Source: an uncultured Lentisphaerota bacterium (GTDB taxonomy: Bacteria; Verrucomicrobiota; Kiritimatiellia; CAIQIC01). From it: a stretch of DNA of 51,545 nt. How positions within the stretch are numbered: the first letter of the stretch is position 1; each line of letters opens with the position of its first letter. The position numbers were made by a program, and so were the translations under genes. Shown here one piece after another: positions 1-51,545 of this stretch. A model generated the notes under the pieces. The model was not told the DNA's origin and ran no database searches. It was given only the letters and a program-made list of their open reading frames with translations. Where the stretch lies: positions 1-51,545 of the forward strand of contig CAISWQ010000047.1 of assembly GCA_903889245.1 (NCBI GenBank). Reading direction: 5' to 3'.

Positions 1-87
1 CCACCACACCCACCCTGTGACATGACCACCCTCTTCCAACCATCCACCCGACCCCCCAAGTGGTGCACTTGGTCCTTGCGCCCGCGA

Positions 88-160
88 CCTTGGAAAAGGC
101 GGAGGGTGGTTTTTCCAAGGCTTGGAAAATTTCACGGCCGGTTTTCCAAGCCTTGGAAAA
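88..160. repeat. Phased TTCCA-N5-TGGAA dyad cluster, two full sites plus a decayed one
   Basis: Full dyads are centred at 120 and 151, 31 bp apart. A right half-site (TGGAAAA, 91-97) would be centred at 88, 32 bp upstream and in register, so it looks like a decayed third copy. The cluster ends directly against the ROK kinase stop codon at 161-163. Nothing else is recognisable in 1-87. Confidence 0.9.
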
Positions 161-1264
161 TCAGCCGAGCTTGGCGAGGGCGAAGGCATAGGCGCCGATG
201 GCGACGGCCTCGCTCGTGCCGAGGCGCGACATGCCGACTGCGGTGCGCGGCATGGGGTCGTAAGCGATCTTGCGGCTGGTGCCGGGGATCACGATCTCGC
301 GCTTGTCGCCCTTGAGGAACGCGGCGCGCTGCGCGCTGTCCTCGAAGTTGAACGCCTGCTGCACGAGCCGGCGCATGTCACCTTCGGGCTTGTGGAAGAC
401 ATCGTTCATCGCGTCCACGAGCGGCTGGAGGAAAAGCGCGCTCGCGCCGGAGACGCCGCCGCCGACGACGACGAGCGAGTCCACGAGCGTCACCGCCTGC
501 GCGATCGCGTCGCCGGCGACCTCGCCGAGCTGGCGGAAGGCCTCGATGGCGGCGGCCTTGTTGCCGGGGGCCTTGCCCATGCCGATGTCGTAGATGACCT
601 TGGGCTCCGGCGCCTGCTCGAAACTCGTGCCGTTCTTCGCGGCATAGACGCGGCGGACGGCACGGATGCTGCAACCTTCCTCGGCATTGACGTTCGGATC
701 GAGCTTGTTGCGCAACAGCCACGCCTCGCCAGCGCAGATGTTGTCGCCCAGGAACAACTCGCCGTCGCGGGTGATGCCCGCGCCGAAGCCGGTGCCGAGC
801 GTGACGCCGAACAGGTTCTTGTAGCGCTTGGGGCTGCCGGCCTGCGCGAGCGAGTTGTTGACCGCGGGGAGGAACCCGGCCATCGCCTCGCCATAGACGA
901 AAAGGTCGCCATCGTTGTTGATGAAGACCGGGATTTTGAATTTGTCCTCGAGCATCGGGCCGAGCGCGACGCCGCCGCGGAATGCGGGCAGGTTCGGCAG
1001 ATCGCCGACGATGCCGGCGGTGTAATCGGTCGGGCCGGGGAACGCGAAGCTGATGGCGACGGGCGGCGCGGCGAGCTTGGCCTTCACCTGCTCGAAGCCC
1101 TTGACGATATTGCCGAGGCAGCGTTCGAGGTTGTCGGCCTCGGTCGGGACGTAGATGTAGTCCATCAGGATTTTGTCGCCCTGGATGGCGGAGAACTTGA
1201 GGTTCGTGCCACCGGCGTCGAGCGTCATCACGATGCGTTCATCATTCGCGGTGTGGAGTTTCAT
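161..1264 (-). CDS. ROK-family sugar kinase (glucokinase-like)
   Basis: Predicted cytoplasmic ATP-dependent sugar kinase of 367 aa. The N-terminal phosphate-binding motif LDAGGTN (about residues 15-21) opens an actin-like fold. FPGPTDY, the NNDGD segment with the likely catalytic Asp, GVTLGTGFGAG and VVVGGGVSG follow in family order. The classical ROK zinc motif CxCGxxGC is not seen, so this is a divergent member, slightly longer than the usual 300-330 aa. It lies 54 bp downstream of a FucP-like transporter on the same strand, so an uptake-plus-phosphorylation pair is likely. The substrate cannot be told from sequence. Confidence 0.85.
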   Translation of the reverse strand: MKLHTANDERIVMTLDAGGTNLKFSAIQGDKILMDYIYVPTEADNLERCLGNIVKGFEQVKAKLAAPPVAISFAFPGPTDYTAGIVGDLPNLPAFRGGVALGPMLEDKFKIPVFINNDGDLFVYGEAMAGFLPAVNNSLAQAGSPKRYKNLFGVTLGTGFGAGITRDGELFLGDNICAGEAWLLRNKLDPNVNAEEGCSIRAVRRVYAAKNGTSFEQAPEPKVIYDIGMGKAPGNKAAAIEAFRQLGEVAGDAIAQAVTLVDSLVVVGGGVSGASALFLQPLVDAMNDVFHKPEGDMRRLVQQAFNFEDSAQRAAFLKGDKREIVIPGTSRKIAYDPMPRTAVGMSRLGTSEAVAIGAYAFALAKLG

Positions 1265-1272
1265 GCTGGCCC

Positions 1273-1325
1273 CGTTTCAAGTTTCAAGTTGCAGGTTTCA
1301 CGTTTCCGGTTTCAACTTTCAGGTT
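1273..1325. repeat. Degenerate GTTTCA/TGAAAC word repeat
   Basis: About seven imperfect copies of a 7-10 base word (GTTTCAA, GTTTCAC, GGTTTCAA) fill the gap between the transporter and the kinase. The transporter stop codon (complement of 1319-1321) lies inside the repeat. Read on the other strand it is the TGAAACC word that separates gatC and gatA at 25190-25290. Confidence 0.7.
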
Positions 1326-2467
1326 GTCGCCGGCTTCTTGCCGCCGCGCAGCGAGATCACCAGCAGATAGGCGAAGCAGGCGGCGGGGACGACGAAGGCG
1401 AGCGCGCCGAACTTCATGTCCACCATCTGGCCCATCAGCAGCGGCACGATCGCGCCGCCGGAAATCGCCATGCACATCAGGCCGCTCAACTCGCTCGCGC
1501 GCTCCGGCTTCTCCTCGACGGTGATGGAGAAGAGCATCGGCCAGATATTCGCGAAGCCGAGGCCGGCGGCGATGACGCCGACAATCGCGAGTTGCTTCTG
1601 GCCGGTGGCGAGCAGGCCGGCGCCGATCACGCCGAGCAGGGCCGAGAGGCGGAAGAAATTGCGCGGCGTCATCACGGAGACCACGACGCCGCCGAGGATA
1701 CGGCCGATGGTCAGCAGGCCGAAGAACATCGTCGGCCCGAACTTGTTGGCCGCGGCTTCTTCGAGCCCGATGCCCTTGAGCAGCGGCAGGAGGAACCGCG
1801 CCATGCAGACCTCGGCGCCGACGTAGAGGAAGATACCCAGCACCGCGAGCGCGAAGACCGGCTCCTTGAGCAGGCCGAGGCTCGACCCAATGCTCGGCGG
1901 CGTATCGGCCTTGGTCTCCTCGACCTTGATCAGCATGACGCCGATGAAGGTGATGACCATCAGGCCGCAGAAGAGCGGGAACGCGCCGCGCCAGCCCATG
2001 CCCTGGAAGATGGCCAGCGCGGTGATCGCGCCGACCAGATAGGTCGAGGCCGTGCTGCCGATGCCCTTGATGCCCTGCGCGAACGCGAGGTTACGGCTGT
2101 AGGCGCCGGCGGGGCTGACATCGCGCATGATCGGGTTGCCCGCGACCTGCAGGAACGTGGTGCCGACGCCGAGGGTGAAGATGCACGCGAGCAGCATCGC
2201 GTAGCCCGGTTCCATCAGGCTGGGGATCAGCATCGCCGCCGCGTTGAGGCCAAGGCCGAGCAGCAGCAGTTTCTTCTTGCCGATGCGCCCGGCGAGCAAC
2301 CCGCCCGGCACGCTGCACACCGCGAACGCGATGAAGACGAAGAACGAGAGCAGCGTCGCCATCACGTTGGTCAGGCCATACTGGGTCTTGACCGCATCGG
2401 ACAGCGGGCCCATGGCGTCGGCGACGCCCATCACGAGGAAGGCCAGGAAGATCGGCAGTGTTTTCAT
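1319..2467 (-). CDS. MFS sugar permease, FucP/GluP-like
   Basis: Inner-membrane sugar importer of 382 aa with about 12 hydrophobic segments, probably sugar/H+ or sugar/Na+ symport. The GRIGKKK loop after helix 2 and the overall pattern match the FucP-like (glucose/galactose/fucose) branch of the major facilitator superfamily. The start at 2467 is preferred over an upstream ATG at 2503 because AGGAG sits about 10 nt before it and the protein then begins directly with the first helix. It is followed by the ROK kinase on the same strand. The sugar is unknown; fucose would fit the fucosidase nearby. Confidence 0.85.
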   Translation of the reverse strand: MKTLPIFLAFLVMGVADAMGPLSDAVKTQYGLTNVMATLLSFFVFIAFAVCSVPGGLLAGRIGKKKLLLLGLGLNAAAMLIPSLMEPGYAMLLACIFTLGVGTTFLQVAGNPIMRDVSPAGAYSRNLAFAQGIKGIGSTASTYLVGAITALAIFQGMGWRGAFPLFCGLMVITFIGVMLIKVEETKADTPPSIGSSLGLLKEPVFALAVLGIFLYVGAEVCMARFLLPLLKGIGLEEAAANKFGPTMFFGLLTIGRILGGVVVSVMTPRNFFRLSALLGVIGAGLLATGQKQLAIVGVIAAGLGFANIWPMLFSITVEEKPERASELSGLMCMAISGGAIVPLLMGQMVDMKFGALAFVVPAACFAYLLVISLRGGKKPATT

Positions 2468-2616
2468 CGGTTGCGTTGCTCCTATGGTTGCTAGCCGCCC
2501 CACACGCAGGGACGGGCGTTTTTGTAGGCGAGCACGCCGCCCAAAGCAAGCGCGATTCCGAGGCCGGAAACCATTTCGGCCTTGACCAATTTCGCGTGGC
2601 CTCCAATGGTTGCGCC

Positions 2617-3546
2617 GTGAAGCGCCGCTCCATCCTCTGGGCCACCCTGCTGCTCGTGACGTTGTTGCTCCTCGCCTGCAAGCGCCCCCTGGTGCAGGGC
2701 GTGAGCGACTTCATCGCGCGGCACTACGCCAAGCAGACCTTGCACGCCTGGGGCTTGCCGGCGACGGCGGAAAACCTGGCGCTCTATGACGCCATGCACG
2801 CCGCGCCCGTGACGCCACCTTGGCCGAAGAGCGCTGCCACCAACGGGGTGTTCGCCGGGGAGTGGTCCTACGAGCAACTCTGGGCGACCCGGCCGTTGAC
2901 CATCGGCATTTATAGCCAGGACCCCTATGATGCGGTGCGCTTCCGCCAACAGGTGCGCATTCCACCGGACCTCGGCGCCCGCCTCCGCCTCGACATGCTC
3001 AACACCGAGGGCGAGTTTCTCGCCGCCTTGACCACGCACGACATGGTCTTCTTTTGTGGCCACGCCAATGTCGGCCGCGGTTTTTTCTTTGCCCCCGACC
3101 GCGGTGGCCGCGGACTGCTGCCGTTTGGGAACGAACTCATCGCCATGCCCGGCGGCTATCGCAAACCCACCGACACCGTGATCGGGACGGCGGGCCGCGA
3201 CCTCCTGCTGGTCAGCCGACCCGCGACAGCCCTCGCCCAGTTTCCCGTCCGCTGCAAAGTCTTCTGGTGTTTGACCTGCCGTTCCGATGCCTACTTCCGG
3301 GACTTGTGGCGCACCCGCTATCCACACTGCCGCATGGTCACCACCCATTACATCTGGAATCTCGGCAACAACGTCCGCGTCCTCGCCGGGTTGGTGGAGG
3401 GGTTGGAGCGGCGACAACCGCTGGCGGCCATCATCGCGCACATCAACGCCACCTGTGCGGGCGATGTCCTGCTCGGCCGCGTCTCCGAGTGCAGGGAGTT
3501 CGGTAACACCACCAACCTCCCGCCGCGCCTGCTGGCCCTCCACTGA
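2617..3546 (+). CDS. Putative lipoprotein with caspase-like (clan CD) His/Cys motifs
   Basis: Protein of 309 aa from a GTG start. The frame is open back to 2458, but only this start puts KRR and a hydrophobic stretch ending LLLLAC (Cys21) at the N-terminus, a lipoprotein-type signal. The body has two hydrophobic strands each followed by a candidate catalytic residue: VFFCGHAN (His149) and VFWCLTC (Cys218/Cys221). That spacing and pattern recall the His/Cys dyad of CHAT, gingipain and caspase folds. This is an inference from motif layout; the family was not recognised outright. It is divergent from the FucP-like gene, with 149 bp between the starts. Confidence 0.6.
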   Translation: MKRRSILWATLLLVTLLLLACKRPLVQGVSDFIARHYAKQTLHAWGLPATAENLALYDAMHAAPVTPPWPKSAATNGVFAGEWSYEQLWATRPLTIGIYSQDPYDAVRFRQQVRIPPDLGARLRLDMLNTEGEFLAALTTHDMVFFCGHANVGRGFFFAPDRGGRGLLPFGNELIAMPGGYRKPTDTVIGTAGRDLLLVSRPATALAQFPVRCKVFWCLTCRSDAYFRDLWRTRYPHCRMVTTHYIWNLGNNVRVLAGLVEGLERRQPLAAIIAHINATCAGDVLLGRVSECREFGNTTNLPPRLLALH

Positions 3547-3842
3547 CCGGCTCCGGCCAAGCGGCCGTGCCGTCACAACCGCGCATACTGTTCGCCTTCC
3601 TGATGAATGACAGCGGATAGTTTCAGGGCGGCGGTCCCGCAGAAACGGCCTGTGGCGGCGGATGGTTTCGAGGTGGGCGGTGGCCACATCGGCGAACAGA
3701 CTTTTCTCCGCGTCGGTTCCGGTCTCAGGCAGCACGCTGCCCAAGGCAGACTGATCCTAAGGCCAGAACCGTTTGGGCTTGCCGGGAAAACGCTCGCAAA
3801 TTTTTGCAAACCTTGGACAATGCGGCGTACGCGGAGCCGGAC
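3547..3842. other. Non-coding gap before the exeA-like gene
   Basis: No convincing gene was found in this roughly 300 bp. A degenerate relative of the dyad half-site (CCTTGGACAA, 3811-3820) lies near the right end, and the ribosome-binding site of the next gene (GGAG, 3833-3836) follows. Confidence 0.5.
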
Positions 3843-4652
3843 ATGTATCTGGACTTCTATCAACTCAAGGAAGCGCCCTTTCATGTGACGCCTGATCCGC
3901 GCTTCCTGTACTTCTCGGCGCGCCATCGTGAGGCCTTTGACTTGTTGCGCTTTGGCATTGAGCAACGCAAGGGCTTTATCGTACTCACCGGCGAGGTTGG
4001 TTCCGGCAAGACCACGCTGACCCGCGCGGTGCTTGCCAGCCTGCCGCCCAACATCCGCTCTGCGCTCGTGCTCAATCCCTTGGTCACCGCCACGCAGCTA
4101 TTGCGGGCCATACTGCGCGATCTCGGCCTGGATGCCCGCTCGCGCGATCGCCTGCATTTGGTCGGCCAGCTTAACGAACACCTGTTGAAGGAGGCCGCTG
4201 CCGGCCGCAACGTGGTCGTGTTTCTTGACGAGGCCCAGGATTTTGCGCCGGACGTCCTGGAGAATCTCCGCTTGCTGTCGAATCTGGAAACCGACCAGCA
4301 CAAGCTGTTGCAACTCGTGCTGATTGGCCAGCCAGAACTCAAGGTGCGCCTGCGCGAACCGGAACTGCGCCAACTCCGTCAACGCATTCTGGTGCGCTGT
4401 GAACTGCGGGCGCTGACGGCCGAGGAAGTTGGCCAATATCTTGCTTTTCGATTGCAGGTGGCGGGTGCGCCGGAGCCGTGGCTGTTCGAAGAGCCGGCGG
4501 CGCGGTTGATCCACCGTCAGGCCGAGGGGCTGCCGCGGCTGGTCAATGCGCTGGCCGACCATGCGTTGCTCGCCGGCTATGTGGCCCGTGTACCGCGCAT
4601 CACCAAGGCCGAAGTAGAGCGGGCGATTGAAGACTTGGGAGATTGGTCATGA
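3843..4652 (+). CDS. ExeA/GspA-type AAA ATPase
   Basis: Predicted 269 aa ATPase of the type II secretion ExeA class, which with GspB helps assemble the secretin through the peptidoglycan. The N-terminus (FYQLKEAPFHVTPDP) is typical of the family. Walker A is GEVGSGKTT and Walker B is VVFLDEAQ, followed by the sensor segment LIGQPEL. No C-terminal peptidoglycan-binding domain is present, so it is a short form. The chosen ATG has GGAG 6 nt upstream; an earlier in-frame ATG at 3804 has no such signal. Its stop overlaps the start of the next gene (ATGA), so the two are probably co-translated. Confidence 0.85.
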   Translation: MYLDFYQLKEAPFHVTPDPRFLYFSARHREAFDLLRFGIEQRKGFIVLTGEVGSGKTTLTRAVLASLPPNIRSALVLNPLVTATQLLRAILRDLGLDARSRDRLHLVGQLNEHLLKEAAAGRNVVVFLDEAQDFAPDVLENLRLLSNLETDQHKLLQLVLIGQPELKVRLREPELRQLRQRILVRCELRALTAEEVGQYLAFRLQVAGAPEPWLFEEPAARLIHRQAEGLPRLVNALADHALLAGYVARVPRITKAEVERAIEDLGDWS

Positions 4653-5398
4653 GTTTGATTCAAGAAGCCTTGCATCGTCGTAATGCGGAATTGGGCAAGC
4701 CCATGCTGGCCTCGGTTTCGCCTTCTCCGCCACCGCTGCCCCCGCCGCCTCCGCCGGCCGCGCCGGAGCCAACCCGTAAGCCGGGCTACGGCAAGATCAT
4801 CCTGCTGGTGTTGCTTGTGCTTGGGCTGTGCGGCTATGGCGGCTGGTATTTCTTCCTGCGCACGCCGGATAAGCCGACGCCGCTTGCCGCCCAACCACCA
4901 CCTGTTACCAACCAGCAGATCAAGGTGAGCGTCGTACCAGCCGCAACCAATATCGTGGTGCAAGCCAAGGCCAAACTCGAAACCACCGTTACTCCGGAAC
5001 GTACCGAACTGGTATCCGGCAAAACAAATAGCGTCGCCACGCCGGCCGAGCCTGCCACTCCGCCTGTTACCAAGGTGGTGTCCGCAGCCGTGCCGGTGGC
5101 CACCAATGAGCCCCCTCCCGCAGTCGTGGCCAAGGAAGCGCCCGTAGTCCCGGCAACACCAGTGACACCCTTGGCGGAACCAAAACCTGTGTCGCTGCCT
5201 GTTCGTTGGCCCAAGTTGAACATCACCGGTATTATGGGGCGCAGTGGCGGGGAGACCGTTGCCTTCATCAATGGACAGATTCTGAAGGTAGGCGATACCA
5301 TCGCAGAGGCGCGCATCCTATCCATCGCCGAGAATGGCGTGCAGATGGTCTTTCAGGGCGAAACCAATGTCCTTCGCGTGGGCAAGGGTTCACCATAG
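4649..5398 (+). CDS. GspB-like type II secretion assembly protein
   Basis: Predicted 249 aa single-pass inner-membrane protein. It starts MSLIQEAL, typical of GspB partners of ExeA. A proline-rich cytoplasmic stretch (about residues 25-45) precedes one transmembrane helix (about 50-70), then a long low-complexity Pro/Thr/Val periplasmic linker. The C-terminal domain (about 185-249) with the NGQILKVGD and GVQMVFQGE segments resembles the T2SSB domain. The 4-bp overlap with the ExeA-like ATPase supports a GspAB-type unit. Confidence 0.8.
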   Translation: MSLIQEALHRRNAELGKPMLASVSPSPPPLPPPPPPAAPEPTRKPGYGKIILLVLLVLGLCGYGGWYFFLRTPDKPTPLAAQPPPVTNQQIKVSVVPAATNIVVQAKAKLETTVTPERTELVSGKTNSVATPAEPATPPVTKVVSAAVPVATNEPPPAVVAKEAPVVPATPVTPLAEPKPVSLPVRWPKLNITGIMGRSGGETVAFINGQILKVGDTIAEARILSIAENGVQMVFQGETNVLRVGKGSP

Positions 5399-5475
5399 AG
5401 ACATCACCATAAAGCGCCGTTGACAGGCGCACCCTCCCTTGCCATCATGCGCGGCACATTTCAAAGGCGGGCGTG

Positions 5476-6924
5476 ATGAATACAACGCAAAGTCGTCGGT
5501 CCTTTCTCAAATCCACGGTCGTTGGCGCGGGTGCGTTGGTGGCGGCGCGCGTGTTCGGTGCGCCCGCGATCCTGCCGAACCGCTCGCCCAGTTCACAACT
5601 GCGCATCGCCGTCATCGGCTGCGGCGGACGTGGCACCAGTTCGCATGTCCCCGCCGCCGCGGCCGAGCGCCTTGTGGCCCTTGTGGATCCCGACGACAAG
5701 GGCCTCGCCAAGGCGCTCAAGAAGGCCGGCTCGCAAAACAAAATCCGCACGTTCTCCGATTACCGGAAACTCTTCGATGCGATGGGCAAGGAACTCGACG
5801 CGGTCTTCATCGCCACGCCGAACTATCATCATGCGCTACCCGCGCTCATGGCAATGCAGCGCGGTATCGGCGTCTACGTCGAAAAGCCGCTGACCTATAC
5901 CATCGGCGAGGCGCGCGAGCTCGCGGCCGCCGCGCAGAAGTACAAGGTCGCGACGCAGATGGGTAATCAGGGCCACTCCAGCGAACACTATCGCCGCCTA
6001 TGCGAATACATCTGGGCCGGCGCCATCGGCAACGTCACCGAGGTTCACCACTGGTGCAACCGCTCCAACGGCGGCGTCGGCCCGCGTCCGCCGCCCGCAC
6101 CTGTGCCAGATGGCTTGCACTGGGATGAGTGGATCGGCCCGGCGCCCTACCGCGACTATCACCCCGACTCGGTCAAGGTCGAGCATGGCAAGACCAAGAT
6201 CGTCCCCTTGCATCCGCATGAATGGCACAACTGGCACGACTTCGGCAACGGCTCGCTCGGCAACATGGGCTGCCACATCATGGATGGCGCCTTCTGGGCG
6301 CTGAAGGTCGAGCATCCGACCAGCATCGTGGTCGAGGAAATGGCCGGTGGCAGCGCCGAGCGTTATCCCATCGGCACGCGCATCCGCTGGGACGTGCCCG
6401 CCCGTGGCGCGATGCCGCCCGTGAAGATTTATTGGTGGGACGGCAAGCGCACCGGCATCAAGAACGCTGGATCCGATGCCGAGGACACCGCCGACAGCGT
6501 CTCCAAAACCGCGCGCAACCGCCCGCCGCTCGTCGAGAAACTGGAGAAGGAATACGGCCGCGACTTCGGCGGCAACGGCACCTTCTACATCGGCGACAAG
6601 GGCCTCATGTACACCGGTTGCTATGGCGAAGGCGTGCGTATCATCCCCGAGGACAAGCACAAGGCCTTCCCCATGCCGCCCGCAAGCATCCCGCGCATCA
6701 AGGGCAGCCACTTCGGCGACTTTATCCGCGCGTGCAAGGGTGGCCCGCCTGCCTGCTCCGCCTTCGACTACTCCGCGCGCCTGACCGAGTTCGCGCTGCT
6801 CGGCTGCCTGGCCATCAAGGCCGGCCCCGGCAAGAAAATCGAGTGGGACGGCCAGCAATGCACCAATCTGCCGGAGATCAACCGCTTCCTTAACCGCCAG
6901 AATCGCGCCGGCTGGCAGGCCTGA
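5476..6924 (+). CDS. TAT-exported Gfo/Idh/MocA-family oxidoreductase
   Basis: NAD(P)-dependent sugar oxidoreductase-like protein of 482 aa. The N-terminus has a twin-arginine signal (SRRSFLK, hydrophobic VVGAGALVAA), so it is probably exported folded with its cofactor. A Rossmann fold begins at IAVIGCGGRG, and EKPLTY is the conserved catalytic-lysine motif of the family. PVC-group genomes carry many such paralogues near carbohydrate genes. ATG 5476 is chosen over GTG 5473 because AAGG lies 8 nt upstream. It is followed by a structured non-coding element. Confidence 0.9.
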   Translation: MNTTQSRRSFLKSTVVGAGALVAARVFGAPAILPNRSPSSQLRIAVIGCGGRGTSSHVPAAAAERLVALVDPDDKGLAKALKKAGSQNKIRTFSDYRKLFDAMGKELDAVFIATPNYHHALPALMAMQRGIGVYVEKPLTYTIGEARELAAAAQKYKVATQMGNQGHSSEHYRRLCEYIWAGAIGNVTEVHHWCNRSNGGVGPRPPPAPVPDGLHWDEWIGPAPYRDYHPDSVKVEHGKTKIVPLHPHEWHNWHDFGNGSLGNMGCHIMDGAFWALKVEHPTSIVVEEMAGGSAERYPIGTRIRWDVPARGAMPPVKIYWWDGKRTGIKNAGSDAEDTADSVSKTARNRPPLVEKLEKEYGRDFGGNGTFYIGDKGLMYTGCYGEGVRIIPEDKHKAFPMPPASIPRIKGSHFGDFIRACKGGPPACSAFDYSARLTEFALLGCLAIKAGPGKKIEWDGQQCTNLPEINRFLNRQNRAGWQA

Positions 6925-6954
6925 AGCGCGGTCGTGGCGTTCGTAGATATCCTT

Positions 6955-7100
6955 GTTGAACCGACGCTTCGCGTCGGTTCAACGGGGGCGGCTTACCAGC
7001 ACCTTGTTGGCCGCGAAGCGCGGCACAACAAGGCTGCTGCACCGGATGCCGCCCTCCCAAACAGGAGTTTGGTCGGTCGGCAACCGGTGAGCCGCCCCCG
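6955..7100. ncRNA. Candidate multi-armed structured RNA or folded DNA element
   Basis: A 13-bp hairpin (6955-6967 with 6971-6983) is followed by a closed multi-arm fold. Helix P1 pairs GGGGGCGGCT (6984-6993) with AGCCGCCCCC (7090-7099). Inside it, arm P2 (7002-7033) has 14 pairs, one bulged A and a 3-nt loop. Arm P3 (7040-7089) stacks CACCGG/CCGGTG, GCCG/CGGC and CCAAAC/GTTTGG around an AGGA loop, with internal loops between. The helices are symmetric, so the strand is unknown. No known RNA family was recognised; a mobile palindromic element is the alternative. Confidence 0.55.
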
Positions 7101-7133
7101 TTGGGTGTACCGTTTCAGCAGTTCGCTTCCTGA

Positions 7134-7177
7134 AATAAAAACACCAAGACCGGAATGTGGATACATTCCGGTCTTGG
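7134..7177 (-). terminator. Rho-independent terminator of rpsT
   Basis: A perfect 14-bp stem (7144-7157 with 7164-7177) has a 6-nt loop. On the minus strand it is followed by a T-rich tract (TGTTTTTATTT). It lies 20 bp beyond the rpsT stop codon. Confidence 0.85.
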
Positions 7178-7197
7178 CATCTGGACGGCAGGCCGCG

Positions 7198-7467
7198 TTA
7201 TTTGGCGGCGAGGCCGCGGACGCGGTTGGCCGCGCGGGTCTTGCGGCGCTGCGCGGTGTTCTTGGTGATGATGCCGCGCTTGGCGAGCTTGTCGAGCATC
7301 GAGCAGTAGGCTTTGTATTCGGCCGTGCCCTGCTCCGCGTTCTTCTGTTCCACCGCGCCGAACAGCTTTGCGCGCTGGGTCTTCAAACCGGTCTTCGCGG
7401 ACACGTTCCGGGCATGACGCTTGACCGCCTGCCGCGCTCGTTTGGCTGCACCTTCAATGTTTGGCAT
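7198..7467 (-). CDS. rpsT: Ribosomal protein S20 (bS20)
   Basis: Small-subunit ribosomal protein of 89 aa that binds 16S rRNA, with the usual length and start (MPNIEGAAKRARQ). It is rich in Lys, Arg and Ala, and helical. The TKNTAQRRKTR segment near the C-terminus corresponds to the conserved S20 tail. AGGAG lies 7 nt before the ATG. It is a single-gene transcript: its own terminator follows, and an AraC gene lies 80 bp upstream on the same strand. Confidence 0.96.
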   Translation of the reverse strand: MPNIEGAAKRARQAVKRHARNVSAKTGLKTQRAKLFGAVEQKNAEQGTAEYKAYCSMLDKLAKRGIITKNTAQRRKTRAANRVRGLAAK

Positions 7468-7547
7468 CGTTCGCTCCTGCTGGTGAAAAAAGCGGGCGAG
7501 ATAATACGGGCCGCCCCCCGAATGTCAACCGCGATTTCAGGCGCAGG

Positions 7548-8579
7548 TTAATTCACCGTCATCCGTTTGCCGCGCCAGCGCTGCGGGCTGCAGCCCAAGT
7601 GGCGGCGGAACACCGTGGCGAAGTACTGGCTCGTGGCAAAGCCGCTGTCGAGCGCGATCTGCGTGATGGCCGTTTCCGGCTCGGCGCGCAACCGGCGCGC
7701 GGCGTGGTCCAGGCGGCAGCGGATCAGGTATTGCATCGGCGAGAGATTGGTCAGGCTGCGGCAATGCGCGACGAACTGCGTCAGGCCGACGCCGCAGTGC
7801 GCGGCGAGCGCGGGCAGCGACCACAGTTCGGCCAGGCCCGCCGGATTGGCCGCCAGGTCCTTGAGAAACAGGTCCACCGTGCGCCGCCGTGAGATCAAGG
7901 CTGGATCGGCGCGCCGGGACTGCGCGCGCAACGCCTCCAGTAAACTCAACAACAGGTGGTTCAGGTGAATCAACAAACAGGAGTTCACACGCTCGCGACC
8001 ATAGCGCTCGACGCACCGCGCCAGCTCGGAAAAATTGTGCGCCAGTTCCGCCGTGCCACGCCAGACGGGATGCTCGTTCAGGCGCAGCTTGTCGGTCAGC
8101 TCCTTGAGGTCGGCGGGATCAAGTTGCACCCATTTTGGCCAGCGCCACGGCTGGTTGGGCCGGCGCACGCCAACGTCGAGGATCAGCCAGTGCAACCGGC
8201 CGGGACCGAGGTGCGGGTCGCCGAGCCGGTGCAGTTGCCACGGCCGCGTGATCGTCAAGTCGCCGGCTTGCAGCGTGAATTTTTTCCCGTCTACGATGAA
8301 CGGCATGGCGCCGGTTTCGAGCCAGACGATTTCGATCCCCTCGTTACGATGATCCTCCAGGCCCCAGTCCGGCTGGCCCCACGCGTCCCAGTGGCCGAGG
8401 CCGGTGAGGCCGGGCAGCAGTGCCGCCGGCAGTTTCCGGCCCGGATAGTGACCGTGCGTCAGGGCATGGAATTTGATTTTGCCGGCGGCGACCGCGGCGA
8501 GCTGGGGCCGGCAGGAGTCAATGCGGTAGGTCTTGCTGCCCGCGTGATAGATCGGCGGCCGTGGATGTGCCGAAGCCAT
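7548..8579 (-). CDS. AraC-family transcriptional regulator
   Basis: DNA-binding regulator of 343 aa. The N-terminal part (about residues 40-150) looks like a cupin sugar-sensing domain (IEIVWLETG, GDLTITRPWQLHRLGDP). The C-terminal 100 residues hold two helix-turn-helix units, ending with the AraC signature (ALDSGFATSQYFATVFRRHLGCSP). It is divergent from the RhaM-like/symporter genes with 104 bp between starts, so control of that cluster is likely. The effector is unknown; a deoxysugar would fit the context. Confidence 0.9.
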   Translation of the reverse strand: MASAHPRPPIYHAGSKTYRIDSCRPQLAAVAAGKIKFHALTHGHYPGRKLPAALLPGLTGLGHWDAWGQPDWGLEDHRNEGIEIVWLETGAMPFIVDGKKFTLQAGDLTITRPWQLHRLGDPHLGPGRLHWLILDVGVRRPNQPWRWPKWVQLDPADLKELTDKLRLNEHPVWRGTAELAHNFSELARCVERYGRERVNSCLLIHLNHLLLSLLEALRAQSRRADPALISRRRTVDLFLKDLAANPAGLAELWSLPALAAHCGVGLTQFVAHCRSLTNLSPMQYLIRCRLDHAARRLRAEPETAITQIALDSGFATSQYFATVFRRHLGCSPQRWRGKRMTVN

Positions 8580-8683
8580 GCGCGTTCAATATCCACCGGC
8601 CCCGGAAAACGCAAGACGGATTCCGCCCGCCCTGCTAGCATGGCCGCGTTCACTTTCGAGCGGGCTGGCTCACGGAGGACACG

Positions 8684-9472
8684 ATGAAGACGAACGGGCT
8701 GGTGCTGACGGGATTGATGGTGGCGTTGCTGGGTTCCGGTTGCGCGTCGCTGCACAAGGCGCCGCCGCCCGCGCCGCAGCGCTTTGCGTGGGTGACGGGC
8801 CTGAAGCCGGAGAAGGTCGCGCGTTACAAGGAGCTGCACGCCAACTGCTGGCCGACCGTACTCGCGCGCCTCAAGGCCAGCCATATCCAGAACTACTCGA
8901 TCTACCTCAAGGAGCTCGAAGGCCAGCCCTTCCTGTTCAGCTACCTCGAATATACCGGCAAGGACTTCGCCGCCGACATGCAGAAGATGGCCGCCGATCC
9001 CGAGACGCAGCGCTGGTGGCGCGAGACCGATCCCTGCCAGCAGCCGCTGCCCGACGCCGCCGCGAAGCTCAAGATCTGGTCCGATATGGAGGAGGTTTTC
9101 TATTTCGCGGGCGACCCGCTCCCCGGCACGCCCGGCGCGCGCTACGGCATGCTCACCGGCGTCAAACCGGAGAAGGAGGCGTGGTATCGCACGCTGCACT
9201 CCACGCCATGGAGGGGCGTCAACGCGCAGCTCGTCGGCAGCCACATCCGCAACTACAGCATCTTCCTCAAGGACATCGGCGGGAAACTGTTCCTCTTCAG
9301 CTACTTTGAATACACCGGCAAGGATTTCGCCGGTGATATGGCCGCGATGGCGAAGGACCCGACCACGCAGCGCTGGTGGCAGCAGACCGATGCCTGCCAG
9401 TCGCCGCTGCCCGACGCCGCCGCTAAAAATAAAATCTGGTCGGAGACGGAAGAAGTTTTTCACTGCGAGTGA
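8684..9472 (+). CDS. Lipoprotein with two tandem L-rhamnose mutarotase (RhaM)-like domains
   Basis: Protein of 262 aa with a lipoprotein signal (LLGSGC, Cys20). Two repeats of about 105 aa follow (about residues 32-140 and 148-262). Each runs from a TGLKPEK/TGVKPEK segment through an SHIQNYSI/SHIRNYSI strand and a YTGKDFA motif to RWW and a C-terminal WSDMEEVF/WSETEEVF. RhaM enzymes are normally single-domain cytoplasmic anomerases of L-rhamnose or L-fucose type sugars that dimerise. A tandem, membrane-anchored form suggests a built-in dimer facing the periplasm. It sits immediately upstream of a sodium/solute symporter. Confidence 0.8.
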   Translation: MKTNGLVLTGLMVALLGSGCASLHKAPPPAPQRFAWVTGLKPEKVARYKELHANCWPTVLARLKASHIQNYSIYLKELEGQPFLFSYLEYTGKDFAADMQKMAADPETQRWWRETDPCQQPLPDAAAKLKIWSDMEEVFYFAGDPLPGTPGARYGMLTGVKPEKEAWYRTLHSTPWRGVNAQLVGSHIRNYSIFLKDIGGKLFLFSYFEYTGKDFAGDMAAMAKDPTTQRWWQQTDACQSPLPDAAAKNKIWSETEEVFHCE

Positions 9473-9485
9473 CGAAGAGAAGCGA

Positions 9486-9540
9486 ACCTCAAACAACGAA
9501 CACCCAACATCGAACGCACCGCTGTACTTCGATGTTCGTC
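9486..9540. repeat. Degenerate CGAACATCGAA word repeat with inverted copy
   Basis: Imperfect CGAACAxC words run through the gap between the RhaM-like gene and the symporter. AACATCGAA (9506-9514) is mirrored by TTCGATGTT (9528-9536). The same family appears at 16789-16830. Confidence 0.6.
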
Positions 9541-9563
9541 GGAATGCATAGGGCGGAGACAAT

Positions 9564-11258
9564 ATGAACGGCACAGTCAAATTTGGCGGGCTTGATCTGA
9601 CGGTCTTGATCGCCTACCTCGTGGGCGTGGTCGCGTTCGGCCTCTACATGGGCTGGCGGCAGCGGCAGCGCTCGCAGACCGGCGAGGGCTACTTCCTCGC
9701 GGGTCATTCGTTGAGCTGGCTGACGATCGGCCTGGCGCTGTTCTCCACGAACATCTCCGCGCTGCACCTCGTCTCGCTCGCGCAGCAGGGCTACATCAAC
9801 GGCCTCGTCTTCGGCAACTTCGAGTGGATGGCAGCGTTCACGCTCATCGCGCTGGCCTTTTTCTTCGTGCCGTTCTACATCAAGACGCGCGTGCCGACGC
9901 TGCCGGACTTCCTCCAGCGCCGCTACGGCCAGGGCTGCCGCGACTTCCTCGCGGTCATCTCGATCTTCAACGCCATCTTCATCCACATCGGCTTCTCGCT
10001 CTACGCCGGCTCGCTGATCCTGCACGCGCTGTTCGGCATTGATGTCTGGGTCAGCGTCATCACCATCACCGTGCTCACCGGCCTCTACGCCGCGGTCGGC
10101 GGCCTGACCGCCGTCGTCATGACCGAGAGCGTCGGCACCATCGTGCTGCTCGTCGGCTCGATCCTGATCACGATCTTCGGCATCGTCAAATGCGGCGGCT
10201 TCCACGAGATGATCCGCCTGATCGGCGAGGCCGGCAAAACGAATCCATCCGCGACCTTCTCCGTCCTGCGCCCCGCCGGCGACCCTTCCGGCATGCCGTG
10301 GTTCGCGATGATGCTCGGCTATCCCGTCATCAGCATCTGGTACTGGTGCGCCGACCAGACGATCGTCCAGCGCGTCCTCGGCGCGAAGAGCGAGAGCGAC
10401 GCCCGCAACGGCGCGCTCTTCGCCGGCTTCATCAAGATTCTGCCGGTGTTCGTCTTCGTGCTGCCCGGCCTCGTCTACCTCGGCCTCACCTATCAGCATC
10501 CCGTCGCCAAGACCGACGAAGTCTATGCGACGATGATCCAGGACCTGCTCCCGCTCGGCCTGCGCGGCGTGATCGCGGCCGCGCTGCTCGCCGCGCTGAT
10601 GGGCCCGATCTCCGGCTCGCTCAACTCGATGGCCACGCTGTTCAGCTATGACCTCTACCGCCGCCTGCGCCCGCAGGCTTCCGAGCGCGAGACCATCCAC
10701 GTCGGCCGCATCGCCACGCTCGTCGGCATCGGCATCGCCATTGTCTGGACGCCGCTCGTCGCCAACTTCAAGACGATCTTCGACGGCGTCAGCATGATGC
10801 TCTGCTTCATCGCGCCGCCGGTCTCGACGGTGTTCTTCTGGGGCATCTTCTGGCGCGGCGCCTCCTATCGCGGCGCACTCGCCGCACTCTGGGGCGGCTT
10901 CGCCATCTGTTTCCTCACCTTCATCACGCTCTATGCCCCGATGGACTGGGCCAAGGGCGTTGGCGGCAGCTTCGGCGCGGGCTGGCTGAACCTGCTGACG
11001 TGGTTCGATGTCACCGTCGTGAAGGGCTACTACGTCAACTACATGGTGATGTCGTTCGTCCTATTCATCGTGTGCAGCATTATCCTGCACATCGTCTCGC
11101 GCCTCAAACCCGACGCGCCCGACGCCGCGCGCGCCGCGCTCACGTGGGATCATCCGCTTTCCGCGCTGCAAGGCGCGTGGCAGGGCGCGCGCGACTTCCG
11201 CCTCTGGGCCGGCGTCCTCTTCGTCGTCATGGTCGTGCTCTACATCATTTTCCGGTGA
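9564..11258 (+). CDS. Sodium/solute symporter (SSS family, SGLT-like)
   Basis: Inner-membrane Na+-coupled transporter of 564 aa with about 14 hydrophobic helices. Landmarks are GYFLAGHSLSW after helix 1, LALFSTNISALHLVSLAQQG, the TLPDFLQRRYG loop, and LAALMGPISGSLNSMATLFSYDLYR in the Na+-site region. The pattern is that of the sugar-transporting branch (SglT). It has a helical C-terminal extension like other PVC members. It is downstream of the RhaM-like gene and upstream of the fucosidase, so import of a monosaccharide released outside the cell is likely. Confidence 0.9.
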   Translation: MNGTVKFGGLDLTVLIAYLVGVVAFGLYMGWRQRQRSQTGEGYFLAGHSLSWLTIGLALFSTNISALHLVSLAQQGYINGLVFGNFEWMAAFTLIALAFFFVPFYIKTRVPTLPDFLQRRYGQGCRDFLAVISIFNAIFIHIGFSLYAGSLILHALFGIDVWVSVITITVLTGLYAAVGGLTAVVMTESVGTIVLLVGSILITIFGIVKCGGFHEMIRLIGEAGKTNPSATFSVLRPAGDPSGMPWFAMMLGYPVISIWYWCADQTIVQRVLGAKSESDARNGALFAGFIKILPVFVFVLPGLVYLGLTYQHPVAKTDEVYATMIQDLLPLGLRGVIAAALLAALMGPISGSLNSMATLFSYDLYRRLRPQASERETIHVGRIATLVGIGIAIVWTPLVANFKTIFDGVSMMLCFIAPPVSTVFFWGIFWRGASYRGALAALWGGFAICFLTFITLYAPMDWAKGVGGSFGAGWLNLLTWFDVTVVKGYYVNYMVMSFVLFIVCSIILHIVSRLKPDAPDAARAALTWDHPLSALQGAWQGARDFRLWAGVLFVVMVVLYIIFR

Positions 11259-11293
11259 AACCGATGCACCACTGCCGCATCCGCCAAACTCAA

Positions 11294-11374
11294 CCCATCG
11301 GGAGGGCGAGCGTACACGCGAGCCGCGGTATCGCCGGAGTTGCGCGGGCCGCACGCTCACGCGTGCGGCTGCAC
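11294..11374. repeat. About 80-bp element with GCCGCACGC-TCAC-GCGTGCGGC hairpin
   Basis: This begins CCCATCGGGAGGGCGAGCG and ends in a perfect 9-bp hairpin (11348-11356 with 11361-11369) around a TCAC loop. A second copy at 13601-13680 keeps the borders and loop, while one stem pair changes from G-C to T-A with compensation. Confidence 0.75.
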
Positions 11375-11382
11375 AGCAGAAA

Positions 11383-11528
11383 TTTTTCCAGGGATTGGAA
11401 AGGGAAACCGGAATTTTTCCAGGGATTGGAAAAATCAGGCCCAACTTTTTCCAAGCCTTGGAAAAGGCAACAGGAAATTTTCCAAGCCTTGGAAAAATAC
11501 CGGGCGGAAATTTCCAAGGCTTGGAAAG
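11383..11528. repeat. Phased dyad cluster, five sites
   Basis: Dyads are centred at 11393, 11424, 11456, 11487 and 11519, with intervals of 31, 32, 31 and 32 bp. This is the largest cluster in the window. It lies between the symporter and the fucosidase, about 175 bp before the fucosidase start. Confidence 0.95.
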
Positions 11529-11545
11529 TGAGCGGTTGACCGGGC

Positions 11546-11602
11546 ACGGCGGCGCGACGCGCCGCCCTCCAAGGCTGGAGGGCGCGGCGTTGCCGCGCCG
11601 TG
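11546..11602. repeat. Three-armed imperfect palindrome
   Basis: Three adjacent self-complementary arms (GGCGGCGCGACGCGCCGCC, CCTCCAAGGCTGGAGG, GCGCGGCGTTGCCGCGCC) lie within partly complementary outer ends (CACGGC and GCCGTG). With the preceding dyads they account for most of the 443-bp gap 11259-11701. Confidence 0.65.
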
Positions 11603-11701
11603 TGAGAAGCGCCAGGCATGGGCTTGGCGGGCGGTTGATGTTGGGGGCGGCGAGACACCGCCCATCTTGGTGAGTCGGAAGAAAGTGGAAAGGAAGACAA
11701 C

Positions 11702-13393
11702 ATGAGAATACGGACTATGATCGTGGCGGGACTGCTCGGCGCGGGGGCGTTGGCGCAGGCGGCGGAGACGAACCAGCCGGCGTGGCTGAAGCCCGACCCG
11801 GCGGCGCTGAAGAAGTGGCAGGACCTGCGCTTCGGCATGTTCATCCACTGGGGACCGGTCAGCCTGACCGGCTACGAGATCGGCTGGTCGCGCGGCGCGC
11901 AGACGCCGATTGAGAAATACGACAACCTCTACAAGGAATTCAACCCGACCAAGTTCAACGCCGACGAGTGGGCGTCCATCGCCAAGGCGGCGGGCATGAA
12001 ATACGTGGTGCTGACGACGAAGCATCACGACGGGTTCTGTCTCTTCGCGACGAAGGAGACCGACTACAACATCATGAATTCGCCGTTCAAGCGCGACGTG
12101 ACCAAGGAGCTCGCCGACGCCTGCCGCAAGCAGGGTATCGCGTTCGGCACCTACTATTCCACGTGCGACTGGCATCACCCCGGCTTCCCGCTGACCAGCC
12201 CGGGCGGCAAGGTGAAGCGCGAGAAGTCCGATCTCGATGAGTACAACCGCTATCTGCTGGCGCAGATCAAGGAGCTGATCACCAACTGCGGGCCGCTCGT
12301 CACGATCTGGAACGACGTGCCGCAGATGTTCAAGGGGCGCGGCACCAATACGATCAGGATGGTGCGCGAATTGCAGCCGGACATCACGATCAACAACCGC
12401 ACCGGCGATGGTGGCGATTATGACACGCCGGAGCAGCGCATCGGCGGGTTCAACATGGAGCGGCCGTGGGAGTCGTGCATGACGATCTCGGCGCACAACC
12501 ACTGGGCGTGGGGCGGCGAGAAGGATGGCGTGAAGCCGCTCGCGGCGTGCCTGCACATGCTGATCCGCGGGGCGGGCGGCGATGGCAACGTGCTGCTCAA
12601 TGTGGGCCCGCGGCCCGATGGCCTGATTGACCCGGAGCAGGCCGCGCGTTTGAAGGAGATGGGCGACTGGCTGGCGAAGTATGGCGAGAGCATCTACGCG
12701 ACGCGCGGCGGGCCATGGAAGCCGACGAAGACCGCGGTCAGCACGCGCAAGGGCAACACGGTGTTCGTACACATCACCGCCTGGCCGGAAGCGACGCTCA
12801 AGCTGCCGCCTCTGCCCGCGAAGATCGTCAAGAGCGGCGCGCTCACCGGCGGCGAGGCGACCGTGAACCAGACCGAGGCCGGCGTGGAGATTTCCGTCCC
12901 TGCCGCGAACCGGCAGGAGCTCGATACCATCGTCGCGCTCGAACTCGACAAGCCCGCCATCGAGATCGCGCCGATCAGCGTCACCGCCGAGGGCGAGTCG
13001 CTGACGACGAAGAAAAAGGCCAAGGCGTCCAACGTCTATCAGAACGACAAACGCCACGGTGCTGATAAAGCCGTGGATGGCGAAGATGAGTCGCGCTGGG
13101 CCACCGACGCCGCCACCAAGCAGTGCTGGCTCGAGGTGGACCTCGGCAAAGAGCAGACCTTCGACCGCGCCCTCATCCAGGAGTGTGTGCAGTTCGGCGT
13201 GCGCGTGAAATCCTTTGAACTCCAGACCAAGGACGGCAAGGACTGGAAGACGTTCTTCAAGGGAGGCCCCATCGGCCAGAAGCTGGACGTGAAGTTCGAT
13301 CCCGTCACCGCGCGCCACGTCCGCCTCGCCATCGACGGCGAAAAAGGCCCGACCATCAGCGAATTCGAACTCTTCGCGCCGAAGAAGAAATAA
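11702..13393 (+). CDS. Secreted alpha-L-fucosidase (GH29) with C-terminal F5/8-type carbohydrate-binding domain
   Basis: Exported glycosidase of 563 aa that should release L-fucose from glycans. A signal peptide (about residues 1-21, ending AQAAE) precedes a GH29 catalytic domain. FGMFIHWG (44-51), TTKHHDGF (105-112) and the nucleophile motif TIWND (Asp205) are present, as are NNRTGDGG and NVGPRPDG. A small beta domain follows, then about 130 C-terminal residues resembling an F5/8 type C (discoidin) module (WATDAATKQCWLEVDLG, ISEFELF). It is a likely type II secretion cargo and the functional centre of the sugar locus. Linkage specificity cannot be inferred. Confidence 0.92.
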   Translation: MRIRTMIVAGLLGAGALAQAAETNQPAWLKPDPAALKKWQDLRFGMFIHWGPVSLTGYEIGWSRGAQTPIEKYDNLYKEFNPTKFNADEWASIAKAAGMKYVVLTTKHHDGFCLFATKETDYNIMNSPFKRDVTKELADACRKQGIAFGTYYSTCDWHHPGFPLTSPGGKVKREKSDLDEYNRYLLAQIKELITNCGPLVTIWNDVPQMFKGRGTNTIRMVRELQPDITINNRTGDGGDYDTPEQRIGGFNMERPWESCMTISAHNHWAWGGEKDGVKPLAACLHMLIRGAGGDGNVLLNVGPRPDGLIDPEQAARLKEMGDWLAKYGESIYATRGGPWKPTKTAVSTRKGNTVFVHITAWPEATLKLPPLPAKIVKSGALTGGEATVNQTEAGVEISVPAANRQELDTIVALELDKPAIEIAPISVTAEGESLTTKKKAKASNVYQNDKRHGADKAVDGEDESRWATDAATKQCWLEVDLGKEQTFDRALIQECVQFGVRVKSFELQTKDGKDWKTFFKGGPIGQKLDVKFDPVTARHVRLAIDGEKGPTISEFELFAPKKK

Positions 13394-13499
13394 GTGCGCG
13401 GCGGCAAATGCCGTTGGATGGACACGATGGACTGCATGGACAAGAGGGCGATTCACGCTCCCGAATCTAATCGGGAAGAGCGGTGTCTCATCGCCCGGA

Positions 13500-13801
13500 T
13501 TGCGGCGGCAGGCATGCCGCCGCTCCCGGTCAGCCGCCTTCTCCCTCCGGTGGGCGGGAGCTACAGCTCCCGCGTGTTCCGGCGAAAGCCGCAGCCCAAA
13601 CCCATCGGGAGGGCGAGCGTACTCGCGAGCCGCTGGTTGAGTTGGGTGGGGTGGGCCGCACTCTCACGAGTGCGGCTACAGTGTTCGTCCGTAGCCGCGT
13701 TCGTCAGAACGCGGCCAGCCACTGCCGAACCCTGCCAACATCTGCGACTGCGCCGCACTCTTACGAGCGCGGCTACAAACAACCGAACCGCGAAGCGTTT
13801 T
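13500..13801. repeat. Palindrome island upstream of the PQQ-propeller gene
   Basis: This stretch is a mosaic of hairpins: GCGGCGGCA.../...TGCCGCCGC (13502-13523), a single CGGGAGCT-AC-AGCTCCCG arm (13550-13574), and the second copy of the 80-bp element (13601-13680). It continues with GCCGCGTTC-GTCA-GAACGCGGC (13694-13715) and a GCCGCACTC-TTAC-GAGCGCGGC hairpin (13752-13777). No gene is seen here, although one frame happens to be open through it. Confidence 0.7.
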
Positions 13802-13876
13802 GTGGGCGGGGTTTGCAACCCCGCGAACCCAGTCCGACCGAAACACAGCCGCGGGGTTGCAAACCCCGCCCACAAG
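13799..13876. repeat. Dimeric hairpin element, variant GGGGTTTGCAACCCC
   Basis: Two inverted, individually self-complementary arms are present. The left is TGTGGGCGGGGTTTGCAACC onward (13800-13825), the right is its inverse ending CCCGCCCACAAG (13850-13876). The outer ends match the elements at 16674-16746 and 49264-49342, but the inner stem differs and still pairs. It abuts the signal peptide of the next gene. Confidence 0.85.
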
Positions 13877-15232
13877 AATCTTTTCATCGCCGCCTCCCTG
13901 CTTCTGCTCTCCGGCCTCTCCCACGCCGGCGACTGGCCGACGTTGCTTGGCCCGACCTATGACATGCACAGCACCGAGACGAACCTGCTGCGCGCCTTTC
14001 CCGCCGGCGGCCTGCGGCTCGTCTGGTCGGCGCCGAAAGGCGATGGCTATGCCGCGCCCGCCATCGCAAGTGGCAAGGTCATTCTCTTCCATCGCCTCGG
14101 CGATAGTGCAACCGTGGACTGCCTCGACGCGCGCGATGGTCATCGGCTCTGGCGCTTCTCGTCGCCTACCGCCTACCGCGACCGCTATGGCTATAACCAC
14201 GGCCCGCGCTGCAGCCCGGTGATTGCCGGCGACGCGGTGTTCGCCTACGGCGCGGACGGCCAACTGCACTGCCTTGAATTGGAAACAGGCAAGCTACGCT
14301 GGCAGCACGACGTGCTCAAGGAGTTCAAGCTGAAGCAGAATTTCTTCGGCGTCGGCTCCACGCCGCTGGTGCTGGAGGGTAAGGTGATCGTCAACGTCGG
14401 CGCGCCGGAAGCGGCTGTCGTCGCCTTCGATCTGCGCACCGGCAAGATCGCCTGGCGCGCGGCCGATGCATGGGGGCCGAGCTACGCGACGCCGGTGCCG
14501 GCGACGCTGCACGGCCAGCGGCGCGTTTTGGTTTTCGCCGGCGGCGAGAGCGAGCCGGCGACCGGCGGCCTGCTGATCCTCGATCCCGCCAGCGGCAAGA
14601 TCACCGGCCGCTTCCCGTGGCGCGGCAGGCGATATGAATCGGTCAACGGCTCCGCGCCGGTGGTCATCGGCCACCAGGTTTTCATCTCCGAATGCTACGG
14701 CGCGGGCGGCGTGCTGCTCGACGTCGGGAAGGACGGCGCATGTCAGCCGGTCTGGACCAACAAGGATTTCGGCACGCACTTCATGCAGGCGGTGGTGAAG
14801 GATGGCGCGCTCTTTGGTGTGGATGGACACGGCCCCGGCGATGCGTTCCTCGTCGCCGTGGATGTGAAGACCGGCCGCGAGCTGTGGCGCGAGAAGCCGA
14901 TGTGGCCCGATACTGTGCAGACGCCGGCCGGCCCGCGCGAGATCACCACGGGCGCGGCGCGCTGCTCGCTGCTGCTGCTGGGCGATGGCCGCTGCCTCTG
15001 CCTCGGCGAGTACGGCGACCTGCTCTGGCTCGACCTGCATCCGCAAGCCTATCGCGAGCTGGGGCGCATCCATCTGTTCCTCGCCGGCGATTCGTGGACG
15101 CCGCCGGCGCTCGCCGACGGCCTGCTCTACATCTGCCAGAACAAGCGCGACGCCATCCACGGCACACCGCCACGCCTGTTGTGTTTCGATCTCCGTCAAC
15201 CCGCAACCCTCAACCAGAAGGTTTCACCATGA
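13802..15232 (+). CDS. Exported PQQ-like beta-propeller repeat protein
   Basis: Protein of about 476 aa. A signal peptide core (NLFIAASLLLLSGLSHA) is followed by WD40/PQQ-type blades in which each blade carries a GDxVF...G-LHCLELETGKLRW or FDLRTGKIAW type motif. Such proteins are usually secreted scaffolds or sensors, and no catalytic residues were identified. The start is doubtful: the frame is open back to 13394 through repeats, no ATG lies just before the hydrophobic core, and GTG 13802 is within a repeat arm. The stop overlaps the next start (ATGA). Confidence 0.75.
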   Translation: MGGVCNPANPVRPKHSRGVANPAHKNLFIAASLLLLSGLSHAGDWPTLLGPTYDMHSTETNLLRAFPAGGLRLVWSAPKGDGYAAPAIASGKVILFHRLGDSATVDCLDARDGHRLWRFSSPTAYRDRYGYNHGPRCSPVIAGDAVFAYGADGQLHCLELETGKLRWQHDVLKEFKLKQNFFGVGSTPLVLEGKVIVNVGAPEAAVVAFDLRTGKIAWRAADAWGPSYATPVPATLHGQRRVLVFAGGESEPATGGLLILDPASGKITGRFPWRGRRYESVNGSAPVVIGHQVFISECYGAGGVLLDVGKDGACQPVWTNKDFGTHFMQAVVKDGALFGVDGHGPGDAFLVAVDVKTGRELWREKPMWPDTVQTPAGPREITTGAARCSLLLLGDGRCLCLGEYGDLLWLDLHPQAYRELGRIHLFLAGDSWTPPALADGLLYICQNKRDAIHGTPPRLLCFDLRQPATLNQKVSP

Positions 15233-16470
15233 CTTCCCGCGAACGCATCCTCGCCGCCATCGAGCACCGCCAGCCCGACCGCGTGCCGGTGGACCTCGGC
15301 GCGACCGCCAGCTCCGGCATCTCCGCGATCGGCTACGGCAACCTCAAGCGCCACCTCGGCCTCGCCGCCGGCCGTACGCGCGTCTACGACGTGGTGCAAC
15401 AACTCGCACAGCCGGAAGATTTCATCCTGGACCGCTTCGCCATCGACGTTGTGGATGTCGGCCGCGCCTTCGATACGCGCGACAGCGACTGGTATGACAT
15501 GCAACTCGCCGATGGCCAGGCCGCGCAGTATCCGGTCTGGTTCCATCCCGAACGCCAGGCCGATGGCTCGTTCATCGCGCGCCACCGCGACGGCACCGAC
15601 ATCGCGCACATGCCCGCCGGCGGCACGTTCTTCGACCAGAGCTTCTTCCCCTACCTCGATGGCTATCCCGACGACTACCGCGACCTCGGCGCCGCGATGA
15701 GCAAGGTGCTGTGGTCGGCGCTCGCCCACAGCCCGTGGGACCACGCGGGTGAGCCGGACTTCTGGCAGCAGTTGCGGCAGCGGACCCTCGCGCTGCGGCA
15801 GAGCACCGACCGCGCGCTGCTGATCGGCGTCGGCTGCAATCTGTTCGAGTGGGGCACGTTCCTGCGCCGCCTCGATAACTTCCTGATGGACCTCTACACC
15901 GAGGAAGACCAGGTCCACGCGCTGCTCGATGCGCTGATGGAGCGCCACCTCGCCGGGCTGGCGAAGGTCTGCGAGGCTGTGGGCGACGTAGTGGACATCA
16001 TCAAGTTCGGCGACGACCTCGGCATGGATAGCGGGCCGTTCATGTCGCCGGAGGTGTACCGGAAATTCTTCCAGCCGCGGCACGCGCAGCTCTGCACCTA
16101 CACGCACCGGCATTCCAAGGCCAAGACGATGCTGCACTCCTGCGGCTCGCTCTACGAACTGCTGCCGGACCTGATCGCGGCAGGCTACGACATCATCAAC
16201 CCCATCCAGACCAACTGCCGCGACATGGAACCGGAGCGGCTCAAGCGCGAGTTTGGCAAGGACGTCTGTTTCTGGGGTGCCGGCTGCGACACGCGTGCCG
16301 TACTCAACCGCGGAACGCCCGCGCAGGTGCGGGAGCACGTGAAGCAGCGCATGGGCATCTTCGCGCCCGGCGGCGGCTTCGTCTTCAACACCGTCCACAA
16401 CATCCTGCCGGAAGTCCCGCCGCAGAACATCCTCGCAATGTACGCGGCCGTCGCCGAATTCAGCGGTTGA
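15229..16470 (+). CDS. Uroporphyrinogen decarboxylase-like (URO-D/MtaA family) protein
   Basis: Protein of 413 aa with a TIM-barrel URO-D fold signature: N-terminal RERILAAIEHRQPDRVPVDLG, then KFGDDLGMDSGPFMSP, HSCGSLYELLPDLIAAG, and a C-terminal GGGFVFNTVHNI. In anaerobes this branch usually contains corrinoid methyltransferase relatives rather than haem enzymes. The isolated copy in a sugar locus suggests a metabolic rather than haem role. ATG 15229 has an AAGG signal upstream and overlaps the PQQ-protein stop codon, so translation is probably coupled. The exact substrate is unknown. Confidence 0.85.
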   Translation: MTSRERILAAIEHRQPDRVPVDLGATASSGISAIGYGNLKRHLGLAAGRTRVYDVVQQLAQPEDFILDRFAIDVVDVGRAFDTRDSDWYDMQLADGQAAQYPVWFHPERQADGSFIARHRDGTDIAHMPAGGTFFDQSFFPYLDGYPDDYRDLGAAMSKVLWSALAHSPWDHAGEPDFWQQLRQRTLALRQSTDRALLIGVGCNLFEWGTFLRRLDNFLMDLYTEEDQVHALLDALMERHLAGLAKVCEAVGDVVDIIKFGDDLGMDSGPFMSPEVYRKFFQPRHAQLCTYTHRHSKAKTMLHSCGSLYELLPDLIAAGYDIINPIQTNCRDMEPERLKREFGKDVCFWGAGCDTRAVLNRGTPAQVREHVKQRMGIFAPGGGFVFNTVHNILPEVPPQNILAMYAAVAEFSG

Positions 16471-16673
16471 TATTCTGTGCCGACCTCGCGACCTCAAGGA
16501 ATTCGTCCACGGAATACACCCATCTCATGGGTGGCAAACCCCGGCAGTGTACCGCTAGAAAGCGCGGCAGCGAAAATTTTCGGACGCCGAGCCGCCAGTA
16601 GCCAAACGGAAGGTTCAGTACCAGCACACCCGCCGCCACCACTATTCAAAAGGGCTTGCGGATATTTCAGGAT

Positions 16674-16746
16674 TTGTGGGCGGGAGCTACAGCTCCCGCG
16701 GAAATCAGCATCGGAAAACGCGGGAGCTGTAGCTCCCGCCCACAAG
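16674..16746. repeat. Dimeric hairpin element, variant GGGAGCTACAGCTCCC
   Basis: The left arm 16674-16700 (TTGTGGGCGGGAGCTACAGC onward) and right arm 16719-16746 are inverted copies. Each can also fold on itself. The outer ends GTGGGCGGG/CCCGCCCAC are shared with 13799-13876 and 49264-49342. Confidence 0.9.
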
Positions 16747-16788
16747 CAGGAAGATCGCGGGGCTGGAAAGCCACGCCCAAGTCAGAAA

Positions 16789-16830
16789 CGAACATCGAAG
16801 ATCGAACACCGAGCATCCAACATCGAAGGG
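16789..16830. repeat. Degenerate GAACATCGAAG word repeat
   Basis: Five imperfect words (GAACATC, GAAGATC, GAACACC, GAGCATC, CAACATC) run in tandem. It is the same family as 9486-9540. Confidence 0.7.
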
Positions 16831-16877
16831 GGAGTGCACGGAAAGAAAATCATCCTGCGCCAACCGACGCTCTGTCT

Positions 16878-16912
16878 GACGCGAGACACGAGACCAGAGA
16901 CGCGAGACTCGC
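16878..16912. repeat. Degenerate GACGCGAGAC word repeat
   Basis: Imperfect words of GACGCGAGACAC type run in tandem. The same family occurs at 29121-29174, upstream of the hydrogenase operon. Confidence 0.7.
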
Positions 16913-16918
16913 CGGGTT

Positions 16919-17185
16919 TCACACCGGCGCGGCGGTGTCGGCGAGGACGAGGACGTCGTGGTAGCCGGTGACTTCGAGGACGCCGCCGCTGATGCGGAAT
17001 TGGACGCGGGTTTCGTCCTCGGCGCTGATGATCAGTTGGCCGGACTGCAAGGCGGCGACCATCGGCTGGTGCTTGGCGAGGACGCCGAAGCTGCCGACCG
17101 CGCCGGGCGCCTTGACGGCGGTGGCACGGCCTTCCCAGACCTTGCCTTCCGGCGTCAGCACTTGGATGGAAAACGCGGTGGCCAT
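16919..17185 (-). CDS. atpC: ATP synthase F1 epsilon subunit, short form
   Basis: Rotor-stalk subunit of 88 aa. It matches the N-terminal beta-sandwich domain (MATAFSIQVLTPEGKVWEG, the GSFGVLAKHQPMVAAL motif, FRISGGVLEV). The usual protein is about 130-140 aa with a two-helix C-terminal domain that can inhibit ATP hydrolysis; that domain is absent here, as the frame ends at LADTAAPV. It is the last gene of the operon, 2 bp after atpD. Confidence 0.93.
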   Translation of the reverse strand: MATAFSIQVLTPEGKVWEGRATAVKAPGAVGSFGVLAKHQPMVAALQSGQLIISAEDETRVQFRISGGVLEVTGYHDVLVLADTAAPV

Positions 17186-17187
17186 GC

Positions 17188-18621
<1,434 letters not shown>

Positions 18622-18633
18622 TCACTCCTGCGG

Positions 18634-18682
18634 TTTTCCAAGGCTTGGAAAAACCGCCAATTCTTTTTCCAATCCTTGGAAA
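18634..18682. repeat. Phased dyad pair inside the atp operon
   Basis: Sites are centred at 18643 and 18674, 31 bp apart. They occupy most of the atpG-atpD intergenic gap, abutting the atpG stop codon (18683-18685) and ending about 18 bp before the atpD start. Confidence 0.93.
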
Positions 18683-19579
18683 CTATCCCTTCAGGGCCTC
18701 CGCGCCCGTCACAATTTCCGCCAACTCGCGGGTAATCCCGGCCTGGCGCACGCGGTTGCGCAGCAGCGTATAGGTATCGAGCAGCCGGTCGGAGTTCTTC
18801 GTCGCGTTGTCCATCGCCGACATGCGCGCGCCGTGTTCGCCGGCGGCGCTTTCCAGCAGCGCCGAGAAGATGCGGAAGCGGATGCTCAACGGAATCAACG
18901 TGCCGAGCAGGTGCGGGGCCTGCGGCTCAAAGAGCAGTTCCGGCCGCGGACCGATCATCACGTTCTCCGGCGTCAGCGCCTGCTGCTCCTCGGCCGATGG
19001 CGAGGCGGGCAGCAGCAGGTCAATCCGCGGCTTGCGGCTGACGGCGTTGATGAATTCGTTGAACGCGAGATAGACCTCGTCGTAACTGCCGTCGAGGAAC
19101 AGCTTCATCGCCTCGTCGCCGAGTTCAGCGGCGGTCGTCATGACGGGGGTGGCGGTGACGCCGTCGAGGCTCTGGCGGATCTCCTGCTTGCCGCGGAAAA
19201 ACGACGTCGCCTTGCGGCTGCAGCAGACGAGGTCAATATCGGTGTAACGGTCCTCGCGCTCCAGAATCCAATGGGCCACGAGCCGGTGGATGCCGTGGTT
19301 GAACGAGCCGCACAGGCCACGGTCGGAGGAGACGACGATAATCAAGGCCTTGTAGGCCGGCGCGTGCGGCGTGCACAGCGGCAGTTGAACGTCGCCGGCG
19401 GCGGCCGCGGTGACACGGTGCAGCATCGAGTTCAGCGCATTCGCATAGGGGACGACGCGGGCCTGCGCCGCCTGCGCCTTCTGGAACTTGGTGGCCGAGA
19501 CCATCTGCATGGTCTTGGTCATCTTCCGCGTGTTGCGCAGACTGACGAGCTTCTTGTTGTAATCCTTCAGCGTCGGCAT
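18683..19579 (-). CDS. atpG: ATP synthase F1 gamma subunit
   Basis: Central rotor shaft of 298 aa, normal length. The N-terminal helix (NTRKMTKTMQMVSATKFQKAQ) and the C-terminal helix (ARMSAMDNATKNSDRLLDTYTLLRNRVRQAGITREL) form the coiled coil inside the alpha3beta3 ring. The segment SSDRGLCGSFN in the middle is also conserved. It sits between atpA and atpD in the usual order. Confidence 0.97.
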   Translation of the reverse strand: MPTLKDYNKKLVSLRNTRKMTKTMQMVSATKFQKAQAAQARVVPYANALNSMLHRVTAAAAGDVQLPLCTPHAPAYKALIIVVSSDRGLCGSFNHGIHRLVAHWILEREDRYTDIDLVCCSRKATSFFRGKQEIRQSLDGVTATPVMTTAAELGDEAMKLFLDGSYDEVYLAFNEFINAVSRKPRIDLLLPASPSAEEQQALTPENVMIGPRPELLFEPQAPHLLGTLIPLSIRFRIFSALLESAAGEHGARMSAMDNATKNSDRLLDTYTLLRNRVRQAGITRELAEIVTGAEALKG

Positions 19580-19600
19580 GGCCGGGTTCCGCTTCTCATC

Positions 19601-19653
19601 TGTAGCGGCGGCCTGTGGCCGCCGCCGGCGGGTATAGCCCGCCGCTACAGTCG
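19601..19653. repeat. TGTAGC-bordered palindrome in the atpA-atpG gap
   Basis: TGTAGCGGCGG begins it and CCGCCGCTACA closes it. Internal arms GGCGGCC-TGT-GGCCGCC and GGCGGGC-TATA-GCCCGCC can each fold. It lies within the 105-bp atpA-atpG gap. Related palindromes are at 23743-23797. Confidence 0.75.
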
Positions 19654-19684
19654 CGCATGATGCTCTGGAGTGTGCTTGCCAAGA

Positions 19685-21199
<1,515 letters not shown>

Positions 21200-21209
21200 G
21201 ATGATGTCC

Positions 21210-21758
21210 TCAATTCAAATTCGCGCCCAGCCACTGCTGCCGCAACAGCGCGAGTTGCGTGGCCAGGCTAAAGTCCTGCACGTCGTCGCCAATCTGCACC
21301 TTGAAACCGCCGATCAGTTTCGCGTCCACCGCGACGGCGGTCTTCATCGGCCGCCGCAGGCGCGCGGCCAGCTTGCCCTGCAGCGCCGCAAGCTGCGCCT
21401 CGGTCAGCGCGTGCGCCGCAGTGATCTGGACGCGCACGACACCCTCCTGCTGGTCGCAGAGTTCCTCGAAAAGCGTCAGGATGGTTTCCAGCAAGGCCAA
21501 CCGCCGGCGCTGGTTCAGGAAGAGCAGGAACCGCAGCGCGAGCGGATGCAGGCGGCCATCGAGCAGGCGGCGCACATGCGTCGCCCGCGCCTCGATGCCC
21601 AGCGGGCCGCGGCCAAGCAGCCACGCCAGCTCCGGCGAAGCGCGCAGCAGCGCCTGCAATTCGCGCAGGTCGGCGCGGACCGGCGTCACGGCCTGCTGGT
21701 CGGAGGCCAGATGGAGCAGCGCGCGGGCGTAGCGCCGCGCTATGACGGTGTTCCGCAT
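21210..21758 (-). CDS. atpH: ATP synthase F1 delta subunit
   Basis: Peripheral-stalk subunit of 182 aa joining F1 to the b subunits. The helical N-terminal domain ([12 protein letters not shown]) and the C-terminal motif ([26 protein letters not shown]) are typical. It overlaps atpF by 1 bp, with the start and stop sharing position 21758. Confidence 0.95.
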
Positions 21759-22309
21759 CAGAGTTTCTGGATCAGTTGATCGGTCAGGGACCGGTTCTTC
21801 GCGTCGTCGAGGTTGGCCTGGAGCAGGCGCGACGCGGCGGAGAGCGCCAGTTCGGCGGTCTCCTGCCGCAGCGCGGCCTTCGCCTTTTCCTCGGCGGCGG
21901 TGATCTCGCGCTTGGCGTTCTCCACCAAGAGCTGCGCCTCGGCGCGGGCCTTCTGTTCGATGACGGCGGCGGTTTCGCCGGCGGCCTTGCGCGCCTCGGC
22001 GATCACGTCGCGCGATTTGCGCTCGGCCTCGGCGAGCACCTCGCGCCGCTGCTGCTCCAGCTTGTCGAGCTCGTCGCGCAGCTTGGCCGCGTTATCGAGC
22101 GACTGGCGGATGGACGCCTCGCGCTTCTCCAGCGCGCCGAGAATCGGCTTCCACGCCAGCTTGTAGAGCAGCGCCGCGACGATGCCGAACACGAGCCACG
22201 TCAGCCCCATCATCTGCGGGGCCACGTTCATCACGTTCGGCTGGCCTTCCGCGCCGTGCTTGGGCGGGACGGAGGCGGTGCCGTGCGTTTCTTGTGCTTC
22301 TGCCTTCAT
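21758..22309 (-). CDS. atpF: ATP synthase Fo b subunit
   Basis: Peripheral stalk subunit of 183 aa. About 30 residues precede one membrane helix (LTWLVFGIVAALLYKLAWKPIL). A long charged coiled coil rich in Ala, Glu, Arg and Lys follows to the C-terminus, with EAERKSRDVIAEARKAA typical of b subunits. The N-terminal extension is longer than usual, and a later start at Met27 (MNVAPQMMG) is possible. It is flanked by atpE and atpH. Confidence 0.94.
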   Translation of the reverse strand: MKAEAQETHGTASVPPKHGAEGQPNVMNVAPQMMGLTWLVFGIVAALLYKLAWKPILGALEKREASIRQSLDNAAKLRDELDKLEQQRREVLAEAERKSRDVIAEARKAAGETAAVIEQKARAEAQLLVENAKREITAAEEKAKAALRQETAELALSAASRLLQANLDDAKNRSLTDQLIQKL

Positions 22310-22345
22310 GGTGTCGGGGCGCCCGGCGCGAGCCGGGCGCGCGGC

Positions 22346-22555
22346 TTACTTGACGCCCATGAAGCAGATGACCAATGCGAAGAGCGCCACGCCTTCGACG
22401 AGCGCCGCGGCGATCAGCATGTTCACCATCAGCTTCGGCGCCATCTCCGGCTGCCGCGCCATGCCTTGCAGCATGGAGTAGCCGATGAGGCCGATGCCCA
22501 AACCCGCGCCAATCGCGGCCAAACCCGCGCCAACGGCTGCAATACTTCCGACCAT
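22346..22555 (-). CDS. atpE: ATP synthase Fo c subunit, proton-type
   Basis: Ring-forming rotor proteolipid of 69 aa with two membrane helices joined by the polar loop RQPE (residues 34-37). The ion-carrying carboxylate is Glu54 in ALVEGVALFALV. Sodium-type c subunits have Gln in helix 1 and a Ser or Thr after the carboxylate. Here the equivalent positions are Ile21 and Gly55, so H+ coupling is predicted. The helix-1 GxGxGxG pattern is intact. Confidence 0.95.
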   Translation of the reverse strand: MVGSIAAVGAGLAAIGAGLGIGLIGYSMLQGMARQPEMAPKLMVNMLIAAALVEGVALFALVICFMGVK

Positions 22556-22570
22556 ATGCGTGTCCTTTCC

Positions 22571-23371
22571 CTAGTGTTCCGGATGATACAACTGACCGAT
22601 GAAAATCGCCGAGAGCAGCGTGAAGATGAACGCCTGCAAAAACGCGACCAGCAGTTCGAGGAAGAAAACCAGCACCACCAGCGCCAGCACCGGCAGCGCC
22701 GCGAAGCCGAACATCACCAGCAGGCTGATCAGCGCGAAGATGACGATATGCCCCGCCAGCATGTTCGCAAAAAGACGGATCGCCAACGCCGCGGCCTTGA
22801 TGAAGACACCGAGGAACTCCAGCGGCGCCAGCAGGATCAACAGCGGCCACGGTACGCCGTGCGGCGTGAACGCCTTGAAGAAACCCAGCACGCCGTTCTT
22901 CACCATGCCGCCGATGAACATGAAGCCCAGCGTGACGAGCGCCAGCGCGCCGGTGACGTTGATGTTCGCCGTCGCCGCCGGGAACAGCGGGGTGATGCTC
23001 ATCAAATTCAGGCACAGGATGAAGAAGAAAAACGAGCAGAACAGCGGCGCCATCCGGCGGCCATCCTTCTCGCCGAGGAATGGCATCGCAATCTGGTTGC
23101 GGACCAGCAGGACGAACATCTCCAGCAGACACGTCAGCCCGCGCGGCACGGGGTCCTTGTGGCGGTAGATCAACCCAAAGGTCATCACGAGGATCGTCGC
23201 GCCGATGACGAGCATCAGGCCGTGTACGGAAAGAAAGGAGGGGAGGGCGATGGCTTTGCCAAAGGGCGCCCACTCGTGGGAATCGGCCACGTGGTGCATG
23301 ATGAACTCATTCACCGCCGCCATCTTGGCCGCCGCGAGGTCGGTCGCCTGCGTTGTCAACGAATCAGCCAT
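22571..23371 (-). CDS. atpB: ATP synthase Fo a subunit
   Basis: Membrane stator subunit of 266 aa forming the proton half-channels. The essential arginine lies in AIRLFANMLAGH, in the penultimate helix region, and the C-terminal helices end with LLSAIFIGQLYHPEH. About six hydrophobic segments are visible. It is upstream of atpE with a 15-bp gap. Confidence 0.95.
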   Translation of the reverse strand: MADSLTTQATDLAAAKMAAVNEFIMHHVADSHEWAPFGKAIALPSFLSVHGLMLVIGATILVMTFGLIYRHKDPVPRGLTCLLEMFVLLVRNQIAMPFLGEKDGRRMAPLFCSFFFFILCLNLMSITPLFPAATANINVTGALALVTLGFMFIGGMVKNGVLGFFKAFTPHGVPWPLLILLAPLEFLGVFIKAAALAIRLFANMLAGHIVIFALISLLVMFGFAALPVLALVVLVFFLELLVAFLQAFIFTLLSAIFIGQLYHPEH

Positions 23372-23459
23372 GACAAATTCAAATCACCCGAAATGCCGCC
23401 GGGAATTGGAGCGGCAGACCATAACGACTTTCCCTGAAAATTCAACGTCAAAGCCGAGT

Positions 23460-23690
23460 TCACTTCGGCCGGTTCACTTCCCGCCAGAGCTTCCATAGCT
23501 CGTAGCCGCAATAGAGCAGACCCAGCAGCGCGCCCGCGATGGTCCAACGGACGCCGCCGCCCGTGCGCCGATCCAGCCACCAGCCGCCGAGCGTGAACAG
23601 CGCCATCGCCGCCGCCCATGTAAAGCCGATCCCCAGCGCGCGCTGATAGAGCCCGCGCTCCCCCGGCTTTTCTGGGTCAGGTGGTTTCAT
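23460..23690 (-). CDS. AtpI/AtpZ-like F1Fo ATPase accessory protein
   Basis: Small membrane protein of 76 aa from the ATG at 23690. The start MKPPDPEKPGERGLYQ leads into two hydrophobic helices joined by a GWWLDRRTGGG turn. That layout is typical of the AtpI/AtpZ family encoded first in atp operons, thought to help c-ring assembly or Mg2+ supply. An in-frame ATG 30 codons upstream would add a non-hydrophobic repeat-derived stretch, so it was not chosen. The 88-bp gap to atpB has no feature. Confidence 0.8.
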   Translation of the reverse strand: MKPPDPEKPGERGLYQRALGIGFTWAAAMALFTLGGWWLDRRTGGGVRWTIAGALLGLLYCGYELWKLWREVNRPK

Positions 23691-23742
23691 GAAGTGATGT
23701 TGGATGTGCGAGGCGGGATGTGGGAGGCGGTAACGAAAGGCT

Positions 23743-23797
23743 GGTTGTAGCGGCAACTTGCGGTCGCCGACGGCGGGCATAGCCCGCCGCTACAGAA
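23743..23797. repeat. TGTAGC-bordered palindrome upstream of the atp operon
   Basis: TGTAGCGGCAAC opens it and GGCGGGC-ATA-GCCCGCC GCTACA closes it. A related sequence (GGCGGGCGCAGCCCGTCGCT) follows at about 23880-23899. Confidence 0.65.
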
Positions 23798-23919
23798 AAC
23801 TGCTGGAGCTCCCGCCCACAAGACGCAGAGCGCCCTGGCGGGCGCACTATCCACGGCGAGTTCCGTTTGTAACGCCAACGGCGGGCGCAGCCCGTCGCTA
23901 CAGCCGCCAGCCACCCGTG

Positions 23920-23969
23920 TTTTCCAAGGCTTGGAAAACTGACCTTTGACTTTTCCAAGGCTTGGAAAA
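23920..23969. repeat. Phased dyad pair upstream of the atp operon
   Basis: Sites are centred at 23929 and 23960, 31 bp apart, about 230 bp before the atpI-like start. Confidence 0.93.
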
Positions 23970-23991
23970 TTCGACAAAAGATTTTCCCGCC

Positions 23992-24066
23992 GGGTCGGTG
24001 ACCCGGCCTACAGCAAACCCCCTCGTGTCCCTTGAGAGTGGTTGTAGGCCGCGTGACCTCACGCGG
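23992..24066. repeat. Dimeric hairpin element with facing CCTACA/TGTAGG ends
   Basis: The hairpin CGGGTC-GGT-GACCCG (23992-24006) leads into GCCTACA. A 28-bp spacer follows, then TGTAGGCC and the hairpin GCGTGA-CC-TCACGC. The same architecture with different stems recurs at 44353-44426, inside a pseudopilin gene. Confidence 0.75.
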
Positions 24067-24087
24067 CGTGGTCGTTGATCGCTGATT

Positions 24088-24136
24088 ATTCCAAGGCTTG
24101 GAAAAAGCGGCCCCCTGGGTTTCCAATCCTTGGAAA
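24088..24136. repeat. Phased dyad pair downstream of folE
   Basis: Sites are centred at 24096 and 24128, 32 bp apart. With the neighbouring pair at 23929/23960 and the hairpin elements, it makes up the 539-bp gene-free interval 23691-24229. Confidence 0.92.
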
Positions 24137-24144
24137 AGAAAACG

Positions 24145-24235
24145 CGGAGTAATGGAGTACTGGAGTGGTGGAGTGCTGGAAGGTGTTGTTGAGTTCCGGC
24201 CCATCAATCCTCCATCACTCCCTGCTTCATCATCC
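24145..24235. repeat. Degenerate TGGAGTAC word repeat
   Basis: Tandem imperfect words (TGGAGTAC, TGGAGTGG, TGGAGTGC) are followed by inverse-sense words (CCTCCATCACTCC) up to the folE stop codon. The same family occurs at 44883-44920 and 45032-45065. Confidence 0.65.
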
Positions 24236-24802
24236 GAGCGTGCTCGGGCGGTGGATGAGCTGCAGGAACTCGTTGCGGGTGGCGTTGGAGTCGTGGAAGC
24301 TGCCGAGCATCGCGGAGGTGACCATGCTGGAATCCTGCTTCTCGACGCCGCGCATCATCATGCACAAGTGCCGCGCCTCGATGACGACGCCGACGCCCTC
24401 CGGCGCGAGATGGGTCATCAGCGCGCGGGCGATCTGGTTGGTCAGCCGCTCCTGGACTTGCAACCGGCGGGCGAAGATATCCGCGAGCCGCGCGAGCTTG
24501 CTGACGCCGACGACCTTGCCCTTCGGGATGTAGCCGATGTGGCAGCGCCCGAAGAACGGCAGCATGTGATGCTCGCAGAGGCTGAAGATTTCGATGTCCT
24601 TGACGATGATCATGTGGTTGGCCTCGACCGTGAAGATGGCCGAGTTGATCAAGGCATCCGCGTCCTCCTGGTAGCCCTGGGTCAGGAACTCCCACGCCTT
24701 GGCGACGCGTTGCGGCGTCTTGAGCAAACCCTCGCGCTGCGGGTCTTCGCCGATTTCCACGAGCCATTGGCTCGTCAGTTCTTCCATGTGCTGCTGATTC
24801 AT
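24230..24802 (-). CDS. folE: GTP cyclohydrolase I
   Basis: Cytoplasmic enzyme of 190 aa that converts GTP to 7,8-dihydroneopterin triphosphate, the first step of tetrahydrofolate synthesis. The zinc ligands are visible: Cys76 and His79 in SLCEHHM and Cys147 in [24 protein letters not shown] and the QERLTNQIA segment are typical of the bacterial family. It is divergent from gatC with 97 bp between starts. Confidence 0.97.
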
Positions 24803-24846
24803 GGCGGCAAACTAGCGCGAACGCGTCCGAAAGCAAACCGAAATCC

Positions 24847-24875
24847 TTGGAAATTCGGCTACGCTCGGCTATTGT
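24847..24875 (+). promoter_or_regulatory. Possible sigma-70-type promoter of gatC
   Basis: TTGGAA (24847-24852) and TATTGT (24870-24875) are separated by 17 bp. An AGGAG ribosome-binding site follows at 24889-24893, 6 nt before the gatC ATG. The -35-like hexamer belongs to a single dyad half-site (CCTTGGAAATT). Matches to consensus are partial. Confidence 0.35.
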
Positions 24876-24899
24876 CGCGCGTCTTTTTCAGGAGCACCC

Positions 24900-25190
24900 A
24901 TGAGCAGCCCGGATAAAATTGATGTGCGCTACGTGGCCCATCTGGCGCGGATGCATCTAGCCGACGGGGAAGTCGCCCGTTTGCAGCCGCAGCTCGAACA
25001 AATCGTCGGCTACGTCCAACAACTGGGCGAGCTCAACGTCGAGGGCATCGAGCCCACCGCCCACGCGATCCCGGTCCAGAATGTTTTCCGCGCCGACGAG
25101 GTCCGCCCGTGCCTCGATCACGACGCGGCGATGCAGAACGCCCCGCTCGCCCGCGAAGGGCAATTCATTGTGCCCAAGATCATCGAATGA
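24900..25190 (+). CDS. gatC: Asp-tRNA(Asn)/Glu-tRNA(Gln) amidotransferase subunit C
   Basis: Small stabilising subunit of 96 aa of the GatCAB complex, which amidates mischarged Glu-tRNA(Gln) or Asp-tRNA(Asn). KIDVRYVAHLARMHL at the start, VEGIEPTAHA and the C-terminal REGQFIVPKIIE are diagnostic. It is the first gene of gatC-gatA-gatB and has a good ribosome-binding site. Confidence 0.96.
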   Translation: MSSPDKIDVRYVAHLARMHLADGEVARLQPQLEQIVGYVQQLGELNVEGIEPTAHAIPVQNVFRADEVRPCLDHDAAMQNAPLAREGQFIVPKIIE

Positions 25191-25329
25191 GAAACCTGAA
25201 ACGTGAGACCTGAAACCTGAAACGTGAGACCTGAAACCGGAAACGTGAGACCTGAAACCGGAAATTTGAGACCTGAAGCCTGAAACAAGCATGTCTTCTG
25301 AAAGCAACTGACTACTGACAACTGACTCC
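25190..25329. repeat. Degenerate GAAACCTGAAACGTGAGAC word repeat between gatC and gatA
   Basis: About ten imperfect 7-10 base words (GAAACCT, GAAACGT, GAGACCT, GAAACCG) fill 25190-25290. A second word type (CAACTGACTACTGACAACTG) runs from about 25304 to the gatA start. The gatC stop codon is inside the first repeat. Confidence 0.8.
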
Positions 25330-26811
25330 ATGAGCTCTTTGAATCAACTGACGGTGACGGAAGCCACAGAGAAGCTCGCAAAACGCGAGTGCAGCTCCGA
25401 GGACATCGTCCGCGCGGTGCTCGCCGCCATCGAGAAGAACGATAAGCAGGTTGGCGCCTACCTGACGGTGGATGCCGAGTCGGCGCTGGCGCAGGCGAAG
25501 GAAGCGGACGTGGCGCGTGCGCGCGGCGAAACCAAGCCACTGCTCGGCATCCCGGTGGGCATGAAGGATCTGCTCAACGTCAAGGGCCAGCCTTGCACGT
25601 GTGCCTCCAAGATTCTCAAGGGTTATGTGGCGCCCTACGATGCGACGGTTGTCGCGAAGCTGCGCGTGGCCGGCGCGGTGATCCTCGGTCGCCTGAACAT
25701 GGACGAATTCGCGATGGGCGGCAGCACGGAGAACTCCGCCTACCAGCCAACGAAAAACCCCTGGGATCTTTCGCGCGTCCCCGGCGGGTCCAGCGGCGGC
25801 AGCGCGGCGGCGGTCGCTGCCGATGAGGCCCTTGCGACGCTTGGCTCCGATACCGGCGGCTCGATCCGCCAGCCCGCGGGCTTCTGCGGCTGCGTGGGGC
25901 TCAAGCCCACCTACGGCCGCGTCTCCCGCTACGGTCTGACCGCCTTCGCTTCCTCGCTCGATCAAATCGGGCCGCTGACGAAGACCGTGAAAGACTCCGC
26001 CCTTCTTTTGAGCGCGATTTCCGGTCGCGACGCAATGGATTCGACGTCCCTCGACGCGCCCGTTCCCGATTATGCTGCGCAACTCGGCGGCGACCTCAAG
26101 GGACTGCGGCTCGGTTTGCCCAAGGAATATTTCATCGAGGGCCTCGACGCGGAAGTGGAACAGAAGGTCCGCGCCGCCGTGGCCAAGTGCCGCGAGCTTG
26201 GGGCGGAGATCGTGGATATCAGCCTGCCGCACTCGAAGTTTGCCGTCGCCGTTTATTACATCATCGCGACGGCGGAAGCTTCCGCGAACCTCGCGCGCTT
26301 CGATGGCGTCCGCTACGGCCTGCGCGTGGATGGGGAAGACCCGATTGACCAATATGGCAAGACCCGCGCCGCCGGGTTCGGGCAGGAAGTGAAGCGGCGC
26401 ATCATCCTCGGCACCTACGTCCTCTCCAGCGGCTACCACGACGCCTACTATCTGCGCGGGCAAAAGGTCCGCACGCTGATCCGCCGCGACTTCGAGGCCG
26501 CGTTCCAGCACTGCGACGCGATCCTGACGCCCGTCGCGCCCTCTGCCGCCTATAAGCTCGGCGAGCAGATCAACGACCCGCTCAAGATGTACCTCGGCGA
26601 CATCTTCACGATCCCCGTCAACCTCGCCGGCAATTGCGCGATCAATGTGCCGTGCGGGTTCACGCAGGAGAAACTGCCGGTGGGTCTGCACATTATCGGC
26701 CCGGCGCTCCGCGAAGACGTGATCCTGAAAGTGGGCCACGCCTACGAACAGGTCACCGACTGGCACAAGCAGAAAGCAGCAGTCAGCGGTCAGCTTTCGG
26801 CGATCAGCTAG
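25330..26811 (+). CDS. gatA: Asp-tRNA(Asn)/Glu-tRNA(Gln) amidotransferase subunit A
   Basis: Glutaminase subunit of 493 aa that supplies ammonia to GatB. The amidase-signature catalytic triad is complete: Lys79 (GMKDLLN), cis-Ser154 (PGGSSGGSA) and Ser178 ([11 protein letters not shown]). The C-terminal 10 residues or so ([10 protein letters not shown]) are encoded by a degenerate repeat that also supplies the stop codon, so the natural end was probably slightly earlier. Confidence 0.97.
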
Positions 26812-26885
26812 AAGAAATGGAATCGCGGACGAACCCGGATGAACAAAAGCTGAAAGCCGATGGCTGACAGCTAAGAGCTAACAAA
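26775..26885. repeat. Degenerate word repeat spanning the gatA end and the gatA-gatB gap
   Basis: Words of the type CAGTCAGCGGTCAGCTTTCG, then GCTGAAAGCCGATGGCTGAC and CAGCTAAGAGCTAA, run from inside the gatA 3' end to the gatB start at 26886. Confidence 0.65.
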
Positions 26886-28310
26886 ATGAACTACATCGCC
26901 AATGTTGGCTTGGAAGTACACGTTCAACTGAAGACGCGGACGAAGATCTTCTGCGGCTGCCCGACGACCTTCGGCGCGCCGCCGAACACGCACGTCTGCC
27001 CGGTCTGCCTCGGCTATCCCGGCGCGATGCCCGCGATGAACGCGGAGGCGATCCGCCTGACCGTCCTCTCCGGCCTGATGCTCGGCTGCCAGATCAATCC
27101 GGCGAGCAAAATGGACCGGAAGAACTACTACTACCCGGACATGCCCAAGAACTACCAGATCTCGCAATATGACCAGCCGCTCTGCCTTGGCGGTGGCATC
27201 GAGATTACGCTCGCTGATGGTTCCAAGAAGAAGATCGGCCTCACGCGCATCCACATTGAGGAAGATGTGGGCAAGAACATGCACTTCACGGCCTCCAGCG
27301 GGATTGATTTCAATCGCGCGGGCACACCGCTGATGGAGATCGTCACCGAACCCGATATCGCCAGCGCCGATGAGGCCATGGCGTTTCTCGAAGCCCTCAA
27401 GGAAATCCTCGCCTATGGCGGCGTCAGCGATGTGAACCTCGAAGAAGGCAATCTGCGGTGCGATGTGAATTCCTCGGTCCGTCCCGCCGGCCAGGAAAAG
27501 CTCGGCACGAAGACCGAGCTGAAGAACATGAACACCTTCAAGGGCGTCCATCGCGCGCTCTCCTATGAAATCGCCCGCCAGATTTCCGAGTTGGAGAAGG
27601 GCGGCCGCATCCGCCAGGAAACCCGGCGCTGGGACGACCTCGCGGGCGTCACGCTGGCGATGCGCAGCAAAGAGGAAGCCCACGACTACCGCTATTTCCC
27701 GGAACCCGACCTGCTCCCGATTGTCCTCACGCAGGCACAGGTGACCGAATGGGCCAAGGCGCTGCCGGAGCTGCCGGAAAAACGCCGCGCCCGGATGATG
27801 AGCGACTACGGAATCCCTGAATATGATGCCGGCGTCCTCTCGGCGGACAAAGCTCTCGCCGATTACTTCGAGGCCACCGCCACGCTGGTCAAGAACCCCA
27901 AGGCCGCCTCCAACTGGATCATGACCACGGTCATGGCCAAGCTGACGGAATTACACCTGACCATTGGCGAGGTGAAGATCACGCCCGCCCAGCTCGCCAA
28001 GCTCATCAATCTGGTGGAAGCCAAGACGATCAATCTGCCCACGGCGAAGGAAATCTTCGAGCTCATGTTCGCGCAGGGTGGGGATGCCGGGGAGATCGTC
28101 AAGGCCAAGGGCCTCGCGCAGGTCAGCGATGCCGGCGCGATCGAGAAGATTGTGGACGAAGCCATCGCCGCCAATCCCAAGGTCGTCGCCGACTATAAGG
28201 GCGGCAAGGAAGCCTCCTTCAAGTTCCTCGTCGGCCAAGTGATGAAACTCTCCAAGGGTAAGGCGAATCCTGCGCTGGCAAACGAGCTGCTCAAGAAGAA
28301 GCTGGGCTGA
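26886..28310 (+). CDS. gatB: Asp-tRNA(Asn)/Glu-tRNA(Gln) amidotransferase subunit B
   Basis: tRNA-binding kinase/transamidase subunit of 474 aa, normal length. GLEVHVQLKTRTKIFC opens the catalytic domain, CPVCLGYPGAMP follows, and FNRAGTPLMEIVTEPD and VNSSVRP mark the active site. The C-terminal YqeY-like tail domain ends QVMKLSKGKANPALANELLKKKL. A hairpin terminator follows about 175 bp downstream. Confidence 0.97.
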   Translation: MNYIANVGLEVHVQLKTRTKIFCGCPTTFGAPPNTHVCPVCLGYPGAMPAMNAEAIRLTVLSGLMLGCQINPASKMDRKNYYYPDMPKNYQISQYDQPLCLGGGIEITLADGSKKKIGLTRIHIEEDVGKNMHFTASSGIDFNRAGTPLMEIVTEPDIASADEAMAFLEALKEILAYGGVSDVNLEEGNLRCDVNSSVRPAGQEKLGTKTELKNMNTFKGVHRALSYEIARQISELEKGGRIRQETRRWDDLAGVTLAMRSKEEAHDYRYFPEPDLLPIVLTQAQVTEWAKALPELPEKRRARMMSDYGIPEYDAGVLSADKALADYFEATATLVKNPKAASNWIMTTVMAKLTELHLTIGEVKITPAQLAKLINLVEAKTINLPTAKEIFELMFAQGGDAGEIVKAKGLAQVSDAGAIEKIVDEAIAANPKVVADYKGGKEASFKFLVGQVMKLSKGKANPALANELLKKKLG

Positions 28311-28484
28311 AGCAAGCCATCTACCCGACGGCGCAGCAGCCTTGCCTCTCAAAATCATGTCGGTCGGGAGCTCGTCCCGTCGCCCGGTTATGGTTTCCTG
28401 ATTTGGCCGCCATGAATTTGCTACAGGAGCGCCCTTGCGAGCGCGCTACAAACGGCACCATCTGGAGCTTGGATTGTTGGTAGC

Positions 28485-28506
28485 CCCGCCGCAAGGCGGG
28501 TTTTTT
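28485..28506 (+). terminator. Rho-independent terminator after the gat operon
   Basis: The stem CCCGCC/GGCGGG (28485-28490 with 28495-28500) has a GCAA tetraloop and is followed directly by TTTTTT. Confidence 0.85.
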
Positions 28507-28797
28507 CTCCACTCCCATCAGCACAAGGAAGAGCAGCCTGATGGGACGCCGAAAATCTTGCCCGCCAAACCTTCCAAGATCATGCAGGGTGGCAAGGAGA
28601 AGAAAGTCGCCGTCAGCAAAGTGGACGACAAGGTGAGCGGGAATACATCAGGGAGGGTGGCTTCCCGGAAAGGCCTTATCGAGTACGTAGCCAGCATCTC
28701 CGCCTGCCGCGCTGGGATCTCGCCGTGTGAGGCGTGGACAGTAAACAGATGACGAGAACGTGGAGCCGCAGGGAGGTTGCGCCATTTTTGTCGGCGG

Positions 28798-28847
28798 GTT
28801 TCCAAGACTTGGAAATGGAAGCGGGATTTTTTCCAAGCCTTGGAAAA
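28798..28847. repeat. Phased dyad pair upstream of the hydrogenase operon
   Basis: Sites are centred at 28807 (TTCCAAGACTTGGAA) and 28838, 31 bp apart. Confidence 0.93.
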
Positions 28848-29120
28848 ACGCAGTTTTCAAGCGAATCCAGCCAAATCTTTCGTGGCGCCGGGGCTAATGG
28901 CCGCGCAGAAAGCGGTAAAAAGTGAAAAAAATTCCCCAAAAAAAGATTGCGCTCCGGCGGTGCGCTCGCTACGGTGCGCCCGCTTTTGCCGACCGGACAG
29001 GTCGCAACCTCTCGCTGCCGTAACGCGCTGCTTCGCTTCAACCGCCGCCGGTTGACGTGTGTGTTTTAGAGGGGCGGGTAGCGAGGGGCGAGGGTGTCGG
29101 GTGATGGGTGATCGGGCCTT

Positions 29121-29174
29121 CGCAAGAGACGACGCCAGGCAAACGCGAGACACGCGACGCGAGACCAGAGACGA
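29121..29174. repeat. Degenerate CGCGAGAC word repeat
   Basis: Imperfect words of the GACGCGAGACAC family run to about 17 bp before the first hydrogenase gene. This matches the repeat at 16878-16912. Confidence 0.65.
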
Positions 29175-29191
29175 TTTTTGGAAGACTGCTT

Positions 29192-30634
29192 ATGAGCCTA
29201 GACACAATCATGCTGCTGGTGGTGGTGGTGCCGGTGTTCGGCTCCCTCCTGTTGCCGCTGGTGGGGAAGGTTTGCAAGAGCACGCGCAACGGGCTGGCGC
29301 TCCTGCTGGTGCTGGTTTCGCTCGCCGGCTCGCTGATGCTCATCGGCCCGGTGATGAGTGGCAAGGTGATCACGTTGACCTTCCCGACGGGCTTCGGCCA
29401 GATGATGCTGATGGCCGACCGGCTGGCGGTCTTCATGGCGCTGGTCTCCTCGCTGGTCGGCGCGATCATCGTCTTCTACTCGTGGGGCTACATCAGCCAC
29501 TACGAGAACCAGAATGAATATTACCTGCTCGTGGTCCTGTTTCTCGGCGCGATGATGGGCCTGGTCTTCGCCGCCAACCTCCTGATCCTTTATATATTCT
29601 GGGAAATCACCGCCATCGCGAGCTGGCGGTTGATCGGCTTCTTCCGGTCGCCGGCGATTGTGCTGCGGGCCGACAAGTCGTTCCTCGTCACCTTCTTCGG
29701 CGCCACGATGATGCTGCTGGGCTTCATCATGGTGCGCGAGCAGGCGGGCTCGTGGGACCTGCCGGCGATCAAGGCGGCGCTCGTCGGTCATCCGCTGTCG
29801 AGCGCGGCGGTCGCGCTGATCCTGCTGGGCATCCTTTCCAAGTCGGCGACGCTGCCGCTGCAAACGTGGTTGCCGGATGCGGGCGTCGCGCCGTCGCCGG
29901 TCACCGCGCTGCTGCACGCGGCCGTGCTGGTCAAGATCGGCGTCTATGCCTATGCGCGGTTGTTCGTGGTGAACATGCCGCTGCCGGAAATCTGGCAGAC
30001 GATTGTGCCGGCGATTGCGGGCGTGAGCGCGCTCGTGGCGGCGGGCGCGGCGCTGCTGGAGACCGACCTCAAGCGCCTGATCGCGTTCTCGACCATCAGC
30101 CAGATCGGCTTCATCTTCCTCGGCCTCTCGATCGGCGGCGAACTCGCGCTGGCGGGCGGGTTGCTCTACATCCTGATGCACGGCGTCGCCAAGGGCGGCC
30201 TGTTCCTCTGCGCGGGCATCGTCGAGCAGAACACGCACTGCAAGGACATCACCAAGCTCGGCGGCCTGATCAAGACGATGCCGGTGACGGCCATCGCCTT
30301 TCTGATCTGCACCTTCTCGGTCATCGGCATCCCGCCGCTCGGCGGGTTCTTCAGCAAGTACATGGTCATCGCCGGCGCGGCCAAGGGTCCGCACCTGTGG
30401 ATCGTGCTCTCGTTCGTCGGGACGGCGTTCCTGACGATCATCTATTTGATGCGCGTGTTCGTGATGGTGTTCATGGGCGAGCCCAAGACCGAGCTGAAGA
30501 GCGAGGGTTCGCCGGTGATGGTCTGGTCGGTCGCGCTGCTGGCGCTGCTTTCGATCGCCGGCGGCCTGCTGATCTACTATCCCTCGTTCTTCGCGACTGA
30601 AGCCACGCGCCAAATCCTGGGGCTGATTCCATGA
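29192..30634 (+). CDS. Hydrogenase antiporter-like membrane subunit 1 (NuoM/MrpD type)
   Basis: Ion-translocating membrane subunit of 480 aa with about 14 hydrophobic helices. The conserved charges of the family are present: Glu in IFWEITAIASW (helix 5 region), Lys in GILSKSATLPLQTWLPDA, the HAAVLVKIGVYA lysine, and LKRLIAFSTISQIG. The ATG at 29192 begins at the first helix; upstream in-frame sequence is repeat-derived. It is first gene of the hydrogenase operon and overlaps the next by 4 bp (ATGA). It is likely one of three pumping modules. Confidence 0.9.
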   Translation: MSLDTIMLLVVVVPVFGSLLLPLVGKVCKSTRNGLALLLVLVSLAGSLMLIGPVMSGKVITLTFPTGFGQMMLMADRLAVFMALVSSLVGAIIVFYSWGYISHYENQNEYYLLVVLFLGAMMGLVFAANLLILYIFWEITAIASWRLIGFFRSPAIVLRADKSFLVTFFGATMMLLGFIMVREQAGSWDLPAIKAALVGHPLSSAAVALILLGILSKSATLPLQTWLPDAGVAPSPVTALLHAAVLVKIGVYAYARLFVVNMPLPEIWQTIVPAIAGVSALVAAGAALLETDLKRLIAFSTISQIGFIFLGLSIGGELALAGGLLYILMHGVAKGGLFLCAGIVEQNTHCKDITKLGGLIKTMPVTAIAFLICTFSVIGIPPLGGFFSKYMVIAGAAKGPHLWIVLSFVGTAFLTIIYLMRVFVMVFMGEPKTELKSEGSPVMVWSVALLALLSIAGGLLIYYPSFFATEATRQILGLIP

Positions 30635-32469
30635 CGAACAACCTGATGTACTTTGCGATTCTCCTGCCGGCGGTGATAAGCCTGCTGGCCTTCGCCACAC
30701 GTAAAATGGGCAAGGTCTGCGCGGCGACGGCGCTGCTGGGCGCGGTGGTCAACCTCGTGGTGGCCATCAAGCTGTTTGGCCAGACGGCGGCGGTACATGT
30801 CCCGTGGACGAGCTGGGGTCTGGACTTCACGCTGCGCCTCTACTCCTTCAGTGGTTTCATCGTGCTGGCGGCGGCGGGTTTCGCGCTGGCGATCACGCTC
30901 TACAGCCTGCCGTTCATGGCCAAGCGCGAGCACAGCGGCCTGTTCTATTTCCAACTGCTCCTCTCGGTGGCGTTCGCCAACGGCGCGGCGCTCGCGGATA
31001 ACCTGATCCTTCTGCTGTTCTTCTGGGAAGGCCTGCTGATCACGCTCTACGGCCTGATCGCCATCGGCCGGCCCGGCGCGTGGAAGAGCGCAATGAAGGC
31101 GCTGGTGCTCGTCGGCGTTTCCGATGTCTGCATGATGTTCGGCATTGCGCTCGCCGGGCACTTCGCGGGTACGATGCAGATCTCGAAGATGCACCTCGTG
31201 CTGACCGAGACCGGCCCGACGCTGGCGTTCCTGTTCCTGATCATCGGCGCCACGGCCAAGGCCGGCGCGCTGCCGTTCCACTCCTGGATTCCCGACGCCG
31301 CCGAGGACGCGCCGCTGCCGTTCATGGCGCTGATGCCCGCCGCGTTCGAGAAACTGCTCGGCATCTATTTCCTCGCCCGCATTACGCTCGACATGTTTGC
31401 GCTCACGCCCGGTTCGTGGTGCAGCACGCTGCTGATGACGCTCGGCGCGATCACGATTCTGGTCGCGGTCATGATGGCGCTGATCCAGAAGGACTACAAA
31501 CGGCTGCTGGCTTACCACGCTATTTCGCAGGTCGGCTACATGATCCTCGGCATCGGCACGGCGGTGCCGGCCGGCATCGTCGGCGGCCTTTTCCACATGA
31601 TCAACCACGCGCTTTACAAGAGCGGCCTGTTCCTCTCCGGCGGCTCGGTGGAGCGGCAGACGGGCACGACGGACCTCTCCAAGCTCGGCGGCCTCGCGCG
31701 CCAGATGCCCATCACCTTCTTCTGCTTCTTCGTCACCGCCTGCTCGATTTCCGGCGTCCCGCCGTTCAACGGCTTCATCTCGAAGGAGCTGATCTACGAC
31801 GGTGCGCTCGAGCGGGGCGGCATCTTCTACGCGGCCGCGTTGCTCGGCTCCTTCCTGACCGCCGCCAGCTTCCTCAAGCTCGGTCACAGCGCCTACTTCG
31901 GGAAGGTCAGCGAGGCGAACAAGAACGTGAAGGAAGCGCCGTGGGCGATGCTCGTCCCGATGCTGACCATCGCGGGCTTCTGCATCCTGTTCGGCGTCTA
32001 TAACCAGCTCCCGCTGCACAAGCTGATCCAGCCCGTCCTCGGCGAGCACCGCCTCGAGGGCCACGATTACGCCGGCTGGCACTTCAACATCATGCTCGTC
32101 GTCGGCACGCTCGTGGTGCTGGCGCTCGCGCTGCTTAACCATTTCATCGGCGTCAAGCGCAGCGGCAGCGGCATCGGCGCGGCCGATCACATCCACTATG
32201 CGCCCGGCCTGCATCAGGCCTATGACGCCGCCGAGAAGGGCTGGTTCGATCCCTACGAGCTCGGCCTCACGCTCGCGCGCGGGGTGGGGCGCGTCACGTG
32301 GGGCGTGGACCGCTTCATCAACTGGGTGAGCGATGGCCTCGCCGTCGGCGTCACCGCGATGTTCTCCTACCTTGTGCGTTCCTTCCACACCGGCTCGCTC
32401 CCGATTTATCTCTGGTGGGCCATCGCCGGTGTGGCCCTGGTGATCATCCTTCTGGTGAAAGTGAACTGA
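30631..32469 (+). CDS. Hydrogenase antiporter-like membrane subunit 2 (NuoL type)
   Basis: Membrane subunit of 612 aa. The antiporter core carries the Glu in LLFFWEGLLITLYG, Lys in GATAKAGALPFHSWIPDA, Lys in AAFEKLLGIY, and KRLLAYHAISQVGYM. An extra C-terminal region of about 150 residues includes an amphipathic stretch and a final membrane helix (YLWWAIAGVALVIILLV). That resembles the NuoL lateral helix arrangement. It overlaps the preceding gene and is followed 2 bp later by subunit 3. Confidence 0.9.
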   Translation: MTNNLMYFAILLPAVISLLAFATRKMGKVCAATALLGAVVNLVVAIKLFGQTAAVHVPWTSWGLDFTLRLYSFSGFIVLAAAGFALAITLYSLPFMAKREHSGLFYFQLLLSVAFANGAALADNLILLLFFWEGLLITLYGLIAIGRPGAWKSAMKALVLVGVSDVCMMFGIALAGHFAGTMQISKMHLVLTETGPTLAFLFLIIGATAKAGALPFHSWIPDAAEDAPLPFMALMPAAFEKLLGIYFLARITLDMFALTPGSWCSTLLMTLGAITILVAVMMALIQKDYKRLLAYHAISQVGYMILGIGTAVPAGIVGGLFHMINHALYKSGLFLSGGSVERQTGTTDLSKLGGLARQMPITFFCFFVTACSISGVPPFNGFISKELIYDGALERGGIFYAAALLGSFLTAASFLKLGHSAYFGKVSEANKNVKEAPWAMLVPMLTIAGFCILFGVYNQLPLHKLIQPVLGEHRLEGHDYAGWHFNIMLVVGTLVVLALALLNHFIGVKRSGSGIGAADHIHYAPGLHQAYDAAEKGWFDPYELGLTLARGVGRVTWGVDRFINWVSDGLAVGVTAMFSYLVRSFHTGSLPIYLWWAIAGVALVIILLVKVN

Positions 32470-32471
32470 CC

Positions 32472-33884
32472 ATGCCCTCCCTCCTCGTCATCCTCCCGTT
32501 GCTGGCGGTGTTGCTGCTCAACCTGCCGCTGAACTTCCTGCGCCGCCTCGCGCTGCCGGCCGCGCTGCTGCTGGCCCTCTACCAGGCGGCCTTCGCGCTG
32601 GGCGTGCTGCCGGCCTGTTGCGCCGGCTGCCCGACGCAGGAGCGCTGGTTCCTCAACGCGCTGGACCCGCTGACGAGCGTGTTGCTGCTCGCCATCGCCA
32701 TCGTCGCGTTCGTCTCGGTCTTCGTCCTGCGTGCGACCGCCGGCGAGGAGCGCCGCGAGTTCAACATGCTCAACCTCGTGTTTCTCGCCGTCGCCGGCAT
32801 GAACGGCCTCGTGCTGGTGCGCGACCTGTTCAGCCTCTACGTCTTCCTCGAACTCGCCTCCATCGCCAGCTTCATCCTGATCGCCGCGCACCGCGAGATG
32901 GGCGGACTGGAGGGCGCGTTCAAGTACCTCGTCATGTCGGCGCTGGCCACGATGATGATGCTGGCCTCGATCGCGCTGCTGCTCGCGCTGTCCGGCTCGA
33001 CCTCGTTCGGCGCGGTCGCCGAGGCGTTGCAGGCGCACGCCCGCCACGGCTACGTGCTGACCGCGCTCGGCCTGTTCCTCGGCGGCCTGCTGATCAAGTC
33101 CGGCGTCATGCCGTTCCACGGCTGGCTGCCCGACGCCTATTCCGCCGCGCCCGCCGCCGTCTCGACCCTGCTCGCCGGCATCGTCACCAAGGTCACCGGC
33201 GTCTATGCGCTCATCCGCCTCGTCCTCGACGTCTTCGGCTTCACGCCGGCGACGCAGCAGCTCCTGCTCATCTTCGGCGCGATCTCCGTGGTCGCCGGCG
33301 CGCTTGCCGCGCTGGGGCAGAGCGACATGAAGCGCATGCTCGCCTATTCCTCGATCAGCCAGGTCGGCTACATCCTGCTCGGCCTCGCGACCGGCACGGG
33401 GCTGGGCATCGCCGCCGCGGTCTTCCACCTCTTTAACCACGCGATCTTCAAGACCCTGCTGTTCGTCAACGCCGCCGCCGTCGAAAAGCAGACCGGCACG
33501 CGCGACATGAACCAGCTCGGCGGCCTCGCGCAGAAGATGCCGATCACCGGCGTGACCTCGCTGCTGGCGATGTTCTCCACCGCCGGTGTGCCGCCGCTCG
33601 CCGGTTTCTGGAGCAAGCTGCTGATCATCGCGGCGCTCTGGCTGTCCGGCTTCCACGGGTACGCGCTGCTCGGCATCGGCGCGAGCCTGCTGACCCTGGC
33701 CTACTTCCTCTCGCTCCAGCGCCGCGTGTTCTTCGGGCTGGTACGCGCCGGCTGCGAGAACGTGCGCGAGGCCGGCTGGGCGCTGACGCTGCCGAGCCTG
33801 TTGCTGGCCGCGATCCTCGTCGGCGTCGGTCTGGCGCTGCCGTGGCTGATCGGCACCTTCCTCCTGCCGGTGAAAGGATTCTGA
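32472..33884 (+). CDS. Hydrogenase antiporter-like membrane subunit 3 (NuoN/MrpD type)
   Basis: Membrane subunit of 470 aa. The conserved Glu is in FSLYVFLELASIASF, Lys in GGLLIKSGVMPFHGWLPDA, Lys in GIVTKVTGVYA, and KRMLAYSSISQVGYI completes the family pattern. ATG 32472 follows the previous stop by 2 bp. With subunits 1 and 2 it gives three antiporter-like modules, as in complex I, more than in the simpler Ech-type hydrogenases. Confidence 0.9.
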   Translation: MPSLLVILPLLAVLLLNLPLNFLRRLALPAALLLALYQAAFALGVLPACCAGCPTQERWFLNALDPLTSVLLLAIAIVAFVSVFVLRATAGEERREFNMLNLVFLAVAGMNGLVLVRDLFSLYVFLELASIASFILIAAHREMGGLEGAFKYLVMSALATMMMLASIALLLALSGSTSFGAVAEALQAHARHGYVLTALGLFLGGLLIKSGVMPFHGWLPDAYSAAPAAVSTLLAGIVTKVTGVYALIRLVLDVFGFTPATQQLLLIFGAISVVAGALAALGQSDMKRMLAYSSISQVGYILLGLATGTGLGIAAAVFHLFNHAIFKTLLFVNAAAVEKQTGTRDMNQLGGLAQKMPITGVTSLLAMFSTAGVPPLAGFWSKLLIIAALWLSGFHGYALLGIGASLLTLAYFLSLQRRVFFGLVRAGCENVREAGWALTLPSLLLAAILVGVGLALPWLIGTFLLPVKGF

Positions 33885-33888
33885 ACCC

Positions 33889-34398
33889 ATGGACCCGACC
33901 TTCCTCAAACAGCAGTTGCTGATGAACATCATCCTGATGGGGGCGATGCTGCTTGGCGCGCTCGCCACCGTGATGTTGCGCCAGCTCGTCAAGGCCGCCA
34001 TCGCGCTGGCCTTCACCAGCGTGGTGCTCTGCGTCGTCATGTTCAAGCTGAACGCCCCGTGGGCCGCGGTCTTCGAGCTGTCCGTCTGCGCCGGCCTGAT
34101 CACGGTCGTCTTCATCAGCGCCGTCAGCCTCGTCAAGCCCGCGACCGAGGAGGAGCGCGCCGCGCACATCCGTTTCAAGACCCGCCGCTACTTCCTGCTC
34201 CCGCTCGTCCTGCTGCTCGTCGGCGTGGGCTTGAGCTACGTGACGGGCCAGCCGCTGCCGCTGCCCGCGGCCGAACCCGCCGGCACCGAGTTGCGCAGCC
34301 TGCTCTGGGGCCCGCGCGCGCTCGACCTGCTCGGCCAGGTGCTCGTGCTGCTCGCCGGCGTCTGGGGCGTGGTGATGCTCTTCAAGGAGGAGAAGTGA
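33889..34398 (+). CDS. NuoJ-like membrane subunit
   Basis: Protein of 169 aa with about five hydrophobic helices. The segment VFELSVCAGLITVVFISAVSL corresponds to the NuoJ helix 3 region that couples electron transfer to pumping in complex I. A cytoplasmic Arg/Lys-rich loop (EEERAAHIRFKTRRY) divides the protein. It is 4 bp after subunit 3 and 1 bp before the NuoK-like gene. Confidence 0.82.
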   Translation: MDPTFLKQQLLMNIILMGAMLLGALATVMLRQLVKAAIALAFTSVVLCVVMFKLNAPWAAVFELSVCAGLITVVFISAVSLVKPATEEERAAHIRFKTRRYFLLPLVLLLVGVGLSYVTGQPLPLPAAEPAGTELRSLLWGPRALDLLGQVLVLLAGVWGVVMLFKEEK

Positions 34399-34399
34399 C

Positions 34400-34714
34400 A
34401 TGAACCTCGTCTCCCTCGTCATGCCTTTCGGGGTGTTCGTCGCGCTGCTGGCGGCGGTCGGCCTCTACTGCCTGATCGTCACCCGCGACATGCTGCGCGT
34501 CATCCTCGCGCTCGAGGTCATCACCAAGGCCGTCACGCTGCTGCTGATCGTCGGCGGCCTGGTCAGCGGCCACATGGCGCTGGCGCAGGCGTTCGTCATC
34601 ACGCTGATCGTGATCGAGGTCGTCGTCATCGTCGCCGCCGCCGGCATCGTAATCGCCGTCTATAAGCACACCGGCACGCTCGACATCCGCCGGCTCCGGA
34701 ATTTGAAAGGTTGA
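34400..34714 (+). CDS. NuoK-like membrane subunit
   Basis: Three-helix protein of 104 aa, the usual NuoK length. The two buried acidic residues that define the E-channel are present: Glu39 (ILALEVITKA) and Glu73 (LIVIEVVVIV). It follows the NuoJ-like gene, as in canonical nuo operons. A 40-bp gap precedes the NuoA-like gene. Confidence 0.9.
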   Translation: MNLVSLVMPFGVFVALLAAVGLYCLIVTRDMLRVILALEVITKAVTLLLIVGGLVSGHMALAQAFVITLIVIEVVVIVAAAGIVIAVYKHTGTLDIRRLRNLKG

Positions 34715-34754
34715 AAACATCGCTTAACTTGCCGCGCCGCAAAGGAACCGAACC

Positions 34755-35096
34755 GTGAACGATTATCTGCCGCTGCTGCTCCTGCCGCCGATCGCCTTCG
34801 TGGTCGTGCTCGGCCTCATCCTTGTCTTCTGCGGGCTCGTCCGCCCGCTCGCCGCCAGGAACGCCAAGCCCGGCGCCGGGCGCGACAAGCCCTACGCCTG
34901 CGGCGAGGACGTCAAGGTCCACGCCGCGCAGCCCGAGTACAAGCAGTTCTTCCCGTTCGCCTATTTCTTCACCATCATGCACGTCATCGCGCTGATCGTC
35001 GCGACGGCGCCGAGCGGCAACCTCCAGATCGCCGCGCTTGCGGTGCTCTATCTGCTGGCCGCGGTGATGGGCCTCTTCATTCTTTTCCGGAGCTGA
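34755..35096 (+). CDS. NuoA-like membrane subunit
   Basis: Three-helix protein of 113 aa. The loop after helix 1 has PYACGEDVK, corresponding to the PYECG motif of NuoA, which sits near the quinone cavity in complex I. A NuoA homologue is expected for complex I but is not part of the standard Ech, Hyc or Mbh hydrogenase subunit sets known to me. It is followed 3 bp later by the hydrogenase small subunit. Confidence 0.85.
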   Translation: MNDYLPLLLLPPIAFVVVLGLILVFCGLVRPLAARNAKPGAGRDKPYACGEDVKVHAAQPEYKQFFPFAYFFTIMHVIALIVATAPSGNLQIAALAVLYLLAAVMGLFILFRS

Positions 35097-35099
35097 ACC

Positions 35100-35585
35100 A
35101 TGGGCCTCATTCAAAAAATCGTCACCTGGGCGCGCATCAAGTCGCCGTGGGTCATCCACTTCAACACCGGCGCCTGCAACGCGTGCGACATCGAAGTCAT
35201 TGACGCGCTGACGCCGCGCTACGACCTCGAACGCTTCGGCGTGCAGCTCAAGGGCTCGCCGCGCCACGCCGATGTCATGGTCGTCTCCGGCCCCGTCACG
35301 CGCCAGAGCCGCGACCGCCTCAAGCGCATCTATGACCAGCTCGCCGAGCCCAAGTTCGTCGTCGCGGTCGGCACCTGCGCCTGCTCCGGCGGCGTGTTCC
35401 AGGGCTGCTACAACGTCGAGGGCGGCATTGACCAGGCGATCCCGGTCCACGCCTACATCCCCGGCTGCGCCGCGCGCCCGGAGGCGATCATTGATGGCGT
35501 TGTGAAACTGCTTTCGAGTCTGGACCCGAAGCCTGTGGCCGCGCCGCCGGCGGAGCCGGTGGAAAAAGAGGCTGCCTCGGCGTAG
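35100..35585 (+). CDS. [NiFe]-hydrogenase group 4 small subunit (NuoB-like)
   Basis: Iron-sulfur subunit of 161 aa carrying the proximal [4Fe-4S] cluster. Candidate ligands are Cys26 and Cys29 (GACNACDIE), Cys93 or Cys95 (GTCACSGG) and Cys123 (PGCAARPE). The CxxC spacing is that of hydrogenases; complex I NuoB has two adjacent Cys. The C-terminal 25 residues are Pro/Ala/Glu-rich. The stop is 12 bp before a four-site dyad cluster. Confidence 0.93.
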   Translation: MGLIQKIVTWARIKSPWVIHFNTGACNACDIEVIDALTPRYDLERFGVQLKGSPRHADVMVVSGPVTRQSRDRLKRIYDQLAEPKFVVAVGTCACSGGVFQGCYNVEGGIDQAIPVHAYIPGCAARPEAIIDGVVKLLSSLDPKPVAAPPAEPVEKEAASA

Positions 35586-35596
35586 ATTGCGCGGCC

Positions 35597-35707
35597 TTTC
35601 CAAGGCTTGGAAAAAAGTTTGTGAATTTTTCCAAGGCTTGGAAAAAGCCGGCGTGAGATTTTCCAAGGTCTGGAAAAATCCGCCGGCGCGGTTCCAATGC
35701 TTGGAAA
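35597..35707. repeat. Phased dyad cluster, four sites, inside the hydrogenase operon
   Basis: Sites are centred at 35605, 35636, 35668 and 35699, with intervals of 31, 32 and 31 bp. They fill the gap between the small-subunit and NuoC-like genes. The ribosome-binding site of the latter (GGAG, 35713-35716) begins right after the last site. Confidence 0.95.
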
Positions 35708-35721
35708 TGTTTGGAGCGAAT

Positions 35722-36210
35722 ATGACAGCGGAAGAGACAATTCAAAGTGAGTTGGTGGCGCAGTTCCCGTTCCTCGCGGAGAAATTCCGCGTGCAGCGCG
35801 CGCGCCGCCTCTGGGCGGAGGTCCCCGCCGATAAGTTCGACGCGGTGGTTCATCATCTCTTCGAGAAGATGCATTTCATCATGCTCTGCGCCATTACCGG
35901 GCTCGACGAGGGCGCGACCTTCGGCCTGGTCTATCACCTCGGCGTGCCCAGCGGGATGATGTTGAGCCTCAAGGTTTCGATTCCGCGCGAGAAGCCGGAG
36001 TGGAAGACGCTGATCGGGATGTTCCCCGGCGGCGAGCTCTATGAGCGCGAGGTTGCCGACCTGCTCGGCGTCAAGTTCGAGGGGCTGCCTGCGGGCCTGC
36101 GCTATCCGCTCCCGGACGACTGGCCGGACAACGAATTTCCATTGCGCAAGGACTGGCAGCCCAAACACGCCGTCGCGCCCGCCGCGCCGGCCGGCGAGGT
36201 GAAATCATGA
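35722..36210 (+). CDS. Hydrogenase NuoC-like subunit
   Basis: Hydrophilic subunit of 162 aa of the peripheral arm. The diagnostic motif is FPGGELYEREVADLLGVKFEG followed by RYPLPDDWP near the C-terminus. ATG 35722 is chosen because GGAG lies just upstream; the frame is open further back, but that part translates only the dyad cluster. It overlaps the large-subunit gene by 4 bp (ATGA). Confidence 0.92.
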   Translation: MTAEETIQSELVAQFPFLAEKFRVQRARRLWAEVPADKFDAVVHHLFEKMHFIMLCAITGLDEGATFGLVYHLGVPSGMMLSLKVSIPREKPEWKTLIGMFPGGELYEREVADLLGVKFEGLPAGLRYPLPDDWPDNEFPLRKDWQPKHAVAPAAPAGEVKS

Positions 36211-37433
36211 GCAAGATCACGATTCCCATCGGCCCGCAACATCCCGCGCTCAAGGAGCCGGCGAGCTTCAAGATCACGCTGAACGGCGAGGAAATTTATT
36301 CGATGGACATGCGGCTGGGCTACAACCACCGCGGCATCGAGAAGGCGTGCGAGCAGCGCACCTACATCCAGAGCCTGTACCTGATCGAGCGCATCTGCGG
36401 CATCTGCTCGCACTCGCACTCGACCGCGTTCACGCAGGCCGTGGAGGAACTCGCCGGCCTGCAAGTCCCGAAGCGCGGCCTCTATATCCGCACGCTCATC
36501 GCGGAACTCGAACGCATCCACTCGCACCTGCTGTGGCTCGGCGTCGCCGCGCACGAGGTCGGGTTCGATACGCTGCTGATGTACACCTGGCGCGACCGCG
36601 AACTCGTCATGGATCACCTCGCCGAGCTCGGCGGCAACCGCGTCAACTACGCCGTCAACACGTTCGGCGGCGTGCGGCGCGACCTGACGCCGGACGAGAT
36701 TGCGCACATTCTGAAGGACATGGACACGCTCGAGGAGCGGACCAAGTACTACGCACAGGTCGCCACCGAGGAAGCCACACTGATCGCGCGCCTCTCCAAG
36801 GTCGGCGTGATGTCCAAAACCGAGGCGGAGACGCTCGGCGCGGTCGGCCCGACGGCGCGCGCGTGCAGTGTGGACCGCGACGTGCGGCGCGACGATCCCT
36901 ACGCCGCCTATCCCGACGTGCAGTTCAAGGTCTGTGTGGACGATCACTGCGATGTTTATGGCCGCGTGCTGGTGCGCGTGAACGAGCTGTTCGAGTCCTA
37001 TAGCATCATCCGCCAGCTTCTGAAGAATCTGCCCGAGGGGCCGATCGCGGTGAAGGCGCCGCGCCGGATGCCGGCGGGCGAGGTCTTCTCGCGCTACGAG
37101 GCGCCGCGCGGCGAGGACTGCCACTACATCAAGGGCAACGGCACCGACAAGCCCGACCGCGTGAAGATCCGCGCGCCCACGCTCGCCAACTGGCGCGCGG
37201 TGCGCAAGATGATCGAGGGCAACTACCTCGCCGATGCGCCCATCGTCATCGCGGCGATTGACCCGTGCTTCTCCTGCACCGACCGCGCGATCGAACTCGT
37301 CCGCCCGCACGGCGGCGAGGTGCTCACGTGGGGCGCGCTGCGGCAGTTCGGCATCGAGTGGCACCGCCGGCACGGTCTGGATTTTGCTGATCTCAACAAG
37401 AAGTTCAGCCAACGGATGGAGCGCGTGAAATAA
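36207..37433 (+). CDS. [NiFe]-hydrogenase group 4 large (catalytic) subunit, NuoD-like
   Basis: Catalytic subunit of 408 aa that should reduce protons or oxidise H2. All four Ni ligands are present: Cys64/Cys67 in RICGICSHSHS and Cys354/Cys357 in DPCFSCTDR. Related complex I and Ehr proteins lack these, so this is a true hydrogenase. About 48 residues follow Arg360, consistent with a C-terminal tail removed by the maturation protease encoded downstream, as in HycE. Start and stop overlap both neighbours. Confidence 0.95.
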   Translation: MSKITIPIGPQHPALKEPASFKITLNGEEIYSMDMRLGYNHRGIEKACEQRTYIQSLYLIERICGICSHSHSTAFTQAVEELAGLQVPKRGLYIRTLIAELERIHSHLLWLGVAAHEVGFDTLLMYTWRDRELVMDHLAELGGNRVNYAVNTFGGVRRDLTPDEIAHILKDMDTLEERTKYYAQVATEEATLIARLSKVGVMSKTEAETLGAVGPTARACSVDRDVRRDDPYAAYPDVQFKVCVDDHCDVYGRVLVRVNELFESYSIIRQLLKNLPEGPIAVKAPRRMPAGEVFSRYEAPRGEDCHYIKGNGTDKPDRVKIRAPTLANWRAVRKMIEGNYLADAPIVIAAIDPCFSCTDRAIELVRPHGGEVLTWGALRQFGIEWHRRHGLDFADLNKKFSQRMERVK

Positions 37434-38368
37434 TGGCTATCTTCAACATCCTCGTCTTTCCCGGCATCCTGTTCCTGGTGGCGGCCGGGCTGTGGTTCGA
37501 GTTCGTGGACCGCCGGATGTACGCCCGCATGCAGAACCGGCAGGGGCCCCCGTGGTTCCAGCCGCTGGCGGACTTCATCAAGCTCCTCGCCAAGGAGACG
37601 ATCATCCCGGAGGACGCCAATCCGCGGCTGTTCGCCGCCATGCCGGTCCTCGCGCTGACGGCGACCATCTGCGCGTTCTTCTATATCCCGCTCTGGAACA
37701 CCACGGCGCTGTTCTCGTTCCAGGGCGACGCCATCGTGGTGATGTACCTGCTGACCATCCCGACGATGACCTTCTTCCTCGCCGGCTGGTACTCGACGAG
37801 CCTCTACTCCACGCTCGGCGCGGTGCGCTCGCTGACGCAGCTCTTCGCCTACGAGATTCCGCTGTTCATGGCCGTGCTCGCGCCCGCGATGCTCGCCAAC
37901 GACTGGTCGCTTGCCGGCATCACGAAATTCTACGCCGCGCATCCGCTGCTCGCCCTGCTGAACCTGCCCGCTTTCTGCGTCGCGATGGTGACGCTGCTCG
38001 GCAAGCTGGAGAAGGTGCCGTTCGACATTCCCGAGGCCGAGACCGAGATCGTCGCCGGCGCGTTCACCGAGTACGCCGGCCGCCACCTCGCGCTGTTCCG
38101 CCTCGCGATTGATATCGAGGTCATCGTCGCCGGCTCGCTCGTCGCGGCGATCTTCCTGCCCTTCGGCCTGACGCTGCCGTGGTGGCTCGGCATCATCATC
38201 TACCTGCTCAAGATCACGCTCGTCGTCGCGCTCATCGCCATCATGCGCACGATCATGGCGCGCCTGCGCATCGAGCAGATGGTCAACTTCTGCTGGAAGT
38301 TTCTCGCGCCCGCCGCGCTGGCCCAGTTGATGATCAATCTCGTCGTGAAAGGATTCCTGCAGCCATGA
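37433..38368 (+). CDS. Hydrogenase NuoH-like membrane subunit
   Basis: Membrane anchor of 311 aa with about eight hydrophobic helices. RMQNRQGPPWFQPLADFIKLLAKE is the signature first loop, and KVPFDIPEAETEIVAGAFTEYAGRHLALF is the second, with the conserved acidic residues facing the peripheral arm. The start shares a base with the large-subunit stop (TAATG); the end overlaps the ferredoxin-like gene by 4 bp. Confidence 0.95.
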   Translation: MAIFNILVFPGILFLVAAGLWFEFVDRRMYARMQNRQGPPWFQPLADFIKLLAKETIIPEDANPRLFAAMPVLALTATICAFFYIPLWNTTALFSFQGDAIVVMYLLTIPTMTFFLAGWYSTSLYSTLGAVRSLTQLFAYEIPLFMAVLAPAMLANDWSLAGITKFYAAHPLLALLNLPAFCVAMVTLLGKLEKVPFDIPEAETEIVAGAFTEYAGRHLALFRLAIDIEVIVAGSLVAAIFLPFGLTLPWWLGIIIYLLKITLVVALIAIMRTIMARLRIEQMVNFCWKFLAPAALAQLMINLVVKGFLQP

Positions 38369-38778
38369 TCAAACCCGGACGAATGTTGGGCGAAGCCCTC
38401 GCGCACCTCGGCGCCAAGCCGGCGACCGTGAAGTATCCCTTCGAGCCCGCCGTCGTGCAGGCCGGCCTGCGCGGCAAGATCAAGTTCTTCGCCGAGAAGT
38501 GCATCGGCTGCAAAATCTGCGAGAAGGACTGCCCTTCCGACGCGATCACGATCAACAAGCTCGGCGACAAGCGCTTCGAGTGCGTCTTCGATCTCGATAA
38601 GTGCATCTACTGCGCCCAGTGCGTAGATAGCTGTCCCAAGAAGGCGCTCGCCGTCACCACCGAGTTCGAGCTCGCGCAGCTCGACCGGCACAAACTGCGG
38701 TTTGTTTACCATGCCCCCGACGCACCGCCCGCCGCCCCGGCCGCCCAGCCTGCGGCGCCGGCTGCAAAAACAGCTTGA
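38365..38778 (+). CDS. Hydrogenase NuoI-like ferredoxin subunit
   Basis: Electron-transfer subunit of 137 aa with two [4Fe-4S] motifs, CIGCKICEKDCP and CIYCAQCVDSCP. It probably takes electrons from soluble ferredoxin, since no NuoE, F or G genes are adjacent. The C-terminal 20 or so residues are an Ala/Pro tail. The last 68 bp overlap the maturation protease gene in another frame. Confidence 0.93.
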   Translation: MIKPGRMLGEALAHLGAKPATVKYPFEPAVVQAGLRGKIKFFAEKCIGCKICEKDCPSDAITINKLGDKRFECVFDLDKCIYCAQCVDSCPKKALAVTTEFELAQLDRHKLRFVYHAPDAPPAAPAAQPAAPAAKTA

Positions 38779-39277
38779 AGGCGCGCAGCGCGTTGCGCTG
38801 CTCGCCATCGGCTCCGACCTGCGCGGCGATGACGCCGCCGGCCTTCTGGTGGCGGACTATCTGGAAAAGTCTCTTTCATCTTCGCATCAGCCATTAACCA
38901 TCAGCCATTCAACATCTCTTCATATTCTCCGCGGCCACACCGCGCCGGAAAACTGCACCGGCGAGATCAAAAAACTGGCACCCACCCATCTGGTGATCGT
39001 GGATGCCGCCGATCTTGGCCAGCAACCCGGCGCGCTTCACTTGCTCGAACCTGGGCAGATCGGCGGCGTCTCCTTCTCGACGCACCAGATGCCCTTGAGC
39101 GTCATGCTCGACTACCTGAAGACCTCCTTCGCGTTCGAGGCCATCGTGCTGACCATCCAACCCGCGCATCTGGACCTGAACCGCCCCGTCACCCCCGCGG
39201 TCCGCCGCGCCGCCCGTACCCTCGCCGCTGTACTTGTGAAGGCTTGTGAGAAGCGGGTGCTCCCCTTGCGGCGCTGA
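38711..39277 (+). CDS. Hydrogenase maturation protease (HycI/HyaD family)
   Basis: Endopeptidase of 188 aa that would trim the large-subunit C-terminus once Ni is inserted. GSDLRGDDAAGLLVADYL, VIVDAADLG and STHQMPLSVMLDYL hold the Ni-sensing acidic and His residues. The start overlaps the ferredoxin gene by 68 bp, and the first 30 or so residues are Pro/Arg-rich. Between residues 57 and 70 the sequence is encoded by a word repeat (38882-38922), so this loop looks like an insertion before the family motif GHTAPENC. Confidence 0.88.
   Translation: MPPTHRPPPRPPSLRRRLQKQLEGAQRVALLAIGSDLRGDDAAGLLVADYLEKSLSSSHQPLTISHSTSLHILRGHTAPENCTGEIKKLAPTHLVIVDAADLGQQPGALHLLEPGQIGGVSFSTHQMPLSVMLDYLKTSFAFEAIVLTIQPAHLDLNRPVTPAVRRAARTLAAVLVKACEKRVLPLRR
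38882..38922. repeat. Degenerate CATCAGCCATTAAC word repeat inside the protease gene
   Basis: CATCAGCCATTAAC, CATCAGCCATTCAAC and a final CATCTCTTC run in tandem within the coding region, keeping the frame open. Confidence 0.7.
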
Positions 39278-39446
39278 GTACGCCGACCTTGTCCGCGGTT
39301 ACGCGCCGCATGCGAGAGGGCTGTGCCTCAATCGCGCACCGCGCGGGCGGGTGGCAGACGCCCTGAAAGCGGCGGCCAGCGCAGGCTTGCTTTCGGCGCG
39401 AGGGCTGCGCTATGCATGAACCCGTTGGCGGAAGGCGAGGTGTGCC

Positions 39447-40253
39447 ATGATGATCTGCGCTGATGATTTTGGGTTGGCGCCGGATGTGGATGACGCCATC
39501 TTGCAACTGGTGTGCGCCCGCAAGGTCTCCGCAGTGTCGGTGATGGCCGCGTTGCTGGCCAAGCCGACGCCCGCGCTAAAAACGCTGCTGGAACTCCGCG
39601 GGCAGGTGGAGGTGGGGTTGCATCTGGTGTTTACCGACGAACCCGGCCTCCCTCCGACCGAGCATGTGGATTCCCTGCATCGCAACGGCCAGTTGCTCGC
39701 CTTCGGCAACTTACTCGGCCGTAGCCTGACCGGCGGCGTGCGCTCGCATGATGCGCAGCGCGAGATCGCCGCGCAATATGAGTGGTTCGGCGACCTCACC
39801 GCCATGACGCCGGACTTCCTGGACGGCCATCTGCACACGCAGCAGTTTCCCGGCATCCGCCGGGGGCTGGTCGAGTTCGTCGCCGGCCTGCCACCCGCCG
39901 AGCAGCCATGGGTGCGCAACGCCGCCGAGCCGATGGAAACCATCGCCAGGCGTGGCGTCGCCACGCTGAAGTGCAAGCTCATCGCCCGCCTCGGCTTTGC
40001 GTTGCGCGAACGGCTGCTCGCCCGTGGCATCGCAACGAACGAAGGCTTTGCCGGCGTCTGCGACTACGGCGATTGGCAGAACTATCCGACCGCGTTGCAG
40101 TGTTTTCTGGAGTACGCGCGGCCGGGCAACTACCTGCTCATGACGCATCCGGGCCGGACCGAGGACTGGCGGCGCGCCGAGTTCGAGGCGCTCCACGCTG
40201 CGACGCTGCCGCCCGGCGAGCCGTGCCCCTTTGTCCGCACGCAGGCCGCCTGA
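39447..40253 (+). CDS. ChbG/YdjC-family (HpnK-like) carbohydrate deacetylase
   Basis: Predicted metal-dependent deacetylase of 268 aa. Metal-site motifs of the family are present: ICADDFG at the start, VEVGLHLVFTDEP, and DGHLHTQQFPG. The C-terminal MTHPG is also typical. The substrate may be an N-acetylated sugar or a glycolipid intermediate; the adjacent glycosyltransferase suggests surface glycan or lipid-linked sugar work. GAGG lies upstream of the ATG. Confidence 0.85.
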   Translation: MMICADDFGLAPDVDDAILQLVCARKVSAVSVMAALLAKPTPALKTLLELRGQVEVGLHLVFTDEPGLPPTEHVDSLHRNGQLLAFGNLLGRSLTGGVRSHDAQREIAAQYEWFGDLTAMTPDFLDGHLHTQQFPGIRRGLVEFVAGLPPAEQPWVRNAAEPMETIARRGVATLKCKLIARLGFALRERLLARGIATNEGFAGVCDYGDWQNYPTALQCFLEYARPGNYLLMTHPGRTEDWRRAEFEALHAATLPPGEPCPFVRTQAA

Positions 40254-40293
40254 CGTCGGCTCTCTCTTCCCCAGCACGCCGTGCGCGTCCCGC

Positions 40294-40344
40294 CTTTTCC
40301 AAGGCTTGGAAAATGGACGCGTTGTTTTTCCAGGGCTTGGAAAA
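40294..40344. repeat. Phased dyad pair before the glycosyltransferase gene
   Basis: Sites are centred at 40304 and 40335 (TTCCAGGGCTTGGAA), 31 bp apart. They lie 60 bp before the glycosyltransferase start. A possible promoter follows (TTGCGC at 40346-40351, 17 bp, TATCAT at 40369-40374). Confidence 0.92.
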
Positions 40345-40404
40345 CTTGCGCGGCCGGAAAGGGGCCGCTATCATGCCGCCGCCTTTTTTGGATGGGACAT
40401 CAGC

Positions 40405-41154
40405 ATGGTCAAAAAAATCAGCGTGGTCATTCCGGCGCGCAACGAGCAGGACACGATCAAGCCGGTGCTGCAGGCGCTCAACGGCGCCATCCAGCAGGAC
40501 GGCGGGAAGCACGCCTTTGAAATCGTCGTGGTCGTGGATGACCCGGCCGACTTGACCATCCCCGTCGCTGAGCAAGAGGGTGCGCGCTGCCTGATCAACG
40601 ACAAAGGGCGCGGCAAGGGCAACGCGCTCTATCACGGCTTCCGCAACTGCACTGGCGACGCGATCATCATCATTGACTCCGATGGCTCGCACAACGGCGA
40701 GGATCTGACGCATTTCGTCGCGGCACTGGATCAGGGCTTCGGGATGGTCATCGGCTCGCGCGTGCTGGGTGGCAGCAGCGACCATAACGTCATCCGGCTC
40801 TTCGCCAACGCGCTGTTCACGGTCACGGTCTCGATCATGTTCGGTGTCTCGCTGATGGACACGCTCGATGGCTATAAAGGCTTCGTAAAGGACGTGGTCA
40901 CCGGTTATCGTCCACGCGCCCGCGGTTTCGATATCGAGATCGAACTGGTCGCGCGCGCGATCCGCAAGGGTTACCGGATCGTCGAGATTCCGACGCACGA
41001 GAACAAGCGCGCCGGCGGCAAGATGAAGAGCCACGCACTGCGCGACGGTTTCGCGCTCATGGTCGCCTGTTTCCGCGAAGGCATCAGTTACCGCTTCTGC
41101 CGCCTCTTCGGCCGCTGCCCGAAGCCCTACTCGGTGGACGTCAAGGAAGCGTGA
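40405..41154 (+). CDS. Family 2 glycosyltransferase (dolichol-phosphate mannosyltransferase-like)
   Basis: Enzyme of 249 aa with a GT-A fold. VVIPARNEQDTI begins the nucleotide-sugar domain, and IIIDSDGSHNGED holds the DxD-type metal motif. RARGFDIEIELVARAIRKGYRIVEIPTHENKR is the acceptor-side signature of polyprenyl-phosphate sugar transferases. No membrane helices of its own are apparent beyond a central hydrophobic stretch (LFANALFTVTVSIMFGVSL). ATG 40405 is chosen because upstream in-frame sequence is only dyad repeat. Confidence 0.88.
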   Translation: MVKKISVVIPARNEQDTIKPVLQALNGAIQQDGGKHAFEIVVVVDDPADLTIPVAEQEGARCLINDKGRGKGNALYHGFRNCTGDAIIIIDSDGSHNGEDLTHFVAALDQGFGMVIGSRVLGGSSDHNVIRLFANALFTVTVSIMFGVSLMDTLDGYKGFVKDVVTGYRPRARGFDIEIELVARAIRKGYRIVEIPTHENKRAGGKMKSHALRDGFALMVACFREGISYRFCRLFGRCPKPYSVDVKEA

Positions 41155-41205
41155 GAGCAGGGTAGGGGCGCTCCTCTCTTCGCTGTTTCCCCGCGTGCCG
41201 TTAGC

Positions 41206-41230
41206 GCCGGCTCGGAGAGCCGGCCTACAG
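41206..41230. repeat. Single hairpin with CCTACA end
   Basis: GCCGGCTC-GGA-GAGCCGGC is followed by CTACAG. It is a lone arm of the CCTACA/TGTAGG family, between convergent genes. Confidence 0.7.
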
Positions 41231-41256
41231 CGCGGCTGCCGTGCTTTCTGGAGCGC

Positions 41257-41694
41257 TCACCAGACCCATGGGACGAAACGCCGCGAGGCGGCGCGATAGG
41301 CGGCATAGCCGGGAAATTTTTCCGCCAGCAGCCGCTCCTCGCGCGCGGCCTTGAGCGCCAGCACCGGCAGCAAAACAAGCAGGCACACCAGTCGCGGCCA
41401 GGAAAAAGTACAGAGCAGCCAGCCGCCCGCGCCGAGGACCAAGGCAGCATACATCGGATGACGGATCAGGCGGTAGGGCCCGTGGCGCAACAGGCTCGCC
41501 TCCGCGGCCGGCTCTGGCATGATGCGCAAATGCCGGCCCATCACCACGAACGACCAGACACCCAAGGCGAGGCCCGCCGTCATCAGCAACGCGCCCGTCA
41601 GCGACCAGTACGGACGGGTGGCCGGGAGGGCCATGGCCGTCATCAACGCCACCTGCATCCCCACCAACAACCACGACAACCGGTTAGCTTTCAT
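41257..41694 (-). CDS. Isoprenylcysteine carboxyl methyltransferase-family membrane protein
   Basis: Membrane protein of 145 aa with about four helices. The SAM-site motif is HGPYRLIRHPMYAAL, with a C-terminal EERLLAEKFPGYAAYRAASRRFVPWVW, the ICMT/phospholipid methyltransferase pattern. Bacterial members often methylate lipids or unknown substrates. It is followed on the same strand, 9 bp upstream, by a YHS-like gene. Confidence 0.85.
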   Translation of the reverse strand: MKANRLSWLLVGMQVALMTAMALPATRPYWSLTGALLMTAGLALGVWSFVVMGRHLRIMPEPAAEASLLRHGPYRLIRHPMYAALVLGAGGWLLCTFSWPRLVCLLVLLPVLALKAAREERLLAEKFPGYAAYRAASRRFVPWVW

Positions 41695-41703
41695 CCCCCG
41701 CGA

Positions 41704-41967
41704 TCACTTCTTGAGCGGCTCCAGGGTGATGCCCTCGGCCTCGAGTTGACGGATATATTTCTTGGGATTCTCCTTCAGCTTTTCGACACAGTGCGGGCTG
41801 CAGCCGTAGAGGCGCTTGCCCTCATGGTCCACATGGAACTGGCGGTTGATCGGGTCATTGGTCAGCGGGCACAGCGTCTGGTATTTGGGGAACTTCGGCT
41901 CATCGGCGTGCAGCGGAAGGGCTGCCGCAAGACACCCACAGGCCAGAATGAAGCGCCAGCGTTTCAT
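41704..41967 (-). CDS. Periplasmic YHS/TRASH-like small metal-binding protein
   Basis: Secreted protein of 87 aa. A signal peptide (about residues 1-21, ending LHAD) precedes a domain with Cys33 (TLCPLTNDPI), Cys56 and Cys60 (YGCSPHC), resembling YHS or heavy-metal-binding domains. The C-terminal KLKENPKKYIRQLEAEG segment is characteristic of YHS proteins. Function is unknown; metal handling or sensing is plausible. It is upstream of the ICMT-like gene on the same strand and may form an operon with it. Confidence 0.8.
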   Translation of the reverse strand: MKRWRFILACGCLAAALPLHADEPKFPKYQTLCPLTNDPINRQFHVDHEGKRLYGCSPHCVEKLKENPKKYIRQLEAEGITLEPLKK

Positions 41968-42002
41968 GTATCCGTGACCGCACTGTAGCCAGCAGTGGCG
42001 GG

Positions 42003-42052
42003 TTTTCCAAGGCTTGGAAAATTATGGCGATGTTTTTCCAAGCCTTGGAAAC
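42003..42052. repeat. Phased dyad pair upstream of the family B polymerase gene
   Basis: Sites are centred at 42012 and 42043, 31 bp apart, between divergent genes. The right half of the second site provides the TTGGAA of the polymerase promoter candidate. Confidence 0.94.
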
Positions 42053-42073
42053 CGGCGGGGCTGCGCCTAGAAT
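42045..42073 (+). promoter_or_regulatory. Candidate sigma-70-type promoter of the polymerase gene
   Basis: TTGGAA (42045-42050), 17 bp, TAGAAT (42068-42073). The ATG is at 42083, so the expected 5' leader is only a few bases and the message may be nearly leaderless. The -35-like element belongs to a dyad, so a factor bound there could block or aid transcription. Confidence 0.5.
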
Positions 42074-42082
42074 CCGGCGCGT

Positions 42083-44332
42083 ATGAAAGCGGAAGAACAA
42101 GCGCTCATCTTTGGCGCGAACCCTGAACCCGGCCTCGTCGCCATCGAGCACATGCCCGGCAAGGAGGCCGACGAGATGCTGCTCTTCTTCCGGCGCGGCG
42201 GCCAGGTCGCGCAACAGCGCGAGCCGTTCACACCGTTTCTCTGGTTCGCGGCGGCCGAACTGCCGGCGGACTGCCCGGCGCCGCTGCGCGTGGAAAAGCT
42301 GGCGGGCGCTGCGCCCCTGAAAACGCTGGCGCTGTTCCGCTCGTGGAAGGAATTCCAGAAGGCCGTGGACGCCTGCAAGCAGGCCACCGGCTACACGCCC
42401 TCTGATCCCGGCGCGCCCTTTTTTCTGTTGAACGATCCGGTCCACCAGCATCTGCTGCTGACCGGCCGGACCTTTTTCAAGGGGCTGCACTTCGGCGATC
42501 TCAAGCGCCTACAGGTGGACATCGAAACCTACACCGAGAAGGGGTTCGAGTTTTCCAACGCCGGGCGCGCGGGCGACCGCATCATCGCCATCGCGCTGGC
42601 CGATGAGTCTGGCTGGACCGAGGTGCTCGACGGTTCGCGGCTCGACGAGCAGGCGCTGCTCGAACGCTGGGTGCAAATCGTCCACGAGAAGGACCCCGAC
42701 GTGATCGAGGGGCACAACTTTTTCTCGTTCGATCTGCCGTACTTGATCGCGCGCGCCAAGCGGCATGGCGTCAAGCTTGCGCTCGGCCGTAACGGCGCGC
42801 CGCCGCGGGTGCATCCGAGCCGGGTGACGATTGCCGAACGGACGCTCGCCTATCCGAAGGCGGAGCTTTTCGGGCGGCACATCGTGGACACCTACTTCCT
42901 CGCGCAGTTCTACGACGTGAGCCACCGTTCGCTCGAGGGCTTCGGGCTCAAGGACGTGGCGCTTCATTTCGGGCTGGCCGCGCCGGGCCGGACGTACATC
43001 GAGGGTGGCGAGATTGCCGCGACCTTCGACCGCGAACCGGCGAAGCTGATGGCCTACGTACGCGACGACGTGGCCGAGACGCGGGGTATCGGCGCGCTGC
43101 TCTCGGCAAGTTTCTTTGCGCAGTGCCAGATGCTGCCCTATACCTACCAGAACGTCTGTGTGCGCGGCAGCGGGACCAAGGTGGATGCACTGCTGATCCG
43201 CGAGTATCTGCGCCGCCGCCACGCCCTGCCGTTGCCGCAGCCGGCGCGAGAATTCGCCGGCGGCTACACCGACATCTTCCTAACTGGCGTGTTCCAGAAT
43301 GTCCATCACGCCGACGTGCGCTCGCTCTATCCCTCGCTGATGCTGGAGTTCGGCCTCCAGCCGCGCTGCGACGAGCTTGGCAGCTTCCTGACGCTGCTGG
43401 CCTACCTGCGCGACCTGCGCCTCGAGGCGAAGCGCCAGATGCAACAGGCGGCCAGCGACGGCGAGCGGCAGCATCAGGACGCCTTGCAGAGCACCTTCAA
43501 GATTCTGATCAACTCGTTCTACGGCTACCTTGGTTTTGCGACGGCGCGCTTCTGCGATTTTGCCGCGGCCGAGAAAGTCGCCGCCGAGGGCCGCAAGATT
43601 CTCCAGGCGATGCTCGCGGCGATCAGGCAGCAGGGCGGCACGCCGATCGAGATTGATACCGATGGCGTCTATTTCCTGCCGCCGGAGAAGGGGGTGGATT
43701 TATTCCGCGCCGCGGTGCAGGCGGCGCTGCCCAAGGGCATCGAGATCGAGTTCGACGACCGCTACCGCGCGATGTTGAGCTACAAGATGAAGAACTACGC
43801 GTTGCTCGATGACCAGGGCGAGATCATCATCCGCGGCGCGGCGCTCAAGTCGCGCGGGTTGGAAAAATTCCAGCGCCACTATCTGCGCGAATGGCTGCGG
43901 CTCAAGCTGGAGGGGCGCGACGCCGATATTCCGAAACTGCAAAATGAGTTCCGTCGCGCGATCAGCGCGCGCGCCTGGCCCATCGGCGAGTTGGCGAAGA
44001 CCGAGACACTGCAGGACGCGCCTGCCACCTACGCCGCGAAGATCAAGGACAGCCGCCGCGGCCGCAACGCGGCCTATGAGCTCGCGCTCAAGTCCGGTCG
44101 CGAGTATCGCGCGGGCGACCAGCTTTCCTACTATGTCACCGGCACCGCCAAGAGCGTCGCGGTCCACGGCGCGGCCAAGCTGGCGGCGGAGTTCGATGCG
44201 CAGCGCCGCGATGAAAATGTGGCCTATTACCTCGCCAAGCTCGAAGCGCTGATCGAAAAATTTGATGCACTTTTTATCGCGGGCGGGCAAGATGCCGCCG
44301 CGGACGGCAAAGAGGAAGGAATGTTGCTATGA
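42083..44332 (+). CDS. Family B DNA polymerase with 3'-5' exonuclease domain
   Basis: DNA polymerase of 749 aa, related to Pol II or archaeal-type family B enzymes. Exonuclease motifs are intact: VDIETYT (Asp146, Glu148), EGHNFFSFDLPYL and YVRDDVAET. Polymerase motifs are also intact: ADVRSLYPSL (A), KILINSFYGYLG (B) and EIDTDGVYF (C, catalytic Asp pair). The usual family has about 780 aa. In several bacteria such enzymes act in DNA repair, but no SOS box was recognised here. It overlaps the downstream pseudopilin gene by 4 bp (ATGA), an unusual pairing. Confidence 0.93.
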   Translation: MKAEEQALIFGANPEPGLVAIEHMPGKEADEMLLFFRRGGQVAQQREPFTPFLWFAAAELPADCPAPLRVEKLAGAAPLKTLALFRSWKEFQKAVDACKQATGYTPSDPGAPFFLLNDPVHQHLLLTGRTFFKGLHFGDLKRLQVDIETYTEKGFEFSNAGRAGDRIIAIALADESGWTEVLDGSRLDEQALLERWVQIVHEKDPDVIEGHNFFSFDLPYLIARAKRHGVKLALGRNGAPPRVHPSRVTIAERTLAYPKAELFGRHIVDTYFLAQFYDVSHRSLEGFGLKDVALHFGLAAPGRTYIEGGEIAATFDREPAKLMAYVRDDVAETRGIGALLSASFFAQCQMLPYTYQNVCVRGSGTKVDALLIREYLRRRHALPLPQPAREFAGGYTDIFLTGVFQNVHHADVRSLYPSLMLEFGLQPRCDELGSFLTLLAYLRDLRLEAKRQMQQAASDGERQHQDALQSTFKILINSFYGYLGFATARFCDFAAAEKVAAEGRKILQAMLAAIRQQGGTPIEIDTDGVYFLPPEKGVDLFRAAVQAALPKGIEIEFDDRYRAMLSYKMKNYALLDDQGEIIIRGAALKSRGLEKFQRHYLREWLRLKLEGRDADIPKLQNEFRRAISARAWPIGELAKTETLQDAPATYAAKIKDSRRGRNAAYELALKSGREYRAGDQLSYYVTGTAKSVAVHGAAKLAAEFDAQRRDENVAYYLAKLEALIEKFDALFIAGGQDAAADGKEEGMLL

Positions 44333-44871
44333 AAGAAACGGCTTTCAGATCGCCACGTGAGGTCACACGGCCTACAGCACGGATTCAGGCGGGGATGTTT
44401 GTAGGCCCGGTCACCCGACCGGGCGCGAAAGCGTTTCATCATAGCCGGGCGGGCTTCTCATTCATCGAGATCATTGTGGTGATGGTCATCATTGCGATCC
44501 TCGCGGGGGTGGTGACGGTGAACGTGCTGCACAAGCCGGCCGAGGCCAAAATCTCGGCGGCGAAGATGCAGCTCCAGCAGTTGCGCACGGCGGTGGAGTT
44601 GTATATGGCCGAACAAGGTCGCGCACCGACCCAGGAGCAGGGGCTGCAGGCGCTGGTGCGCAAAACCAGCCTGCCGCCGGTGCCGGAACGTTTCCCGCCC
44701 AACGGCTATCTCAACGGCTCCTCCGTGCCGCTTGATCCCTGGAAACACGCCTATGTCTACCTCGTGCCCGGCCGCAGCAACGAGGTGTTCGAGATCCTCA
44801 GCTACGGCAGTGATGGCGAGCCCGGCGGCGCCGCCGATGGTGCGGACCTCTCCAGCTCTAACTTGCAGTGA
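44329..44871 (+). CDS. Type II secretion major pseudopilin (GspG-like) with an unusually long leader
   Basis: Pseudopilin of 180 aa. The prepilin cleavage site is RAGFSFIEIIVVMVIIAILAG: Gly42 before Phe43, with Glu47 at the +5 position. The GspG body follows, with KMQLQQLRTAVELYMAEQGRAPTQEQGLQALV and the C-terminal Ca2+-site-like region SYGSDGEPGGAADGADL. A normal leader is under about 10 residues; this one is 42, because the paired hairpin element at 44353-44426 lies within it. A later start at Met23 is possible. Confidence 0.88.
   Translation: MKETAFRSPREVTRPTARIQAGMFVGPVTRPGAKAFHHSRAGFSFIEIIVVMVIIAILAGVVTVNVLHKPAEAKISAAKMQLQQLRTAVELYMAEQGRAPTQEQGLQALVRKTSLPPVPERFPPNGYLNGSSVPLDPWKHAYVYLVPGRSNEVFEILSYGSDGEPGGAADGADLSSSNLQ
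44353..44426. repeat. Dimeric hairpin element with facing CCTACA/TGTAGG ends, within the GspG-like gene
   Basis: The left arm CGTGAGGTCACACGGCCTAC (from 44354) pairs imperfectly with itself. The right arm TGTAGGCCCGGTCACCCGAC (from 44400) folds as CCCGGTC-ACCC-GACCGGG. It has the same design as 23992-24066 with other stem sequences. Confidence 0.75.
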
Positions 44872-44882
44872 ACAGAGAGACG

Positions 44883-44920
44883 GGAGCACTGGAGTGATGG
44901 AGTATTGGAGTAGTGGAACG
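44883..44920. repeat. Degenerate TGGAGTAT word repeat
   Basis: Tandem words CACTGGAG, TGATGGAG, TATTGGAG, TAGTGG lie between the two pseudopilin genes. It is the same family as 24145-24235. Confidence 0.7.
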
Positions 44921-44986
44921 GCCACCAGTGCGAAACAGCCATACGTGGCCCGGCAGGCCTCGCCCTCCACCCGCCGCACCAGTCTG

Positions 44987-45409
44987 ATGACCTGTTTTCT
45001 TCTAAGCAAGCTGGCGGCTGCTCGTCGCCCCACACTCCAGCCCTCCCACACTCCAGCCCTTCAGGCCTCTTCCGCCTCCGGCTTCACGCTGATTGAGGTT
45101 GTTGTGGCGTTCACGGTGGCGGCGCTGATCATCGCCGCCGTGGCGAGCGGTCTGGTGGCAGCGTTGCGCGCGGAGGCGACCGCGCAGCGGCAGCAGACCG
45201 CCGGCGAGGCGCTGCGGACTTTGCAGACGGGCCTCTGGCTGGGTATAGACACGAACAGCCTGGCCACCAACCTGCCCGCGGGCTGGCGCCTTGCCAGCGA
45301 GACGACCGAGCATGGAGAGGGCAGCAACCGTGTGGTCTGGAGCCAGTGGCGGCTGGAAGCCCATACCCGGCCTTCCTGCTCTGCGGGTCTGGCCTCCCAG
45401 CAACCCTGA
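44987..45409 (+). CDS. Type II secretion minor pseudopilin (GspI/GspH-like) with repeat-derived leader
   Basis: Protein of 140 aa from ATG 44987. The cleavage motif ASGFTLIEVVVAFTVAALIIAA places Gly32 before Phe33, with Glu37 at +5. Upstream, leader residues of the LQPSHTPALQA type come from the word repeat at 45032-45065. The body (EATAQRQQTAGEALRTLQTGLW) resembles GspI. The C-terminal 15 or so residues look unstructured. The start is uncertain, because the frame is open further upstream through another repeat. It follows the GspG-like gene by 115 bp. Confidence 0.78.
   Translation: MTCFLLSKLAAARRPTLQPSHTPALQASSASGFTLIEVVVAFTVAALIIAAVASGLVAALRAEATAQRQQTAGEALRTLQTGLWLGIDTNSLATNLPAGWRLASETTEHGEGSNRVVWSQWRLEAHTRPSCSAGLASQQP
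45032..45065. repeat. Degenerate CACACTCCAGCCCT word repeat within a pseudopilin leader
   Basis: Words CACACTCCAGCCCTC, CCACACTCCAGCCCTTC run in tandem in frame. They encode the segment just before the prepilin peptidase site. Confidence 0.7.
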
Positions 45410-45479
45410 GCGTGGGGGAAAGTCAGCCGGGGCCGGAAAAGAAATGGACAACCACCTGATTGCTCGCTAGTTTGGCGCC

Positions 45480-46595
45480 ATGCGTTTGCCTTGCTTGACA
45501 TTTTTTTTGTTGTTGGGTTCCCTGCCAAGCTGGGCTGCGGCCTTGCCCAAGGAGATCTTGCCGGCGCGCGAAACGTTCGAGGTCGGTTTGGAGGTGAGCG
45601 ATAAGCAGGGCGCAGAGCGGCTCAAGACGCTGGGAGATGAATACCTCAAACAGTTGGTCGGGATTGAGCGCGAGATGCAGAGCAACGCGCAGTTCCGCGC
45701 GTTGGTCACCGTGCATGATGAATGGCTTCGCTTCCACAAGGCGCGACTCATGCCGCCCCGTCTGTTGGAGGACCCGGTGGAATTGAAAGAACTCCAAGCT
45801 CTCACCCAGTTCCGGCTGCTGCAAACCCAGTACAGCAACGAACTGGCCCTGGTCAAACTGGCGGAGCATTACGTTCAGGAACTCTCCAGTGTGCGCGCCA
45901 ACAACGAGAAGCAGGGCACGGCCTCGGTCTTGAAGACCTTGGATGAGGAGCGGGATCGCGTGCTGGGCTTGGTGCGGTTGCGCAAAGCGCTGGATCTGAC
46001 GAAAATCCGGCCGCCGGCCTCCTTGGACGCCATTACCAACTCGGTCGCGGATGCTGGTGACAACGATCGCGTGCGGCGCGTGATGGAGTTGAACAAGCCC
46101 AACAACGAAGCCTTGCAAGCGACCATTGGGTATGCCATCCGCACCGTGATCTATGAGGACACCTCGCGCATCAAGGCGCGCAAGTCCGAGGGGGCAGGGT
46201 CGCGTGGGCGTTCCTTTGATGGCATGGTGCTCTACACCCCGCGCATTACCATTGTCAGTCAGCACAGCGAAGTGCCCTCCGGCAGCAAACTGGTGATTGA
46301 ATATTTCAGCAAGTCCATAGCCGACCGCCTGCGCCACCGGGAGACCTCGGAAAGCGTCCTGCTGCCGCGGATTGATCGCGGCGAAAGCTATACCTTTGAA
46401 CCCAAGGGCCTCCAGCTCTACCGTTCGGAACAGGTCACCACCATCCAGCGCGTGGGTGTCTCGCGCAGTTATGGTGGCAATGAATTCTATGGTCTGATCC
46501 TGCATCTGCTGGACCCTGATGGGCGCGTGCTCTTGCAGCGTTTCTCTCCGCAGTCGCTGGATCGTGAACTGAACGTCCGTCCCCCGGACAAGTAA
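45480..46595 (+). CDS. Secreted protein of unknown function with helical core
   Basis: Protein of 371 aa. A signal peptide (about residues 1-19, ending PSWAA) is followed by a long helical region (about 45-190) with heptad-like Leu and charged residues and LLRxL-type repeats. A beta-rich C-terminal domain (about 215-365) follows, with strands such as MVLYTPRITIVSQHSEV and YGGNEFYGLILHLLDPDG. No family was recognised. It lies 70 bp after the GspI-like gene, so a type II secretion or cell-envelope role is possible. Codon use seems richer in TTG leucine than most neighbours. Confidence 0.75.
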   Translation: MRLPCLTFFLLLGSLPSWAAALPKEILPARETFEVGLEVSDKQGAERLKTLGDEYLKQLVGIEREMQSNAQFRALVTVHDEWLRFHKARLMPPRLLEDPVELKELQALTQFRLLQTQYSNELALVKLAEHYVQELSSVRANNEKQGTASVLKTLDEERDRVLGLVRLRKALDLTKIRPPASLDAITNSVADAGDNDRVRRVMELNKPNNEALQATIGYAIRTVIYEDTSRIKARKSEGAGSRGRSFDGMVLYTPRITIVSQHSEVPSGSKLVIEYFSKSIADRLRHRETSESVLLPRIDRGESYTFEPKGLQLYRSEQVTTIQRVGVSRSYGGNEFYGLILHLLDPDGRVLLQRFSPQSLDRELNVRPPDK

Positions 46596-46644
46596 GCCGT
46601 CAGGTTGTGCGGACGTTCCCTGTGGGCGAAGCCTCTCCCTGCGC

Positions 46645-46693
46645 CTTTCCAAGCTTTGGAAAAACGTCCATGTCAGCGTCCAACCTTTGGAAA
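46645..46693. repeat. Phased dyad pair between convergent genes
   Basis: Sites are centred at 46654 (TTCCAAGCTTTGGAA) and 46685 (TCCAACCTTTGGA, partial), 31 bp apart. It is the only pair here located between two gene ends. Confidence 0.85.
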
Positions 46694-46695
46694 AG

Positions 46696-47526
46696 TCAAT
46701 GGCGGCGGAAGGGCAGGGTGAGCAGGAACAGCAGCAGCGCGGCGAGCACGATCGTCGCGCCGGTTGCGGTGGCGGCGTAGAAGGAGATGAGCAGGCCGGC
46801 GACGCCGGCGAGGAAGCTGAAGAGCAGCGCCCACGCGAGGTGGGCCGCGGTGCTGCGCGCGAGGTTGCGCGCCGCGGCCGCCGGCAGGATCAGCAGCGAG
46901 TTGATCACCAGCAGGCCGATCCACGCGATGCTCATCGCGACGACGAGCGCAATCACCACCGAGCAGAGCGCCTCGACCGCCCACACGTTCACGCCCCGGC
47001 TGCGCGCGAGCACCGGGTGCAGCGTGGCGAGGAACAGCTTGTTGAACAGCAGCCCCCAGACCAGCAGCGTCGCGAGCGCGAGCGCGGCGAGGCGCGCGAG
47101 CTCGCCGGGGGCGATGGTCAGGATGTCGCCGATCAGGAAATGCGTGTAGCGGTTGAAGCCGCCGCCGCGCGAGAGCAGCACGACGCCGAGTGCGACGGCG
47201 CCCGCCATCACCAGCCCGATGATCGTATCGCTGGAGACGGCGCTCTGCCGGCGCAGCCACGCGATGACGAGCGCGAGCAGCGCGGAGAAAAGCAAAACGG
47301 CGGGTGTGGGATCGGCCAGTCCCGCCAGCGTGCCGAGCGCCACACCGGTCAGCGCGGCGTGGCCGATGGCCTCGGAGAAAAACGCCATGCGGCTGTTGAC
47401 CACGAGGCAGCCGAGCACGGCGTAGAGCGGCGCGGCCAGCAACACCGCCAGCAGCGCGAGGCGCATGAACTCCAGCTGCGCCCACTCGCCGGGCAGGCTG
47501 CCGATGAGCTGGTGCCAGAGATTCAC
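46696..47526 (-). CDS. Zinc/manganese ABC transporter permease (ZnuB/MntB-like)
   Basis: Membrane permease of 276 aa with about eight helices. AEWQ-type start is followed by VVNSRMAFFSEAIGHAALTGVALG, the ABC-3 family EAA-like coupling loop. LLVINSLLILPAAAARNLARS in the C-terminal half is also typical. GTG 47526 is chosen because GGAGG lies 7-8 nt upstream and it overlaps the ATPase stop (GTGA). It is the third gene of the metal-uptake operon. Confidence 0.92.
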   Translation of the reverse strand: MNLWHQLIGSLPGEWAQLEFMRLALLAVLLAAPLYAVLGCLVVNSRMAFFSEAIGHAALTGVALGTLAGLADPTPAVLLFSALLALVIAWLRRQSAVSSDTIIGLVMAGAVALGVVLLSRGGGFNRYTHFLIGDILTIAPGELARLAALALATLLVWGLLFNKLFLATLHPVLARSRGVNVWAVEALCSVVIALVVAMSIAWIGLLVINSLLILPAAAARNLARSTAAHLAWALLFSFLAGVAGLLISFYAATATGATIVLAALLLFLLTLPFRRH

Positions 47527-48353
47527 GGGCGGGCCTCCGGCGGCGGCAGCGGACATGAGTCGTGCGCGGGCAGGCGGCTGACGAAGCCCGGCTCGGCTTC
47601 GGAGAACTCCATACCGAAGACCTGTTTGACCAGCGGGCTGGTGAGCACCTCGGCGGGCGTGCCATCGGCGAGCACGCGGCGGTTCAGGAAGATCATGCGG
47701 TCGGCGACGCGTGCGACGGCCGCGAGGTCGTGCGAGACCAGCAGGATCGAGAGGTCGAGGTTGCGGCGCAGTTGCGAGACCATCCGGTAGAACAGCTCCA
47801 TGCCGGCCTGGTCCACGCCGGAGACGGGTTCATCGAGCAGCAGCAGGTCGGGCAGCGGATGCAGGGCGAGCGCGAGCAGCACGCGCTGGAGCTCGCCGCC
47901 GGAGAGCGCGCCGAGCGTCTTGCCGAGCAGATGCTGGCCCTCGACCATCTCCAGCGCGCAGAGTGCCTCCGTGCGCGCGCGCCGGCCGAGGCCGAGCCAG
48001 AGCGGCTGCCGCTGGCTGACGCTCGCGAACAGATCGCTCACGGTCGCGGGCGCGGAAAAATCCAGATCCATCCGCTGCGGCACGTAGCCGACGCGCGGCC
48101 GGCCGAACTGCTGGTTGCTGCCGGAGTGGACGAACTGCAGCTCGCCCTGAAACGGAATCTCGCCCAGCAACGCGCGCAGGAGCGTCGTCTTGCCCGCGCC
48201 GTTGGGGCCGATGATCGCGGTCAGCTCGCCGCAATGGACGTGCAGGCTGATCTCCTCCAGCACGGCGGCCTCGCCGAGGCGCACGCCGAAGTGCTTGAGC
48301 TGCGTACAGCAGCCACCGCACGAGGCCGGATGGTGATGGGTGGGCCCGGTCAT
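47523..48353 (-). CDS. Zinc/manganese ABC transporter ATP-binding protein (ZnuC-like)
   Basis: Cytoplasmic ATPase of 276 aa. Walker A (GPNGAGKTT), signature (LSGGELQRV), Walker B (LLLLDEPVSGVD) and the switch His (LVSHDL) are intact. The N-terminus has HHHPASCGGCCTQ, a His/Cys cluster that might bind metal and is not part of the standard ATPase fold. It overlaps both the upstream binding-protein gene (ATGA) and the downstream permease gene (GTGA). Confidence 0.94.
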   Translation of the reverse strand: MTGPTHHHPASCGGCCTQLKHFGVRLGEAAVLEEISLHVHCGELTAIIGPNGAGKTTLLRALLGEIPFQGELQFVHSGSNQQFGRPRVGYVPQRMDLDFSAPATVSDLFASVSQRQPLWLGLGRRARTEALCALEMVEGQHLLGKTLGALSGGELQRVLLALALHPLPDLLLLDEPVSGVDQAGMELFYRMVSQLRRNLDLSILLVSHDLAAVARVADRMIFLNRRVLADGTPAEVLTSPLVKQVFGMEFSEAEPGFVSRLPAHDSCPLPPPEARP

Positions 48354-49189
48354 TTCAGCACCCGCTGCAGCTCGGCCAGGTTGTTCTCCATGATCTGGAG
48401 ATAGGCCTCCGCGCTGACCGGGCCGGTCACCGCGGGATCGAGCGTGGCGATCTTCGCGCCCGTCGCGCGCGCGATCGCCTCCGCGCTGCGCGTGGGATAT
48501 TGCGGCTCGACGAAGATCGCGCGCACCTGCTGCTCCCGGACCAGCTTGATCGTGTCGGCCAGCTCGCGCGCGTCCGGCGCGGCGCCCGGCTCGCGCTCGA
48601 CCACACCCGCGATGGTGAAGCCAAACTCGCGCGCGAAGTAGGGGAACGCCTCGTGCAAGGTGATGATCTGCCGCGCCGCAACACCCTTCAGTCCGGCGCG
48701 CATTTTCTCCGTCAGCGCGCGCAGGCGCGCGGCATAGGCGGCGGCATTGCGGCGGTAAAGCTCCGCGTTCTGCGCGTCGAGTTTTGCCAAGGCCGCGCCG
48801 ATGTTCTCCGCCTGCCGCGCCGCCAGTTCCGGGCTGACCCAGACGTGCGGATTGCCGGCAAGCAGTTCGATGCCGGCGCTGGCCTCGATGACCTTGGCCC
48901 GGGGCGCGGTGCGGCGCGCCTTTTCCAGAAACGACTCCAGGCCGCCGCCGTTGATGATCAGAACATCGGCGTGCGCCAGCCGCGCGAGGTCGGCGGGCGT
49001 CAGTTGGTAGTCGTGCAGGCAGCCCGAGGTCGGCGGCGTCAGGTTGCTGACCACGACATCGGCCGCGTTGCTGGTGATGTTCAGCGTCGCGATCTGCAGC
49101 GGGTAGAACGTGGTGACGATCCGCAACGGCGCGGCGTTGGCAACCAGCGTCAGCAGGGCGCAGCACAGCATGGAACGGAAAACAATCAC
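48350..49189 (-). CDS. Zinc/manganese ABC transporter substrate-binding protein (ZnuA/TroA-like)
   Basis: Periplasmic metal-binding protein of about 279 aa. A signal peptide (MLCCALLTLVANA) precedes RIVTTFYPLQ. Candidate metal ligands are the His in CLHDYQLTP, the His in NPHVWVSPE, the His in TLHEAFPYF and a C-terminal acidic residue. There is no long His-rich loop, unlike many ZnuA proteins. The start is uncertain: GTG 49189, ATG 49171 and ATG 49249 are all possible. The last has a repeat-adjacent double hydrophobic N-terminus and is less likely. Confidence 0.9.
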   Translation of the reverse strand: MIVFRSMLCCALLTLVANAAPLRIVTTFYPLQIATLNITSNAADVVVSNLTPPTSGCLHDYQLTPADLARLAHADVLIINGGGLESFLEKARRTAPRAKVIEASAGIELLAGNPHVWVSPELAARQAENIGAALAKLDAQNAELYRRNAAAYAARLRALTEKMRAGLKGVAARQIITLHEAFPYFAREFGFTIAGVVEREPGAAPDARELADTIKLVREQQVRAIFVEPQYPTRSAEAIARATGAKIATLDPAVTGPVSAEAYLQIMENNLAELQRVLK

Positions 49190-49263
49190 GGCGTTACACA
49201 ACACCAAAGCAGCGGCACTGGCAAGTGCGAAACCTGAAGGACCGAGCACTGGGCTGTGTGGAT

Positions 49264-49342
49264 TTGTGGGCGGGAGCTACAGCTCCCGCGTTGGGGCGAC
49301 AGATTGTGTCAGCTTCGCGGGAGCTGTAGCCCCCGCCCACAA
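49264..49342. repeat. Dimeric hairpin element, variant GGGAGCTACAGCTCCC
   Basis: The left arm 49264-49290 and right arm 49317-49342 match 16674-16746 except for one base near the end (GTAGCCCCC for GTAGCTCCC). The centre between the arms is different. Confidence 0.88.
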
Positions 49343-49348
49343 GCGTTC

Positions 49349-50809
49349 TTACGTCCCTTGCTGCCACTGGCCGACGCGCGCGGCGAGGTCGGCGGCCTGG
49401 AGAATATCACCGATGACAGCAAAGCCGTTGGCGGCGGGCAGTTCGCGGGCGCGCTCCGGCGTCAGCGCACCGATGGCGGCCACCGGCGCGGGCGCGAGCG
49501 CCGCGAGCCGACCGAACCCCGCGGCGCCCAGCGCCGGGTGCGCCAGCGTCTTCGTCGTGGTGGCGAAGACCGGGCCGATGGCGATGTAGCTTGGCCGCAC
49601 CGCGGCGGCGCATGCCAGCTCGGTGTAATTGTGCGTGCTGATGCCGAGGCGCAGGCCGCCGTGTGCGAGCGCGGCGAGGTCGGCACCGGGCAGGTCTTCC
49701 TGGCCCAGATGCACGCCGTAGGCGCGATGCTTCAGGGCCAATTCCCAGGCGTCGTTGATGAAGAGCCGCGCATTGAAGTGCCGGGCGAGTTCGATGGCGG
49801 CCACGATTTCCTTTTCCAGCGCCGCGCCCGTCAGGTCCTTGGCGCGCAGTTGGATCGTCGTGATGCCGAGTGGCAGCAGTTTCTCCAGCCACGCGGCGCG
49901 ATTTACCAGTGGATAAACGCCGAGCCGCTGCGTGCCGCAGTCGCGGAACTGCGGGCGGTCGCGACCGCCCTCGGAGGTTGCGGTCAGCCAGGGCAGATCG
50001 GATGCGTTGGCTGGCCAGCCCAGATGCGCGGGTGAGCCGCGGCCCTGTCCGATGTCCGCGCCACACCGCAGGCCCTGATTCAGGTACGCTTTGGCAATCA
50101 CGATTGCGTCGGCGAGCGGATGGCCGAGCGCACGCGCCGCGGCGATGGCCGAGGCGAGGGTGCAGCCCGTGCCGTGTGTGTGGTGGACCTGCTGGCGCGG
50201 ACTGGTCAGCCAGAACGACTGCCGGCCGTCGAAAAAATAATCCTGTGCGATTTCGCCGCCGCCGTGTCCACCCTTGATCAGCACGGCGCGCGCGCCACGC
50301 CGCAAAAGTTCGGCAGCGGCGGCCGGGACCTCTTCCAAACCTTGGAAATTCCGGCCGAGCAGTTTTCCAAGCTCTGGAAAATTCGGCGTGATGAGATCGG
50401 CACGCGGCAGCAGCCTGTCCATCATCAGCCGCCAACCCTGCTCATCGAGCAACGCCGCGCCGCTGGTCGCAGCCAGTACGGGATCGCAGACGACGAACGC
50501 GTCGGACCACTGCAGAAAATCGGCGACCACCTTGACCTGCGCCGCCCCGCCCAGCATGCCGAGCTTGATGGCGGCCGGCGGCAGGTCCTCGGCCAGCCGG
50601 TCAATCTGCGCGCGGAGCAGTTCCGGTGTGACCGGTTCGACGGCGAAGACGCCGGTGGTGTTCTGCACCGTCAGCGCACTGACGACCGTACAGGCGTGAA
50701 CGCCGAGCCCGTGCATGGTCTTGAGGTCGGCCTGTAAACCCGCGCCGCCGCCCGGGTCGCTGCCGGCGATGGTCCAGCAGATGGGGTGATGTCCTTGGTC
50801 AGTGGTCAT
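49349..50809 (-). CDS. thiDE: Bifunctional HMP-P kinase / thiamine-phosphate synthase (ThiD-ThiE fusion)
   Basis: Cytoplasmic enzyme of 486 aa for thiamine synthesis. ThiD (about residues 1-255) phosphorylates HMP-P: IAGSDPGGGAGLQADLKT, VCDPVLAATSG, TPNFPEL, KGGH and HHTHGTGCTLASA are its motifs. ThiE (about 290-486) joins HMP-PP and the thiazole: TIQLRAKD, FINDAWELA, GVHLGQEDLPG, ISTHN and IGPVFATTTK. The linker includes a palindrome at 49953-49970. A dyad pair lies in frame within the ThiD region. It starts 3 bp after the PabB-PabC fusion, so the two are probably co-transcribed. Confidence 0.95.
   Translation of the reverse strand: MTTDQGHHPICWTIAGSDPGGGAGLQADLKTMHGLGVHACTVVSALTVQNTTGVFAVEPVTPELLRAQIDRLAEDLPPAAIKLGMLGGAAQVKVVADFLQWSDAFVVCDPVLAATSGAALLDEQGWRLMMDRLLPRADLITPNFPELGKLLGRNFQGLEEVPAAAAELLRRGARAVLIKGGHGGGEIAQDYFFDGRQSFWLTSPRQQVHHTHGTGCTLASAIAAARALGHPLADAIVIAKAYLNQGLRCGADIGQGRGSPAHLGWPANASDLPWLTATSEGGRDRPQFRDCGTQRLGVYPLVNRAAWLEKLLPLGITTIQLRAKDLTGAALEKEIVAAIELARHFNARLFINDAWELALKHRAYGVHLGQEDLPGADLAALAHGGLRLGISTHNYTELACAAAVRPSYIAIGPVFATTTKTLAHPALGAAGFGRLAALAPAPVAAIGALTPERARELPAANGFAVIGDILQAADLAARVGQWQQGT
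49953..49970. repeat. Perfect 18-bp palindrome in the thiD-thiE linker
   Basis: GGGCGGTCGCGACCGCCC lies in the interdomain linker, encoding a Gly/Arg-rich stretch. It resembles the other hairpin arms in this genome. Confidence 0.6.
50332..50381. repeat. Phased dyad pair inside the thiD coding region
   Basis: Sites are centred at 50340 and 50372, 32 bp apart. In the reading frame they encode NFPELGK and RNFQGLEE. The first fits the conserved TPNxxE motif of ThiD, so neither site disrupts the protein. Confidence 0.9.
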
Positions 50810-50812
50810 GGG

Positions 50813-51545
50813 TCATATGTCCCATTGGGTGCTGATGATGCCGCGGACGGAATTGATCAAAAGGATGTGATCGGACTTTTTCAGGTCGGAAACGCGCAGG
50901 ACTTTCTCGATGAGCTTGCCCTTCGCGAGCAGTTTCGCGCGCAGGGTGCCGGCAAGCAGACCGCAGGCGACTGGTGGCGTCAGCCAGCGCCCACGGCGGA
51001 CAACGACGAGATTTGCGAAACACGACTCCGTCAGTTCGCCGCACTCGTTGAAAAGTATGACGTCGTCGCAACCCGGCTGCTGCTGCCGTGCGGCCTCGTA
51101 GACCGCGCGGCGCGTGGTCTTGTGGAACAGGAACCGGTCGCTTGAGTCCACGGGATTATGGGCCAAGGCAATCTTCCAGACCTTCGGGTGCGGCAGCGGG
51201 GTCGCTTCAATTCGGATTTGACCAGTGCGATCGAGTAACAGGCGGATGCGCTGTGGAGTTGCAGAGAATTTATTTGTGGCTGCGCGCAAGCGCGCAAGCA
51301 CCTGCACGCGCCGAAAATCGAAGCCGAAATATTTTGCCGAGTCCGCCATGCGCCGGAGGTGGCGGGAGAGGAGTTCGTAGCCGTGACCCGGCTCCCAGCG
51401 CAGGGTCTCCAGCAGATCAAAGTGCGGGGTGGGGGCGAGCACGAGCGCCTTGGTCCGGCATTCCTGCCATTCCGCCGCGGCGCGCGAATCCCACGTGATG
51501 CCCGCGCCGGTTCCGTATTCGAGCCGGCCATGCTGGCGATCGAGA
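50813..51545 (-). CDS. pabBC: Aminodeoxychorismate synthase component I / 4-amino-4-deoxychorismate lyase fusion (PabB-PabC), partial
   Basis: The gene runs off the right edge, so its start is missing. The first 34 codons in the window encode the end of a PabB domain (GRLEYGTGAGITWDS, EWQECRTKAL). The rest is a PabC-type class IV PLP enzyme domain of about 205 aa: FDLLETLRW at its start, FLFHKTTRRAVYE with the PLP lysine, ILFNECGELTES, and CGLLAGTLRAKLL. Together they would make p-aminobenzoate from chorismate for folate. A GTG at 51442 could mimic a start but would split the fused domains. Confidence 0.9.
   Translation of the reverse strand, partial: LDRQHGRLEYGTGAGITWDSRAAAEWQECRTKALVLAPTPHFDLLETLRWEPGHGYELLSRHLRRMADSAKYFGFDFRRVQVLARLRAATNKFSATPQRIRLLLDRTGQIRIEATPLPHPKVWKIALAHNPVDSSDRFLFHKTTRRAVYEAARQQQPGCDDVILFNECGELTESCFANLVVVRRGRWLTPPVACGLLAGTLRAKLLAKGKLIEKVLRVSDLKKSDHILLINSVRGIISTQWDI

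Follow-up and report, generated by a model that had tools for sequence, protein, structure and literature searches.

The element at positions 6956-7100 (plus strand) of a 51,545-nucleotide stretch of DNA from an uncultured Lentisphaerota bacterium, referred to here as the window, is best explained as a gene-less integron cassette of 145 bp that amounts to little more than a recombination site, which a 3-nt loop closes on itself. The probability of this reading is estimated at about 0.82. The unit runs from the TT of a left GTT core to the G of a right GTT core, and homologous units in related genomes share these borders. The copy in the window is solitary and lies outside an integron. Comparison with its relatives points to a family of miniature cassettes in Lentisphaerae-type bacteria, apparently undescribed, in which the fold is kept while the sequence changes.

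Fold and Genomic Setting of the Element

The element is located between a gene for a Gfo/Idh-type oxidoreductase (plus strand, ending at 6924) and rpsT (minus strand, 7198-7467), which are convergent. A genome search identified one copy in the host genome, ruling out a multicopy repeat. The minimum free energy of positions 6955-7100 is -108.9 kcal/mol, compared with a mean of -59.5 ± 4.65 for shuffled sequences (z = -10.6, with 0 of 200 shuffles as good), and the minus strand of the same positions folds with z = -12.2. The element is also the lowest-energy 150-nt window in all 51.5 kb. An earlier note, made from the sequence alone, had described 146 unusually ordered nucleotides containing a 13-bp hairpin followed by multi-branch helices with symmetric internal loops. 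These features are borne out by the computed fold, in which the folded unit runs slightly past the noted end, to 7106. The impression that the element is neither a tRNA nor a familiar riboswitch agrees with the searches made: a tRNA/tmRNA search of the element found none and no Rfam family reaches its gathering score for it (sub-threshold matches only).

Several other hairpins were observed. The terminator of rpsT, a strong minus-strand hairpin at 7139-7182, lies between rpsT and the element and is distinct from it. TTTTCCAAGGCTTGGAAAA is a recurrent palindrome whose copies are paired, each pair giving a long hairpin (window 111-160, 42004-42051, and 11402-11541; L045 7365-7439); it represents a separate repeat family that is also present in other parts of the genome. 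Another palindromic family, GGGCGGGAGCTACAGCTCCCGC, is found at 13501-13650, 16651-16800, and 49251-49400 and accounts for some of the strongest hairpins of the window. In a related genome, the end of a contig (L018 6-137, G059:C463) carries a perfect palindrome of 132 bp that is possibly an assembly artefact.

Borders and Internal Architecture

Integron cassettes are bounded by GTTRRRY cores and carry an R'' box of the form RYYYAAC, with attC sites of 57-141 bp (PMC3053210). In the attC sites that have been studied, the central spacer is unpaired and the R''-L'' arm bears extrahelical bases (PMC2727003). In the window, two GTTRRRY cores bound the unit, G|TTGAAC at 6955 and G|TTGGGT at 7100. 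The left core box, GTTGAAC, spans 6955-6961 (plus strand, as are all features below unless stated), where the crossover would fall between 6955 and 6956, and the R' core box, GTTGGGT, spans 7100-7106 and forms the right cassette border. The cassette start folds into a perfect 13-bp hairpin with a 3-nt loop (hairpin 1, 6955-6967/6971-6983), identified from the fold, the inverted repeat, and covariation, which links the start to the R'' box GTTCAAC (6977-6983). This box fits RYYYAAC and is the exact reverse complement of 6955-6961, consistent with the integron cassette rule. The complementarity of the start box and the R'' box is 7/7 in the window and, by inspection, 5-7/7 in those other copies whose start is intact.

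The fold further defines an outer attC-like site of 130 bp (6977-7106) with a branched, three-way terminal structure. The 5' strand of its outer stem (6984-6993) pairs with the 3' strand (7090-7099), which lies inside AGCCGCCCCCGTTGG, and covariation is seen at outer positions 3 and 5-9. The outer stem is fully paired, possessing neither an unpaired spacer nor an extrahelical base, and the 130-bp site may consequently be a poor integrase substrate. Because these features are lacking and the short forms found in relatives (49-55 bp) are shorter than the 57-141 bp given for attCs, we do not class the outer site as a canonical attC; the unit is classified as a cassette on the basis of its borders, the complementarity between its boxes, and the arrays in which its relatives occur.

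A nested site of 84 bp (7023-7106) is more canonical. It has an R'' box of GCACAAC and an R' box of GTTGGGT, an unpaired spacer of 2/3 nt, and one extrahelical base. Its R' box fits the consensus and its R'' box is one base off RYYYAAC, while the equivalent site in a full copy from a second Lentisphaerae metagenome-assembled genome (MAG; G059:C462) has R'' and R' boxes that are complementary at 7/7 positions. Arm 2 of the fold (7040-7089), with its symmetric internal loops, is the terminal structure of the nested attC and is conserved in the G059 and G002 copies. Arm 1 (6997-7039) consists of inverted GTTG..CAAC boxes around a GCGAAGCGC mini-hairpin, and the same arm is present in G059:C2, G121:C240, and G299:C66. 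Comparison with 7023-7106, together with sequence inspection, also reveals an inverted attC core without a terminal structure on the minus strand of 6977-7012 (GGCCAAC...GTTGAAC). The three-way fold results from the pairing of two inverted attC sites, 7023-7106 and minus-strand 7012-6977. A reading of 6977-7106 as a plain canonical attC was given up in view of the nested site and the short forms.

Copies in Related Genomes and Covariation

The class was searched (346 genomes) by DNA similarity and then with covariance models built from the copies. DNA similarity identified the full copy in G059:C462 (86% over 152 nt, E 2.7e-45), a short form in G059:C461, and a 3' half in G002:C216. The covariance models added four short forms in G059 (C433, C3, C123, and C199), which brings the short forms in that genome to five, as well as diverged long and short forms in G059:C2, G060, G121, G299, and G342. 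Across the copies the long form measures 145-154 bp and the short form 49-55 bp, with the same borders, and the full architecture is kept at 55-64% identity in G059:C2, G121:C240, and G299:C66. Several weak matches to the short model (E 0.001-0.01) proved on inspection to be unrelated hairpins, and such matches were left out of the counts. Beyond the class, the model search found no carrier among genomes sampled phylum-wide, and when 84,980 species genomes were scanned with a degenerate pattern, nothing was returned beyond the two Lentisphaerae MAGs already known. Regarding a phage or plasmid source, viral contigs gave no exact pattern match and there was no plasmid match.

The covariance search proposed in the earlier note indicates that the pairing is conserved. 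In the forward copies, the GTTG core of hairpin 1 is nearly fixed and the adjacent pairs covary (AT/CG; AT/GC/CG), and the outer stem behaves likewise. In the model-aligned set, both sides have changed in 9 of 19 pairs and 95% of cells are paired, values that none of 500 shuffles equals and that slides do not approach, in a set whose counts are inflated and lean towards structure as it holds matches on both strands fitted to that structure.

These copies bear on which part of the element would be the working site. It could be the nested 84-bp attC (7023-7106) only, with 6955-7022 representing the debris of an inverted, collapsed second attC, a version that is compatible with the gene-less cassette reading and was assessed apart from it. 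The more canonical features of the nested site, the 7/7 R boxes of its equivalent in G059:C462, and the minus-strand attC core without a terminal structure at 7012-6977 are all consistent with this version. However, short forms that retain hairpin 1 and the outer stem but lack the nested site are found at several places in arrays, and the covariation of hairpin 1 and the outer stem argues against debris, which would not covary. The restriction to the nested site is accordingly regarded as possible but rather unlikely.

Integron Context of the Element and Its Copies

The genome that carries the window has an integron of its own. Contig C16 encodes an intact integron integrase ORF of 456 aa that scores 356.8 bits against a family cut-off of 265. 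An attI-like site precedes this ORF by about 200 bp, and 1.3 kb further on there is an attC (TGCCAACAATCGGCTGG...CAGCCGCCCCCGTTGGCG). An integron platform, with intI above the cut-off and an adjacent site assigned as attI by position and repetition, is therefore present in the host. Exact matches to AGCCGCCCCCGTTGG in the 5.26-Mb genome number two, one at window position 7090 and the other in the right arm of the C16 attC.

In the relatives, the element in G059:C462 and the short form in C461 start exactly at the GTT of the attI-like motif AGTTCGTTCAATAATACTGTT. The same motif precedes other first genes in G001-G004 and is the one found upstream of the intact C16 integrase ORF, with a similar placement in G005; its position and repetition identify it as a putative attI. 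The short forms in G059:C433 and C3 begin at the R' of classical attCs that belong to the preceding gene cassettes; in each case the R'' box of the attC is complementary to the sequence with which that gene cassette begins (GTTAGGCCGAC/GTCGGCCTAAC in C3). Four copies therefore stand directly after attI-like sites (C461, C462) or gene-cassette attCs (C433, C3), and G121:C240 apparently lies in an array too. Of 10 other copies scanned, 8 extend far enough on the right to be judged, and in 6 of them an ORF of 122 aa or more opens with ATG no further than 16 nt from the right GTT. In arrays the element keeps one orientation relative to the downstream gene. Toxin-antitoxin genes are common integron cargo. 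The G002:C216 copy is adjoined by mazEF and the G059:C461 copy by a RelE/YafQ-like gene, the latter a weak match below curated cut-offs. At the window locus, neither an attI nor a second attC was found adjoining the element, which weighs against the cassette reading, as do the attI-like sites described next, the full pairing of the outer stem, the one-base deviation of the nested R'' box, and the small size of the short forms.

Not every attI-like site stands near an integrase gene. Sites that lack such a neighbour, among them sites in relatives, were observed at L046 9632 (G000:C44), L049 1513, L053 about 1700, L055 9440, and L056 10150, which suggests dispersal or decay of attI sites or of entire platforms; in some of them the upstream region is conserved and there is an inverted repeat of the GCATAAAGACAACTTC type. 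A textbook 71-bp attC with R boxes matching at 7/7 positions and with no integrase nearby (L056 10516-10586, G004:C52) follows a small gene and an attI-like site. In G060:C153, a broken integron integrase gene adjoins a long-form element on the opposite strand (L120 640-873).

The strong palindromes of the element, the absence of attC spacer and extrahelical bases from its outer site, and the GTT at both ends, which can be read as a 3-bp target duplication, would also be expected of a non-autonomous palindrome of REP or MITE type that depends on another transposase with a preference for integron GTT sites. Such an element is improbable here, however, as the unit ends without inverted terminal repeats, its start box complements an internal R'' box in the manner predicted by the cassette rule, its copy number is low, its right arm is common to the attC beside the genome's own intI, and its orientation relative to the downstream gene is single in arrays. 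The earlier note had offered a palindromic mobile element among three options, and this option was right in kind, with an integron cassette as the best explanation; the other two, a small RNA and a processing or autoregulatory site, found no support.

A structured RNA or regulatory element (sRNA, terminator, or mRNA-stability hairpin) at the Gfo/Idh 3' end or acting on rpsT would suit the very stable RNA fold, the location between convergent genes, and the conserved pairing, but is highly improbable given that no promoter-like site and no T-run terminator were found on the element's strand, rpsT has its own terminator, the neighbours of rpsT vary in relatives, and other copies sit in cassette arrays beside unrelated genes. 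With respect to processing or autoregulation of rpsT in particular, this gene is on the opposite strand with its terminator interposed, and in the relatives where rpsT was found the genes downstream of it differ from those of the window and the element is absent. Nothing was found in favour of a small RNA.

Proposed Movement of the Cassette

If the element is a gene-less cassette, the integrase IntI would act on a single folded strand, presumed by analogy to be the bottom one, and cleave it at the G|TT core to bring about insertion or excision of the unit. The excised 145-nt circle would form a complete, closed dumbbell from either strand, in which the R'' box GTTCAAC and the R' box GTTGAAC pair at 7/7 positions. 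The window copy could have reached the Gfo/Idh-rpsT gap by insertion at a non-integron, attG-like GTT site, or it could be a relic of a lost array. The empty site would then read CCTT-GTTGGGTGTACC and the circular junction CCCCCG-TTGAAC. From the sequence, we infer integrase-driven movement of the element and an insertion event at the window locus. Loot et al. 2024, as cited in PMC11023631, are reported to have described integron cassettes that insert at attG sites of non-classical type.

A broader proposal, to which we assign slightly less than even odds, is that 'attC-only' cassettes (49-55 and 145-154 bp) have spread in the integrons of this class as minimal selfish passengers, each excised circle being a pure dumbbell near the smallest possible mobile cassette. 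Since the outer stem has no unpaired spacer, such cassettes may use the integrase in a way unlike canonical attCs. If these readings are right, integrons carry gene-free passengers that contain little beyond a recombination site and are kept by selection on shape. To our knowledge, these passengers would be smaller than any other integron cassette, and they would offer a natural experiment on the attC features that the integrase requires. The palindrome that runs from the cassette start to R'' would also bear on the open question of cassette origin. Models of attC that were trained on canonical sites may miss fully paired, branched sites of this type.

Comparison with Known Systems

The element resembles REP and REPIN palindromes (PMC3116915, PMC3733652) in being short, palindromic, extragenic, and probably mobile, but it differs from them in its low copy number (single in the genome), its GTT borders, and its integron context. 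CALIN elements with a single attC (IntegronFinder 2.0, PMC9024848) are likewise solitary attC-bearing units away from intI, whereas, in a comparison made by description, the window would hold a complete gene-less cassette with both borders. With canonical attCs the element shares the GTTRRRY/RYYYAAC boxes around a palindrome and a length of 130 or 84 bp, and its outer site differs in being fully paired, with a branched terminal structure that holds a second attC.

Further close counterparts are the gene-less (ORF-less) cassettes known from Vibrionaceae superintegrons (PMC11014356) and an oral metagenome (PMC6557892), which similarly consist of a cassette with an attC and no gene. The Vibrionaceae cassettes that have been studied are 491-666 bp long with attCs of 101-127 bp, and most have promoter activity (PMC11014356). 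In contrast, the window cassette is 145 bp long, is nearly all recombination site, and contains no promoter-like match. No description of small palindromic cassettes of this kind was found in the titles and abstracts searched in the open-access literature. Gene-less cassettes are already known, and it is the small palindromic, nearly attC-only type that appears to be new.

Follow-up and report, generated by a model that had tools for sequence, protein, structure and literature searches.

The leader of the type II secretion pseudopilin gene gspG contains a member of a dispersed REPIN family, a relationship that went unrecognised in the initial annotation of this DNA. The odd 42-residue leader is explained as a mobile repeat in coding sequence. 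Our preferred reading, which we consider about 85% probable, is a neutral in-frame insertion that was tolerated since the leader is discarded. A REPIN is a small mobile repeat that would rely on a separately encoded REP-associated tyrosine transposase (RAYT), and this copy would have inserted into the gspG leader codons in the lineage of the present genome. Because the copy measures 75 nt, which is divisible by three, and is stop-free in the gspG frame, it would be translated as 25 added leader residues. The leader would stay in the cytoplasm and be removed by prepilin peptidase. The mature pseudopilin should then be unchanged, so that the insertion was probably close to neutral.

The window, by which we mean the whole stretch of 51,545 nucleotides analysed, carries gspG at positions 44329-44871 of the forward strand. 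The 180-residue product scores 119.2 bits with TIGR01710 (cut-off 88.85), which places it within this curated model, and 102 bits with PF08334; the match to PF07963 (N_methyl), at 29.7 bits, is also over its cut-off. TIGR01710 and PF08334 thus bear out the identification of the open reading frame as GspG, the major pseudopilin. Counting from the start codon at position 44329 (ATG44329), the prepilin glycine is residue 42, as previously proposed. The N-terminus has the features of a class III signal peptide, with a hydrophilic leader, the glycine, and a hydrophobic segment whose fifth residue is Glu. From the N_methyl match, prepilin peptidase is predicted to cut between Gly42 and Phe43 (44452-44457, forward strand), in the context ...SRAG/FSFIEIIVVM, and cleavage probably occurs there. 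A prepilin peptidase is encoded in the same genome (G000; 5.26 Mb, 125 contigs, 96.6% complete), where one PF01478 match of 70.8 bits is found on contig C28. Immediately upstream of gspG is the family-B DNA polymerase gene polB (42083-44332, forward strand), the stop codon of which overlaps the gspG start (ATGA). The layout is the same in the congeners G002 and G003. The occurrence of polB directly upstream of gspG, and overlapping it, in this genus is an odd pairing for a secretion gene.

The REPIN spans positions 44351-44425 of the forward strand and comprises two GTAG-tagged palindromes in inverted orientation. Its 75 nt correspond to 25 codons, in frame within the gspG leader. The initial annotation had placed a hairpin element at 44353-44426; the two-hairpin structure holds, but comparison with other genomic copies fixed the limits differently. 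The first REP half (44351-44375, reverse strand) is inverted and ends with CTAC (44372-44375). One stem pair is broken in this half, by comparison with the intact variant seen in the copies at loci L020 and L022. A spacer (44376-44400) follows and contains ATG44395, the leader's sole additional in-frame start codon. The second half (44401-44425, forward strand) starts with GTAG (44401-44404) and has an 8-bp stem, as recognised from sequence, folding and pattern search. Alignment of the family and conservation of the stem also mark the unit as a GTAG-tagged palindrome. The encoded residues are hydrophilic and carry a net positive charge. REPINs are usually, if not strictly, extragenic; this copy sits within a gene. 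Folding energy was rejected as proof of the element, with z only -1.7 to -2.4, and family evidence was used instead.

That family is abundant. With the element as the query, there were 54 matches in its own genome. When one mismatch was tolerated, the half-element pattern TAGGCCNNGTNACNNNACNNGGCG occurred 102 times in the genome, and a reversed-pattern control gave no occurrences. Within the window the REP pattern was observed 3 times compared with 0.03 expected. At both scales the family exceeds chance. Across the window together with 49 fetched stretches we counted 153 half-elements and 56 head-to-head pairs (REPINs), a tally that covers stretches around listed places rather than the whole genome; at least one of the 153, at window positions 44054-44076, is a chance match in polB and was rejected as a REP. 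Two stem pairs left free by the search pattern were Watson-Crick in 150 and 151 of the 153 half-elements, and G-C, C-G and A-T were all seen. Since these free pairs stay Watson-Crick while their bases vary, the REP hairpin itself is conserved. REPIN copies are 54-116 bp in length here. The window has a second REPIN of the same family (23988-24068, forward strand; 81 nt), which has no candidate reading frame within a gene.

Two Y1 transposase matches are present in the genome. One is a RAYT of 163 aa at positions 1287-1775 of contig C113 (locus L022), which scores 89.2 bits with NF047646 (cut-off 80). Its best relative of solved structure is TnpAREP (PDB 4er8; E 1e-12). REPs of the gspG-element family directly flank this gene on both sides and, on the sequence evidence, its product is the likely mobiliser of the REPIN family. 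Among congeners, G002 has a RAYT that is 80% identical and 32 REPs, and G003 has a RAYT that is 78% identical and 21 REPs. Congener G001 has no close RAYT, distant ones only, and 1 REP. Any REP match at all was found in 10 of the 29 genomes searched, the present one included. Two genomes are misfits to a strict pairing of RAYT and REPs: in G011, 34 REPs are accompanied by no RAYT match at 1e-8, and in G015 a RAYT of 46% identity is accompanied by a single REP.

Comparison with relatives places the REPIN in this lineage. The element is absent from gspG of G001, G002 and G003, where the leaders are 10, 17 and 15-16 residues long, respectively. Thus, the short-leader version that the initial annotation suggested seeking in related genomes does exist. 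The position of the gspG start, and the start codon, are common to the present genome and all three congeners. The REPIN supplies 25 of the 42 leader residues here, and the remaining 17 equal the leader length of G002 and are near that of G003. Compared with G001, a further 21 nt are extra beyond the REPIN. The proposal that the element lengthened the leader therefore holds against the congeners, but the element accounts for only part of the excess length relative to the shortest of them. More widely, a GspG match was found in 51 of 56 genomes searched, again including the present one. Of 29 GspG loci fetched, L035 and L051 dropped out; in the other 27 the motif was readable, and their leaders, measured from the nearest ATG, were 4-23 aa long with a median of 13. 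None of the GspG orthologues read had a comparably extended leader. Lengths of 11-23 aa were usual, and the earlier statement that leaders are normally under about 10 residues was too strict. According to the part of PMC10191384 covered, prepilin leaders are hydrophilic, lie in the cytoplasm and vary in length. Annotators should be aware that, in repeat-rich Verrucomicrobia, a long prepilin leader is not necessarily the result of a wrong start codon.

Other members of the family also lie within genes. A codon-score screen, which is crude and can miss genes, flagged 7 of the 56 REPINs, and the cases retained, with orthologue support, were gspG, rsmE and uvrB (3 of 56). In rsmE, a 57-nt REPIN is in frame in the middle of the gene (locus L130, G000:C44:100200-103300, positions 1505-1561), and the insert is present in none of 8 aligned orthologues. 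In uvrB, a 66-nt REPIN is in frame in the C-terminal tail (locus L155, G000:C116:7300-10400, positions 1497-1562, reverse strand) and is present in none of 6 aligned tails, a further locus (L197) having dropped out. The extra segments exceed the REPIN itself, at about 35 residues in rsmE and about 39 in uvrB. All three in-gene copies have a length divisible by three, compared with 19 of 56 REPINs overall. All three are also read in the frame most frequently open among copies with such lengths (28 of 38 strand-readings). The peptides are alike, with PREVTRPT...VGPVT in GspG and UvrB and PGQVTRPT...VGRVT in RsmE. Such shared length, frame and peptide would be expected if harmless insertions survive, and selection for the peptide is not needed.

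Other flagged places were set aside. At L142 the likely start, an ATG with a signal-like stretch, is 10 nt past the element. The frame at L130:1833-1899 is antisense over rsmE, and that at L156 is a frame without a recognised protein. At L145 (1496-1570, reverse strand) a REPIN lies where a glycoside hydrolase-like gene begins and is a candidate coding copy only. Among 41 single REPs examined there was no convincing in-gene case.

How much of the gspG element is translated depends on the start codon. Two standard start codons precede Gly42 in frame, ATG44329 and ATG44395. Past the element, no in-frame ATG, GTG or TTG occurs before Gly42, and the leader therefore retains REP-encoded residues whichever standard start is used; initiation after the element and near the cleavage site, which would speak against the original proposal, is not available at these codons. 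Use of ATG44395, within the spacer, would leave the REPIN mostly untranslated, with its first half as a 5' structured region and a leader of 20 residues that still includes one REP half. We consider this rather improbable. The codon is in frame, the resulting leader would fall within the orthologue range of 4-23, and Di Nocera and co-workers, in the part of PMC3733652 covered, judged many N-terminal REPs in other species untranslated owing to downstream starts. Conversely, ATG44329 is conserved in G001-G003, and in G002 and G003 it likewise overlaps the polB stop. The Shine-Dalgarno match of ATG44329 is also the better one and is well spaced (-7.3 kcal/mol at 9 nt, compared with -6.3 kcal/mol at 1 nt for ATG44395). 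Translation thus probably starts at ATG44329 and, even were ATG44395 used, half of the element would still be coding. The element could instead have been kept to control gspG, if its hairpins, together with outer arms on either side, closed a stem over the start and coupled translation to completion of polB. The left outer arm (44326-44346, forward strand) includes the start codon and is an imperfect inverted copy of the right outer arm (44427-44445, reverse strand), which encodes the leader residues just before Ser-Arg-Ala-Gly. The arms are identical in 18 of 21 alignment columns, a score equalled by 4 of 5000 random 40-mers. The start codon is predicted to be paired, with a probability near 1, in three fold windows, and the overlap of polB and gspG would suit such coupling. 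However, the predicted unpaired probability of the start codon, 0.00-0.01 here, is 0.01-0.13 in G001, which has no element; it is 0.93-0.97 in G002 and 0.34-0.82 in G003. Occlusion of the start is hence not specific to the element, and we rejected it as an effect of the insertion. Opening energies overlap (12.4 kcal/mol here; 10.6, 8.0 and 10.6 kcal/mol in G001, G002 and G003, respectively), and the pairing energy of the outer arms was matched at 1279 of 20000 random window sites (6.4%). Selection for such control is therefore unlikely.

A role for the extended leader in membrane targeting or pseudopilin sorting is more doubtful still, and we regard it as highly implausible. The element does add positive charge on the presumed cytoplasmic side, which would accord with the positive-inside rule. 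(The rule is also given in the covered part of PMC10191384.) However, no such leader was found among the orthologues read, and UvrB and RsmE, neither of them a membrane protein, contain the same repeat peptide. The initial annotation had raised effects of the element on translation or membrane targeting, and nothing in the data shows either; an effect on translation, judged from the predicted folds, is possible but unsupported. Neutral insertion into a discarded leader remains our preferred explanation, with neutrality itself a likely part of it.

The outer arms also bear on how a neutral insertion might have arisen. On the right, the flanking sequence looks like the gspG start region in inverted form, although the resemblance is suggestive only. 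A simple 75-nt insertion may not be the whole of the event behind the long leader. A general rule that REPINs lie between inverted flanks was rejected, since 12 of 200 re-paired shuffles were as good as the mean pairing of the 56 REPINs. The strongest cases of flank pairing involved neighbouring REPs or a group that shares arms (L149, L153 and L158). In that group, three REPINs (L149:5161-5231, L153:7467-7544 and L158:1545-1623) have long shared outer arms, as if nested in a larger repeat.

In-gene REP dimers are already known, and the gspG site is a new example. GTAG REP dimers within genes, in frame and contributing 20-30 residues, were described in 2013 and were most numerous in the verrucomicrobium Opitutus terrae (PMC3733652, as far as covered). 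The copies reported here are likewise dimers of a GTAG palindrome, in frame in real genes of a verrucomicrobial host. Excision-repair genes are among the intragenic targets in the covered text of PMC3733652, and the excision-repair gene uvrB is one of the three here. Together with gspG and rsmE, it joins the genes known to have in-frame REP dimers. At one of these sites, gspG, there is a simple reason for tolerance, in that the leader is discarded. A prepilin leader is not named as a REP target in the text of PMC3733652 covered, and the target list in its Additional file 3 may include one. A literature search for REPINs tied to pseudopilins found no paper.

The anatomy of the family is like that of the REPINs of Pseudomonas fluorescens, where, in the part of PMC3116915 covered, two inverted REPs form a dispersed unit of GTAG and palindrome and a RAYT is flanked by the same REPs. 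The two differ in placement. In P. fluorescens nearly all copies lie outside genes, with 14 of the most abundant 16-mers, of 1,067, overlapping a gene (PMC3116915), whereas at least 3 of 56 REPINs here are in genes, and in frame. Rickettsia palindromic elements are similarly in-frame palindromic repeats in unrelated protein-coding genes (review PMC10969869, part covered), a likeness by description. They differ in length, at about 150 bp compared with 54-116 bp, and the covered part of PMC10969869 does not mention a tyrosine transposase, whereas the family described here has a RAYT.

The gene after gspG encodes a second pseudopilin (44897-45409; PF07963), with its glycine at 45080. No in-frame ATG, GTG or TTG is nearer than 32 residues to this glycine, so its leader is at least 32 residues long. 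The leader region matches 31 other places in the genome and contains dispersed short repeats (44883-44920 and 45028-45056). In G001 the counterpart leader region is an unrelated palindrome family with 43 matches in that genome, itself included. The counterpart in G003 has a 7-residue leader. Among 30 prepilins read in the present genome, using the nearest usable start, only gspG and the adjacent gene have such long repeat-bearing leaders. It is possible, though we hold it only tentatively, that, in this genus, dispersed repeats repeatedly land and persist in prepilin leaders, as the encoded residues are cut off. If general, leader length would record past insertions and serve as a natural neutral tag. 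Two neighbouring genes are too few to claim that leaders collect repeats, and the idea is put forward in testable form. The expectation that all prepilins of the genome would have REPs was rejected, as the gspG leader was the only one with them in the 30 examined of 34 matches. At prepilin L061 a REP is about 180 nt upstream and outside the nearest, 6-residue, leader.

Two other dispersed repeats were seen in the window. The palindrome TTTTCCAAGGCTTGGAAAA occurs mostly in pairs with a spacing of about 31 nt, and gave 49 strand matches compared with 0.00 expected. Sites of this family are at 111-160, 11384-11528, 18634-18683, 23920-24137, 28798-28847, 35596-35677, 40295-40344, 42003-42052, 46645 and 50331-50381. 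Another dispersed palindrome, GTGGGCGGGAGCTACAGCTCCCGCG, has at least three copies, at 13550-13581, 16670-16743 and 49260-49292.
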